The notes under the pieces were generated by a model. That model saw nothing but the letters and a program-made list of their open reading frames with translations, did no database searches and had not been told where the DNA came from. 35,639 nucleotides of DNA from an uncultured Bacillota bacterium. GTDB taxonomy: Bacteria > Bacillota_I > Bacilli_A > RF39 > UBA660. Of this stretch, positions 1-35,639 are shown piece after piece. Numbering within the stretch: the first letter of the stretch is position 1; each line of letters opens with the position of its first letter. Made by a program: the position numbers and the translations under genes. The stretch spans positions 1 to 35,639 of the forward strand of contig CAOJZV010000011.1 in the NCBI GenBank assembly GCA_948466255.1, in the 5' to 3' direction.

Positions 1-1379
1 AGGCATATAGTGAAGCATCAGATAATTCAACGATATATATAATGGATGATATAACACAAACAGAGACATTAAATTTAAATGAAAACAAAAATATAACAAT
101 AACTAGTCATGGAGTTAATCACAGTATTATAAGAGGTAATAGTTTAACAAGCTATGTGATAGATGCAGAAGCGGGAACTGTTAATTTAGAAAACATAACT
201 ATAGATGGAAATAATGTTGAAGCACAGGCCGCAATGATTAGGGTTAAAAGTATAGCAAATATAGATAATAATACTTTAATAACTAAAGCAAATAATGTAA
301 ATGATTTCGGTGGAGCTATTATTGTTGACGGCGGAACATTAACAATGAATGATGGAGAAATATCTTATAATAAATGTTATAGCGCTGATGGCTCTGGCCG
401 TGGTGGAGGTATATATATAGCTGTGAATTCTAAGCTTACTTTAAATAATGGTAGAATTTTGAACAATATTTCCTATTATGGAGGGGGTATTATGAATAGT
501 GGTTTTCTTACTATTGAAAATGCAAAAATCTATAAAAATAGTGCATATCTTGGCGGTGGAATTAAAGGTGACTCTAATTCTAAGATAATAGTAAACGGAG
601 GAGAAATTTATGAAAATGAATCAGAAGGATCTGGTGGAGGTATTGAAGCATATGCTAACACAGGGACTGAATCATCTTTAAATATTAATGGAGGCATTAT
701 CAGAAATAATAAATCTCATAACGGAGGAGGGGTTTTTGTTTCTACAAATACAGATGGAAATTTTACATTTTCGTTTAATGGTGGTGTAATATCAAATAAT
801 AATGCATCTAATAAAGGGGGAGGAATTTATATTGCTGGGTCTAATTCTAACGCTAATAGATATCCAATTTTAACTGTTTCCAACAATGCTTTAATTGATG
901 GAAATGAAGCCATCAACGGAGGAGGTATATTTACGGGTTTATATTCTAAACTAATTATCCAAGGAGGCACTATATCAAATAATAGAGTTTCTATGACCAC
1001 TGGTGGTGGTGGAGGAATACATGTAAGCCATAACAGCGCATTTACAATGACCGGGGGAGAAATAATTAAAAATTCGGGATGGCATGGATATGCGGTAATG
1101 ATAGCTAATAATAGTTCATTTATCATGAGTGGTGGTTCAATTGCAAATAATACTGGAGTAAGTGGAGCTGTTGCTACATGGAATGACTATATTGGTAATG
1201 TATGCCAAATTACACTAGATGGTGGAATAATAAAAAATAATAGTTCAACAGGGCAAGAATATGGTGGCCTAGGTATTTGGCAAGGGAAAGGGAAAAGTAC
1301 ATACACCTATAAATCAGGAATAGTATGCGGTAATACTCCGTCTAGTTCATATGAAACACATACAACATGTCCTAGTTAA
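1..1379 (+). CDS. Surface beta-helix repeat protein, 5' end outside window
   Basis: The frame is open from base 3 with no stop upstream of the first ATG (42), and the residues before that ATG continue the same style of sequence, so the gene very likely starts outside the window. The 445 visible residues are short repeats built around GGGI or GGAI followed by Asn-rich stretches (for example GGGIYIA, GGGIMNSG, GGGIKGD, GGGIEAY). This is typical of right-handed parallel beta-helix or Pmp-like adhesin repeats. No LPXTG or C-terminal membrane segment is visible; the protein ends shortly after a Cys near SGIVCGN and a final TTCPS. The A-rich codon style of its first part resembles the poly-G promoter genes further along, so it may belong to the same family, but its own promoter cannot be seen. 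The ligand or role is unknown. Confidence 0.8.
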   Translation, partial: AYSEASDNSTIYIMDDITQTETLNLNENKNITITSHGVNHSIIRGNSLTSYVIDAEAGTVNLENITIDGNNVEAQAAMIRVKSIANIDNNTLITKANNVNDFGGAIIVDGGTLTMNDGEISYNKCYSADGSGRGGGIYIAVNSKLTLNNGRILNNISYYGGGIMNSGFLTIENAKIYKNSAYLGGGIKGDSNSKIIVNGGEIYENESEGSGGGIEAYANTGTESSLNINGGIIRNNKSHNGGGVFVSTNTDGNFTFSFNGGVISNNNASNKGGGIYIAGSNSNANRYPILTVSNNALIDGNEAINGGGIFTGLYSKLIIQGGTISNNRVSMTTGGGGGIHVSHNSAFTMTGGEIIKNSGWHGYAVMIANNSSFIMSGGSIANNTGVSGAVATWNDYIGNVCQITLDGGIIKNNSSTGQEYGGLGIWQGKGKSTYTYKSGIVCGNTPSSSYETHTTCPS

Positions 1380-1402
1380 AACCTATCGATTGATAGGTTT
1401 TT
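1379..1402 (+). terminator. Intrinsic terminator after the beta-helix gene
   Basis: A 9-bp perfect stem, AAACCTATC paired with GATAGGTTT around a 4-nt loop, followed by T residues. It starts at the stop codon. Confidence 0.8.
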
Positions 1403-1436
1403 ATATAATCGGCATCACTTATTTAGTAACAATAAT

Positions 1437-1458
1437 AGATACTTCGGTATCTTTTTTT
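1437..1458 (+). terminator. Second intrinsic terminator with UUCG loop
   Basis: AGATAC-TTCG-GTATCT followed by a run of seven T. The UUCG tetraloop makes this a very stable hairpin. It backs up the terminator 35 bases upstream and insulates spoIIP. Confidence 0.85.
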
Positions 1459-1538
1459 GTATCGTTTTGTCGTAATCTTTTTTTCTACAATTTATTTGTT
1501 TTTTTATACATATAATGTAGTTAAAAAGAGGTGAAATA

Positions 1539-2498
1539 ATGAAAAGGGTAAAAACTAGAAAGAAAAGGAAATTTAAATTTAGGATACTTGGGTATGCTTT
1601 TTTAGTCTTTTTAGGGTATCAAGTTTCTTTTAATGTTATTATGAATATTAAACTTGCGAATACTAATGAAGATTTTATAAAAGGTTTGCTTGCTGATTCT
1701 AATTATCATATGCTTTATGAGAAGAAGGCTAATAATTTATTAAATAAAGCTTTTTCATATTTTTTTGATATTAATAGTCCAGTTAGTATTTTAGAAAACA
1801 CCTTTCATTATAAGGCCAATGATACAGGGACTAATGGTTATGTAAGTAATCCTAAAAAGGATAAGGCAGTTTCAAAAGAACAAAAGGATCCGCTTGTTTA
1901 TATTTATAATTCTCATCAAGGGGAACAATATCAAGGGAAAGCTTTAGAACCTTATAATATTACACCGGGTGTAATGATGGCATCTTATATTTTTCAGGAT
2001 AAATTAGAAAAATTAGATATTAGTACAATCGTTATGGAAGATAATTTAATTGATTATATGAATTTAAATAATATGAAACATGCCCAAAGTTATAAAGCTA
2101 GTAGAGTATTTGCCTCTAAAACGATTAATGAAAACCCTAGTTTAAAATTAATTATTGATTTACATAGGGATAGTATTCCTAAAGAAAAATCTACTGTAAT
2201 TATTAACAATAAATCACTTGCCAAAATATCTTTTGTTATAGGTAACGAACACGATAATTATGAACAAAATTTAGAAATAACTAACAAATTAAATGAAATG
2301 ATTAAAGAAAAATATCCGACTTTAACTAGAGGCGTTTTGATTAAAGGTGGGAAAGGTAATAATGGAATTTATAACCAGGATTTAAGCCCAAAAGTAACTT
2401 GTATAGAAATCGGTAGTGATTCTAATACGATTGATGAAGTTTTAAATACAATTGAACTACTTACCCCAATTATTGCGGAGTTTGTCCATGAAGCGTGA
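1539..2498 (+). CDS. spoIIP: Stage II sporulation protein P, peptidoglycan hydrolase
   Basis: The 319-residue protein has a basic N-terminus and one membrane segment (about residues 13-33), then a SpoIIP domain. Recognisable motifs are YNSHQGEQ (H126, E129), IDLHRDS (D207, H209, R210, D211) and the terminal NQDLSPK plus IEIGSD block. In Bacillus SpoIIP is an amidase and endopeptidase that works with SpoIID and SpoIIM to thin septal peptidoglycan during engulfment. The ATG follows AAAGAGGTGA at a normal distance. A yqxA-like gene overlaps its 3' end, the order seen in Bacillus. Its presence suggests a sporulating ancestor; whether this organism sporulates cannot be judged from one gene, and a wall-remodelling role outside sporulation is possible. 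Confidence 0.9.
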   Translation: MKRVKTRKKRKFKFRILGYAFLVFLGYQVSFNVIMNIKLANTNEDFIKGLLADSNYHMLYEKKANNLLNKAFSYFFDINSPVSILENTFHYKANDTGTNGYVSNPKKDKAVSKEQKDPLVYIYNSHQGEQYQGKALEPYNITPGVMMASYIFQDKLEKLDISTIVMEDNLIDYMNLNNMKHAQSYKASRVFASKTINENPSLKLIIDLHRDSIPKEKSTVIINNKSLAKISFVIGNEHDNYEQNLEITNKLNEMIKEKYPTLTRGVLIKGGKGNNGIYNQDLSPKVTCIEIGSDSNTIDEVLNTIELLTPIIAEFVHEA

Positions 2499-2817
2499 TA
2501 CTTTAAAAAAGATATTTAGATTTTGTTTATTAACTTTGTTTGTAACTTTTATGGCTCTTTATATTTCACAAAGTACAGGGTATGTAGAATATGAAAATCG
2601 TAAACAAGTTGCTTTGACTGAAAGCCAGATTAAAAAGTTTGAATCTGATGTGGCAGCAGGTAAAAAAGTGGATGTTGAAAACTATTTAAAAACTAATGAA
2701 AAGAACTATCAAAACGGTATTTCTAAAATGGGTCTTAAAATTTCTAATGTAACTAAAAGTGGAGTTGAAAAAGTTGTAGAAACGAGTTTTAAATTTTTAG
2801 CTAAACTTGCGGAGTAA
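2488..2817 (+). CDS. YqxA-like (DUF3679) single-pass membrane protein
   Basis: Read from ATG 2488, seven bases after GGAG, this gives 109 residues; a longer reading from 2452 has no ribosome site. It overlaps the end of spoIIP by 11 bases in another frame, which implies coupled translation. There is one N-terminal membrane segment (about residues 9-25) after MKRDTLKK, then a charged extracellular part beginning STGYVEYENRKQ. Position directly behind spoIIP, size and topology match Bacillus YqxA/DUF3679, a protein without an established function. The family assignment rests on context and general likeness rather than on a diagnostic motif. Confidence 0.65.
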   Translation: MKRDTLKKIFRFCLLTLFVTFMALYISQSTGYVEYENRKQVALTESQIKKFESDVAAGKKVDVENYLKTNEKNYQNGISKMGLKISNVTKSGVEKVVETSFKFLAKLAE

Positions 2818-2864
2818 TCTTTTATTAAAATATGAAATGTGGTATTATGGGTGTAGGTGATTTT

Positions 2865-3779
2865 ATGAATGATTTAATTATTGGAAGCCATGTTTCATAT
2901 AATGGTACTGAGGGATTAGTGGGCAGTGTTTTAGAAGCTTTAAGTTATGGTGAAAATACTTTTATGTTTTATACAGGAGCTCCTCAAAATACAATTAGGA
3001 GCTCTATTGATATGGAACTTACAGATCTTGCTCATAAAACGATGGAAGAACAGGGTATTGATATTAAAAATGTTATTGTTCATGCCCCTTATATTATTAA
3101 TTTAGCTAATGATAAAGATGAGGATAAATTTAATTTTAGTGTGAACTTTTTAAAACAAGAACTTAAAAGAACCGAGATGCTTGGCATTAATAAAGTTGTT
3201 TTACATCCTGGAAGTCATGTAGGCCTTGGTACTGAAAAGGGAATAGAAAATATTACAAGGGCTTTGAATATGGTTTTAGATAGTGAAGATGGCCCGGTTA
3301 TTCTTTTAGAAACTATGGCTGGTAAAGGAACTGAAGTAGGAATTACTTTTGAAGAAATTAGTGAAATTATTGAAGATGTTAAATATAAAAATAGAGTTAT
3401 GGTTTGTATGGATACTTGTCATATGTCTGATGCTGGATATGATTTATCTGATTTTGATAAGATTTTAGATGAATTTGATAGTGTGATTGGTTTATCTAAA
3501 ATTGGATGTATTCATATTAATGACAGTAAAAACGTCTTAGGTTCACATAAGGATCGCCATGAAAATATCGGATTTGGTGAAATTGGTTTTGATAATTTAA
3601 TTAAGATAATTTATCATGATAAATTAAAAGAAGTTCCTAAAATTTTAGAAACTCCTTATGTATCTATGGATGGAGGAAAAGATAGAACTTATCCACCATA
3701 CAAACAAGAAATAGAAATGATTCGAAATAAAAAATTTGATGAAAATTTAATTAATGAAATAAGAGAAGATTATAAATAA
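2865..3779 (+). CDS. nfo: Endonuclease IV (AP endonuclease)
   Basis: This is an Nfo-type TIM-barrel enzyme that cleaves the backbone 5' to abasic sites in base excision repair, using three metal ions. Family signatures are visible: IGSHVSY at the start, VHAPYIINLA, VVLHPGSHVG, ILLETMAGKGTEVG, CMDTCHMSDAGYD, HINDSKN followed by SHKDRHENIG, and a terminal ILETP. The His, Asp and Glu residues in these blocks are the usual metal ligands. I chose ATG 2865 over ATG 2832 because TAGGTGA lies just ahead of it and the family begins close to this residue. It gives 304 residues, slightly longer than E. coli Nfo. Its 3' end overlaps the converging yqfT-like gene by 10 bases. Confidence 0.95.
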   Translation: MNDLIIGSHVSYNGTEGLVGSVLEALSYGENTFMFYTGAPQNTIRSSIDMELTDLAHKTMEEQGIDIKNVIVHAPYIINLANDKDEDKFNFSVNFLKQELKRTEMLGINKVVLHPGSHVGLGTEKGIENITRALNMVLDSEDGPVILLETMAGKGTEVGITFEEISEIIEDVKYKNRVMVCMDTCHMSDAGYDLSDFDKILDEFDSVIGLSKIGCIHINDSKNVLGSHKDRHENIGFGEIGFDNLIKIIYHDKLKEVPKILETPYVSMDGGKDRTYPPYKQEIEMIRNKKFDENLINEIREDYK

Positions 3780-4030
3780 CCTTGATATTTTTCTTTATAT
3801 TCATTATATAGATTGGTAACTTTTTCAAAGTTTTCGTTTGTTAAATTATTTTTTAGATATTCTTTTACTTTTTCGTCATTACCGTCTAATAAATCACGGT
3901 AATGATTTTTAGCAACATCTAAAAGAATATTTAATTCTTTTTCATTTAATTTTATATTGTTTTTTAGTGCGAAATCGTTTATATTATTTATGGTTAGTTT
4001 ATTTACATACTGTCCGATTAAAGTATTCAT
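3770..4030 (-). CDS. YqfT-like protein (DUF2624)
   Basis: This 86-residue, helix-rich, charged protein has no membrane segment. It begins MNTLIGQYVNKLTINNIND and resembles Bacillus YqfT/DUF2624 in length, opening sequence and helical spacing. In Bacillus yqfT lies beside nfo (yqfS) on the same strand; here it keeps the neighbourhood but is inverted, with its stop codon overlapping the nfo 3' end tail to tail. A good GGGGG-type ribosome site lies just before the ATG. The function of the family is unknown; adjacency to an AP endonuclease hints at DNA repair, but that is guesswork. Confidence 0.7.
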   Translation of the reverse strand: MNTLIGQYVNKLTINNINDFALKNNIKLNEKELNILLDVAKNHYRDLLDGNDEKVKEYLKNNLTNENFEKVTNLYNEYKEKYQGYL

Positions 4031-4091
4031 AATTACCCCCTTATTTAAATATATGTAATTATGATAATTTTGTTATTAAAAGAGGTGCGAG

Positions 4092-6203
4092 ATGAAGAAA
4101 AGAAGGAAAGAGGAGAAGATTAAGTCACTTGTTAAAGGGCCTTTATTTAAAAGACATAAACCTTTACATTATTCTTCTGGTTATAGAGTTAATAAAGATA
4201 TAAAAAAAGAAATTGAGAAAAGATATAATATTTTAACTACTATTATTGTGGTAGCAGTTATTATTTTACTTGGCGCTTTATTTGTGGTTCAAGTAGTTAA
4301 TAATGAACATTACAAGGAAGAAATAAAAACACTTACACAAAAAGTAGTTGATGGTCCAAGCGCACCTAGAGGAAGAATTTATGATAGAAATGGAAAAATA
4401 ATTGTTGATAATAAAGCTAATAAAGTTATTTATTATCAAAAGCCTTCTAATGTGACAACTAAAGACGAAATGGAAGTTGCTTATAAACTTGCGAATATGA
4501 TTTCGGTTGATTATTCTAAATTATCTGATTATAATTTTAAAATGTTTTGGCTTAAAAATAATAAAGAAAAAGGTAAAGAAAAGATAACTGATGAAGAGTG
4601 GGATTTACTTGAAAAAAGAAAAATAGATTCTGATAAAATTCAGGAATTAAAAATGGAAAGAATTACAGATGAAGATTTATCTATTTATGATGAACATGAT
4701 AAAAAAGCAGCTTATATTTATACACTTATGAATACAGGGTATTCTTATGAGGAAAAGGATATTAAAAATGTCGATGTGACTGATACGGAATATGCTTTAG
4801 TTGGTGAAAATATAAGTACTTTAAAAGGAGTAAATACGAAACTTGATTGGGAAAGAGTATATCCTAATGGGGATGTATTTAAATCAATGATTGGGGCGGT
4901 TTCTTCTAGTAAGTCTGGAATTCCCGCAGAGCTTAAAGATTATTATTTGAAAAAGGGTTACAGTTTAAATGACCGTGTTGGAACAAGTTATTTAGAGTAT
5001 CAATATGAGGATGTTTTAAAAGGCACAAAAAATAAATATCAAGTTACTTCTGATGGTTCATATAAATTAATAGAAGAGGGTTCAAGAGGTAATGACATTG
5101 TTTTATCTATTGATATTGACTTACAAAAAGCGGTTGAAGATATTTTAATTGAAGAAGTTACAAGGACCAAGAAAGAGGCTAATACAGAGTATTATAATCG
5201 TTCATTTGTAATTATTTCAGATCCTAATACAGGTGAAATTTTAGCGATGGCCGGTAAACAAATCAAAGAAGAAAATGGTGAAAGTAAAATATATGATTAT
5301 ACACCTGGAGTTTTAACTTCGCCTGTAGTTATGGGGTCAGTTGTTAAGGGAGCAAGTCAGATTGTCGGTTATAATACTGGTGCTTTAAAAATTGGTGAAT
5401 ATCGTCAAGATACATGCGTTAAAATTGCAGCTACTCCTGAAAAATGTTCATGGAAACAATTAGGTAGAATTAATGATATTACGGCTCTTGCTCAATCTTC
5501 TAATACTTATCAGTTTTATACAGCTATTAAAGTTGGTAAGGGTAATTATAAATATAATAAACCTTTAACTGTTGATAAAAGTGCATTTGATATTTATCGT
5601 GATACTTTTAAACAATTTGGTTTAGGAGTTAAAACTGGTATTGATTTACCTGTTGAAAGTTTAGGTTATAAAGGCTCTAAAACTGGTGCAGGATTTTTAT
5701 TAGATTTTTCGATTGGACAATATGATACTTATACACCTATTCAGCTTGTACAATATATTGGAACGATTGCTAATGGTGGTAAGAGAATGAAACCTTATTT
5801 ATATAAAGGTTTATATAAAGATGGAAAAATAGTGGATGAAACTGAGCCGAATGAATTAAATAAGGTTAGTACTAAACCAGAATATATGGACAGAGTACAT
5901 CAAGGTTTTGAGGCTGTGCTTAAGTATGGAACAGGTGCTGGTTATATTGATATGACCTATAAGCCTGCTGGTAAAACTGGTACAAGTCAAAGTTTTATTG
6001 ATACTGATAATGATGGGGTTGTTGATAAAGAAACTATTACGACTACATTTGCGGCATATGCTCCAAGTGATAATCCAAAAGTTACTTTCACCGTTATTTC
6101 ACCTGATGTTTCAAGGAGTGATGGTAGAAGTTCTTATCAGTCTGGTATTAATAGGAGAATTGCTCAGGCAATTTCAAAAAAATACTTTGAAATTTACAAA
6201 TAA
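4092..6203 (+). CDS. Class B penicillin-binding protein (transpeptidase)
   Basis: The 703-residue protein has a basic cytoplasmic tail, one membrane anchor (about residues 46-68), a dimerisation domain starting GPSAPRGRIYDRNG, and a transpeptidase domain. Catalytic motifs are SVVK (S416, K419), SSN (S469-N471) and KTGTS (K628-G630). Class B PBPs cross-link peptidoglycan in the elongasome or divisome; I cannot tell whether this is the PBP2/MrdA or the FtsI/SpoVD type. There are no C-terminal PASTA repeats. An acidic insertion of about 130 residues (about 120-250) sits in the pedestal region. The start has AAGAGGTGCGAG ahead of it. A promoter for rpmG lies inside its last codons. Confidence 0.93.
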   Translation: MKKRRKEEKIKSLVKGPLFKRHKPLHYSSGYRVNKDIKKEIEKRYNILTTIIVVAVIILLGALFVVQVVNNEHYKEEIKTLTQKVVDGPSAPRGRIYDRNGKIIVDNKANKVIYYQKPSNVTTKDEMEVAYKLANMISVDYSKLSDYNFKMFWLKNNKEKGKEKITDEEWDLLEKRKIDSDKIQELKMERITDEDLSIYDEHDKKAAYIYTLMNTGYSYEEKDIKNVDVTDTEYALVGENISTLKGVNTKLDWERVYPNGDVFKSMIGAVSSSKSGIPAELKDYYLKKGYSLNDRVGTSYLEYQYEDVLKGTKNKYQVTSDGSYKLIEEGSRGNDIVLSIDIDLQKAVEDILIEEVTRTKKEANTEYYNRSFVIISDPNTGEILAMAGKQIKEENGESKIYDYTPGVLTSPVVMGSVVKGASQIVGYNTGALKIGEYRQDTCVKIAATPEKCSWKQLGRINDITALAQSSNTYQFYTAIKVGKGNYKYNKPLTVDKSAFDIYRDTFKQFGLGVKTGIDLPVESLGYKGSKTGAGFLLDFSIGQYDTYTPIQLVQYIGTIANGGKRMKPYLYKGLYKDGKIVDETEPNELNKVSTKPEYMDRVHQGFEAVLKYGTGAGYIDMTYKPAGKTGTSQSFIDTDNDGVVDKETITTTFAAYAPSDNPKVTFTVISPDVSRSDGRSSYQSGINRRIAQAISKKYFEIYK

Positions 6204-6214
6204 TTTGTTATAAT
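6187..6214 (+). promoter_or_regulatory. Promoter for rpmG-efp
   Basis: TTGAAA at 6187, a 16-base spacer and TATAAT at 6209. It overlaps the end of the PBP gene and lies about 30 bases ahead of the rpmG start. Confidence 0.65.
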
Positions 6215-6245
6215 GTAAATAGACATGTAAAAAAGGAGGGATATT

Positions 6246-6413
6246 ATGGCAAAAAAAGGAGAAGCAAGAGAAAATATCACACTTGTTTGTACTGTTTGTA
6301 AAGAAGAAAATTATCGTGTAGAAAAAAATAAAAGAAACACTCCAGAACGTTTAGAGTTAAAAAAACATTGTCCAAAATGTAACAAAACTACTTTACATAA
6401 AGAAAAAAAATAA
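6246..6413 (+). CDS. rpmG: 50S ribosomal protein L33, zinc-binding form
   Basis: This is a 55-residue gene with AAGGAGGGATATT directly ahead of ATG 6246. It contains [18 protein letters not shown] and HCPKCNKTT, the L33 signature. The pairs C15/C18 and C42/C45 form the zinc ribbon of the C+ type; many bacteria carry a second, Cys-free L33 for zinc starvation, which is not seen here. The basic N-terminus ([10 protein letters not shown]) fits an rRNA-binding protein of the large subunit. It lies 12 bases ahead of efp and is probably co-transcribed with it. Confidence 0.95.
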
Positions 6414-6425
6414 TAGGAGGGTTTT

Positions 6426-6983
6426 ATGATTAATATAAACGATATTAAAAATGGAATGACAGTTATTGTTGATGGCAATATCTGCCAAATAGTTGAATTT
6501 ATGCACGTTAAGCCAGGTAAGGGCCCTGCTTTTGTAAGAATTAAACTTAAGAATTTAAGAACTGGGTCAACTGTTGAACAAACATTTAATACTAATATTA
6601 AGCTAGAAAAAGCTAACATTAATAAAACTTCAATGCAATTTTTATATGAAAATGGCGGAAAATATAATTTTATGGATATGGAATCATATGAACAAATTGA
6701 ACTTGATAAAGATAGTTTAGGTGATGATTCTAAATTCTTAAAAGAAGGTATTAATGTAGATATTTCATTTTATGGTAGTGAAGTTTTAGGACTTTCTTTA
6801 CCAGATAAAATTGAATACGTTGTTGAATCAACTGAACCAGCAGTAAAAGGTAATACTGCAACTAATGCGACTAAAGAGGCTGTTTTAGAAAATGGACTTT
6901 CTATTAAAGTCCCATTATTCATCAATGAAGGTGAAACAGTTATTGTTTCAACTAAAGATGGGAAATATGACTCTAGAGCATAA
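6426..6983 (+). CDS. efp: Translation elongation factor P
   Basis: EF-P binds between the P and E sites and relieves ribosome stalling at polyproline. The 185-residue length is normal. The KOW-like first domain carries HVKPGKGPAFVR, with the loop lysine K32 at the position modified in other bacteria (5-aminopentanol in Bacillus, beta-lysine in E. coli); no modification enzyme is in the window. The two OB-fold domains follow, with the usual terminal motif VPLFINEGETVIVSTKDGKYDSRA. AGGAGG lies ahead of ATG 6426. It follows rpmG closely, making a small translation operon. Confidence 0.97.
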   Translation: MININDIKNGMTVIVDGNICQIVEFMHVKPGKGPAFVRIKLKNLRTGSTVEQTFNTNIKLEKANINKTSMQFLYENGGKYNFMDMESYEQIELDKDSLGDDSKFLKEGINVDISFYGSEVLGLSLPDKIEYVVESTEPAVKGNTATNATKEAVLENGLSIKVPLFINEGETVIVSTKDGKYDSRA

Positions 6984-7018
6984 ATAAAAGAATTAAAAGA
7001 ATAAAAAGAGGTGGGAAT

Positions 7019-8092
7019 ATGTTGGAAAAGGATAGATTTTTAGAGATTAAAAAATTAGCTCAAGATATCAGAAGGGAAAATGAAGGTTTATTTAAGGCAT
7101 TTAAAATGGAATCCCCAGAAGATGCTATTAAAGAAAAGGAAGAATTCATAGAAACTATTATTGATAATCTTGAAGGTAATTTTAGTGAAGGCGAAAATGG
7201 AAAAGAAGAAAAACAAATTTTTCGTGCTAATATTTTAATCCCTGATGATGAAGAATTTTTAGATACATATTCAAGAGACAAAAATATTCGTAATTTAATG
7301 AATACTTATAGCGTTAGTATTGAAGATGTAATGAGTAAAATTACTGAACTAAATATTTATGCTGATTATATAGCTTCGGCAAAGACAAAACAGCCAGAAT
7401 ATACACAGGCTACGGAATATACATCACCTGTATATTCACAGCCTAAAGAATCTGTCAGGGAAGAAGCAAATGATGATTTTGTTGATACTATGATGAATTT
7501 ATCAACAAGTGATGCAGCAAGTTTATTAGATGAAATTGAAAACTTATCTAATGTTATGGCTGAGTTCAATATTTCTGATAATTCTGATAATTTTAATAGT
7601 AGTATTTCTAATTCTGCTGTTACTCCAGAAGAACCAAGATTTAATGATGTTAAAATTCCTACAGATATTGATTTAGATAAAAATATTGATTTAGAAAATG
7701 AAATTCATTTAGGTAAAGAACTTAATACCAAAGAAAATTTAGATTATTCAAGTGATATGTCTATTGATGATATTAGTGAGGCTGTAGACGGATTTGTTGA
7801 TGATTATAATAGTATTCAGGTTGATTTGGATAAATTAAAGCAAGAGCTTAGAACTGCTAGTGAAGTAACTGAAGAACAAAAAAATCAAATAAGATCACTT
7901 AGAGAAGAGGCTTATTCTTTAAGAAAAAATAATTTAGAAAGTGTTAAATCTTTAAAAGAAGCTCGTAAAGAAAACGAAGTGTTGGAAAATGAAAATTCCG
8001 AATTAAAAAGACAAGTGGCAGTTTTAGAAGAACAAATTAAACGTGCCTCTGCTTTACTTAAGAAAATATATAACAGTATTCCTAGAAGATAA
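7019..8092 (+). CDS. Unknown acidic coiled-coil protein
   Basis: I do not recognise this 357-residue cytoplasmic protein. It has no signal or membrane segment. Residues 1-120 are charged and helical, with the block FRANILIPDDEEFLDTYS and then VSIEDVMSKITELNIYAD. Residues 120-270 are low-complexity, rich in Asp, Ser, Asn and Glu. Residues 270-350 are a long coiled coil (EELRTASEV-like heptads, LEEQIKRASALL at the end). The region near residue 70-115 loosely resembles the C-terminal part of ImmA/IrrE-type proteins, but no HExxH is present, so I do not claim that family. It follows efp by 35 bases with an AAAGAGGTGGG ribosome site and ends in a terminator. Scaffold or cell-cycle adaptor roles are conceivable. 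Confidence 0.75.
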   Translation: MLEKDRFLEIKKLAQDIRRENEGLFKAFKMESPEDAIKEKEEFIETIIDNLEGNFSEGENGKEEKQIFRANILIPDDEEFLDTYSRDKNIRNLMNTYSVSIEDVMSKITELNIYADYIASAKTKQPEYTQATEYTSPVYSQPKESVREEANDDFVDTMMNLSTSDAASLLDEIENLSNVMAEFNISDNSDNFNSSISNSAVTPEEPRFNDVKIPTDIDLDKNIDLENEIHLGKELNTKENLDYSSDMSIDDISEAVDGFVDDYNSIQVDLDKLKQELRTASEVTEEQKNQIRSLREEAYSLRKNNLESVKSLKEARKENEVLENENSELKRQVAVLEEQIKRASALLKKIYNSIPRR

Positions 8093-8114
8093 GTATCATA
8101 ATTGATACTTTTTT
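8091..8114 (+). terminator. Intrinsic terminator
   Basis: An 8-bp perfect stem, AAGTATCA paired with TGATACTT around TAAT, followed by T residues. It overlaps the stop codon of the coiled-coil gene. Confidence 0.85.
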
Positions 8115-8199
8115 ATATATAAAGAAAGTTGGTTTTTGGAGAATATTATCATTAAACATTATAAATTTGTATATTCCTTCACATTTTGCATATTTTTTC

Positions 8200-8228
8200 T
8201 TGACAAACATAGTATTAATATGTATAAT
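8200..8228 (+). promoter_or_regulatory. Promoter of the infC operon
   Basis: A perfect TTGACA at 8200, a 17-base spacer and a perfect TATAAT at 8223: full consensus for the housekeeping sigma factor, fitting a highly expressed ribosomal operon. Confidence 0.9.
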
Positions 8229-8234
8229 CAATAA

Positions 8235-8369
8235 GGAAATGAAAAAAGGAAAGAAGAAGTATCCACTTCTCACCCGATTACTAGAGTAATGGGTAAATGC
8301 CAGAAGATAAAAAACTGACAGGTAAAGTGGATGCATCTTGCATTCACTTTTTTATGGAGGTGTCGAGAT
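8235..8369 (+). ncRNA. L20-type leader with transcription attenuator (infC operon)
   Basis: The untranslated leader ends in an 11-bp stem (AAGTGGATGCA at 8325 with TGCATTCACTT at 8339) followed by six T, an intrinsic terminator just ahead of the infC ribosome site. Upstream, ATCCACTT at 8261 is an exact complement of AAGTGGAT at 8325, so it can act as antiterminator. Between them is a hairpin (ATTACT-AG-AGTAAT at 8277-8290). This matches the known L20 leader, in which excess L20 protein favours the terminator and shuts down infC-rpmI-rplT. Structure is seen in the sequence; the L20 link comes from the family. Confidence 0.85.
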
Positions 8370-8900
8370 ATCGCAGGTAAAAATAAAGATTTATTCGTTA
8401 ATGAACAAATACGTGCTAAAGAAGTTATGGTGATTGGGCCAAATGGAGAGCAATTAGGAGTAAAACCAATTAAGGATGCTCTTACTTTGGCATCTTATGC
8501 TGGATTTGATTTAGTTCTAATGAATCCAAAAGGAACTCCACCAGTTTGTAAAATAATGGATTATAATCGATATAAATATGATCAAAAGAAAAAACAAAAA
8601 GAGAACATGAAAAGACAAAGAGAAGCTAATTTAGAAATGAAAGAGTATAGATTATCTGTATCTATTGATGTTCACGACTTTAATACTAGGGTTAATAATG
8701 CTACTAAGTATTTACAAAAGGGACATAAAGTTAAGGTAAGTGTACGCTTTAAAGGTAGAGAAATGGCACATACTCATCTTGGTAAAGATGTACTTTTACG
8801 TTTTGCTGAGGCGACAAAAGATTTTGCTACAATAGAAGCGCAGCCTAAATTAGATGGTCGTTTCATGACAATGATACTCGCACCAATTAAAGAAAAATAG
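8370..8900 (+). CDS. infC: Translation initiation factor IF-3
   Basis: IF-3 binds the 30S subunit and rejects non-canonical start codons and initiator mismatches. The protein contains DLFVNEQIRAKEVMVIGPNG near the start and ends in the C-terminal domain with VRFKGREMAH. I place the start at ATC 8370, nine bases after GGAGG (8356-8360); this gives 176 residues, normal for the family. The in-frame ATG at 8331 lies inside the attenuator stem and would add a 13-residue tail foreign to IF-3. AUC or AUU starts are a known autoregulatory trait of infC, since IF-3 discriminates against its own start codon. First gene of infC-rpmI-rplT. Confidence 0.95.
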   Translation: MAGKNKDLFVNEQIRAKEVMVIGPNGEQLGVKPIKDALTLASYAGFDLVLMNPKGTPPVCKIMDYNRYKYDQKKKQKENMKRQREANLEMKEYRLSVSIDVHDFNTRVNNATKYLQKGHKVKVSVRFKGREMAHTHLGKDVLLRFAEATKDFATIEAQPKLDGRFMTMILAPIKEK

Positions 8901-8911
8901 GAGGAATTATT

Positions 8912-9112
8912 ATGGCTAATAAGGTTAAAGCAAAAACTCATAAAGGACTATCAAAAGTAGTTAAAAAAAGAAAAGGTGGATCTTATAAATATCAACCTGC
9001 TAATAAAAACCATAAATTAACTCATAAAAGTAATGCTTCAAGAAGAAGAAGACATCACGATTCAGAAATGGCAAGTTCTGATTTAAAAAGAGTTAAAGAT
9101 ATTCTTAAATAA
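8912..9112 (+). CDS. rpmI: 50S ribosomal protein L35
   Basis: The 66-residue, strongly basic protein has the L35 signature: AKTHKGLSKVVKKRKGG near the start, SNASRRRRHH in the middle and a terminal DLKRVKDIL. It is an accessory protein of the large subunit. Start ATG 8912 follows AGGAGGAATTATT. It sits 11 bases after infC and 21 before rplT, the universal order of this operon, and should share the upstream attenuator. Confidence 0.97.
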   Translation: MANKVKAKTHKGLSKVVKKRKGGSYKYQPANKNHKLTHKSNASRRRRHHDSEMASSDLKRVKDILK

Positions 9113-9133
9113 TAATTAGAGGAGGAAATATAA

Positions 9134-9700
9134 ATGACAAGAGTTAAAGGTGGTACAATTACTCGTGCCCGTCATAAAAAAGCTTTAAAACAAGCTAAAG
9201 GTTATTTTGGAAGTAAACATAGATTATATAAAACTGCAAAAGAACAAGTAAGACATTCTATGATGTATGCTTACAGAGATAGAAGACAAAGAAAAAGAGA
9301 TTTTAGAAAATTATGGATTACAAGAATCAATGCTGCTTGTAGACAAAATGATATTAGTTATTCTAGATTCATTAATGGTTTGTCAAAGGCTGGTGTTGAA
9401 ATTAACAGAAAAATGCTTTCTGAAATTGCAATTGACGATCCAAAAACATTTGCAGGCTTAGTAGAAACAGCTAAAAATGGTTTAGCTGGAAAAGTAGCTG
9501 CTCCAAAGACATCAGCTAAAGCTGAAGTTAAAGAAACAGCAAAAAAAGAAACTGCTAAGAAAGAAACAATAAAAAAAGAAGAATCTAAAGAAGATATTTC
9601 TAAATTAACAGTAGCTGAATTAAAAGCTATGGCTAAAGATAAAGGTGTAAAAGGATACACCACAATGAAAAAAGCTGAATTATTAGACGCACTTAAATAA
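9134..9700 (+). CDS. rplT: 50S ribosomal protein L20 with C-terminal SAP-like extension
   Basis: Residues 1-119 are an ordinary L20 ([50 protein letters not shown]), an early assembly protein of the 50S subunit and the regulator of its own operon. Most L20 proteins end there. This one continues in frame for about 69 residues: a Lys/Ala/Glu/Thr-rich linker, then [19 protein letters not shown] and [10 protein letters not shown], a helix-extension-helix pattern like SAP, HeH or Rho-N domains that bind nucleic acid. Base use and reading frame continue smoothly, so this looks like a true fusion. A terminator overlaps the stop. Confidence 0.95.
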
Positions 9701-9713
9701 GTGGGTCTTTTTT
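9686..9713 (+). terminator. Intrinsic terminator of the infC operon
   Basis: GACGCACTT pairs with AAGTGGGTC (one mismatch) around the rplT stop codon region and is followed by six T. Confidence 0.75.
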
Positions 9714-9751
9714 ATATATAAGGAAAGTGATTTTTTACTCAGTGTTTTTTG

Positions 9752-9793
9752 TTAAAAATAGTGTTAGTGATTTTTACTCACTAACACTATTTA
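9752..9793 (-). terminator. Strong hairpin terminator of the lipid kinase gene
   Basis: A perfect 15-bp inverted repeat, AAATAGTGTTAGTGA (9756) against its complement (9778-9792), with a 7-base loop. On the reverse strand it is followed by five T. It overlaps the kinase stop codon and separates it from rplT. Confidence 0.85.
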
Positions 9794-10732
9794 TCTAAAT
9801 TTTCTTCCAACTAATTGTTTTATTTTTTTATTTGTTTTTACTTCTATTGTATTAGAACTATTAAGTATATCTATAGCATCACCATCACAGTTTACAGGAT
9901 AGATTGGAGTTTTATTTTCAAAAGTTAATTTTAAATAATCTGTTGTAAAAATTGAATCTTTTTTACTTCCCATACAACCTTCTTCTAAAACAAAAGTACT
10001 AGCTATTAAGCTTAAAAGTTCTTTTGGATTATGGACAATTGCGACATCAAATGTACCATTAGTCATATCTGCAAATGGATTGATTTTTAAATTAGCAAAC
10101 GATTTAGCATTAAATATGGCAATAAATATAGCATCAGTATTTATTTCATTATTTTTAGTTTGGTAGGTAATGTTATATGGATTATTAACTATATTTTTAT
10201 ATAATTCTGGATTTTTGAAAAATTGACTGGCTCCATATCTTATATAACTAAATGTTCCAGCATCTTTTTTATCGTCGCTCTCATCAATTAAGTAAGTTAC
10301 AGGTGCTAAAACACCCATAGCTCCTACATATGCAATTGCACGATCGTTTAAAGTAACAATATCGCGTTCTTCAATTATTCCATGTAATAATAATCTAGTT
10401 GCTATTTTAGGAAGGTATCTAGGTGTATTAGTGTTTGGCCCCATATCGTTGGTGGTTCCTGTTGGAATATGGCCATATAAAGCTTTTTGTTCATTTTTTA
10501 ATCTATTAAAACCTTCATAAGCCTTATTTACTGTTCCATCTCCGCCCATTGATAAAATGATATCAAATTCTTCGTTTAAATCCTGCATAGAATCAATTAA
10601 AAAGTTTTGATGATCACTATTTATAGGTACTGGAATATATCCGCTATCTTTAATTTCTTGAACAACGGCATTAAAAACTTTTTCTTTACATCCAGATGAA
10701 TTTTTATTATAAACTAATGCACATTTCTTCAT
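9791..10732 (-). CDS. Diacylglycerol/lipid kinase family protein (DagK/YegS-like)
   Basis: The 313-residue soluble kinase has the diacylglycerol kinase catalytic fold: VYNKNSSG at the N-terminus, ILSMGGDGTVNKA (GGDG at 63-66), and GHIPTGTTNDMGPNTNTP. Family members phosphorylate diacylglycerol or related lipids with ATP, recycling diacylglycerol released in lipoteichoic acid or membrane lipid metabolism; the true substrate here is not proven. I chose ATG 10732, preceded by AAGGGGGAAATTTAC; the ATG at 10756 lies only a few bases after the -10 box, where transcription would begin. It is divergent from murD. Confidence 0.88.
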   Translation of the reverse strand: MKKCALVYNKNSSGCKEKVFNAVVQEIKDSGYIPVPINSDHQNFLIDSMQDLNEEFDIILSMGGDGTVNKAYEGFNRLKNEQKALYGHIPTGTTNDMGPNTNTPRYLPKIATRLLLHGIIEERDIVTLNDRAIAYVGAMGVLAPVTYLIDESDDKKDAGTFSYIRYGASQFFKNPELYKNIVNNPYNITYQTKNNEINTDAIFIAIFNAKSFANLKINPFADMTNGTFDVAIVHNPKELLSLIASTFVLEEGCMGSKKDSIFTTDYLKLTFENKTPIYPVNCDGDAIDILNSSNTIEVKTNKKIKQLVGRKFR

Positions 10733-10758
10733 GTAAATTTCCCCCTTAAACTTCATAT

Positions 10759-10786
10759 ATTATATACCAATTTTAAAAAAATGCAA
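10759..10786 (-). promoter_or_regulatory. Promoter of the lipid kinase gene
   Basis: Reverse strand: TTGCAT at 10786-10781, a 16-base spacer, TATAAT at 10764-10759. It supports the kinase start at 10732. Confidence 0.65.
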
Positions 10787-10803
10787 ATTTTTAAAATTTG
10801 ATG

Positions 10804-10812
10804 TGATATAAT
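10804..10812 (+). promoter_or_regulatory. Extended -10 promoter of murD
   Basis: TGATATAAT at 10804-10812 is an extended -10 element (TGnTATAAT) about 20 bases ahead of the murD start, without a clear -35 box. Confidence 0.55.
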
Positions 10813-10832
10813 TAAAATAGGGGAGGATGTTT

Positions 10833-12161
10833 ATGTATAAAAATAAAAGAATCTTTGTATTAGGTATGGGTCGTAGTGGGATAGCAGTTAGTAAATTGCT
10901 TTGTAAGGACAATGATATTTTACTTACTGATATTAAATGCGATGATAATAAATTAATTAGTGAGTTAGAAAAGTTAGGAATTAGTGTAGCTATTACTGAA
11001 AATCAAGCAGAATTAATTAATGGAAATTTTGATTACTTAATTAAAAATCCTGGGGTGTTTCCTAATAATGATGTTGTAGTAAAAGCTAAAAAATTAGGTA
11101 TTCCAGTAATTAATGAAATGGAAGTTGCTTATAATATGCTACCTGAAAATATTAAAATTATTGGTATTACTGGTTCAAATGGTAAAACCACCACAACACT
11201 TTTAACGTACGAGATACTTAAGATAGCAGGATTACCAGTACATATGGGTGGAAATATTGGTATTCCTTTGTGTGATTTAGTTAATGAAGTTAAAAGTGGT
11301 GATATTTTAGTTTTAGAAATTTCTAGTCATCAATTATTAGATTTTGACAAGTTTAAAACAGACATTAGTGTTTTAACTAATTTTAGCGAAGTGCATTTAG
11401 ATATGTTTGGAACTTATGAAAATTATAAACAAAACAAATTAAGAATTTTTGATTTTCATGATGAATCTAATATTGCAATAATAAATTCTAATGATAAAGA
11501 GGTTTTAGAATATACTAAAAATATTCCTTCAAAGAAAATTTATTTTAATAGTGAAGTGGATGCAGATATATGTATTAAAAACGATGAAATTTATTATGAT
11601 TCAAATAAAATTTGTGATTTAAATGATATTAGATTAAAAGGAAAACATAATTATGAAAATGTTATGTGTGCTATTTTAATAGCTAAACAATTCGGGGTTG
11701 ATAACGAGGCTATTAAAGAGGCTTTAAATAATTTTGCAGGGGCCGAACATAGAATGGAATTTGTTAGAAGATTTAAAGATAGAGAATTTTATAATGATTC
11801 AAAAGCAACTAATAATACATCAACGATAACAGCTTTATCTTCATTTGAAACACCAGTAATCTTATTACTTGGTGGTTTAGATAGAGGATTACCTTTTGAT
11901 GAGTTAGGTAAATATATGGATAATGTTAAAGCTGTAGTTTGTTATGGTGAAACGAAAGATAAAATTGAAGCATTTTGTGATAAAATAAATATACCAGTTA
12001 CTAAAGTTGATAATTTAGAAGAAGCTACAAGGTATGCTTATAATATTTCTGAAAAAGGTGATACAATTTTATTAAGCCCTGCTTGTGCTAGTTGGGATCA
12101 ATTTAAATCTTTTGAAGAGAGAGGTAAAAAGTTTAAAGAAATTATTAACAACTTACTATAA
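10833..12161 (+). CDS. murD: UDP-N-acetylmuramoylalanine--D-glutamate ligase
   Basis: MurD adds D-glutamate to UDP-MurNAc-L-Ala in the cytoplasm using ATP. The N-terminal Rossmann domain starts FVLGMGRSGIA; the central ATPase domain has GITGSNGKTTTT (about residues 111-122) and LEISSHQL; the C-terminal domain has AGAEHRMEFV, YNDSKATNNTST and LLSPACASWDQF, all MurD hallmarks. I chose ATG 10833, six bases after GGGGAGG; ATG 10827 directly abuts that site and is too close. The protein has 442 residues, normal length. It is separated from mraY here by a HAD gene and a surface gene, so the usual division and cell wall cluster is broken up. Confidence 0.96.
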   Translation: MYKNKRIFVLGMGRSGIAVSKLLCKDNDILLTDIKCDDNKLISELEKLGISVAITENQAELINGNFDYLIKNPGVFPNNDVVVKAKKLGIPVINEMEVAYNMLPENIKIIGITGSNGKTTTTLLTYEILKIAGLPVHMGGNIGIPLCDLVNEVKSGDILVLEISSHQLLDFDKFKTDISVLTNFSEVHLDMFGTYENYKQNKLRIFDFHDESNIAIINSNDKEVLEYTKNIPSKKIYFNSEVDADICIKNDEIYYDSNKICDLNDIRLKGKHNYENVMCAILIAKQFGVDNEAIKEALNNFAGAEHRMEFVRRFKDREFYNDSKATNNTSTITALSSFETPVILLLGGLDRGLPFDELGKYMDNVKAVVCYGETKDKIEAFCDKINIPVTKVDNLEEATRYAYNISEKGDTILLSPACASWDQFKSFEERGKKFKEIINNLL

Positions 12162-12173
12162 TTTCTTTTTTTC

Positions 12174-12203
12174 TTGTCAAAATATATATTTTTAGGTTAT
12201 AAT
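12174..12203 (+). promoter_or_regulatory. Promoter of the HAD gene
   Basis: TTGTCA at 12174, an 18-base spacer and TATAAT at 12198, about 27 bases ahead of the start codon. Confidence 0.65.
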
Positions 12204-12229
12204 GTCAATAGTAAATAGGAGTTGGTAGT

Positions 12230-12724
12230 ATGACTAATTTGTATATTGACTTTGATGGGGTAATTGTCAATTCTATTGATGTTACTTATAAAATGGCTTC
12301 TGATTTAGGCATAGAAAGAAATGAAGAGAATTATTCTAAATTTTATCAAAATTTAGATTGGTGTGATGTTCTTAAAAAAAGTAAACCTATTAATGATAGT
12401 TGGAAGTGTCTTCAAAAAATAATTGATAGTGATAAATTTAATGTAGCTATTTTAACCCATGTTAATTCTCTTGCTGAAATAGAAGAAAAGGTTAAAATGA
12501 TAAGGCGACATTTTAAAGATATTACAATAATTTCAGTACCCAAATCAATTTCTAAAACTAATATGCTTAAAGCTGAGGGGTCAGTTTTGGTAGATGATTT
12601 TGTAGGCAATTTAGATGAATGGAAAGCTGCGGGGGGATATGGAATTAGGTTTGATTTAGATATGGATGGAAAAGGTTATCCTGTTATTGATAGATTGGAT
12701 GTTTTAGTTGATATGATTGATTAA
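12230..12724 (+). CDS. HAD-superfamily hydrolase (nucleotidase-like)
   Basis: The 164-residue protein has all four HAD motifs: DFDGVIV (nucleophile D7 and acid D9), a Thr in VAILTHVNS, a Lys in SISKTNML, and the acidic pair in VLVDDFVGN. The cap is a short helical insertion. Size and motif spacing resemble the 5'(3')-deoxyribonucleotidase group, so a phosphatase acting on nucleotides or other small phosphates is likely; the substrate cannot be read from the sequence. It has its own promoter and terminator, and is not part of the murD operon. AGGAGTTGGTAGT precedes the ATG. Confidence 0.8.
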   Translation: MTNLYIDFDGVIVNSIDVTYKMASDLGIERNEENYSKFYQNLDWCDVLKKSKPINDSWKCLQKIIDSDKFNVAILTHVNSLAEIEEKVKMIRRHFKDITIISVPKSISKTNMLKAEGSVLVDDFVGNLDEWKAAGGYGIRFDLDMDGKGYPVIDRLDVLVDMID

Positions 12725-12745
12725 GTAGATTTTTCTACTTTTTTT
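12723..12745 (+). terminator. Intrinsic terminator after the HAD gene
   Basis: AAGTAGA-TTTT-TCTACTT followed by five T. It isolates the poly-G promoter downstream. Confidence 0.85.
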
Positions 12746-12782
12746 ATTTGCAGATTTTTACACAATTTACCCTTAAAATTAC

Positions 12783-12814
12783 TTGCCAAAACCAGGGGGG
12801 GGGGGGGGTATAAT
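12783..12814 (+). promoter_or_regulatory. Poly-G spacer promoter, copy 1 (14 G)
   Basis: TTGCCA (12783-12788), then AAACCA, fourteen G (12795-12808) and TATAAT (12809-12814). The spacer is 20 bases, three above the optimum, so this copy is predicted weak; loss of three G would give 17. About 45 bases around it match copies 2 and 3, including CTTAAAA and CACTTGCCAAAACCAG-like sequence. The homopolymer between -35 and -10 is the layout of slip-strand phase-variable promoters. Confidence 0.85.
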
Positions 12815-12841
12815 ATATTTAAGATAAAGTAGGTGAAAAAT

Positions 12842-13912
12842 ATGAGAAGAAGAAGACGAAGAAAACAAAGAAAAATAATAATCATATCAAGCTTAACATT
12901 ATTATTTATAATGACAGTAGGGTATGCAGCATTTCAAACAAATATAAGTATAACTGCTAAGGGAAATGTTAAATGGGATGAAGCATGTGTAAATGGTAAT
13001 GAATGGACTTATGAATATAAAGATAATACAATTTACGATTTTTCCGCGCCTTGCTCAGGAACTTATAAATTAGAAACATGGGGAGCTCAAGGTGGAAGCG
13101 CTTTAACTTTAGAAGGTGGCTATGGTGGTTATTCAGTTGGAAATATTGACTTAAGAAGAAAACAACAATTATATATAGTTGTTGGTGGAAGAGGAGAATC
13201 ATCTGGAGAGATGACATTAAACACAAATGAATTTACTATATTAAATGGCGGTTATAATGGTGGCGGAAAAGGAGCAAGAGGATATTGTAGCGGTAATTTG
13301 AGACATGCTACTAGTGGTGGTGGTGCAACTCATATTGCAACATCTTCAGGACTTTTATCTTCTTTTGAAAATAATAAAGAAAATGTTATTATTGTTGCTG
13401 GAGGTGGTGGCGGAGCTTATTGTTCTAGTTTGGATGGAAAAACAATTCGTTCAGGTGGTCCTAATGGAGTAGGAGGCTCTGCTGGAGGATATATCGGTAA
13501 TAGTGCTCCTTGGAGTGGTAGCAGTGGTAATGGAATAAATTATATTGCTACTGGAGGAAATCAAGATGTTGGTGGGAATAGTGGTAGTAGTTATATAAAT
13601 GATAATAGTGTTAGTGGTGGATTTGGACAGGGTGGTCAAATCAGCTCTGAAGGTGGCTGTAGTAATCCTGTTGGTGGGGGTAGTGGTTATTATGGCGGCG
13701 GCCTTAGTAGATATGCCCCTGCTGCTGGAGGATCTAGTTATATAAATAATCCAAATTTAAAAGAAAAGCATATGGTCTGTTATAATTGTACTACAAGTGA
13801 TAATGAAGGGACTAAAACTATTACTACAACAAAAATAAGTGAAACGCCAGCCACAGATACCGCTAAAAAAGGTGATGGCTATGCCAAAATAACCTTATTA
13901 TCGCATAATTAA
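12842..13912 (+). CDS. Exported glycine-rich protein under poly-G promoter
   Basis: The 356-residue protein has a leader of basic residues (MRRRRRRKQRK) and a membrane segment ending GYAAFQTNISITAKGN, then an extracellular domain. From about residue 35 this is a glycine-rich domain of the Gly_rich (PF12810) type: WGAQGGSA, GGYGGYSVG, LYIVVGGRG, GGGATHIA, VIIVAGGGGGA, ending GDGYAKITLL. No sortase motif is visible, so it is probably held by the N-terminal segment or released. ATG 12842 follows AGGTGA by five bases; the upstream GTG 12833 lies in that site. The leader is almost the same as in the gene at 31082, at DNA level too. Function unknown; surface adhesion or matrix is likely. Confidence 0.85.
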   Translation: MRRRRRRKQRKIIIISSLTLLFIMTVGYAAFQTNISITAKGNVKWDEACVNGNEWTYEYKDNTIYDFSAPCSGTYKLETWGAQGGSALTLEGGYGGYSVGNIDLRRKQQLYIVVGGRGESSGEMTLNTNEFTILNGGYNGGGKGARGYCSGNLRHATSGGGATHIATSSGLLSSFENNKENVIIVAGGGGGAYCSSLDGKTIRSGGPNGVGGSAGGYIGNSAPWSGSSGNGINYIATGGNQDVGGNSGSSYINDNSVSGGFGQGGQISSEGGCSNPVGGGSGYYGGGLSRYAPAAGGSSYINNPNLKEKHMVCYNCTTSDNEGTKTITTTKISETPATDTAKKGDGYAKITLLSHN

Positions 13913-13926
13913 AAAAGTTTAATTTT

Positions 13927-13957
13927 AGAATAAATGTTTAGTTTATTCTTTTATTTT
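13927..13957 (+). terminator. Intrinsic terminator after the glycine-rich gene
   Basis: AGAATAAA pairs with TTTATTCT around a 7-base loop and is followed by a T-rich tail. Confidence 0.75.
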
Positions 13958-13989
13958 CTTTAAAACTATATACAAAAAGCTTAAAAAAA

Positions 13990-13998
13990 TGGTATAAT
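13990..13998 (+). promoter_or_regulatory. Extended -10 promoter of mraY
   Basis: TGGTATAAT at 13990-13998 is an extended -10 element 25 bases before the chosen mraY start. It overlaps the alternative ATG at 13997, which argues against that start. Confidence 0.55.
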
Positions 13999-14023
13999 GA
14001 TAATTAGTTTGGAGTGTGATGCA

Positions 14024-15016
14024 ATGTTAGTACTTGCTAAGGCTGTTATGGCTATAATGCTAGGATTTGTCACAACTGTTATTTTTGGCTATTTTGTAGT
14101 GAAGTGGCTTAGAAAAGAAAAAATTGGACAAAATGTAAGCAAAACTTTAGGTAAACGTCATGAATCTAAACAAGGGACTCCAACAATGGGTGGAATTATG
14201 TTTATTATTCCCATTGTGATTATCACAGTCCTCTTAATATTAACCGGTAAAATGCAATTTAGTCCTAACTTATTTATTGTTTTATTTGTCTTTATTGCAT
14301 ATGCTTTATTGGGATATATTGATGATTATTTGGTTGTAAAAAAACACAACAATAAAGGTTTATCCATTTTTGTTAAATTACTGATTCAACTAGTAATTGC
14401 CCTTGTATTCTTCTACATTTATTTAAGTAGTGGAAATGAACCAGTTTTAAACATTCATACGTTAGGTATTGAAATACATATGGGCTGGTTATATGGATTA
14501 TTCTTATTGTTTGTGCTAGTGGGTAGTAGTAACGCTGTAAATATTACTGATGGATTAGATGGTCTTGCTGGAGGGCTTTCAGCGATTGCTTTCTTTGCAT
14601 TTGGTATTATTTGTTGGGGATCAACCTGGACATCAGGTTATCAAGATTTGGCAATTTTCTGTTTTGTCACAGTAGGTGCTTTGGTTGGATTTTTAGTTTA
14701 TAATGCTCATCCAGCAAAAGTATTTATGGGTGATACTGGATCACTAGCACTTGGCGCAGTTTTAGGTAGTGTAGCTATTATCACTAACCACGAAATTACA
14801 CTTGGTGTAGTAGCAGGAGTATTTATTATTGAAACACTTAGTGTTATTATTCAATTAACCGCAATTAAAAAATTCAATAGAAAAGTGTTTTTGATGGCAC
14901 CAATTCACCATCATTTTGAAAAATTAGGTTGGACTGAAAATGATATTGTTCGTTTGTTTTGGTCGATAGGTTTAATGCTTAGTATGGCGGCTATTGGATT
15001 TGGAGTATGGTTATAA
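14024..15016 (+). CDS. mraY: Phospho-N-acetylmuramoyl-pentapeptide transferase
   Basis: MraY transfers phospho-MurNAc-pentapeptide to undecaprenyl phosphate, making lipid I. The 330-residue protein has about ten membrane segments and the family's loops: GTPTMGGIMF, DDYLVVKKHNNKGLS with the Asp pair, NITDGLDGLAGG, FMGDTGSLALG and PIHHHFEKLGW. I chose ATG 14024, nine bases after GGAG; the longer reading from 13997 starts inside the promoter. The gene sits just ahead of tig with a 25-base gap and may be co-transcribed with it. Together with MurD and the PBP it shows a complete lipid II route. Confidence 0.97.
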   Translation: MLVLAKAVMAIMLGFVTTVIFGYFVVKWLRKEKIGQNVSKTLGKRHESKQGTPTMGGIMFIIPIVIITVLLILTGKMQFSPNLFIVLFVFIAYALLGYIDDYLVVKKHNNKGLSIFVKLLIQLVIALVFFYIYLSSGNEPVLNIHTLGIEIHMGWLYGLFLLFVLVGSSNAVNITDGLDGLAGGLSAIAFFAFGIICWGSTWTSGYQDLAIFCFVTVGALVGFLVYNAHPAKVFMGDTGSLALGAVLGSVAIITNHEITLGVVAGVFIIETLSVIIQLTAIKKFNRKVFLMAPIHHHFEKLGWTENDIVRLFWSIGLMLSMAAIGFGVWL

Positions 15017-15041
15017 AAATTAATTAAAGGAGGAATTATTT

Positions 15042-16301
15042 ATGAGTAAAGTAAAAGAAATAGAAATTAAAATTGAAGGAAAAGAATGGGAAGAGGCATT
15101 AGATAAGGCTTTTGAAAAAGCTAATAAAAAAGTAAAAATCGATGGTTTTAGACCTGGTAAAGCCCCAAAAGATGTATTTGTAAAAAAATACGGAAAAGAA
15201 GTTTTATATCAAGATGCTGCTGATTTAGTAATTGAAAAAGCTTATATGCAAATGCTTGAAGAAAATAAAGATGTAGTTTCTGAATTAGTTGCTAAACCAG
15301 AAATTACTTTTAAAAATATTGATGATAAAGGAATTGAATTTAATTTTGTATTAACTTTAAGACCAGATGTTAAACTTGGTAAATACAAAGGTTTAAAAGT
15401 TGTAAAAGAAAAAGCTGAAGTAGCTAAAGATGAAATTAAAAGTGCTATTGAAAATATTCGTAATAGATATGCTGAAAACGTATTAAAAGAAGAAAAAATC
15501 GAAAATGGTGATATTGCTATTATTGATTTTGATGGTTCAGTAGATGGTGTACCATTTGATGGTGGTAAAGCTGAAAACTATGCTTTAACTATTGGTAGTG
15601 GTATGTTTATCCCAGGATTTGAGGAACAATTAATTGGCCTTAAAGCTGGAGATGAAAAAGATGTAGTAGTTACTTTCCCTAAAGATTATCATGCTGAAGA
15701 TCTTAAAGGTAAGGAAGCTGTATTTAAAGTTAAAGTACATGAAGTTAAAGAAGTTAAAGTACCAGAACTTGATAAAGACTTTTTTGCTGATTTAGCAATG
15801 GAAGGTGTAGATTCAGTAGAAACTTTAGGAGCTGAAATTTCTAAAAATATTTTAGAACACAAAAACGCTGAAATTGAAAATAAATATATGGATGCTTTAT
15901 TAGATGAAGCTGCTAAAAATGTTGAGGTTGAAATTCCAGAAGCTATGGTTAATGAAGAACTTGATCGTATGATTAAACAATATGGTGAAAGTTTACAAAT
16001 GCAAGGAATCACTTTAGAACAATTTTATCAATTCACAAATTCTGATGAACAAGCTTTAAGAGATCAAATGACTGAAGAAGCTAAGAAAAGAATTACTTAT
16101 AGACTTATGCTTGAGGAAATCGCTAAAGCAGAAAAAATTGAAATTTCTGATAAAGATGCTGAAAAACAAGCTAAGGAATATGCTGATAAATATGGCATGG
16201 ATAAAGATGAATTCTTAAAATTATTTGGTGGCCTTGAAATGGTTAAATATGATTTACAAATGCGTAAGGCTATGGAAATTCTTAAAGGTGAAGAAAAATA
16301 G
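15042..16301 (+). CDS. tig: Trigger factor, ribosome-associated chaperone
   Basis: Trigger factor docks at the ribosomal exit tunnel (protein L23) and shelters nascent chains; its middle domain is a peptidyl-prolyl isomerase of the FKBP type. The 419-residue length is normal. The ribosome-binding loop GFRPGKAPKDV is at about residues 38-48. The isomerase domain spans about 150-240, with IDFDGSVDGVPFDGG, IPGFEEQLIGLKAGDE and FPKDYHAEDLKGK. The rest is the helical chaperone arm. AAAGGAGGAATTATTT precedes ATG 15042. A strong terminator overlaps the stop. Confidence 0.97.
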   Translation: MSKVKEIEIKIEGKEWEEALDKAFEKANKKVKIDGFRPGKAPKDVFVKKYGKEVLYQDAADLVIEKAYMQMLEENKDVVSELVAKPEITFKNIDDKGIEFNFVLTLRPDVKLGKYKGLKVVKEKAEVAKDEIKSAIENIRNRYAENVLKEEKIENGDIAIIDFDGSVDGVPFDGGKAENYALTIGSGMFIPGFEEQLIGLKAGDEKDVVVTFPKDYHAEDLKGKEAVFKVKVHEVKEVKVPELDKDFFADLAMEGVDSVETLGAEISKNILEHKNAEIENKYMDALLDEAAKNVEVEIPEAMVNEELDRMIKQYGESLQMQGITLEQFYQFTNSDEQALRDQMTEEAKKRITYRLMLEEIAKAEKIEISDKDAEKQAKEYADKYGMDKDEFLKLFGGLEMVKYDLQMRKAMEILKGEEK

Positions 16302-16323
16302 GATAAAAAATCCTATTTTTTTT
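16294..16323 (+). terminator. Intrinsic terminator after tig
   Basis: A 10-bp perfect stem AAAAATAGGA with TCCTATTTTT around A-rich loop, followed by T residues. It spans the tig stop codon. Confidence 0.85.
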
Positions 16324-16369
16324 ACTAACTTTCTATTTTTGTGTGGTTTTTCCTTACAAATTTGGTATT

Positions 16370-16424
16370 TTTGCCTAAGGCAAATTTCCTTTTTTTGTGT
16401 ATAAAAGTATTCCCAATTTGGGAA
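16370..16424. repeat. Two short odd-centred palindromes
   Basis: TTTGCCTAAGGCAAA (16370-16384) and TTCCCAATTTGGGAA (16410-16424) are both 15-base palindromes with a single central base, 25 bases apart, in the gap between tig and the toxin promoter. The first is followed by T-rich sequence and may act as a terminator; the second ends 9 bases before the -35 box of the toxin gene and might be a protein site. No regulator is assigned. Confidence 0.45.
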
Positions 16425-16433
16425 ATTTGTCAT

Positions 16434-16462
16434 TTGACTATTGGGTTGGATTAGTTTAAATT
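16434..16462 (+). promoter_or_regulatory. Promoter of type I toxin candidate, locus A
   Basis: TTGACT at 16434, a 17-base spacer and TAAATT at 16457. Transcription would start near 16469, giving a leader of about 80 bases. Confidence 0.6.
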
Positions 16463-16548
16463 AGTTTCTCGTGGAAACATTGTAACCGCTATTGGTGTCT
16501 GCCTATTTATTTTGGGGGTTTTGGTCTCAAAATAGGAGGCTTGGTATT

Positions 16549-16632
16549 ATGACAAAAAAAGATTTTTTAATCCTAGTATTGCTTGTAATTATCATTTTAT
16601 TAGTTGCTCTTCTTTGGAAGAGTCTTAATTAA
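16549..16632 (+). CDS. Small hydrophobic peptide, candidate type I toxin (locus A)
   Basis: This 27-residue frame starts MTKKDF, continues as an unbroken run of Leu, Ile and Val with one Ala (about residues 6-22), and ends LLWKSLN: a single membrane helix with charged or polar ends. A full AGGAGG (16534) lies nine bases ahead of ATG 16549. CCTATTT (16502) can pair with AAATAGG (16530), covering part of that site. GGAAACATTGTAAC (16473) in the leader is the exact complement of 16696-16709 at the mRNA 3' end, and GTGTCTGCC (16495) pairs with GGTAGACAT (16681) with two wobbles. Inert full-length mRNA, small membrane peptide and a reverse-strand RNA are the marks of type I toxins. It does not match Fst, TxpA, BsrG or Ldr as I know them. 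Confidence 0.7.
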   Translation: MTKKDFLILVLLVIIILLVALLWKSLN

Positions 16633-16633
16633 T

Positions 16634-16733
16634 AGAGAAAGACACCCCGATAGGAGTGTCTTTCTCTAACCAAAAATTAGGGTAGACATTGATATGTTAC
16701 AATGTTTCCTTTTTTTATGAGATTTCTCTCACT
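16634..16733 (-). ncRNA. Antitoxin RNA candidate of locus A
   Basis: A reverse-strand promoter (TTGCAT, 17 bases, TATATT) predicts a start near 16733. The RNA opens with a TGAGA-GAAA-TCTCA hairpin, then an A-rich stretch and GGAAACATTGTAAC, the same sequence as the toxin leader, so it is complementary to the toxin mRNA 3' end. A 12-bp hairpin, AGAGAAAGACAC with its complement (16634-16667), is a likely 3' end, although no clean T run follows it on this strand, so the end point is uncertain. Confidence 0.6.
16683..16716 (+). terminator. Terminator of toxin mRNA, locus A
   Basis: ACATTG (16686) pairs with CAATGT (16700), extended by two pairs, and seven T follow at 16710-16716. The same 3' bases are those that can pair with the toxin leader. 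Confidence 0.65.
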
Positions 16734-16739
16734 AATTAA

Positions 16740-16768
16740 AATATACCATATTTAATAAAAATATGCAA
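16740..16768 (-). promoter_or_regulatory. Promoter of antitoxin RNA, locus A
   Basis: Reverse strand: TTGCAT at 16768-16763, a 17-base spacer and TATATT at 16745-16740. Confidence 0.6.
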
Positions 16769-16784
16769 TAAGTGAGTTAAAATA

Positions 16785-16813
16785 TTGACTACCAAACAGT
16801 CGTTTGGTAAAAT
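16785..16813 (+). promoter_or_regulatory. priA promoter with perfect palindromic operator
   Basis: TTGACT (16785), a 17-base spacer and TAAAAT (16808). The spacer is occupied by TACCAAAC-AGTC-GTTTGGTA (16790-16809), an 8-bp perfect inverted repeat around four bases, in the style of TetR/AcrR-family operators. It overlaps both promoter boxes, so a bound protein would block transcription. No such regulator is in the window. Confidence 0.65.
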
Positions 16814-16839
16814 TAAATTACAGGCTAGGTGGTGATTTG

Positions 16840-18996
16840 ATGTATGCAGAAGTATTAGTAGAAATAAAAGCTAAGGCTATTGATAAAACTTTTACTTATA
16901 AAATTCCTGATGGAATTAATTTAGAAGTAGGAGTTAGAGTTTTAGTACCTTTTGGTAAAAGAAGGTTAGAAGGTTTTGTTTTAAATATTACTAATGAAGG
17001 CAACTTTGATTATGAACTTAAAGAAATTGTTTCTGTTATTGATGATAAACCGGTTATTAATGAAGAGATGTTAAGACTAGGTGAGTATATTAGTAAAAAA
17101 ACTTTATCACCGCTAATAACTGCATATCAAACAATGTTACCTAGAGCTTTGAAAGCTAAAAATGGATTTAGCGTTAATAAAAAATATATTAGTTATTTAG
17201 TTATAGATAAAGATGGCTTTGATTTAAAAACTATTAAACAAAAGGAAATTTATAATTTTGTAAAAGAAGGTAAAAAAGTTTTAAAACAGGAAGCTAATTT
17301 AATTTCAGCTTCAGCTACTAAGACTTTAATAAATAAAGGTTATCTTAAAGAAATAAAAGAAGAAATTTATCGTTTAGATGAGACCCTTGAAAAAGAAAAG
17401 ATAGAATATGAACTTACTGATAATCAAAAGAAAGTTTTGGATAGGGTGGATTTTTCTTCTTTTAAACCTTATTTATTACATGGTGTTACTGGAAGCGGTA
17501 AAACTTTAGTTTATATTAAGATGATTGAGAAAGTTTTAAAAGAGGGTAAGGAAGCTATTTTATTAGTTCCTGAAATTAGTTTAACTCCGCAAATGGTTAG
17601 TATATTTAAAAAACAATTTGGTAAAGTTGTAGCTATCTTACATAGCTCACTTAGTAATGGCGAAAAGTATGATGAATGGCGTAAGATTGAAAATGGTGAT
17701 GCGAAAGTTGTAGTTGGAGCTAGAAGTGCGATATTTGCTCCGTTTACTAATTTAGGAATTATTATTATTGATGAGGAACATTCTTCTACTTATAAACAAG
17801 ATAATTTACCTAAATATAGTGCGATTGATGTAGCTATATGGAGAGGAAAAAATTATAATATTCCGGTTGTTTTAGGTAGTGCAACTCCAAGTATTGAAAG
17901 TTATACTAGAGCTATTACGGGTACTTATGAACTTTTAGAAATGCCTTTTAGAGTTAATCATAATTTACCTGATGTAACTTTAATTAATATGAAGGATGAA
18001 TTTAAAAAAGGTAATAGGGTATTTTCTTCAGATTTTATTAATAAAATGAATGAAAGATTAGAAAAGGGTGAGCAAGTAATTGTTTTACTTAATCGCCGTG
18101 GTTTTTCAACGGTTATGACTTGTAAGGAATGTGGTTATACGCATAAATGTCCTAATTGTGATATCCCACTTACTTATCATAAAACTTCTAATAGTATGAA
18201 GTGTCATTATTGTGATTATCAGACTAGTAAATTATTAACTTGTCCAGAATGTCATAGTAAAAATATTAATTCTTTTGGTATGGGAACTGAAAAGTTAGAA
18301 TCTTTAATTAATGAAACTTTTCCTTTAGCTAATGTTATAAGGATGGATGTAGATACAACTAGAAGAAAAGGGTCCCACGCGCGAATTATCAATGATTTCA
18401 AAGAGGGAAAATATAATGTTCTTTTAGGAACGCAAATGATTTCTAAAGGTTTAGATTTTTCTAATGTAACTTTAGTGGCGGTTGTAAATGGAGATAGTTC
18501 TTTAAATATTCCAGATTTTAGAAGTGCGGAAAGGACATTTCAATTATTAAATCAGGTGGCTGGTAGGGCAGGCCGCGGTGATAAAAAAGGCGAAGTTATT
18601 ATTCAAGGATTTAATATGGATCATTACAGTATTGTTTGTGCAAGTAAACATGATTATAGTTCTTTTTATAAAGAAGAAATGAAAATTAGAAAAGCCTTAA
18701 AATATCCACCATATTATAATCTTTGTAGTATTAAAATAAGTGGCAAAAATTATGAAACAGTTATTTCTGAAGCCGATAAGATTTCTTCTTATTTAAGAAA
18801 AGAAATTAGTGATAATATTATTTTAGGACCTAGTGCGGCTAATATTCCTAAGATTAATAATATTTATTATGTAGGCATTATTATTAAGTTTAAACAGACT
18901 AAAGAAATTATTTCAGCTTTAAAATTTATTAATGATAAATATAAAACAAATAGCAAGGTTATGGTAGAAGTAGATTTAAATCCAATAAAATTATAG
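16840..18996 (+). CDS. priA: Primosomal replication restart helicase PriA
   Basis: PriA reloads the replisome at collapsed forks. The 718-residue protein has an N-terminal DNA-binding domain starting YAEVLVEIKAKAIDKTFTY, a superfamily 2 helicase core with Walker A HGVTGSGKTLVY and Walker B IIIDEEHSSTYKQ, and a zinc-binding insert with eight Cys (CKECGYTHKCPNC, CHYCDYQTSKLLTCPECH). The end of the core has GRAGRGDKKGEVIIQ. Start ATG 16840 follows GGTGGTGATTTG; the longer reading from 16804 begins inside the promoter. It is followed 56 bases later by fmt, a common Firmicutes neighbour. Confidence 0.96.
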   Translation: MYAEVLVEIKAKAIDKTFTYKIPDGINLEVGVRVLVPFGKRRLEGFVLNITNEGNFDYELKEIVSVIDDKPVINEEMLRLGEYISKKTLSPLITAYQTMLPRALKAKNGFSVNKKYISYLVIDKDGFDLKTIKQKEIYNFVKEGKKVLKQEANLISASATKTLINKGYLKEIKEEIYRLDETLEKEKIEYELTDNQKKVLDRVDFSSFKPYLLHGVTGSGKTLVYIKMIEKVLKEGKEAILLVPEISLTPQMVSIFKKQFGKVVAILHSSLSNGEKYDEWRKIENGDAKVVVGARSAIFAPFTNLGIIIIDEEHSSTYKQDNLPKYSAIDVAIWRGKNYNIPVVLGSATPSIESYTRAITGTYELLEMPFRVNHNLPDVTLINMKDEFKKGNRVFSSDFINKMNERLEKGEQVIVLLNRRGFSTVMTCKECGYTHKCPNCDIPLTYHKTSNSMKCHYCDYQTSKLLTCPECHSKNINSFGMGTEKLESLINETFPLANVIRMDVDTTRRKGSHARIINDFKEGKYNVLLGTQMISKGLDFSNVTLVAVVNGDSSLNIPDFRSAERTFQLLNQVAGRAGRGDKKGEVIIQGFNMDHYSIVCASKHDYSSFYKEEMKIRKALKYPPYYNLCSIKISGKNYETVISEADKISSYLRKEISDNIILGPSAANIPKINNIYYVGIIIKFKQTKEIISALKFINDKYKTNSKVMVEVDLNPIKL

Positions 18997-19052
18997 TTAT
19001 TTATGCGGATATGTGGTAAAATGTAATATAGAGTAAAGATAGGAGGAAAAGT

Positions 19053-20009
19053 ATGGATTTTGATAAGATTAACATAGTAAAAGAACCAACTATTATTTTC
19101 ATGGGGACTCCTGATTTTAGTGTACCTGTTTTAGAAGGGTTAATTTCTAAATATAAAGTTAGAGCTATAGTAACGCAGCCTGATAAACCTGTGGGTAGAA
19201 AAGGTGAACTTAAACCAACTCCAATTAAAGAAGTAGCTATGGAATATAATATTTTATGTCTGCAGCCAGTTAAAATTAAAGATGCACTTCAAGAAATTAA
19301 TGCTTTAGAACCAGATTTAATTGTTACTTGTGCATATGGTCAAATTTTACCTTTAGAACTATTATTAATTCCAAGATTAGGATGTATTAATGTTCATGCC
19401 TCATTACTACCTAAATTACGTGGAGGAGCTCCTATTCATAGGGCAATCATTGAAGGGCATTTTAAAACCGGAATTACAATTATGTATATGGCTGAAGGAA
19501 TGGATTCAGGCGATATAATTAGTACGAAAGAAGTTATAATAGAAGAGGATGATACAGCTGCAAGCTTACATGATAAATTAAGCGTTGTTGGTCGTGATTT
19601 ATTATTAGAAACAATGCCTAGTATTTTAGACGGTACTAATAGTAGAACTCCTCAAGATGAATCGGAGGCTACTTTTGCTTTTGTAATTAAAAGAGAAGAT
19701 GAAAAATTAGATTTTTTGAAAACTAAAAGACAAATTGTTAATCAAGTACGTGGTTTAAATTCATGGCCTGGTGCTTACTGCGTGTTTGAAGATAAGGTTA
19801 TGAAAGTATGGAAATGCAAGCGTGGTGAAAATATATTTGATGATAAATTTCCTGGTGAAATAACGGCTATATATGATGATGGATTTGGAGTAAAAGTAGG
19901 TAATGGTGAAGTTACCTTTACTGAAATTCAACTTGCTGGTAAAGGTAAAATGAAAGCTAGTGACTTTGTTAATGGTCATAAGGATTTAGTAGGGAAAATA
20001 CTTAAGTAG
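19053..20009 (+). CDS. fmt: Methionyl-tRNA formyltransferase
   Basis: Fmt formylates Met-tRNA(fMet) with 10-formyltetrahydrofolate for initiation. The catalytic block INVHASLLPKLRGGAPI (N113, H115) and GMDSGDI (D151) are present, as is the N-terminal IIFMGTPDFSVPVLE Rossmann start and the C-terminal RGLNSWPGAY OB-domain. The 318-residue length is normal. ATG 19053 follows AGGAGGAAAAGT. A short N-terminal extension (about ten residues) precedes the usual first strand. It lies downstream of priA and is followed after seven bases by a membrane gene, suggesting one operon. Confidence 0.96.
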   Translation: MDFDKINIVKEPTIIFMGTPDFSVPVLEGLISKYKVRAIVTQPDKPVGRKGELKPTPIKEVAMEYNILCLQPVKIKDALQEINALEPDLIVTCAYGQILPLELLLIPRLGCINVHASLLPKLRGGAPIHRAIIEGHFKTGITIMYMAEGMDSGDIISTKEVIIEEDDTAASLHDKLSVVGRDLLLETMPSILDGTNSRTPQDESEATFAFVIKREDEKLDFLKTKRQIVNQVRGLNSWPGAYCVFEDKVMKVWKCKRGENIFDDKFPGEITAIYDDGFGVKVGNGEVTFTEIQLAGKGKMKASDFVNGHKDLVGKILK

Positions 20010-20016
20010 GTGAAGT

Positions 20017-20721
20017 ATGTTTAAAAAAATAAAAGAAAATGAAAAGTATCAGAAGTTTAAAGAACTTTGGGCTAATGAAAGAACACATTCAATTATTGTA
20101 TTAGGACTTTGGTTAATATTTTTTGCAGTCTTAGTTTTATTTATTAGAACTACAGCTCCAACCCCAACTTCTAATGATACAATTAATGATGTTGTTGGTA
20201 CTAATTTTGATAAAATGAGTAATTATAGTTTTAGTGCTAATTCAGATAATGTCCAAGTAAATGGTTTTGTTTATAATGATAATATGGAATTTATTTTAAA
20301 TAATCAAAGGTATTATGTTGATAATGATGTTTATTTAATTAGCGGAGATAAAGCAGAAAAAAAAGATTTTGATTTAAGTTTTTTAAAAATAAATGCGAAG
20401 ATGCTTGATAATTTATTAGGTGAACTTAAAGGAACTGAAAAAGATGGTTATACACAATACTTAGTTCCTCTTGATAGATTTATCAATTTATATGAAATTG
20501 ATACTGAAGCAGATTTATCTAAAGCTATGAGTTATAATATACTTGTTAATGTTTATAAAAATAAAGATGATAGTATTAAAGGTGTTATTTTAGATTTAAC
20601 CAATTATAGATTATTTAGATTTAATGATAATAAACCATTTGTGGTGACAATTTATTATTATAATATAAATAATGTTTCAGATTTTACAAAAGAATATGAA
20701 AAAATGGTGGGAGGTAAATAA
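20017..20721 (+). CDS. Unknown single-pass extracellular protein
   Basis: I do not recognise a family. The 234-residue protein has a cytoplasmic basic tail (about 1-25), one membrane segment (about 27-47, GLWLIFFAVLVLFI), and an extracytoplasmic domain of about 185 residues rich in Asp, Asn and Tyr, with alternating polar and hydrophobic residues suggesting beta strands. No Cys or catalytic motif stands out. It begins seven bases after fmt, with AGGTGAAGT as ribosome site. Its stop overlaps the next start (TAATG), so the two are translated together and their products may interact. Confidence 0.8.
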   Translation: MFKKIKENEKYQKFKELWANERTHSIIVLGLWLIFFAVLVLFIRTTAPTPTSNDTINDVVGTNFDKMSNYSFSANSDNVQVNGFVYNDNMEFILNNQRYYVDNDVYLISGDKAEKKDFDLSFLKINAKMLDNLLGELKGTEKDGYTQYLVPLDRFINLYEIDTEADLSKAMSYNILVNVYKNKDDSIKGVILDLTNYRLFRFNDNKPFVVTIYYYNINNVSDFTKEYEKMVGGK

Positions 20722-21029
20722 TGACTATTCAACTTGTAATATTTTTAATCGCTTTAATCGCAGTAATTTTCTTTTTTAAGAATTTTAATGCATGTGTATA
20801 TTTTGTGGTAATTGTGGATATTTTCTTAAGAATTGTAGCTTATTTAAAATTACATTATTTAAAAAGTGATGCATTTAGTTTCTTTGGATATATTCCTTCA
20901 GATGTACCGGCTATTATTAATAGTTTTGATCTAGGAATGTTTAATGAGATCTTAATGCTTGTTTATGTAATTGTCTATATTATTTTTGAAGTATTAATGA
21001 TTAGATTTTTTGTTAAAAGAAAATTTTAG
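20721..21029 (+). CDS. Unknown small integral membrane protein
   Basis: The 102-residue protein has about three or four membrane segments: residues 3-19, 24-43, and 76-98, ending RFFVKRKF. No family recognised. Its ATG overlaps the stop of the previous gene by one base, a strong sign of translational coupling with the extracellular partner upstream. The pair ends at the terminator at 21028, so priA-fmt-20017-20721 probably form one transcript. A membrane-bound two-part sensor or envelope complex is one idea, not supported by a motif. Confidence 0.75.
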   Translation: MTIQLVIFLIALIAVIFFFKNFNACVYFVVIVDIFLRIVAYLKLHYLKSDAFSFFGYIPSDVPAIINSFDLGMFNEILMLVYVIVYIIFEVLMIRFFVKRKF

Positions 21030-21048
21030 AACCAGTAGGTTCTTTTTT
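21028..21048 (+). terminator. Intrinsic terminator of the priA-fmt unit
   Basis: AGAACC-AGTA-GGTTCT followed by five T, starting at the stop codon and ending 34 bases before the second poly-G promoter. Confidence 0.85.
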
Positions 21049-21081
21049 ACACCAATTTACATATTTTCCCCTTAAAACCAC

Positions 21082-21113
21082 TTGCCAAAACCAGGGGGGG
21101 GGGGGGGTATAAT
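21082..21113 (+). promoter_or_regulatory. Poly-G spacer promoter, copy 2 (14 G)
   Basis: TTGCCA (21082-21087), AAACCA, fourteen G (21094-21107) and TATAAT (21108-21113); spacer 20 bases, as in copies 1 and 3. It is followed by a leader of about 95 bases, longer than at the other copies, and AGGAGGAAGT ahead of ATG 21214. Confidence 0.85.
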
Positions 21114-21213
21114 AGAATTACAGATGTAATGGGCATTGAATAAAGTGTCATTATTCGTTATAACGGTATAAGAATAGAAGAGATCCATAATAATAATGGT
21201 AGGAGGAAGTAAA

Positions 21214-22203
21214 ATGAGCCAAAATAAAAAGAACAATATAATAATAGGAAGTTTATGTGGAATACTTTTATTAATGGTAATAGGATATGCGGCATTTAGT
21301 AGCGTCCTAAAAATAAACGGGACAACAGGTATAAGTTCAGACTGGGATGTAAAAATAACAAATATTCAGGAAGGAATAAAGATAGGCTCGGCAGCAACAG
21401 TTTTAAAAGAAAATGGGGAAGCAGATATGTCATATGAAAACTTAAGTGCGACCTTTAAAACGAATTTAGCAAGCCCGGGAGATAGTATAGAATATATAAT
21501 CACAGTAACCAATAACGGAACATTTGATGCGAAGTTAGATAGTATAACATTATCAGATCTAGATAATGAATATATAATATTTGAAACAAGTGGATTAAAG
21601 GAAAATGACACATTAGAGAAAAATACAAGTAAAACATTAACAGTAAAAGTAACATTTAAGGATGTAACAATAAATAAAATGAATCCGTCCACATCGAGTT
21701 TAACAGTAACCTTAGATTTTTCACAAGACGGTGGAAATGGAACAGTAACACCAACCCCACAATTAAAAACAGTATATGCATATCACACAGATATAAAAAC
21801 AATAGGGACAAGCAAATTAACGGAATCAGAATATAAAACAAATTATACCGAATTAGAAACATATCAAACAGGTAGAGCATGGTTTTTAAAATATGATCTA
21901 GATGCGGCAGGAATAATCCAAAATGCATATGCGTGTATGAAATATGCATTTATAGATGAACCAGTATGTATGCAAGGAGGAAGTACTGACTATTATGCTT
22001 CAAATAAATCTATACTAGAAGGTTTACAAACAACATTCGTGGAAAATGCAGGCAGTTGTTCTTTGGGTGATTCCCCTTCGGATTGTTCTGTTGGTTATCT
22101 TCGTGTCCGTGCTAGTTCCACTGGCGGTGTGAACACGCGCGATACTAACACTAACATTAGTTGTGGTGTCAATTCTGAAGGCAATGTGAACTGTTATGCG
22201 TAA
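21214..22203 (+). CDS. Exported TasA/CalY-like protein with divergent C-terminus
   Basis: The 329-residue protein has a short basic tail and a membrane segment ending GYAAFSSVLKINGTTGI, the leader style shared with the other poly-G genes. Residues about 30-175 form a beta-sandwich-like domain with SPGDSIEYIITVTNNGTFDAKL, like SipW-dependent TasA/CalY or DUF11-type domains. After a TPTP linker comes a region with YKTNYTELETYQT and a Cys-rich end (MQGGSTDYYAS, SCSLGDSPSDCSVGYLRV, NISCGVNSEGNVNCYA). From about 21990 the DNA changes from A-ending codons to a GC-richer, T/C-ending style (32 of 60 bases are G or C at 22081-22140). ATG 21214 follows AGGAGG. Probably a surface fibre or pilin-like protein. 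Confidence 0.8.
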   Translation: MSQNKKNNIIIGSLCGILLLMVIGYAAFSSVLKINGTTGISSDWDVKITNIQEGIKIGSAATVLKENGEADMSYENLSATFKTNLASPGDSIEYIITVTNNGTFDAKLDSITLSDLDNEYIIFETSGLKENDTLEKNTSKTLTVKVTFKDVTINKMNPSTSSLTVTLDFSQDGGNGTVTPTPQLKTVYAYHTDIKTIGTSKLTESEYKTNYTELETYQTGRAWFLKYDLDAAGIIQNAYACMKYAFIDEPVCMQGGSTDYYASNKSILEGLQTTFVENAGSCSLGDSPSDCSVGYLRVRASSTGGVNTRDTNTNISCGVNSEGNVNCYA

Positions 22204-22351
22204 GCTTGCTTGAGCGACATCTTTAAATCTAAAATCTAATTTTACGAAACAAAATTTATCACTCGCAATACAAATTAACGATGAGAAAACTAGAAAATGT
22301 TAAAGATGAACTAGAAAACTTTTCTTTAATGTTAAAAACAGAAAAAGGTAG

Positions 22352-22394
22352 AGAACGTTTGTATCTATCTTTTTTTTTGTGTATGTGCTATACT
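22352..22394 (+). promoter_or_regulatory. ruvA promoter with candidate LexA-type box
   Basis: GAACGTTTGTATCTATC lies 37 bases ahead of the -10 TATACT (22389). The identical 22-base block (22352-22373) recurs at 23359 at the same distance to its -10. GAAC-GTTT-GTAT is near the Firmicutes SOS box GAACNNNNGTTC, with one mismatch in the right half. ruvAB is a known LexA target in Bacillus. Confidence 0.55.
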
Positions 22395-22409
22395 AAAGTA
22401 GGTGATAAT

Positions 22410-22961
22410 ATGTATGCTTATATAAAAGGAACTGTTAAGGAAATAGATAGTAGCTATATTGTGGTTGATAATAATGGAATAGGATATTTAATCTATACAG
22501 CTAATCCTTATTCATTTAATATTGGTGAAGAATATACTATTTATTTATATCAATATGTTAGAGAAGATGAAATTAGTCTATATGGCTTTAAAACTTTAGA
22601 TGAAAAAGATTTATTCTTAAAACTTATAAGTGTTAAAGGATTAGGCTGTAAAATGGCTTTACCTATGATTGCTTCTGGTTCTACTGAAGGGATTGTCGAT
22701 GCGATTGAAAGAGAAAATATTTTATATTTAAAAAAATTCCCTAAAATTGGAGAGAAAGTTGCAAGACAAATTATTTTAGATTTAAAAGGTAAATTAGTAC
22801 CTAAAGGTGAAGTTCAAACTAATAATTTTGATGAACTTACTGAGGCTTTAAAAAGTCTTGGTTATAAAGTATCTGACATTAATAAAATAACAAAAATGAT
22901 TAATCCGGCTGATGATATTGAAGTTCAAATTAAAGAATCTTTAAAACTTTTGCTTAAATAG
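22410..22961 (+). CDS. ruvA: Holliday junction branch migration subunit RuvA
   Basis: RuvA binds four-way junctions as a tetramer and loads the RuvB motor. ATG 22410 follows AGGTGATA and gives 183 residues beginning MYAYIKGTVKEID, the normal RuvA start; a longer reading from 22281 adds sequence foreign to the family that runs through the promoter. The OB domain ends YGFKTLDEKDLFLKLISVKGLG, the two helix-hairpin-helix motifs are VKGLGCKMALPMI and FPKIGEKVARQIILDLKGK, and the C-terminal RuvB-binding domain follows. A toxin-antitoxin locus and a small membrane gene now separate it from ruvB, so the two are transcribed separately. Confidence 0.96.
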   Translation: MYAYIKGTVKEIDSSYIVVDNNGIGYLIYTANPYSFNIGEEYTIYLYQYVREDEISLYGFKTLDEKDLFLKLISVKGLGCKMALPMIASGSTEGIVDAIERENILYLKKFPKIGEKVARQIILDLKGKLVPKGEVQTNNFDELTEALKSLGYKVSDINKITKMINPADDIEVQIKESLKLLLK

Positions 22962-22983
22962 TAACTTTTAGTTATATAATAAA

Positions 22984-23012
22984 TTGAAAAATATTTAAAA
23001 TTATGTTATAAT
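22984..23012 (+). promoter_or_regulatory. Promoter of antitoxin RNA, locus B
   Basis: TTGAAA at 22984, a 17-base spacer and a perfect TATAAT at 23007; start of RNA expected near 23019. Confidence 0.75.
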
Positions 23013-23018
23013 GTATTT

Positions 23019-23133
23019 GTCAAGGAAACTTGCATAAAATAAAAAAAGGATATGCCTGACTTTTGCACGGTTAGGTGTAATCCTTATTTGGTGTACACAC
23101 TAATACTCTAGCTGAGCGTTAGTGTGCTTTTTC
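23019..23133 (+). ncRNA. Antitoxin RNA candidate of locus B
   Basis: The RNA opens with CAAG-GAAA-CTTG (23021-23032), then a long A-rich stretch, then GGATATG, TGAC and GTTAGGTG, which repeat the toxin leader and are complementary to the toxin mRNA 3' end. It ends in the hairpin CACACTAA (23096) with TTAGTGTG (23119), extended by CTC/GAG, followed by CTTTTTCTTT. Promoter, length (about 115 bases), convergent direction and shared elements match locus A. Confidence 0.7.
23041..23085 (-). terminator. Terminator of toxin mRNA, locus B
   Basis: On the reverse strand AAGGAT (23085-23080) can pair with ATCCTT (23051-23046), followed by seven T (complement of 23047-23041). The loop is long, so termination here is plausible rather than sure. 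Confidence 0.45.
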
Positions 23134-23134
23134 T

Positions 23135-23221
23135 TTAAAATAGAAATTTGTACATTAGTACAAATACTAAAATAAAGAGGAGTAATATAACAAAAGAAAG
23201 AAATTTTTCTCTCTTCGTCAT
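23135..23221 (-). CDS. Small hydrophobic peptide, candidate type I toxin (locus B)
   Basis: This 28-residue frame starts MTKREKFLSF, continues as one hydrophobic helix of Val, Leu, Ile and Phe, and ends VLMYKFLF. AGGAGGTGAT precedes ATG (23221) by a good distance; CACCTCCTTT can pair with AAAGGAGTG (23250-23258), hiding the site in a hairpin with one bulge. In the mRNA, GGGTATGTTTGAC of the leader (23283-23271) pairs along 13 bases, three of them wobbles, with the 3' end (23060-23048), and GTTAGGTG (23266-23259) pairs perfectly with CACCTAAC (23077-23070). The N-terminus MTK, size, and this end-to-end pairing match the peptide at 16549. An in-frame ATG two codons upstream is too close to the ribosome site. 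Confidence 0.72.
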   Translation of the reverse strand: MTKREKFLSFVILLLFILVFVLMYKFLF

Positions 23222-23290
23222 ACGCATCACCTCCTTTACATTTTCATGAAAAGGAGTGCACCTAACGCTGGTCAAACATACCCTATAATT

Positions 23291-23319
23291 ATTATACTAC
23301 AAGTTAATCGTGGCAACAA
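23291..23319 (-). promoter_or_regulatory. Promoter of toxin mRNA, locus B
   Basis: Reverse strand: TTGTTG at 23319-23314, a 17-base spacer and TATAAT at 23296-23291; RNA would start near 23284, right at the leader block that pairs with the 3' end. Confidence 0.65.
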
Positions 23320-23358
23320 GAGAACAGTGACACTTTTAATAAAAAAATTTAATTTTAT

Positions 23359-23401
23359 AGAACGTTTGTATCTATCTTTTGTTATATAAATATGTTATAA
23401 T
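23359..23401 (+). promoter_or_regulatory. Second copy of the ruvA-type promoter with candidate LexA box
   Basis: The same 22-base block as at 22352 (GAACGTTTGTATCTATC plus flanks) stands at 23359-23380, again 37 bases ahead of a perfect TATAAT (23396). It drives the small membrane gene at 23417 and probably ruvB. Confidence 0.55.
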
Positions 23402-23416
23402 TAAATCGGTGATAAT

Positions 23417-23746
23417 ATGGCACATGTAATTAATACCTTTGGTTATTTAATGATAATTAGTGCAATGATATTAGTTGCTTATGCAATTATATATTTTTTA
23501 ATATTTTTATCTGGTAAAATTTTAAAAAGAAAATTACTGAATAATACATTACTTAGAATTTTATATTTTGTGACTTCTTTACCATTTTTGTTTTGCGGAT
23601 TATATACTGTAAGTTTAGTTTTTGTACTTGATTATACACCTTTTGTTAAAATATTAGTTTTCATATTTGGCTTATTTTTAATTATTTATTCTATCCGTAG
23701 AGCTGTTATTAAAATAAAAGATATTGAATATTTTGGGGGTATATAA
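23417..23746 (+). CDS. Unknown small membrane protein upstream of ruvB
   Basis: The 109-residue protein has about three membrane segments (residues 9-32, 46-70, 75-95) and a short charged tail (IRRAVIKIKDIEYFGGI). No family recognised. GGTGATAAT precedes the ATG. It is read from a promoter that repeats the ruvA promoter block and lies 76 bases ahead of ruvB, so it may be part of the same DNA-damage-linked unit; small membrane proteins are frequent SOS genes (for example cell division inhibitors), but no motif supports such a role here. Confidence 0.7.
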   Translation: MAHVINTFGYLMIISAMILVAYAIIYFLIFLSGKILKRKLLNNTLLRILYFVTSLPFLFCGLYTVSLVFVLDYTPFVKILVFIFGLFLIIYSIRRAVIKIKDIEYFGGI

Positions 23747-23822
23747 ACTCAATTATATTCAAAACATGAAATTATATAAAAATTATTGATTTGAAAGAAT
23801 AATAAATTTAAGGAGGTAGATT

Positions 23823-24830
23823 ATGGACGAGAGAATTGTAACTAATCATGAACTTAAAGAAGATACATTTGAAGGAACAATTAGACCTGATAGTATTGAT
23901 GAATATATTGGACAAAGTGAGGTTAAAGAAAATTTAGATGTTTTTATTAAAGCGGCTAAAATGAGAGATGAATCTTTGGATCATGTTTTATTATATGGCC
24001 CTCCAGGACTTGGTAAGACTACTATGGCTTATATTATTGCAAATGAACTTGGAACTAATATTAAAATTACTAGTGGACCGGCTATTGAAAAAAGCGGAGA
24101 TTTAGCTGCTGTTTTATCTACTTTGGAACCAGGAGATGTTTTATTTATTGATGAAATACACCGTATTCCAAGATATATTGAAGAAATTTTATATTCGGCA
24201 ATGGAAGATTTTACTTTAGATATTATTGTTGGTGGAGATTCTTCTAGTCGTAATATTAGAATTGATCTTCCACCGTTTACTTTAGTTGGAGCAACTACAC
24301 GTGCAGGAGATTTAACTGGGCCTTTGCGCGATAGATTTGGAATTACTTCTAAACTTAATTTTTATACTGAAGAAGAGCTTAAAGAAATTGTAATGCGTAC
24401 TAGTAGGGTTTTAGATTGCTCGATAGATGAGAATGCAGCTATAGAACTTGCTAGAAGAAGTAGGGGAACGCCTAGGATCGCGAATAGATTATTTAAACGT
24501 GTTCGTGATTATGCTTTAGTTTTAGGTAGTGGAAATATTGACTTAAAGATTACTAAAATTGCTTTAGATAAACTTAAGGTAGATGCCTCTGGTTTAGATG
24601 AAACCGATTATAATTTGCTTAAATCTATTATTGAAAAGTTTAATGGTGGTCCAGTAGGTATTGATGCACTTGCATCTTCTATTGGTGAGGAAGTGACTAC
24701 GATTGAGGATGTATATGAACCTTATTTGTTACAAAATGGTTTTTTAAAAAGAACAAGCCGTGGTAGAATAGTTACTGATAAGGCTTATGAACATTTAGGA
24801 ATTCCTAATAAAACTAAACTTGGAGAGTGA
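23823..24830 (+). CDS. ruvB: Holliday junction branch migration ATPase RuvB
   Basis: RuvB is the hexameric AAA+ motor that drives branch migration with RuvA. The 335-residue protein has [12 protein letters not shown] at the start, Walker A GPPGLGKT (59-66), Walker B LFIDEIHR (D110, E111), sensor [11 protein letters not shown], the arginine finger region GPLRDRFGI, sensor 2 [13 protein letters not shown], and the terminal winged helix ([16 protein letters not shown]). AAGGAGGTAGATT precedes the ATG. It ends in TGA four bases ahead of the queA start. Transcription probably comes from 23359 through the small membrane gene. Confidence 0.98.
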
Positions 24831-24834
24831 TATT

Positions 24835-25860
24835 ATGAGTACAGAAGATTTTGATTTTAATCTGCCAGAAGAATTAATTGCTCAAACACCTTTAAAAAAA
24901 CGTGATACATCCAGATTACTTGTTTTAGATAAAGAAACTGGTGAAATTAGCCATAAACATTTTACTGATATTTTAAATTACATGAAAAAAGGAGATGCTT
25001 TAGTTTTAAACGATACTAAAGTTATTCCAGCTAGACTATATGGAGTTAAAGAAGAAACTGGTGCGGTTATTGAAGTTTTAATGCTTAATGAAAAAGGGAA
25101 TAATATTTGGCAGTGTTTAACAAAACCTGCTAAACGTATTAAAGAAGGTACTATTATATCTTTTGGTAATGGTAAATTAAAAGCTAAATGTGTAGGTGTT
25201 TTCGATGAAGGAATTCGTCATTTTGAATTAATTTATTCGGGGATCCTATATGAAATATTAGATGAGCTTGGAGAGATGCCACTTCCTCCTTATATTCATG
25301 AAAAGTTAGAAGACCAGGGACGTTATCAAACTGTTTATGCAAAAAATGTTGGTAGTGCAGCTGCACCTACAGCAGGACTTCATTTTACGCCTGAACTTTT
25401 AGAAAAAATTAAAGAAAAAGGTATTAATATTGCTTATGTGACTTTACATGTTGGTCTTGGAACTTTTAGACCTGTTTCAGTAAGTGATATTAAAGACCAT
25501 AAAATGCACAGTGAATTTTATATTATGAGTAAAGAAACAGCTGATTTGCTTAATAAGACTAGAAAAAGTGGTCATAATATTATAAGCGTAGGAACAACTA
25601 GTACTAGAACTTTAGAAACCATTATGAATTTATATGGCGTTTTTAAAGAGGCAAGCGGTTTTACTGATATATTTATTTATCCGGGTTATGAATTTAAAGC
25701 TATAGATAAATTAATTACAAATTTTCATTTACCTAAATCAACTTTAGTAATGCTTGTAAGCGCACTTGCAGGCAAAGAAAATATATTAAACGCTTATAAT
25801 GAGGCAATTAAAGAGAGATATAGATTTTTTTCTTTTGGTGATAGTATGTTTATTAAATAG
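24835..25860 (+). CDS. queA: S-adenosylmethionine:tRNA ribosyltransferase-isomerase
   Basis: QueA builds the epoxycyclopentane ring of queuosine by adding the ribosyl part of S-adenosylmethionine to preQ1 in tRNA. Family blocks are visible: [92 protein letters not shown] and [19 protein letters not shown] 24835 (341 residues) is chosen over 24820, which lies in its ribosome site (GGAGAGTG). ruvAB-queA is a widespread gene order. A terminator overlaps the stop. Confidence 0.97.
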
Positions 25861-25885
25861 AGTTTATTTTTAATCTCTATTTTTT
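25855..25885 (+). terminator. Intrinsic terminator after queA
   Basis: AAATAGAG (25855) pairs with CTCTATTT (25875) and T residues follow. Confidence 0.75.
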
Positions 25886-25906
25886 AATTTTTTACTTTAA
25901 AATTTC

Positions 25907-25935
25907 TTGATTTAAAAATAACTAAATGATATACT
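25907..25935 (+). promoter_or_regulatory. Promoter of the metallophosphoesterase pair
   Basis: TTGATT at 25907, a 17-base spacer and TATACT at 25930. The leader of about 85 bases holds a 7-bp hairpin, ATAACAC with GTGTTAT (25992-26010), ending ten bases before the ribosome site; it could affect translation. Confidence 0.65.
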
Positions 25936-26028
25936 TTTAGTAGAATAGATGACGGTATAGGAAGTAAGAAAAATTATAAAATTTATTAGTAATAACACCA
26001 TAAGTGTTATGTTTTGTGAGGGGCAATT

Positions 26029-27009
26029 ATGAGTGAAAAAGAAATTTTAGAAGAATTAAAAAGAATAACAGTTAAGCAGACTTTGTTATCAAAATTATGT
26101 GAAGAATTAGAAATAACTGAGCTTGAAGTATTAGGCTTAATTAGAAAGCTTCGTGAAGAAGGAGTAAATATTTTAGTACAAGAGCGTGATGATGGAATTT
26201 ATATGTTTAATCATGGCGAAAGAGAATTGAGTGAAGAAAACAGTTATCAATTTTATACAAATGATGATCATGAATTTAAATTTGTTGCAATTTCGGATAC
26301 AAGATTTGGGTCTAAATCACAACAGTTATCAATATTAAATGATATTTATACTAAAGCTTATGATTTGGGTTATCAAAATGTTATTTTATGTGGTAATATT
26401 TCTGAAGGTCTTTATCCTTTAAATAGTATATATCCTGACAGTAATTTTCTTGATGATACATTAAAACAAATTGATTATATTTCAGAATTTTATCCTTATG
26501 TTGAAGGGATGCAAACATTTTTTATAACCGGCGCAAAAGATGAAAAGCATTTAAAGGATAATAAAATAAATATTGGTAGCAGAATCAGTGATGTGAGAGA
26601 TGATATGATTTATTTAGGCGAAAGCTCTTGTAATGTTTTAATAGATAAGGCTAACATGTTAGTTTTTAGTCCTAAATTATCTAAAACTTATACAATGTCT
26701 TATAGACTACAACAACAAGTTGATTCATTTAGAAGTGAGGACAAACCGAATATTTTACTTTATGGTGGATTATTACAAATGGAAAAGTTTACTTATCGTA
26801 ATGTGGTTTGTATATCAGTGCCAAGTGTTTGTGCGACAACAAAAGAAATGAACGATAAAAGATATTCTAATACAATAGGTGCTTGGTATGTAACTGTTAC
26901 AACTGATGGGCATGGGAAATTAAAGAAGGTAACCGCGCTTGACTCGGTTTATTACAAAACCAATAAGGATGATTATAAAAAACCAAAGGTGCTTAGAATA
27001 GGAAAATAA
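26029..27009 (+). CDS. Metallophosphoesterase-like protein lacking metal ligands
   Basis: The 326-residue protein has an N-terminal helix-turn-helix-like part (about 1-50, KLCEELEITELEVLGLIRKLREEG), then a calcineurin-like phosphoesterase fold. Set against the gene that follows, every metal site is altered: SDTRFGS has R92 for His, CGNISEG has N123 for Asp, GAKDEKH has K170 for His, the HP site is SP, and YGGLLQ replaces the GHxH motif. Only D90 and D171 remain. It should not bind two metals and is probably a pseudoenzyme, perhaps a regulatory or structural partner of its active neighbour, 16 bases downstream. GAGGGGCAATT precedes the ATG. The reading frame is intact, so it is kept under selection. 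Confidence 0.85.
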   Translation: MSEKEILEELKRITVKQTLLSKLCEELEITELEVLGLIRKLREEGVNILVQERDDGIYMFNHGERELSEENSYQFYTNDDHEFKFVAISDTRFGSKSQQLSILNDIYTKAYDLGYQNVILCGNISEGLYPLNSIYPDSNFLDDTLKQIDYISEFYPYVEGMQTFFITGAKDEKHLKDNKINIGSRISDVRDDMIYLGESSCNVLIDKANMLVFSPKLSKTYTMSYRLQQQVDSFRSEDKPNILLYGGLLQMEKFTYRNVVCISVPSVCATTKEMNDKRYSNTIGAWYVTVTTDGHGKLKKVTALDSVYYKTNKDDYKKPKVLRIGK

Positions 27010-27025
27010 ATAGGGGTATAGTAGT

Positions 27026-28033
27026 ATGATGGATAAAAGAATTGATATAAATATGAAGTATGCTAATAAATTTTATAGATATATGAAAAATGATTCATCT
27101 ATTGAAGAATTTATGGAAAAATTTCATGTCAGTTTTAATGAGTTAAAAGGTATATTAGAATTATGTAGAATGTACGGAAAAAATGTAGATGTTATAGAAC
27201 AACAAGGGACATTGGTTTTTAAAAAATCATTACCTAAGAGTGTAATTTCCAAAAAGCCGGATCTAAACCAAAAAGATTTAATTTGTACGGAAATTTTGGT
27301 AGTATCAGATACCCACTTTGGAAATATACATCAACAACTTCATTTACTTAATAAGGTATATTTAGAGGCCTATAAAAGAGGAATTAAACTAGTTTTGCAT
27401 TGTGGTGATTTAGTAGATGGTACTTATCCTAATAGGCCAGAGAATCCAAGACAACAATTTTTACACGGATTTGATGAGCAAGTGGGTTATGTGGTAGATA
27501 TGTATCCAAAATTAAGAGGTATTACAACTAAATATATATTAGGTAGTCATGATGAAACCCATTATAAAAATGATCAGGCTACGGTTAGTGAATGGGTATC
27601 AAGATGTAGAAAAGATATGGCTTTTTTAGGGCAAGATCATGCAGTTATAGATTTAAATGGTGTTAAAATTTTCATGGATCATCCAGGTGGAGGCTCTGCA
27701 CAATCTGTGTCATATAAACTCCAAAAACGTATTGAAATTTTAGAACCTGATTTTAAACCTAAAATAATGCTTATTGGCCATTATCATAAAAGTTACTCTT
27801 TTGTATATAGAAATGTTAGAGGAATAGAGGTACCTTGCTTTTGTGGGAAAACTCAATTTCAACAAAAACAGGGATTATCAAATATTATAGGAGCTTATTT
27901 TTTGACGATTTATTCTGATAAAAAAGGTAATATTCAATATTTTGAACCAGAAGAGGTTTTATTTAAACCTAATGATTTGTGGGATGAAGCCGATAAGGAT
28001 AAAAATAAGGTAAAACAATTAGTTAGAAGATAA
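27026..28033 (+). CDS. Metallophosphoesterase with N-terminal helical domain
   Basis: This 335-residue paralogue of the preceding gene keeps the full calcineurin-like active site: SDTHFGN (D95, H97), HCGDLVDG (D128), GSHDETH (H175, D176), a His in MDHPGGG (H219) and GHYHKSY (H252, H254). It should bind two divalent metals and cleave a phosphoester; whether the target is DNA, RNA or a nucleotide is unknown. Residues 1-60 are a helical part, possibly DNA-binding as in its neighbour (FMEKFHVSFNELKGILELCRMYG). Both genes share a promoter, and this one ends in a terminator. The start could be ATG 27026 or 27029. Confidence 0.88.
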   Translation: MMDKRIDINMKYANKFYRYMKNDSSIEEFMEKFHVSFNELKGILELCRMYGKNVDVIEQQGTLVFKKSLPKSVISKKPDLNQKDLICTEILVVSDTHFGNIHQQLHLLNKVYLEAYKRGIKLVLHCGDLVDGTYPNRPENPRQQFLHGFDEQVGYVVDMYPKLRGITTKYILGSHDETHYKNDQATVSEWVSRCRKDMAFLGQDHAVIDLNGVKIFMDHPGGGSAQSVSYKLQKRIEILEPDFKPKIMLIGHYHKSYSFVYRNVRGIEVPCFCGKTQFQQKQGLSNIIGAYFLTIYSDKKGNIQYFEPEEVLFKPNDLWDEADKDKNKVKQLVRR

Positions 28034-28057
28034 AAGTCATTTTGAAAATGGCTTTTT
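28033..28057 (+). terminator. Intrinsic terminator after the phosphoesterase pair
   Basis: AAAGTCATTT pairs with AAATGGCTTT (one wobble) around TGA and is followed by T residues. Confidence 0.7.
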
Positions 28058-28103
28058 ATTATTTGGTTAAATTGTGTTATACTAATATTTAAGAGGTGAG
28101 GTT

Positions 28104-28976
28104 ATGGTTATTGTGGTTGCGGGACCAACAGGGGTTGGGAAAACTGATCTTAGTTTATATTTGGCTTCTAGATTAAATGGGGAAATTATAAATGCAGACA
28201 GTACACAAGTATATAAAGGCATGGATATTGCGACTAATAAAGTACAAGATACTATGGGTATTCCTCATCATTTATTTGATATTCTTGATATTAATAAGGA
28301 CTATACTGTTTTTGATTTTCAGAAGGAGTCTAGGAAGCTTATTGATGATATTTTAGCTAGAGGTAAAACTCCTATTTTAGTAGGAGGAACTGGATTATAT
28401 ATAAAGGCTGCGTTATATGATTATAAATTTGATAAAAAAGAGGTTAATACTTATGAAGGAATTAGTAATGATGAACTTTATAAAAAATTATTAGAAGTAG
28501 ATCCTGAAACTAATATACATTTAAATAATAGGGTACGTATTATTAGCGCACTTAATTATTATGAGGCTAATCATAAACCATATAGCGAAAAAGAAAAAAG
28601 TAGTAAACTTTTATATGATACTTTGTTTATTGGACTTACTACGGAAAGGGATATTTTATATTATAAAATCAATCAAAGAGTAGACAAAATGCTTATTGAG
28701 GGGTTAGAGGAAGAAGCTAGAGGGTTATACGATAGTGGAGTTAGATCAAAAGCGGTAATGACCCCAATTGGTTATAAAGAACTATTTGAATATTTCGAAG
28801 GAAATACCAGTATGGAGGCTGCTATAGAATTAATTAAACAAAGAAGTCGTCATTATGCTAAAAGACAGTATACTTGGTTTAATAATCAAATGGATTTAAA
28901 ATGGTTTAAGACTAATTATGAAGATTTTAATAAAACTTGTGAAGAGGTTTTAGAGTATATAAAAAGTAATTCCTAA
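28104..28976 (+). CDS. miaA: tRNA dimethylallyltransferase
   Basis: MiaA transfers a dimethylallyl group to A37 of tRNAs that read codons starting with U. It has the P-loop GPTGVGKT (7-14), IINADSTQVYKGMDI, GIPHHLFDIL, PILVGGTGLYIKA, and the C-terminal part VMTPIGYKEL with RSRHYAKRQYTWFN. The 290-residue length is near the family's. AAGAGGTGAGGTT precedes the ATG and a -10-like TATACT lies at 28077. Its stop codon is in the loop of a strong bidirectional terminator shared with a reverse-strand RNA. Confidence 0.97.
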   Translation: MVIVVAGPTGVGKTDLSLYLASRLNGEIINADSTQVYKGMDIATNKVQDTMGIPHHLFDILDINKDYTVFDFQKESRKLIDDILARGKTPILVGGTGLYIKAALYDYKFDKKEVNTYEGISNDELYKKLLEVDPETNIHLNNRVRIISALNYYEANHKPYSEKEKSSKLLYDTLFIGLTTERDILYYKINQRVDKMLIEGLEEEARGLYDSGVRSKAVMTPIGYKELFEYFEGNTSMEAAIELIKQRSRHYAKRQYTWFNNQMDLKWFKTNYEDFNKTCEEVLEYIKSNS

Positions 28977-29030
28977 ATGTGGAATTACTTTTTATGTAGT
29001 TTGTTGTATGTGTTAAACTGTTTCCAGTTC
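28957..29030 (-). ncRNA. Candidate small RNA between miaA and the VanY genes
   Basis: A near-consensus reverse-strand promoter leads into about 74 bases without a reading frame. The predicted RNA starts with a hairpin AACTG-GAAA-CAGTT (29029-29016), continues with an unpaired A/C-rich stretch (TAACACATACAACAAACTAC) and ends in the 13-bp terminator at 28961. The 5' hairpin with GAAA loop is the design seen in the two antitoxin candidates. Targets are unknown. Confidence 0.65.
28961..28993. terminator. Bidirectional terminator, miaA and small RNA
   Basis: A perfect 13-bp stem, AAAAAGTAATTCC with its complement, around a 7-base loop that holds the miaA stop. T runs at both ends allow it to stop transcription on either strand. 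Confidence 0.9.
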
Positions 29031-29036
29031 AAGCAT

Positions 29037-29065
29037 ATAATAACATAATTAATTTCTTTTGTCAA
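29037..29065 (-). promoter_or_regulatory. Promoter of the candidate small RNA
   Basis: Reverse strand: perfect TTGACA at 29065-29060, a 17-base spacer and TATTAT at 29042-29037. It lies just after the end of the reverse-strand VanY-type gene, pointing away from any reading frame. Confidence 0.75.
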
Positions 29066-29072
29066 CTGCAAG

Positions 29073-29930
29073 TTAATTGTTTTCGACGTAATATGCATAA
29101 TATTCTTCTAGAGTTAAATTTTCATCATGCATTTTTTCAGCTGCATATTCTCCTACATAACGGTAGTGCCATGGTTCATATTGATAACCAGTAATATCTT
29201 CTTTATCTTTTGGGAATCTTAATATGAAACCATATTTATAAGCGTTATTTTGTAGCCATTTAAAAGCGTCAGTATTTTCAAAGCTATTATCTATTTGGTT
29301 TATATCAGAAACTAAGCCTGTTTGGTGTTCTGAAAATCCTGGTCTTGCTGAATAAGTATCAGCAGCCTTTTTTCCGTCTCTTTCTACGTATTTATCATAT
29401 AAATTTACTTGATATGAATAACTACGATAACCTGATGCATTTTTAATAGTTATATTATCTAAAGTGGCAGCATCTGACATTTTCATAAAATGGTCGGCTG
29501 CCTCTTTACGCATTTTACTATTTATTCCAGTGTTATATTTTGCGGTTAAGGTAATTAAATCATCTGGTTCATAGTTTTCGGTTAAGTAATAATATTTATT
29601 TACAAGCATTAAATTATTATCTTTAATATTAGTTTTTTCAGTATCTTCATATTTTGTTTTATCTAAATTGGAGTTGACATCGGCAATAATTTTACTTAAT
29701 TCTAAATCAGTATTTTCACCAGCATATTTTAAGTATCGGTCTAGATTGTTTTCAATATAATATTTTTCATTTTTAAGTTTTGCACTTAAAGAAGTGTCGG
29801 CAACTTTATTTACTTTAAGTTCTTTATTTTTTATTTCTTTTGTATTGTTTAAAAATATGAATAAAATGGATCCTGTTAATATAATTATAAATAAAAATAT
29901 AATTATGGTTTTCTTTTTTCTTTTTTTCAT
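29073..29930 (-). CDS. VanY-type D-Ala-D-Ala carboxypeptidase (second of pair)
   Basis: The 285-residue protein has a basic tail and a membrane anchor (about 8-27), a linker of about 120 residues and a VanY/LAS-family zinc peptidase domain: NASGYRSYSYQ, ARPGFSEHQTGLVSDI (His and Asp ligands) and EPWHYRYVG (third ligand). Such enzymes trim the terminal D-Ala from peptidoglycan stem peptides outside the cell. It starts four bases after the related gene at 29935, with AAGGAG overlapping that stop, so the pair is translated together. The domain ends LEEYYAYYVENN, like its partner. No vancomycin resistance genes are nearby, so this is wall housekeeping. Confidence 0.92.
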   Translation of the reverse strand: MKKRKKKTIIIFLFIIILTGSILFIFLNNTKEIKNKELKVNKVADTSLSAKLKNEKYYIENNLDRYLKYAGENTDLELSKIIADVNSNLDKTKYEDTEKTNIKDNNLMLVNKYYYLTENYEPDDLITLTAKYNTGINSKMRKEAADHFMKMSDAATLDNITIKNASGYRSYSYQVNLYDKYVERDGKKAADTYSARPGFSEHQTGLVSDINQIDNSFENTDAFKWLQNNAYKYGFILRFPKDKEDITGYQYEPWHYRYVGEYAAEKMHDENLTLEEYYAYYVENN

Positions 29931-29934
29931 GAAA

Positions 29935-30891
29935 TTACTCCTTATCTAGATAATAGGCATAATATTCATCATAAGTTAAACCACTATTTTTTACTTTAGT
30001 AGCTAATTCTTTACCTAAGTAACGATAATGCCATGATTCATATGAATAACCAGTTATATCTTCTTTACCTTTAGGGTATCTTAAAATGAATCCATATTTG
30101 TGGGCATTATTTTGTAACCATTTAAAGGCATCGGTATTTTCAAAGTCTTTTCCTTTTGTATTATATGTAATTATATCTAATGCAAGACCCGTTTGGTGTT
30201 CAGAAAAGTCTGGTCTAGCAGCAATACCGTCAGCATATTCTTCATCATACCAGGTTTTATATTGGTCATAAGTTTCTTTTTGGATTTCATATGTACGATA
30301 ACCAGAATTAATTATTATTGTTATATCATCTTTTTTTGCCGCATTGAACATTTTTTTGAAAGCCTCATAAGCATCTTTTTTTAACTGAATATTTCCGTAA
30401 GAATACCAGTTACTTACATCTACTATATTTTCTGGTTTGTATTTTTCTGGAAGAGAATAATATTTATTTACTAAAATAGCATTTTCTTTATCCATGTTAG
30501 TTTTTTCAGTATGTGTGTAATAATTGTAATTGCGTTTTACATTTACTTTTGTAACAACATCTTTGTAATTTATTTTATTACTTTTTTCTAATCTTTTATT
30601 AATCTCTTTTTTATATTTATCAAAGTTTTTCCATATAAAATATTTTTGTTTAGTAAGTGGGATTAAATGTTTATCATACTCATTATCTAAAGCTTTATTT
30701 AAAACTTTATCTTCGGCTTTTAAAAGGGTAGTTATTTCTTTTTCACTATATCCAATTTTACCAAGTTTATATTCAGTACTTGTAAAATGTTTGTATGTAC
30801 AAATACCAACAATAATTAAAATTATTACTAAAATAATACCTATTAAAGCAAAAACTCTTTCTTTTCTAATATTTCTTTTTTTATATACCAT
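29935..30891 (-). CDS. VanY-type D-Ala-D-Ala carboxypeptidase (first of pair)
   Basis: The 318-residue protein has a membrane anchor (about 15-35), a long helical linker and a VanY domain with NSGYRTYEIQ, ARPDFSEHQTGLALDI and ESWHYRYLGK; the zinc ligands are kept. It is a tandem paralogue of the gene at 29073; the catalytic halves are clearly alike (DAFKWLQNNAHKYGFILR in both, with small changes), while the N-terminal linkers have diverged, suggesting different partners or reach. ATG 30891 follows GGAGGATGCAAT; the upstream ATG 30918 overlaps the -10 box and is rejected. First gene of a two-gene operon. Confidence 0.92.
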   Translation of the reverse strand: MVYKKRNIRKERVFALIGIILVIILIIVGICTYKHFTSTEYKLGKIGYSEKEITTLLKAEDKVLNKALDNEYDKHLIPLTKQKYFIWKNFDKYKKEINKRLEKSNKINYKDVVTKVNVKRNYNYYTHTEKTNMDKENAILVNKYYSLPEKYKPENIVDVSNWYSYGNIQLKKDAYEAFKKMFNAAKKDDITIIINSGYRTYEIQKETYDQYKTWYDEEYADGIAARPDFSEHQTGLALDIITYNTKGKDFENTDAFKWLQNNAHKYGFILRYPKGKEDITGYSYESWHYRYLGKELATKVKNSGLTYDEYYAYYLDKE

Positions 30892-30916
30892 ATTGCATCC
30901 TCCATTCTCTATTTTC

Positions 30917-30925
30917 ATTATATCA
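30917..30925 (-). promoter_or_regulatory. Extended -10 promoter of the VanY pair
   Basis: Reverse strand TGATATAAT at 30925-30917, an extended -10 element with no clear -35 box, 26 bases ahead of the chosen start. Confidence 0.5.
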
Positions 30926-31022
30926 TAGATTTGTTATTTTTGATTTATATATGAATGTATTTTAATAAATAAAAAGTTTTTTTCATTCGTAGATTTTTTA
31001 CACATTTTCTTCTTAAAACTAC

Positions 31023-31054
31023 TTGCCAAAACCAGGGGGGGGGGGGGGTATAAT
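31023..31054 (+). promoter_or_regulatory. Poly-G spacer promoter, copy 3 (14 G)
   Basis: TTGCCA (31023-31028), AAACCA, fourteen G (31035-31048), TATAAT (31049-31054); spacer 20 bases. The upstream flank (TTTTTTACACATTTT, CTTAAAAC) follows copies 1 and 2 closely. It points to the gene at 31082. Confidence 0.85.
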
Positions 31055-31081
31055 GTATTTATAATAGGCTAAGGTGATAAA

Positions 31082-31960
31082 ATGAGAAGAAGAAAAAGAA
31101 GAAAGCAAAGGAAAATGATATTAATATCAAGTTTAACATTATTATTCATAATAACAGTCGGATATGCGGCATTTCAGACAAATATAAATATAACAGCTAA
31201 AGGAAATATCCTAGAAAAAGGAATAACTATAAGTGAGTTAAAAAATAAAGTAGTAACATCAGGAGACGGATTATATAAAGATACATATGAATCAGGAAGA
31301 TATGTATATAAAGGTGCAAATCCAGATAATTATATAACCTTTAATAATGAACAATGTAGAATAATATCAATAGAAACAGATGGAACATTAAAAATAATGA
31401 AAAAGGATAGTATTAGTAGTATGGCTTGGAATTTAACTAAAGCTGATAATTGGGCGAGACCAGCTGATTTAAATACTTATTTAAATAGTACAACTGATGC
31501 AAACAGTTATTATAATAAATTAAGTAGTGATGCCAAAGGCTTAATCCAAAAACATATATGGGAAATAGGCCAAGTTGAAGTTTATAATACAGATTTAGCA
31601 GCACAAATTCAAGCTGAAAAGGGAACTACATGGAACGGGAATATAGGATTGATAAGCGTAAGCGACGCAATAAGAGCAAATACAAATATAGAACAATGTG
31701 GGACTATGAAATTACATTTTGATAATAAATTATTATGTAAAACTACAAATTATATAGTTCCAACATCGGGGTATTTATGGACTATTTCATCTCGTGCAAA
31801 TATTGAAGGACATGTGTTTCGTGTTAATAGCGATGGTAATTTGAGTAGCAATGCTGGTAGTGATGATTATAGTGGGGTTGCACCTGTTTTATATTTGAAA
31901 TCAAATATAACATTAACAGGACAAGGAACCGAAACAAATTCTTATAATATAAAAAAGTAA
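31082..31960 (+). CDS. Exported protein with shared leader and FGE/lectin-like C-terminus
   Basis: The 292-residue protein has the leader MRRRKRRKQRK followed by a membrane segment ending GYAAFQTNINITAKGN, almost identical to the gene at 12842. The outer part starts about residue 55 with GRYVYKGANPDNYITFNNE and IISIETDGTLKIM, continues with NWARPADLNTYLN, GLISVSDAIRAN and ends YLWTISSRA, VFRVNSDGNLSSNA, SGVAPVLYLKSNITLTGQG. That ending resembles the variable domains of formylglycine-enzyme or C-type-lectin-like surface proteins (DUF6273-like); this is my impression, not a proof. Codon style shifts between A-ending and T-ending blocks along the gene. AAGGTGATAAA precedes ATG 31082. Confidence 0.8.
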   Translation: MRRRKRRKQRKMILISSLTLLFIITVGYAAFQTNINITAKGNILEKGITISELKNKVVTSGDGLYKDTYESGRYVYKGANPDNYITFNNEQCRIISIETDGTLKIMKKDSISSMAWNLTKADNWARPADLNTYLNSTTDANSYYNKLSSDAKGLIQKHIWEIGQVEVYNTDLAAQIQAEKGTTWNGNIGLISVSDAIRANTNIEQCGTMKLHFDNKLLCKTTNYIVPTSGYLWTISSRANIEGHVFRVNSDGNLSSNAGSDDYSGVAPVLYLKSNITLTGQGTETNSYNIKK

Positions 31961-31966
31961 TTTAGA

Positions 31967-31994
31967 AAAGAAAAATATTATTTTTTCTTTTTTT
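31967..31994 (+). terminator. Probable terminator after the third surface gene
   Basis: AAAGAAAAAT pairs with ATTTTTTCTTT (one bulge) and T residues follow. It is AT-only apart from one pair, so it is weak. Confidence 0.5.
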
Positions 31995-32032
31995 ATAAAA
32001 GGGTGTACAAAGTTTAAAATAAATGTTAAAAT

Positions 32033-32038
32033 TATAAT
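32033..32038 (+). promoter_or_regulatory. -10 box of the ruvX-yrzB-mltG-trmR operon
   Basis: TATAAT at 32033-32038, 22 bases ahead of the GTG start of ruvX. No clear -35 box is visible. Confidence 0.45.
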
Positions 32039-32060
32039 GTGCATAATAGAAGGTGATTTA

Positions 32061-32507
32061 GTGAGATATTTAGGTCTAGATTTAGGAACTCGCACACTTG
32101 GTGTATCGATTTCTGATTTAACAAAACTAGTCGCAACAACTTATGGTGTAATTAGATTTTCAGATTCTGATTATGATAGCGCAATTAAAGATTTATCTTC
32201 TATTATTGAAAAAGAACCAATTGAGAAAATTGTTTTAGGATTACCTAAAAATATGAATAATACAGTTGGTGATAGAGCACTTACTACTTTAGAATTTAAA
32301 AATATGCTTGAAGAGGCATTTGAAATTCCAGTAGTAATGCAAGATGAAAGACTAACAACCAAAGAAGCTAGTAGTTATATGATTGATGCTGATATGTCGA
32401 GAAAGAAAAGGAAAAAGAAAATTGACAGTTTGGCAGCTAATATAATTTTACAAACATATTTGGATAAGGAAAGGAATGAGAAGTCATGGAAGGAAAAGAA
32501 GAATTAA
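32061..32507 (+). CDS. ruvX: Holliday junction resolvase-like protein RuvX (YqgF)
   Basis: This RNase H-fold protein is 148 residues long. Motifs are YLGLDLGTRTLGVSISD (catalytic Asp), VLGLPKNMNNTVGDRA, and VVMQDERLTTKEA followed by KIDSLAANIILQTYL (second acidic site). YqgF proteins process the 5' end of pre-16S rRNA and may act on junctions. The start is GTG 32061, five bases after AGGTGA; ATG 32037 is within the promoter. The gene overlaps the DUF1292 gene by 22 bases. The order ruvX-yrzB-mltG-trmR is that of Bacillus (yrrK-yrzB-yrrL-yrrM). Confidence 0.94.
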   Translation: MRYLGLDLGTRTLGVSISDLTKLVATTYGVIRFSDSDYDSAIKDLSSIIEKEPIEKIVLGLPKNMNNTVGDRALTTLEFKNMLEEAFEIPVVMQDERLTTKEASSYMIDADMSRKKRKKKIDSLAANIILQTYLDKERNEKSWKEKKN

Positions 32508-32800
32508 AATTTAAAGCTGTAGATGCTGAAGGAAGACAAATTGATTGTGATACATTATTTATGTTTGAATCACCTGAAACTGAAAAAAATTATATAGTAT
32601 ATACTGATAATTCAATTGATGAAGAAGGAAATATTAGAGTATATGCTTCAATTTATAATCCAGAAGATTTAAAAATGAACGATGATGAAGATATGGCTGC
32701 TTTAGAATTAATCCCAATTGAAACTGAAAAAGAATGGAAGATTATTGAAACAATTCTTGAAGAGATGCAAAATCAAGTTGAGGAAGCAAATCAACAATAA
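32486..32800 (+). CDS. yrzB: DUF1292 protein (YrzB-like)
   Basis: The 104-residue acidic protein belongs to the DUF1292/YrzB family by its VDAEGRQIDCDTLFMFE start, KNYIVYTD, IRVYASIYNP and the acidic C-terminus EEWKIIETILEEM-like ending. The molecular role of the family is unknown. Its start lies inside ruvX (22-base overlap) and its stop abuts the mltG start, so all are translated together. Conserved pairing with RuvX and MltG across Firmicutes is the main clue to function. Confidence 0.85.
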   Translation: MEGKEELKFKAVDAEGRQIDCDTLFMFESPETEKNYIVYTDNSIDEEGNIRVYASIYNPEDLKMNDDEDMAALELIPIETEKEWKIIETILEEMQNQVEEANQQ

Positions 32801-33886
32801 ATGACAGTTAAGAGACGTAAGTTTTCAATTAAGAAATTTGCACTATTTATAATAGTGCTTATTATTTTAGTAATAGTTGGTTTTTTAGGACTTTATAAAT
32901 TAGAAACAGGTCCTGTTAGTAATAATACGCAGTCAGTAACAGTGACTGTTGATAAAGGTAGTAATTATTACACAATTGCCTCTATGCTTAAAGAAAAAAA
33001 CTTAATCAAGTCAGAATTTTTCTATAAAATTTTCCTAAAATTTCATAAGCCATCAGATATAGATTTTGGAACTTATGAGCTTAATCAAGCGATGAGCGTA
33101 GCTGAAATTGTTGAAACGCTTAGTAATCAAGATAATATAAAAGATACAAGCGTTAAATTAACTTTTAGAGAGGGATTAAATGCTCGTCAGATGGCTAATA
33201 TAATTGAAGACAAAACAGAAATAAAAGCTGAAGACTTTTTAGCTAAAATTTCTGATGAAAATTATATTAAATCATTGATGAATAAATATTGGTTTATTAG
33301 CAATGAAACATTAGATCCACAAATTTATTATGGTTTAGAGGGGTATTTATTTCCAGATACGTATATTTTCGAAAAAGATGAACTTAATTTGGATAATATT
33401 TTAACTAAAATATTGGATAATACTGATAAAAAATTAACGCCATTAAAAGCAAATATTGAAAAAAGTGGATATAATGTTCATGATATTTTAACTTTGGCTT
33501 CATTAACTGAATTAGAAGCAGTTACTGATAGTGATCGTGCGAAAGTGGCAGGGGTATTTTATAATCGTTTAAAAAACGGATGGTCTTTAGGAAGTGATGT
33601 TACAACTTATTATGCTGCTAAAAAAGCTATGAGTGAAAAATTAACTAAATCAGAGCTTAATGCATGTAATGGTTATAATACAAGATGTACTTCTATGAGA
33701 GGACTTCCTGTTGGGCCGATTGCTAACCCTAGTTTAAGTGCAATAAATGCAGTTATAAATCCTACTGATACAGATTGTTATTATTTTGTTGCAGATAGTG
33801 AGAAAAAAGTTTATTTCACTAGAAATGCTAATGAACATCAAAATATAATCAATAAGCTTAAAAAAGAGGGCAAATGGATAGGTTAG
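32801..33886 (+). CDS. mltG: Endolytic murein transglycosylase MltG
   Basis: MltG cuts nascent glycan strands in the membrane and sets their length. The 361-residue protein has a short cytoplasmic tail, a membrane anchor (about 12-32), a LysM-like part (about 45-110: VTVDKGSNYYTIASMLKEKNLI) and the YceG catalytic domain: GLEGYLFPDTY, LASLTELEAVTD with E237 at the catalytic position, VAGVFYNRL, LPVGPIANPSLSAINA and a terminal YFVADSEKKVYFTRNANEH. The ATG directly follows the yrzB stop with no close ribosome site of its own, so coupling is likely. Confidence 0.95.
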   Translation: MTVKRRKFSIKKFALFIIVLIILVIVGFLGLYKLETGPVSNNTQSVTVTVDKGSNYYTIASMLKEKNLIKSEFFYKIFLKFHKPSDIDFGTYELNQAMSVAEIVETLSNQDNIKDTSVKLTFREGLNARQMANIIEDKTEIKAEDFLAKISDENYIKSLMNKYWFISNETLDPQIYYGLEGYLFPDTYIFEKDELNLDNILTKILDNTDKKLTPLKANIEKSGYNVHDILTLASLTELEAVTDSDRAKVAGVFYNRLKNGWSLGSDVTTYYAAKKAMSEKLTKSELNACNGYNTRCTSMRGLPVGPIANPSLSAINAVINPTDTDCYYFVADSEKKVYFTRNANEHQNIINKLKKEGKWIG

Positions 33887-34443
33887 AAGAATATGCCAAA
33901 AAAAACAATATTCCCATTATGCAAAAAGATGGGATTTTGTTTTTAAAAGATTATATTGTAAAAAATAATGTTAAAAATATTTTAGAAATAGGATCAGCTA
34001 TTGGTTATTCAGCTATCCAAATGGCTATAATAAATGATGATATAAATATAGTGACAATCGAGAGAGATGATATTAGATATAAGGAGGCAGTAAAAAATAT
34101 TAATAATTTTAATCTTAATAAAAGAATTAATATTATTTTAGGTGATGCCTTAGATACCAAAATAGATGGTAAGTTTGATTTAATTTTTATAGATGCTGCT
34201 AAAGCACAATATATTAAATTTTTTGAAAAATATAAATTTAATTTAGCTGATAATGGAGTTATTATTTCTGATAATTTATCTTTCCATGGCTTAACTAATC
34301 CTGATGTAATAATAAAAAATCGTAATTTGCGTCAATTAGTTGGCAAAATAAATAAATATAAGGAATTCTTAGAAAACAATAAAGAATTTTCTACCGAATT
34401 TTTTGATGTAGGGGATGGTATTGCCGTAAGTAGAAGGAACTGA
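33874..34443 (+). CDS. trmR: tRNA 5-hydroxyuridine methyltransferase TrmR-like
   Basis: This 189-residue O-methyltransferase has the S-adenosylmethionine motif LEIGSAIGYSAIQMA, the acidic VTIERDD that follows it, GDALD and the metal-linked IFIDAAKAQYIKFFEKY, all as in Bacillus YrrM/TrmR, which methylates 5-hydroxyuridine in the tRNA wobble position. It is slightly short of the Bacillus protein. ATG 33874 overlaps mltG by 13 bases. It closes the ruvX operon with a terminator that holds its TGA stop in the loop. Confidence 0.9.
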   Translation: MDRLEEYAKKNNIPIMQKDGILFLKDYIVKNNVKNILEIGSAIGYSAIQMAIINDDINIVTIERDDIRYKEAVKNINNFNLNKRINIILGDALDTKIDGKFDLIFIDAAKAQYIKFFEKYKFNLADNGVIISDNLSFHGLTNPDVIIKNRNLRQLVGKINKYKEFLENNKEFSTEFFDVGDGIAVSRRN

Positions 34444-34455
34444 GGTTCCTTTTTT
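34434..34455 (+). terminator. Intrinsic terminator of the ruvX operon
   Basis: AAGGAAC-TGAG-GTTCCTT followed by T residues; the trmR stop codon forms the loop. Confidence 0.85.
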
Positions 34456-34516
34456 CTTTTATAAAATCATATAAAAAGAATATAATAAAAAAAACTATAA
34501 TTGGATTTTAATCTTT

Positions 34517-34547
34517 TTGTTAAAAATGTAAAATTTTGTGATATACT
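34517..34547 (+). promoter_or_regulatory. Promoter of the DUF975 gene
   Basis: TTGTTA at 34517, a 19-base spacer and TATACT at 34542. The spacer is longer than ideal. Confidence 0.5.
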
Positions 34548-34570
34548 TAATAATAGGAAGGAGTAAAAAA

Positions 34571-35488
34571 ATGGATAATGCAAAATTAAAATCTTTAGCA
34601 AGAAAACGTTTACAAGGAAAATATTCTGTAGTTGTTCTTAGCTTATTGTTATTCATGGTGTTTGGGGGCTGCTGTTCATTTATCTCAAATGAGATTGATG
34701 CTCCATGGACTTCATCACTTTTAATGTTTATTATTGATTCATTATTAGTAATGGGATTTGTGGGAATTATTTTAAATATTTCTAGAGGAAAGAAAGTTTC
34801 GCTAGATGATTTATTTGCTAAAACTGAGTTATTTGGTAAATATATAGTAACTACATTCCTTTTAGGGATAGTTGGTTTCATTATTACATTATTAGGAACC
34901 TTAGCTTTTAAATCATTAATTATGGTGAGCTTATATCACGCTGAAATAAATTTATTTTTAGCTATTTTCTTAATTGTGTTTGGTTTATTCTTAACTATAG
35001 CTATTATTATGGTTGGAATATATCTTGCAATTACTTTTTCGCAAACATATTTTATTCTATATGATGAGCCTAAATTAGGTATTTTAAAAGTTATAGAAAA
35101 AAGTTTTGACATGATGGCAGATTATGTCTTAGAATATTTTGTATTAGCTTTAAGTTTTATCGGTTGGGCTATACTTGGAATATTCACATTTGGAATTTTA
35201 TATTTCTGGTTGGTTCCTTATATGCTAGTAACATTTGCTATATTCTATGATAAGATAAAAGCAGTTTATGAAGGTACTACTGGAAATTTAGAAGAAAAAG
35301 ATGAAACTAAAGTTGCTATTAGTAAAACTAAAACTGTAGCTGCAAAGACTTCAGTTAAAAAAGCAACCACAAAAACTCCAGTTAAAAAAGCTACTACTAC
35401 CAAGAAGACAACAACTAAGAAACCAGCTACAAAGACTGCGGATAAATCAACAACAAAGAAAACAACAACAGCCAAGAAAACTAAATAA
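34571..35488 (+). CDS. DUF975-family membrane protein with Lys/Thr/Ala tail
   Basis: The 305-residue protein begins AKLKSLARKRLQGKYS and has about five or six membrane segments up to residue 230, with a FSQTYFILYDEP motif, as in the DUF975 family of unknown function. The last 60 or so residues (from about 245) are a repetitive tail of KKATT, KKTTTKK and KTPVKK units, like histone H1 or other DNA- or RNA-binding tails, expected in the cytoplasm. Most relatives that I recall lack it. ATG 34571 follows AAGGAGTAAAAAA; the reading from 34538 lies in the promoter. A terminator follows. Confidence 0.82.
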   Translation: MDNAKLKSLARKRLQGKYSVVVLSLLLFMVFGGCCSFISNEIDAPWTSSLLMFIIDSLLVMGFVGIILNISRGKKVSLDDLFAKTELFGKYIVTTFLLGIVGFIITLLGTLAFKSLIMVSLYHAEINLFLAIFLIVFGLFLTIAIIMVGIYLAITFSQTYFILYDEPKLGILKVIEKSFDMMADYVLEYFVLALSFIGWAILGIFTFGILYFWLVPYMLVTFAIFYDKIKAVYEGTTGNLEEKDETKVAISKTKTVAAKTSVKKATTKTPVKKATTTKKTTTKKPATKTADKSTTKKTTTAKKTK

Positions 35489-35505
35489 TTTAATAAATAA
35501 TTAAG

Positions 35506-35531
35506 ACTTTAACTTTTGTTAAAGTTTTTTT
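35506..35531 (+). terminator. Intrinsic terminator after the DUF975 gene
   Basis: ACTTTAAC-TTTT-GTTAAAGT followed by six T. Confidence 0.85.
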
Positions 35532-35573
35532 GTACATTAATGTAAAAACCACTATTTTTACCACTATAAATAC

Positions 35574-35603
35574 TTGCCAAACCAGGGGGGGGGGGGGTAT
35601 AAT
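35574..35603 (+). promoter_or_regulatory. Poly-G spacer promoter, copy 4 (13 G)
   Basis: TTGCCA (35574-35579), AACCA, thirteen G (35585-35597), TATAAT (35598-35603). One A fewer and one G fewer give an 18-base spacer, close to the optimum, so this copy is predicted the strongest of the four. The upstream flank differs more from copies 1-3. The gene it drives begins beyond the window. Confidence 0.85.
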
Positions 35604-35639
35604 GGAAATATAATAAAATATAGAGACCATACAATTGAA

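Follow-up and report, generated by a model that had tools for sequence, protein, structure and literature searches.

Based on comparisons of sequences, predicted structures and gene neighbourhoods, we found that two adjacent genes of an uncultured Bacillota bacterium encode metallophosphoesterase (MPE) paralogues, one with most of its active site in place (the active copy) and one with nearly all of it replaced (the dead copy). There is good support for reading the two as an enzyme and its pseudoenzyme; the dead copy is, almost certainly, no relic but a functioning partner of the live one. We give a probability of roughly 0.6 to the fuller reading, in which the two proteins are an obligate 1:1 enzyme-pseudoenzyme pair from a PolD-DP1-like branch of the calcineurin-like phosphoesterases, chromosomal and probably acting on nucleic acid.

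The paired reading frames and their active sites

The genes lie in a stretch of 35,639 nucleotides (contig CAOJZV010000011.1), which was analysed as a whole and is called the window here, and they are directly flanked by QueA and MiaA. The features of the pair are given in Table 1. Both open reading frames are intact and on the same strand, and the gap of 16 nt between them fits their co-transcription. A terminator scan made no call at the hairpin behind the active copy. The two proteins are 32% identical across 227 aa (E 9e-45), confirming the paralogous, uninterrupted frames that had been described from the DNA letters. Elsewhere in the window, two tandem VanY-type D-alanyl-D-alanine carboxypeptidases are encoded on the - strand (29073-30918), and an N-terminus of the form RRRKRRKQRK...VGYAAFQTNI is common to the proteins at 12833-13912 and 31082-31960. 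These two are probable surface proteins, of which one matches the ALK/LTK glycine-rich domain and one is weakly similar to DUF6273.

Table 1. Features of the gene pair in the window
Feature	Position	Strand	Remarks
Extended -10 promoter-like site 5' of the pair	25907..25935	+	weak; scan gave no excess over chance
Shine-Dalgarno-like GAGGGG, 5 nt 5' of dead ORF	26018..26023	+	sequence
Dead copy: winged helix + MPE fold, 326 aa	26029..27009	+	active-site residues gone save D90
Winged helix of dead copy	26029..26220	+	helices aa 3-13, 20-27, 31-43; strands aa 46-53, 56-64; AlphaFold2 model
Codons D90-T91-R92 of dead copy	26296..26304	+	first ligand Asp retained; R92 (AGA) opposite active-copy H97
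Shine-Dalgarno-like AGGGG, 9 nt 5' of active ORF	27012..27016	+	sequence
Active copy: winged helix + MPE, 335 aa	27026..28033	+	has D95, H97, D128, H175, H219, H252, H254
Codon 174 of active copy (AGT, Ser)	27545..27547	+	canonical motif: metal-binding Asn here
Weak hairpin with T tract 3' of active ORF, possible terminator	28029..28060	+	-8.3 kcal/mol, z -2.3

The active copy matched Pfam Metallophos above the curated cut-off (38.9 bits versus 21.5; E 1.7e-9). No match to this model was obtained for the dead copy, whose membership of the superfamily rests on homology and on its predicted fold. Residues of the dead and active copies pair in the family alignment as R92/H97, N123/D128, A169-K170/S174-H175, S214/H219, G247/H252 and L249/H254. 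The sole canonical metal ligand left in the dead copy of the window is D90 (equivalent to D95), one of seven, and the catalytic His is gone as well. Thus, the replacements listed in the sequence-only reading were seen again in the alignment, but the loss is not total, as the first Asp is retained. That reading had also credited the second protein with all ligands. The seven residues it named are present, and one of them, H175, is what we take to be the catalytic His and not a metal ligand; "all ligands" does not hold, because six of the seven canonical ligands (D, H, D, N, H, H, H) are found and the Asn is replaced by Ser174. The substitution leaves the homology of the active copy to the superfamily unaffected, whereas it does affect canonical activity. 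In PolD DP1 the seven metal ligands are D363, H365, D407, N453, H500, H563 and H565 (PMC4996933).

Predicted fold and phage-borne relatives

AlphaFold2, supplied with 52 window and related sequences, modelled the dead protein of the window with a mean pLDDT of 91.8 and a pTM of 0.78, in agreement with the earlier claim that its overall fold is preserved. The model consists of three helices and a beta hairpin, forming a winged helix, followed directly by a complete MPE core; no OB barrel inserted in the MPE part was found in it. We also modelled a fused relative of 665 aa (L086) from its own alignment of 12 sequences, leaving out an alignment of mixed fused and single proteins, in which dead copies were misplaced onto the active half. 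In this model (pLDDT 73, pTM 0.66) each half comprises a winged helix and an MPE domain, and both halves show the same three helices and hairpin; as the pTM of 0.66 comes from 12 sequences, the placement of the halves relative to each other is not fixed. The dead half of this protein matched Pfam HTH_Mga above the cut-off, in the region that corresponds to the winged helix. Together with the two models, this match bears out the helix-turn-helix part that had been suspected at the N terminus of both proteins.

The solved structures nearest to the dead-copy model were seven PolD DP1 entries, which took ranks 1-7 with Z scores of 16.7-20.6 over about 228 residues, and DP1 was also ranked first by Foldseek. 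Eukaryotic B-subunits gave Z scores of about 14-15 (at most 15.0 for the Pol delta B-subunit), and 1s3l and Rv0805 appeared among the structural matches. The DP1 model NF003118 was likewise the top curated match of the active copy in the window (42.1 bits, with a cut-off of 445) and of nine of the ten relatives scanned. Since these scores are far under the cut-off, the pair and the phage-branch proteins are DP1-like and not DP1. The MPE nuclease fold is common to the pair and Mre11/SbcD, at lower Z scores (up to 15.7) than for DP1. Unlike Mre11/SbcD, the pair has no adjoining SbcC/Rad50 ATPase gene in the window, and the SbcD model TIGR00619 did not match the window proteins at E values up to 10; in the own genome it gave no match at 1e-10. 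SbcD was found to be nearly absent from the order: the family cut-off was exceeded in 2 of 241 genomes, compared with 8 of 14 control genomes. The idea of the pair as an SbcD replacement was uninformative, since SbcD is nearly absent with or without the pair.

Outside the family of Bacilli that carries the pair, the close relatives are single copies. An alignment of phage proteins recovered 168 relatives on viral contigs, and among the best 80 of these loci the reading frame was recognised in 78, all of them single copy. The active site of these 78 proteins reads DHDNHHHH in 61, has Gln for H97 in 16 and has Gln and Arg in one, so that Gln replaces the H97 ligand in 17 of the 78 phage relatives (viral loci L187-L266). 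Their neighbours in phages and prophages, named by reading the sequences, resemble helicases, DNA polymerase, SSB, methyltransferase and nucleotide-metabolism genes, and in other families of the class the single copies also stand among phage-like genes, as judged from the reading frames. The best PHROG match of the single-copy phage wHTH-MPE proteins was phrog_7339, DNA repair exonuclease. These proteins share the architecture of the pair, nearly all of them retain the active site, and they lie in DNA-metabolism surroundings; unlike the pair, they were single in 78 of 78 contigs checked and kept the Asn of the GNHD motif in every case. A homologue in the Halorubrum tailed virus BLv36 (hypothetical protein WLW38154, L109:11770-12930) is encoded within the head module, flanked by portal-like and major-head-like genes.

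As the close relatives are single and either phage-borne or surrounded by phage-like genes, the pair is probably the chromosomal descendant of a phage-type single-copy enzyme, and either a tandem duplication or two separate captures may have given rise to it. In a tree with the phage proteins, the dead copies group with the latter (support 87); a single clade of dead and active copies is not rejected (AU p 0.39). Other wHTH-MPE proteins also occur in these bacteria. A third paralogue with intact ligands was found in the own genome, directly 3' of a uvrC-like gene (L060:3785-4765), in a neighbourhood that is conserved in several genomes of the genus. Another tandem of the genus (L044-L049), from a different subfamily, has intact active sites in both copies and lies near topoisomerase I-like and 2-hydroxyacyl-CoA dehydratase activator-like genes.

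The pair could alternatively be a regulated phosphodiesterase whose substrate is a small molecule, either a nucleotide or a second messenger; the dead copy would then sense the ligand, and the winged helices would serve regulation or dimerisation, not DNA cleavage. MPE folds do include small-molecule phosphodiesterases, as exemplified by 1s3l and Rv0805, ligand binding at a pseudo-site need not involve metal, and the Asn-to-Ser replacement suggests altered chemistry. However, both the curated sequence models and the solved structures put DP1 first, and the phage relatives are set in DNA-metabolism surroundings, so that we consider a small-molecule substrate unlikely.

The Asn-to-Ser replacement is not an alignment artefact, as position 174 is encoded by AGT and lies in a conserved motif, GSHDETH. 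There was also no sign of a genetic-code artefact, with standard stops and R92 encoded by AGA. Ser occupies the position of the GNHD Asn in 28 of the 34 paired active copies, and because the metal-binding Asn is thus missing from most of them, their activity is not certain. Set against the 78 of 78 phage relatives with Asn, this frequency would also suit a pair in which neither copy is an efficient enzyme and which is instead a DNA-binding or regulatory complex of winged helices, two of which are predicted per pair. We regard this as improbable, since, save for one D128N, none of the 34 active copies varies at the catalytic His or the remaining ligands, and the tree requires four or more interchanges of Ser and Asn, as is expected if a working site tolerates both.

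Gene order, fusion and stepwise loss of ligands

Within a sample of the genus, the pair was present in 9 of 36 genomes (own included), and the dead gene always preceded the active one. A scan of GTDB genomes seeded with the dead-copy alignment gave 38 loci. In 37 of them the dead copy is followed by the active copy, eight times as a single reading frame of 665-742 aa, and in the 29 separate pairs the gap runs from -26 (overlap) to +13 nt; at the 38th locus (L108), which resembles part of a prophage, one copy stands alone and has Gln in place of H97. Since the dead copy had been the query here, bias was avoided by a profile search covering 241 genomes from the order. The pair was found in 23 of them, with the dead copy first in all and two genomes carrying it twice; these counts are not additive with those from GTDB, because the two sets overlap in source. 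Fused reading frames account for 10 pair copies in 9 of the 23 genomes, and the tree implies six or more changes between the fused and split states.

No orphan of the dead or the active clade was seen in the 241 genomes of the order. The two genes occurred together, a point that the sequence-only reading had asked to be checked, in the 37 GTDB loci and in all 23 pair-bearing genomes, and relatives without the first gene or with a catalytically intact first copy, which it had set as its refutation, were encountered neither in those 37 loci nor in the 241 genomes. Class-wide and phylum-wide samples confined the pair to one family of Bacilli, that of the source organism. The pair had no match on plasmids, and neither the dead nor the active alignment detected a member of the pair clades on viral contigs. 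No operon partners conserved across genera were found. The genes around the pair vary from genus to genus, so that no pathway partner backs a role in DNA metabolism.

The 34 dead copies form one clade (support 100) and the 34 active copies another (support 98). Distances among dead copies correlate with those among active copies (r=0.950, 0 of 2000 permutations), a value to which shared species history contributes. In three close pairs, dN/dS was 0.018-0.028 for the dead and 0.013-0.058 for the active copies; purifying selection acts on the dead copy as strongly as on its active partner. Without a 1:1 complex it is difficult to account for the fixed-order adjacency, the recurrent fusions and the equal selection on both chains, and fusion together with co-evolution suggests that the two proteins do form one. 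In one genome (G068, L142:1385-2380) a stop codon lies within the dead reading frame beside an intact active partner, through decay or an assembly error. That the dead copy is a decaying pseudogene beside its parent, as its missing ligands and this stop codon might indicate, is extremely improbable and was rejected on the selection and fusion data, since its dN/dS is like that of the active copy, the gene is intact in many genera, and where fusion has occurred it is joined to the active half in frame.

All 34 dead copies have lost H97, and all but one have lost H254, whereas D128 is retained in 7, H219 in 8 and H252 in 7. Six of the 34 still have four to five of the eight active-site residues, indicating that the loss of the site is old and was stepwise, which answers the question of its age that had been put to the phylogeny. 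From this pattern of residues, H97 and nearly always H254 appear to have been lost early and the others later. The most conserved segment of the dead copies (S-x-RSEDK...GGLLQ...) is unlike that of the active copy.

Proposed action of the pair and comparison with known systems

In the DP1-like enzyme-pseudoenzyme reading that we favour, two chains, each with an N-terminal winged helix, would form a 1:1 pseudo-dimer, which in many relatives would be made as a single fused chain. The second subunit would be a metal-dependent phosphodiesterase, presumably active despite the change of Asn to Ser. Its substrate would most likely be DNA or another nucleic acid, our best guess given the resemblance to DP1, the presence of winged helices and the phage setting of the relatives. 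Having given up catalysis, the first subunit could serve as a scaffold with a substrate-positioning or regulatory role, acting via its winged helix and via the conserved segment peculiar to it (RSEDK...GGLLQ).

The archaeal PolD DP1, a proofreading exonuclease, is the nearest MPE both by curated sequence model and by structure (Z 20.6). PolD is described as Archaea-only in one account (PMC10721889), and unlike DP1 the pair is bacterial, scores below the family cut-off, carries a winged helix instead of the OB domain and has a dead paralogue as partner. The B-subunits of eukaryotic replicative polymerases have a DP1-type fold with inactivated catalytic motifs and are thought to be scaffolds (PMC4996933). 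The dead copy resembles those of Pol alpha, delta and epsilon in being an inactivated DP1-type fold (Z about 14-15), but the B-subunits are partnered by a polymerase and the dead copy by a still-active paralogue. Active enzymes that work with a catalytically dead paralogue are also exemplified by the AdoMetDC-prozyme of Trypanosoma and by RNase III editing endonuclease heterodimers (PMC5201418, PMC9508840). The folds of these are unrelated to that of the pair, and chain fusion, which occurs in the pair, is not described for them in the available text of those papers.

The open-access literature searched yielded no account of a bacterial MPE pair with one active and one dead member. Enzyme-pseudoenzyme pairs as such, and dead DP1-type folds in the form of the B-subunits, are already known. 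The pairing of enzyme and pseudoenzyme is an established principle, and to our knowledge few such pairs have a recorded history. More tentatively, and at somewhat less than even odds, the pair may be a bacterial counterpart of the history of the B-subunits: a phage-type DP1-like nuclease would have become chromosomal and been duplicated or joined by a second copy, one copy becoming obligatory and non-catalytic through successive stages of site loss, with repeated fusion, so that gut Bacilli would possess a heterodimeric nuclease of a new type.

Within one clade, dead copies are found with five down to none of the eight active-site residues, with the partner maintained throughout and with split and fused forms side by side. 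The order in which a metal site is dismantled becomes testable in this family, H97 being gone in every dead copy sampled. The same applies to the role of a dead DP1-like subunit for its live partner, a question that is shared with the inactive B-subunits of eukaryotic polymerases.
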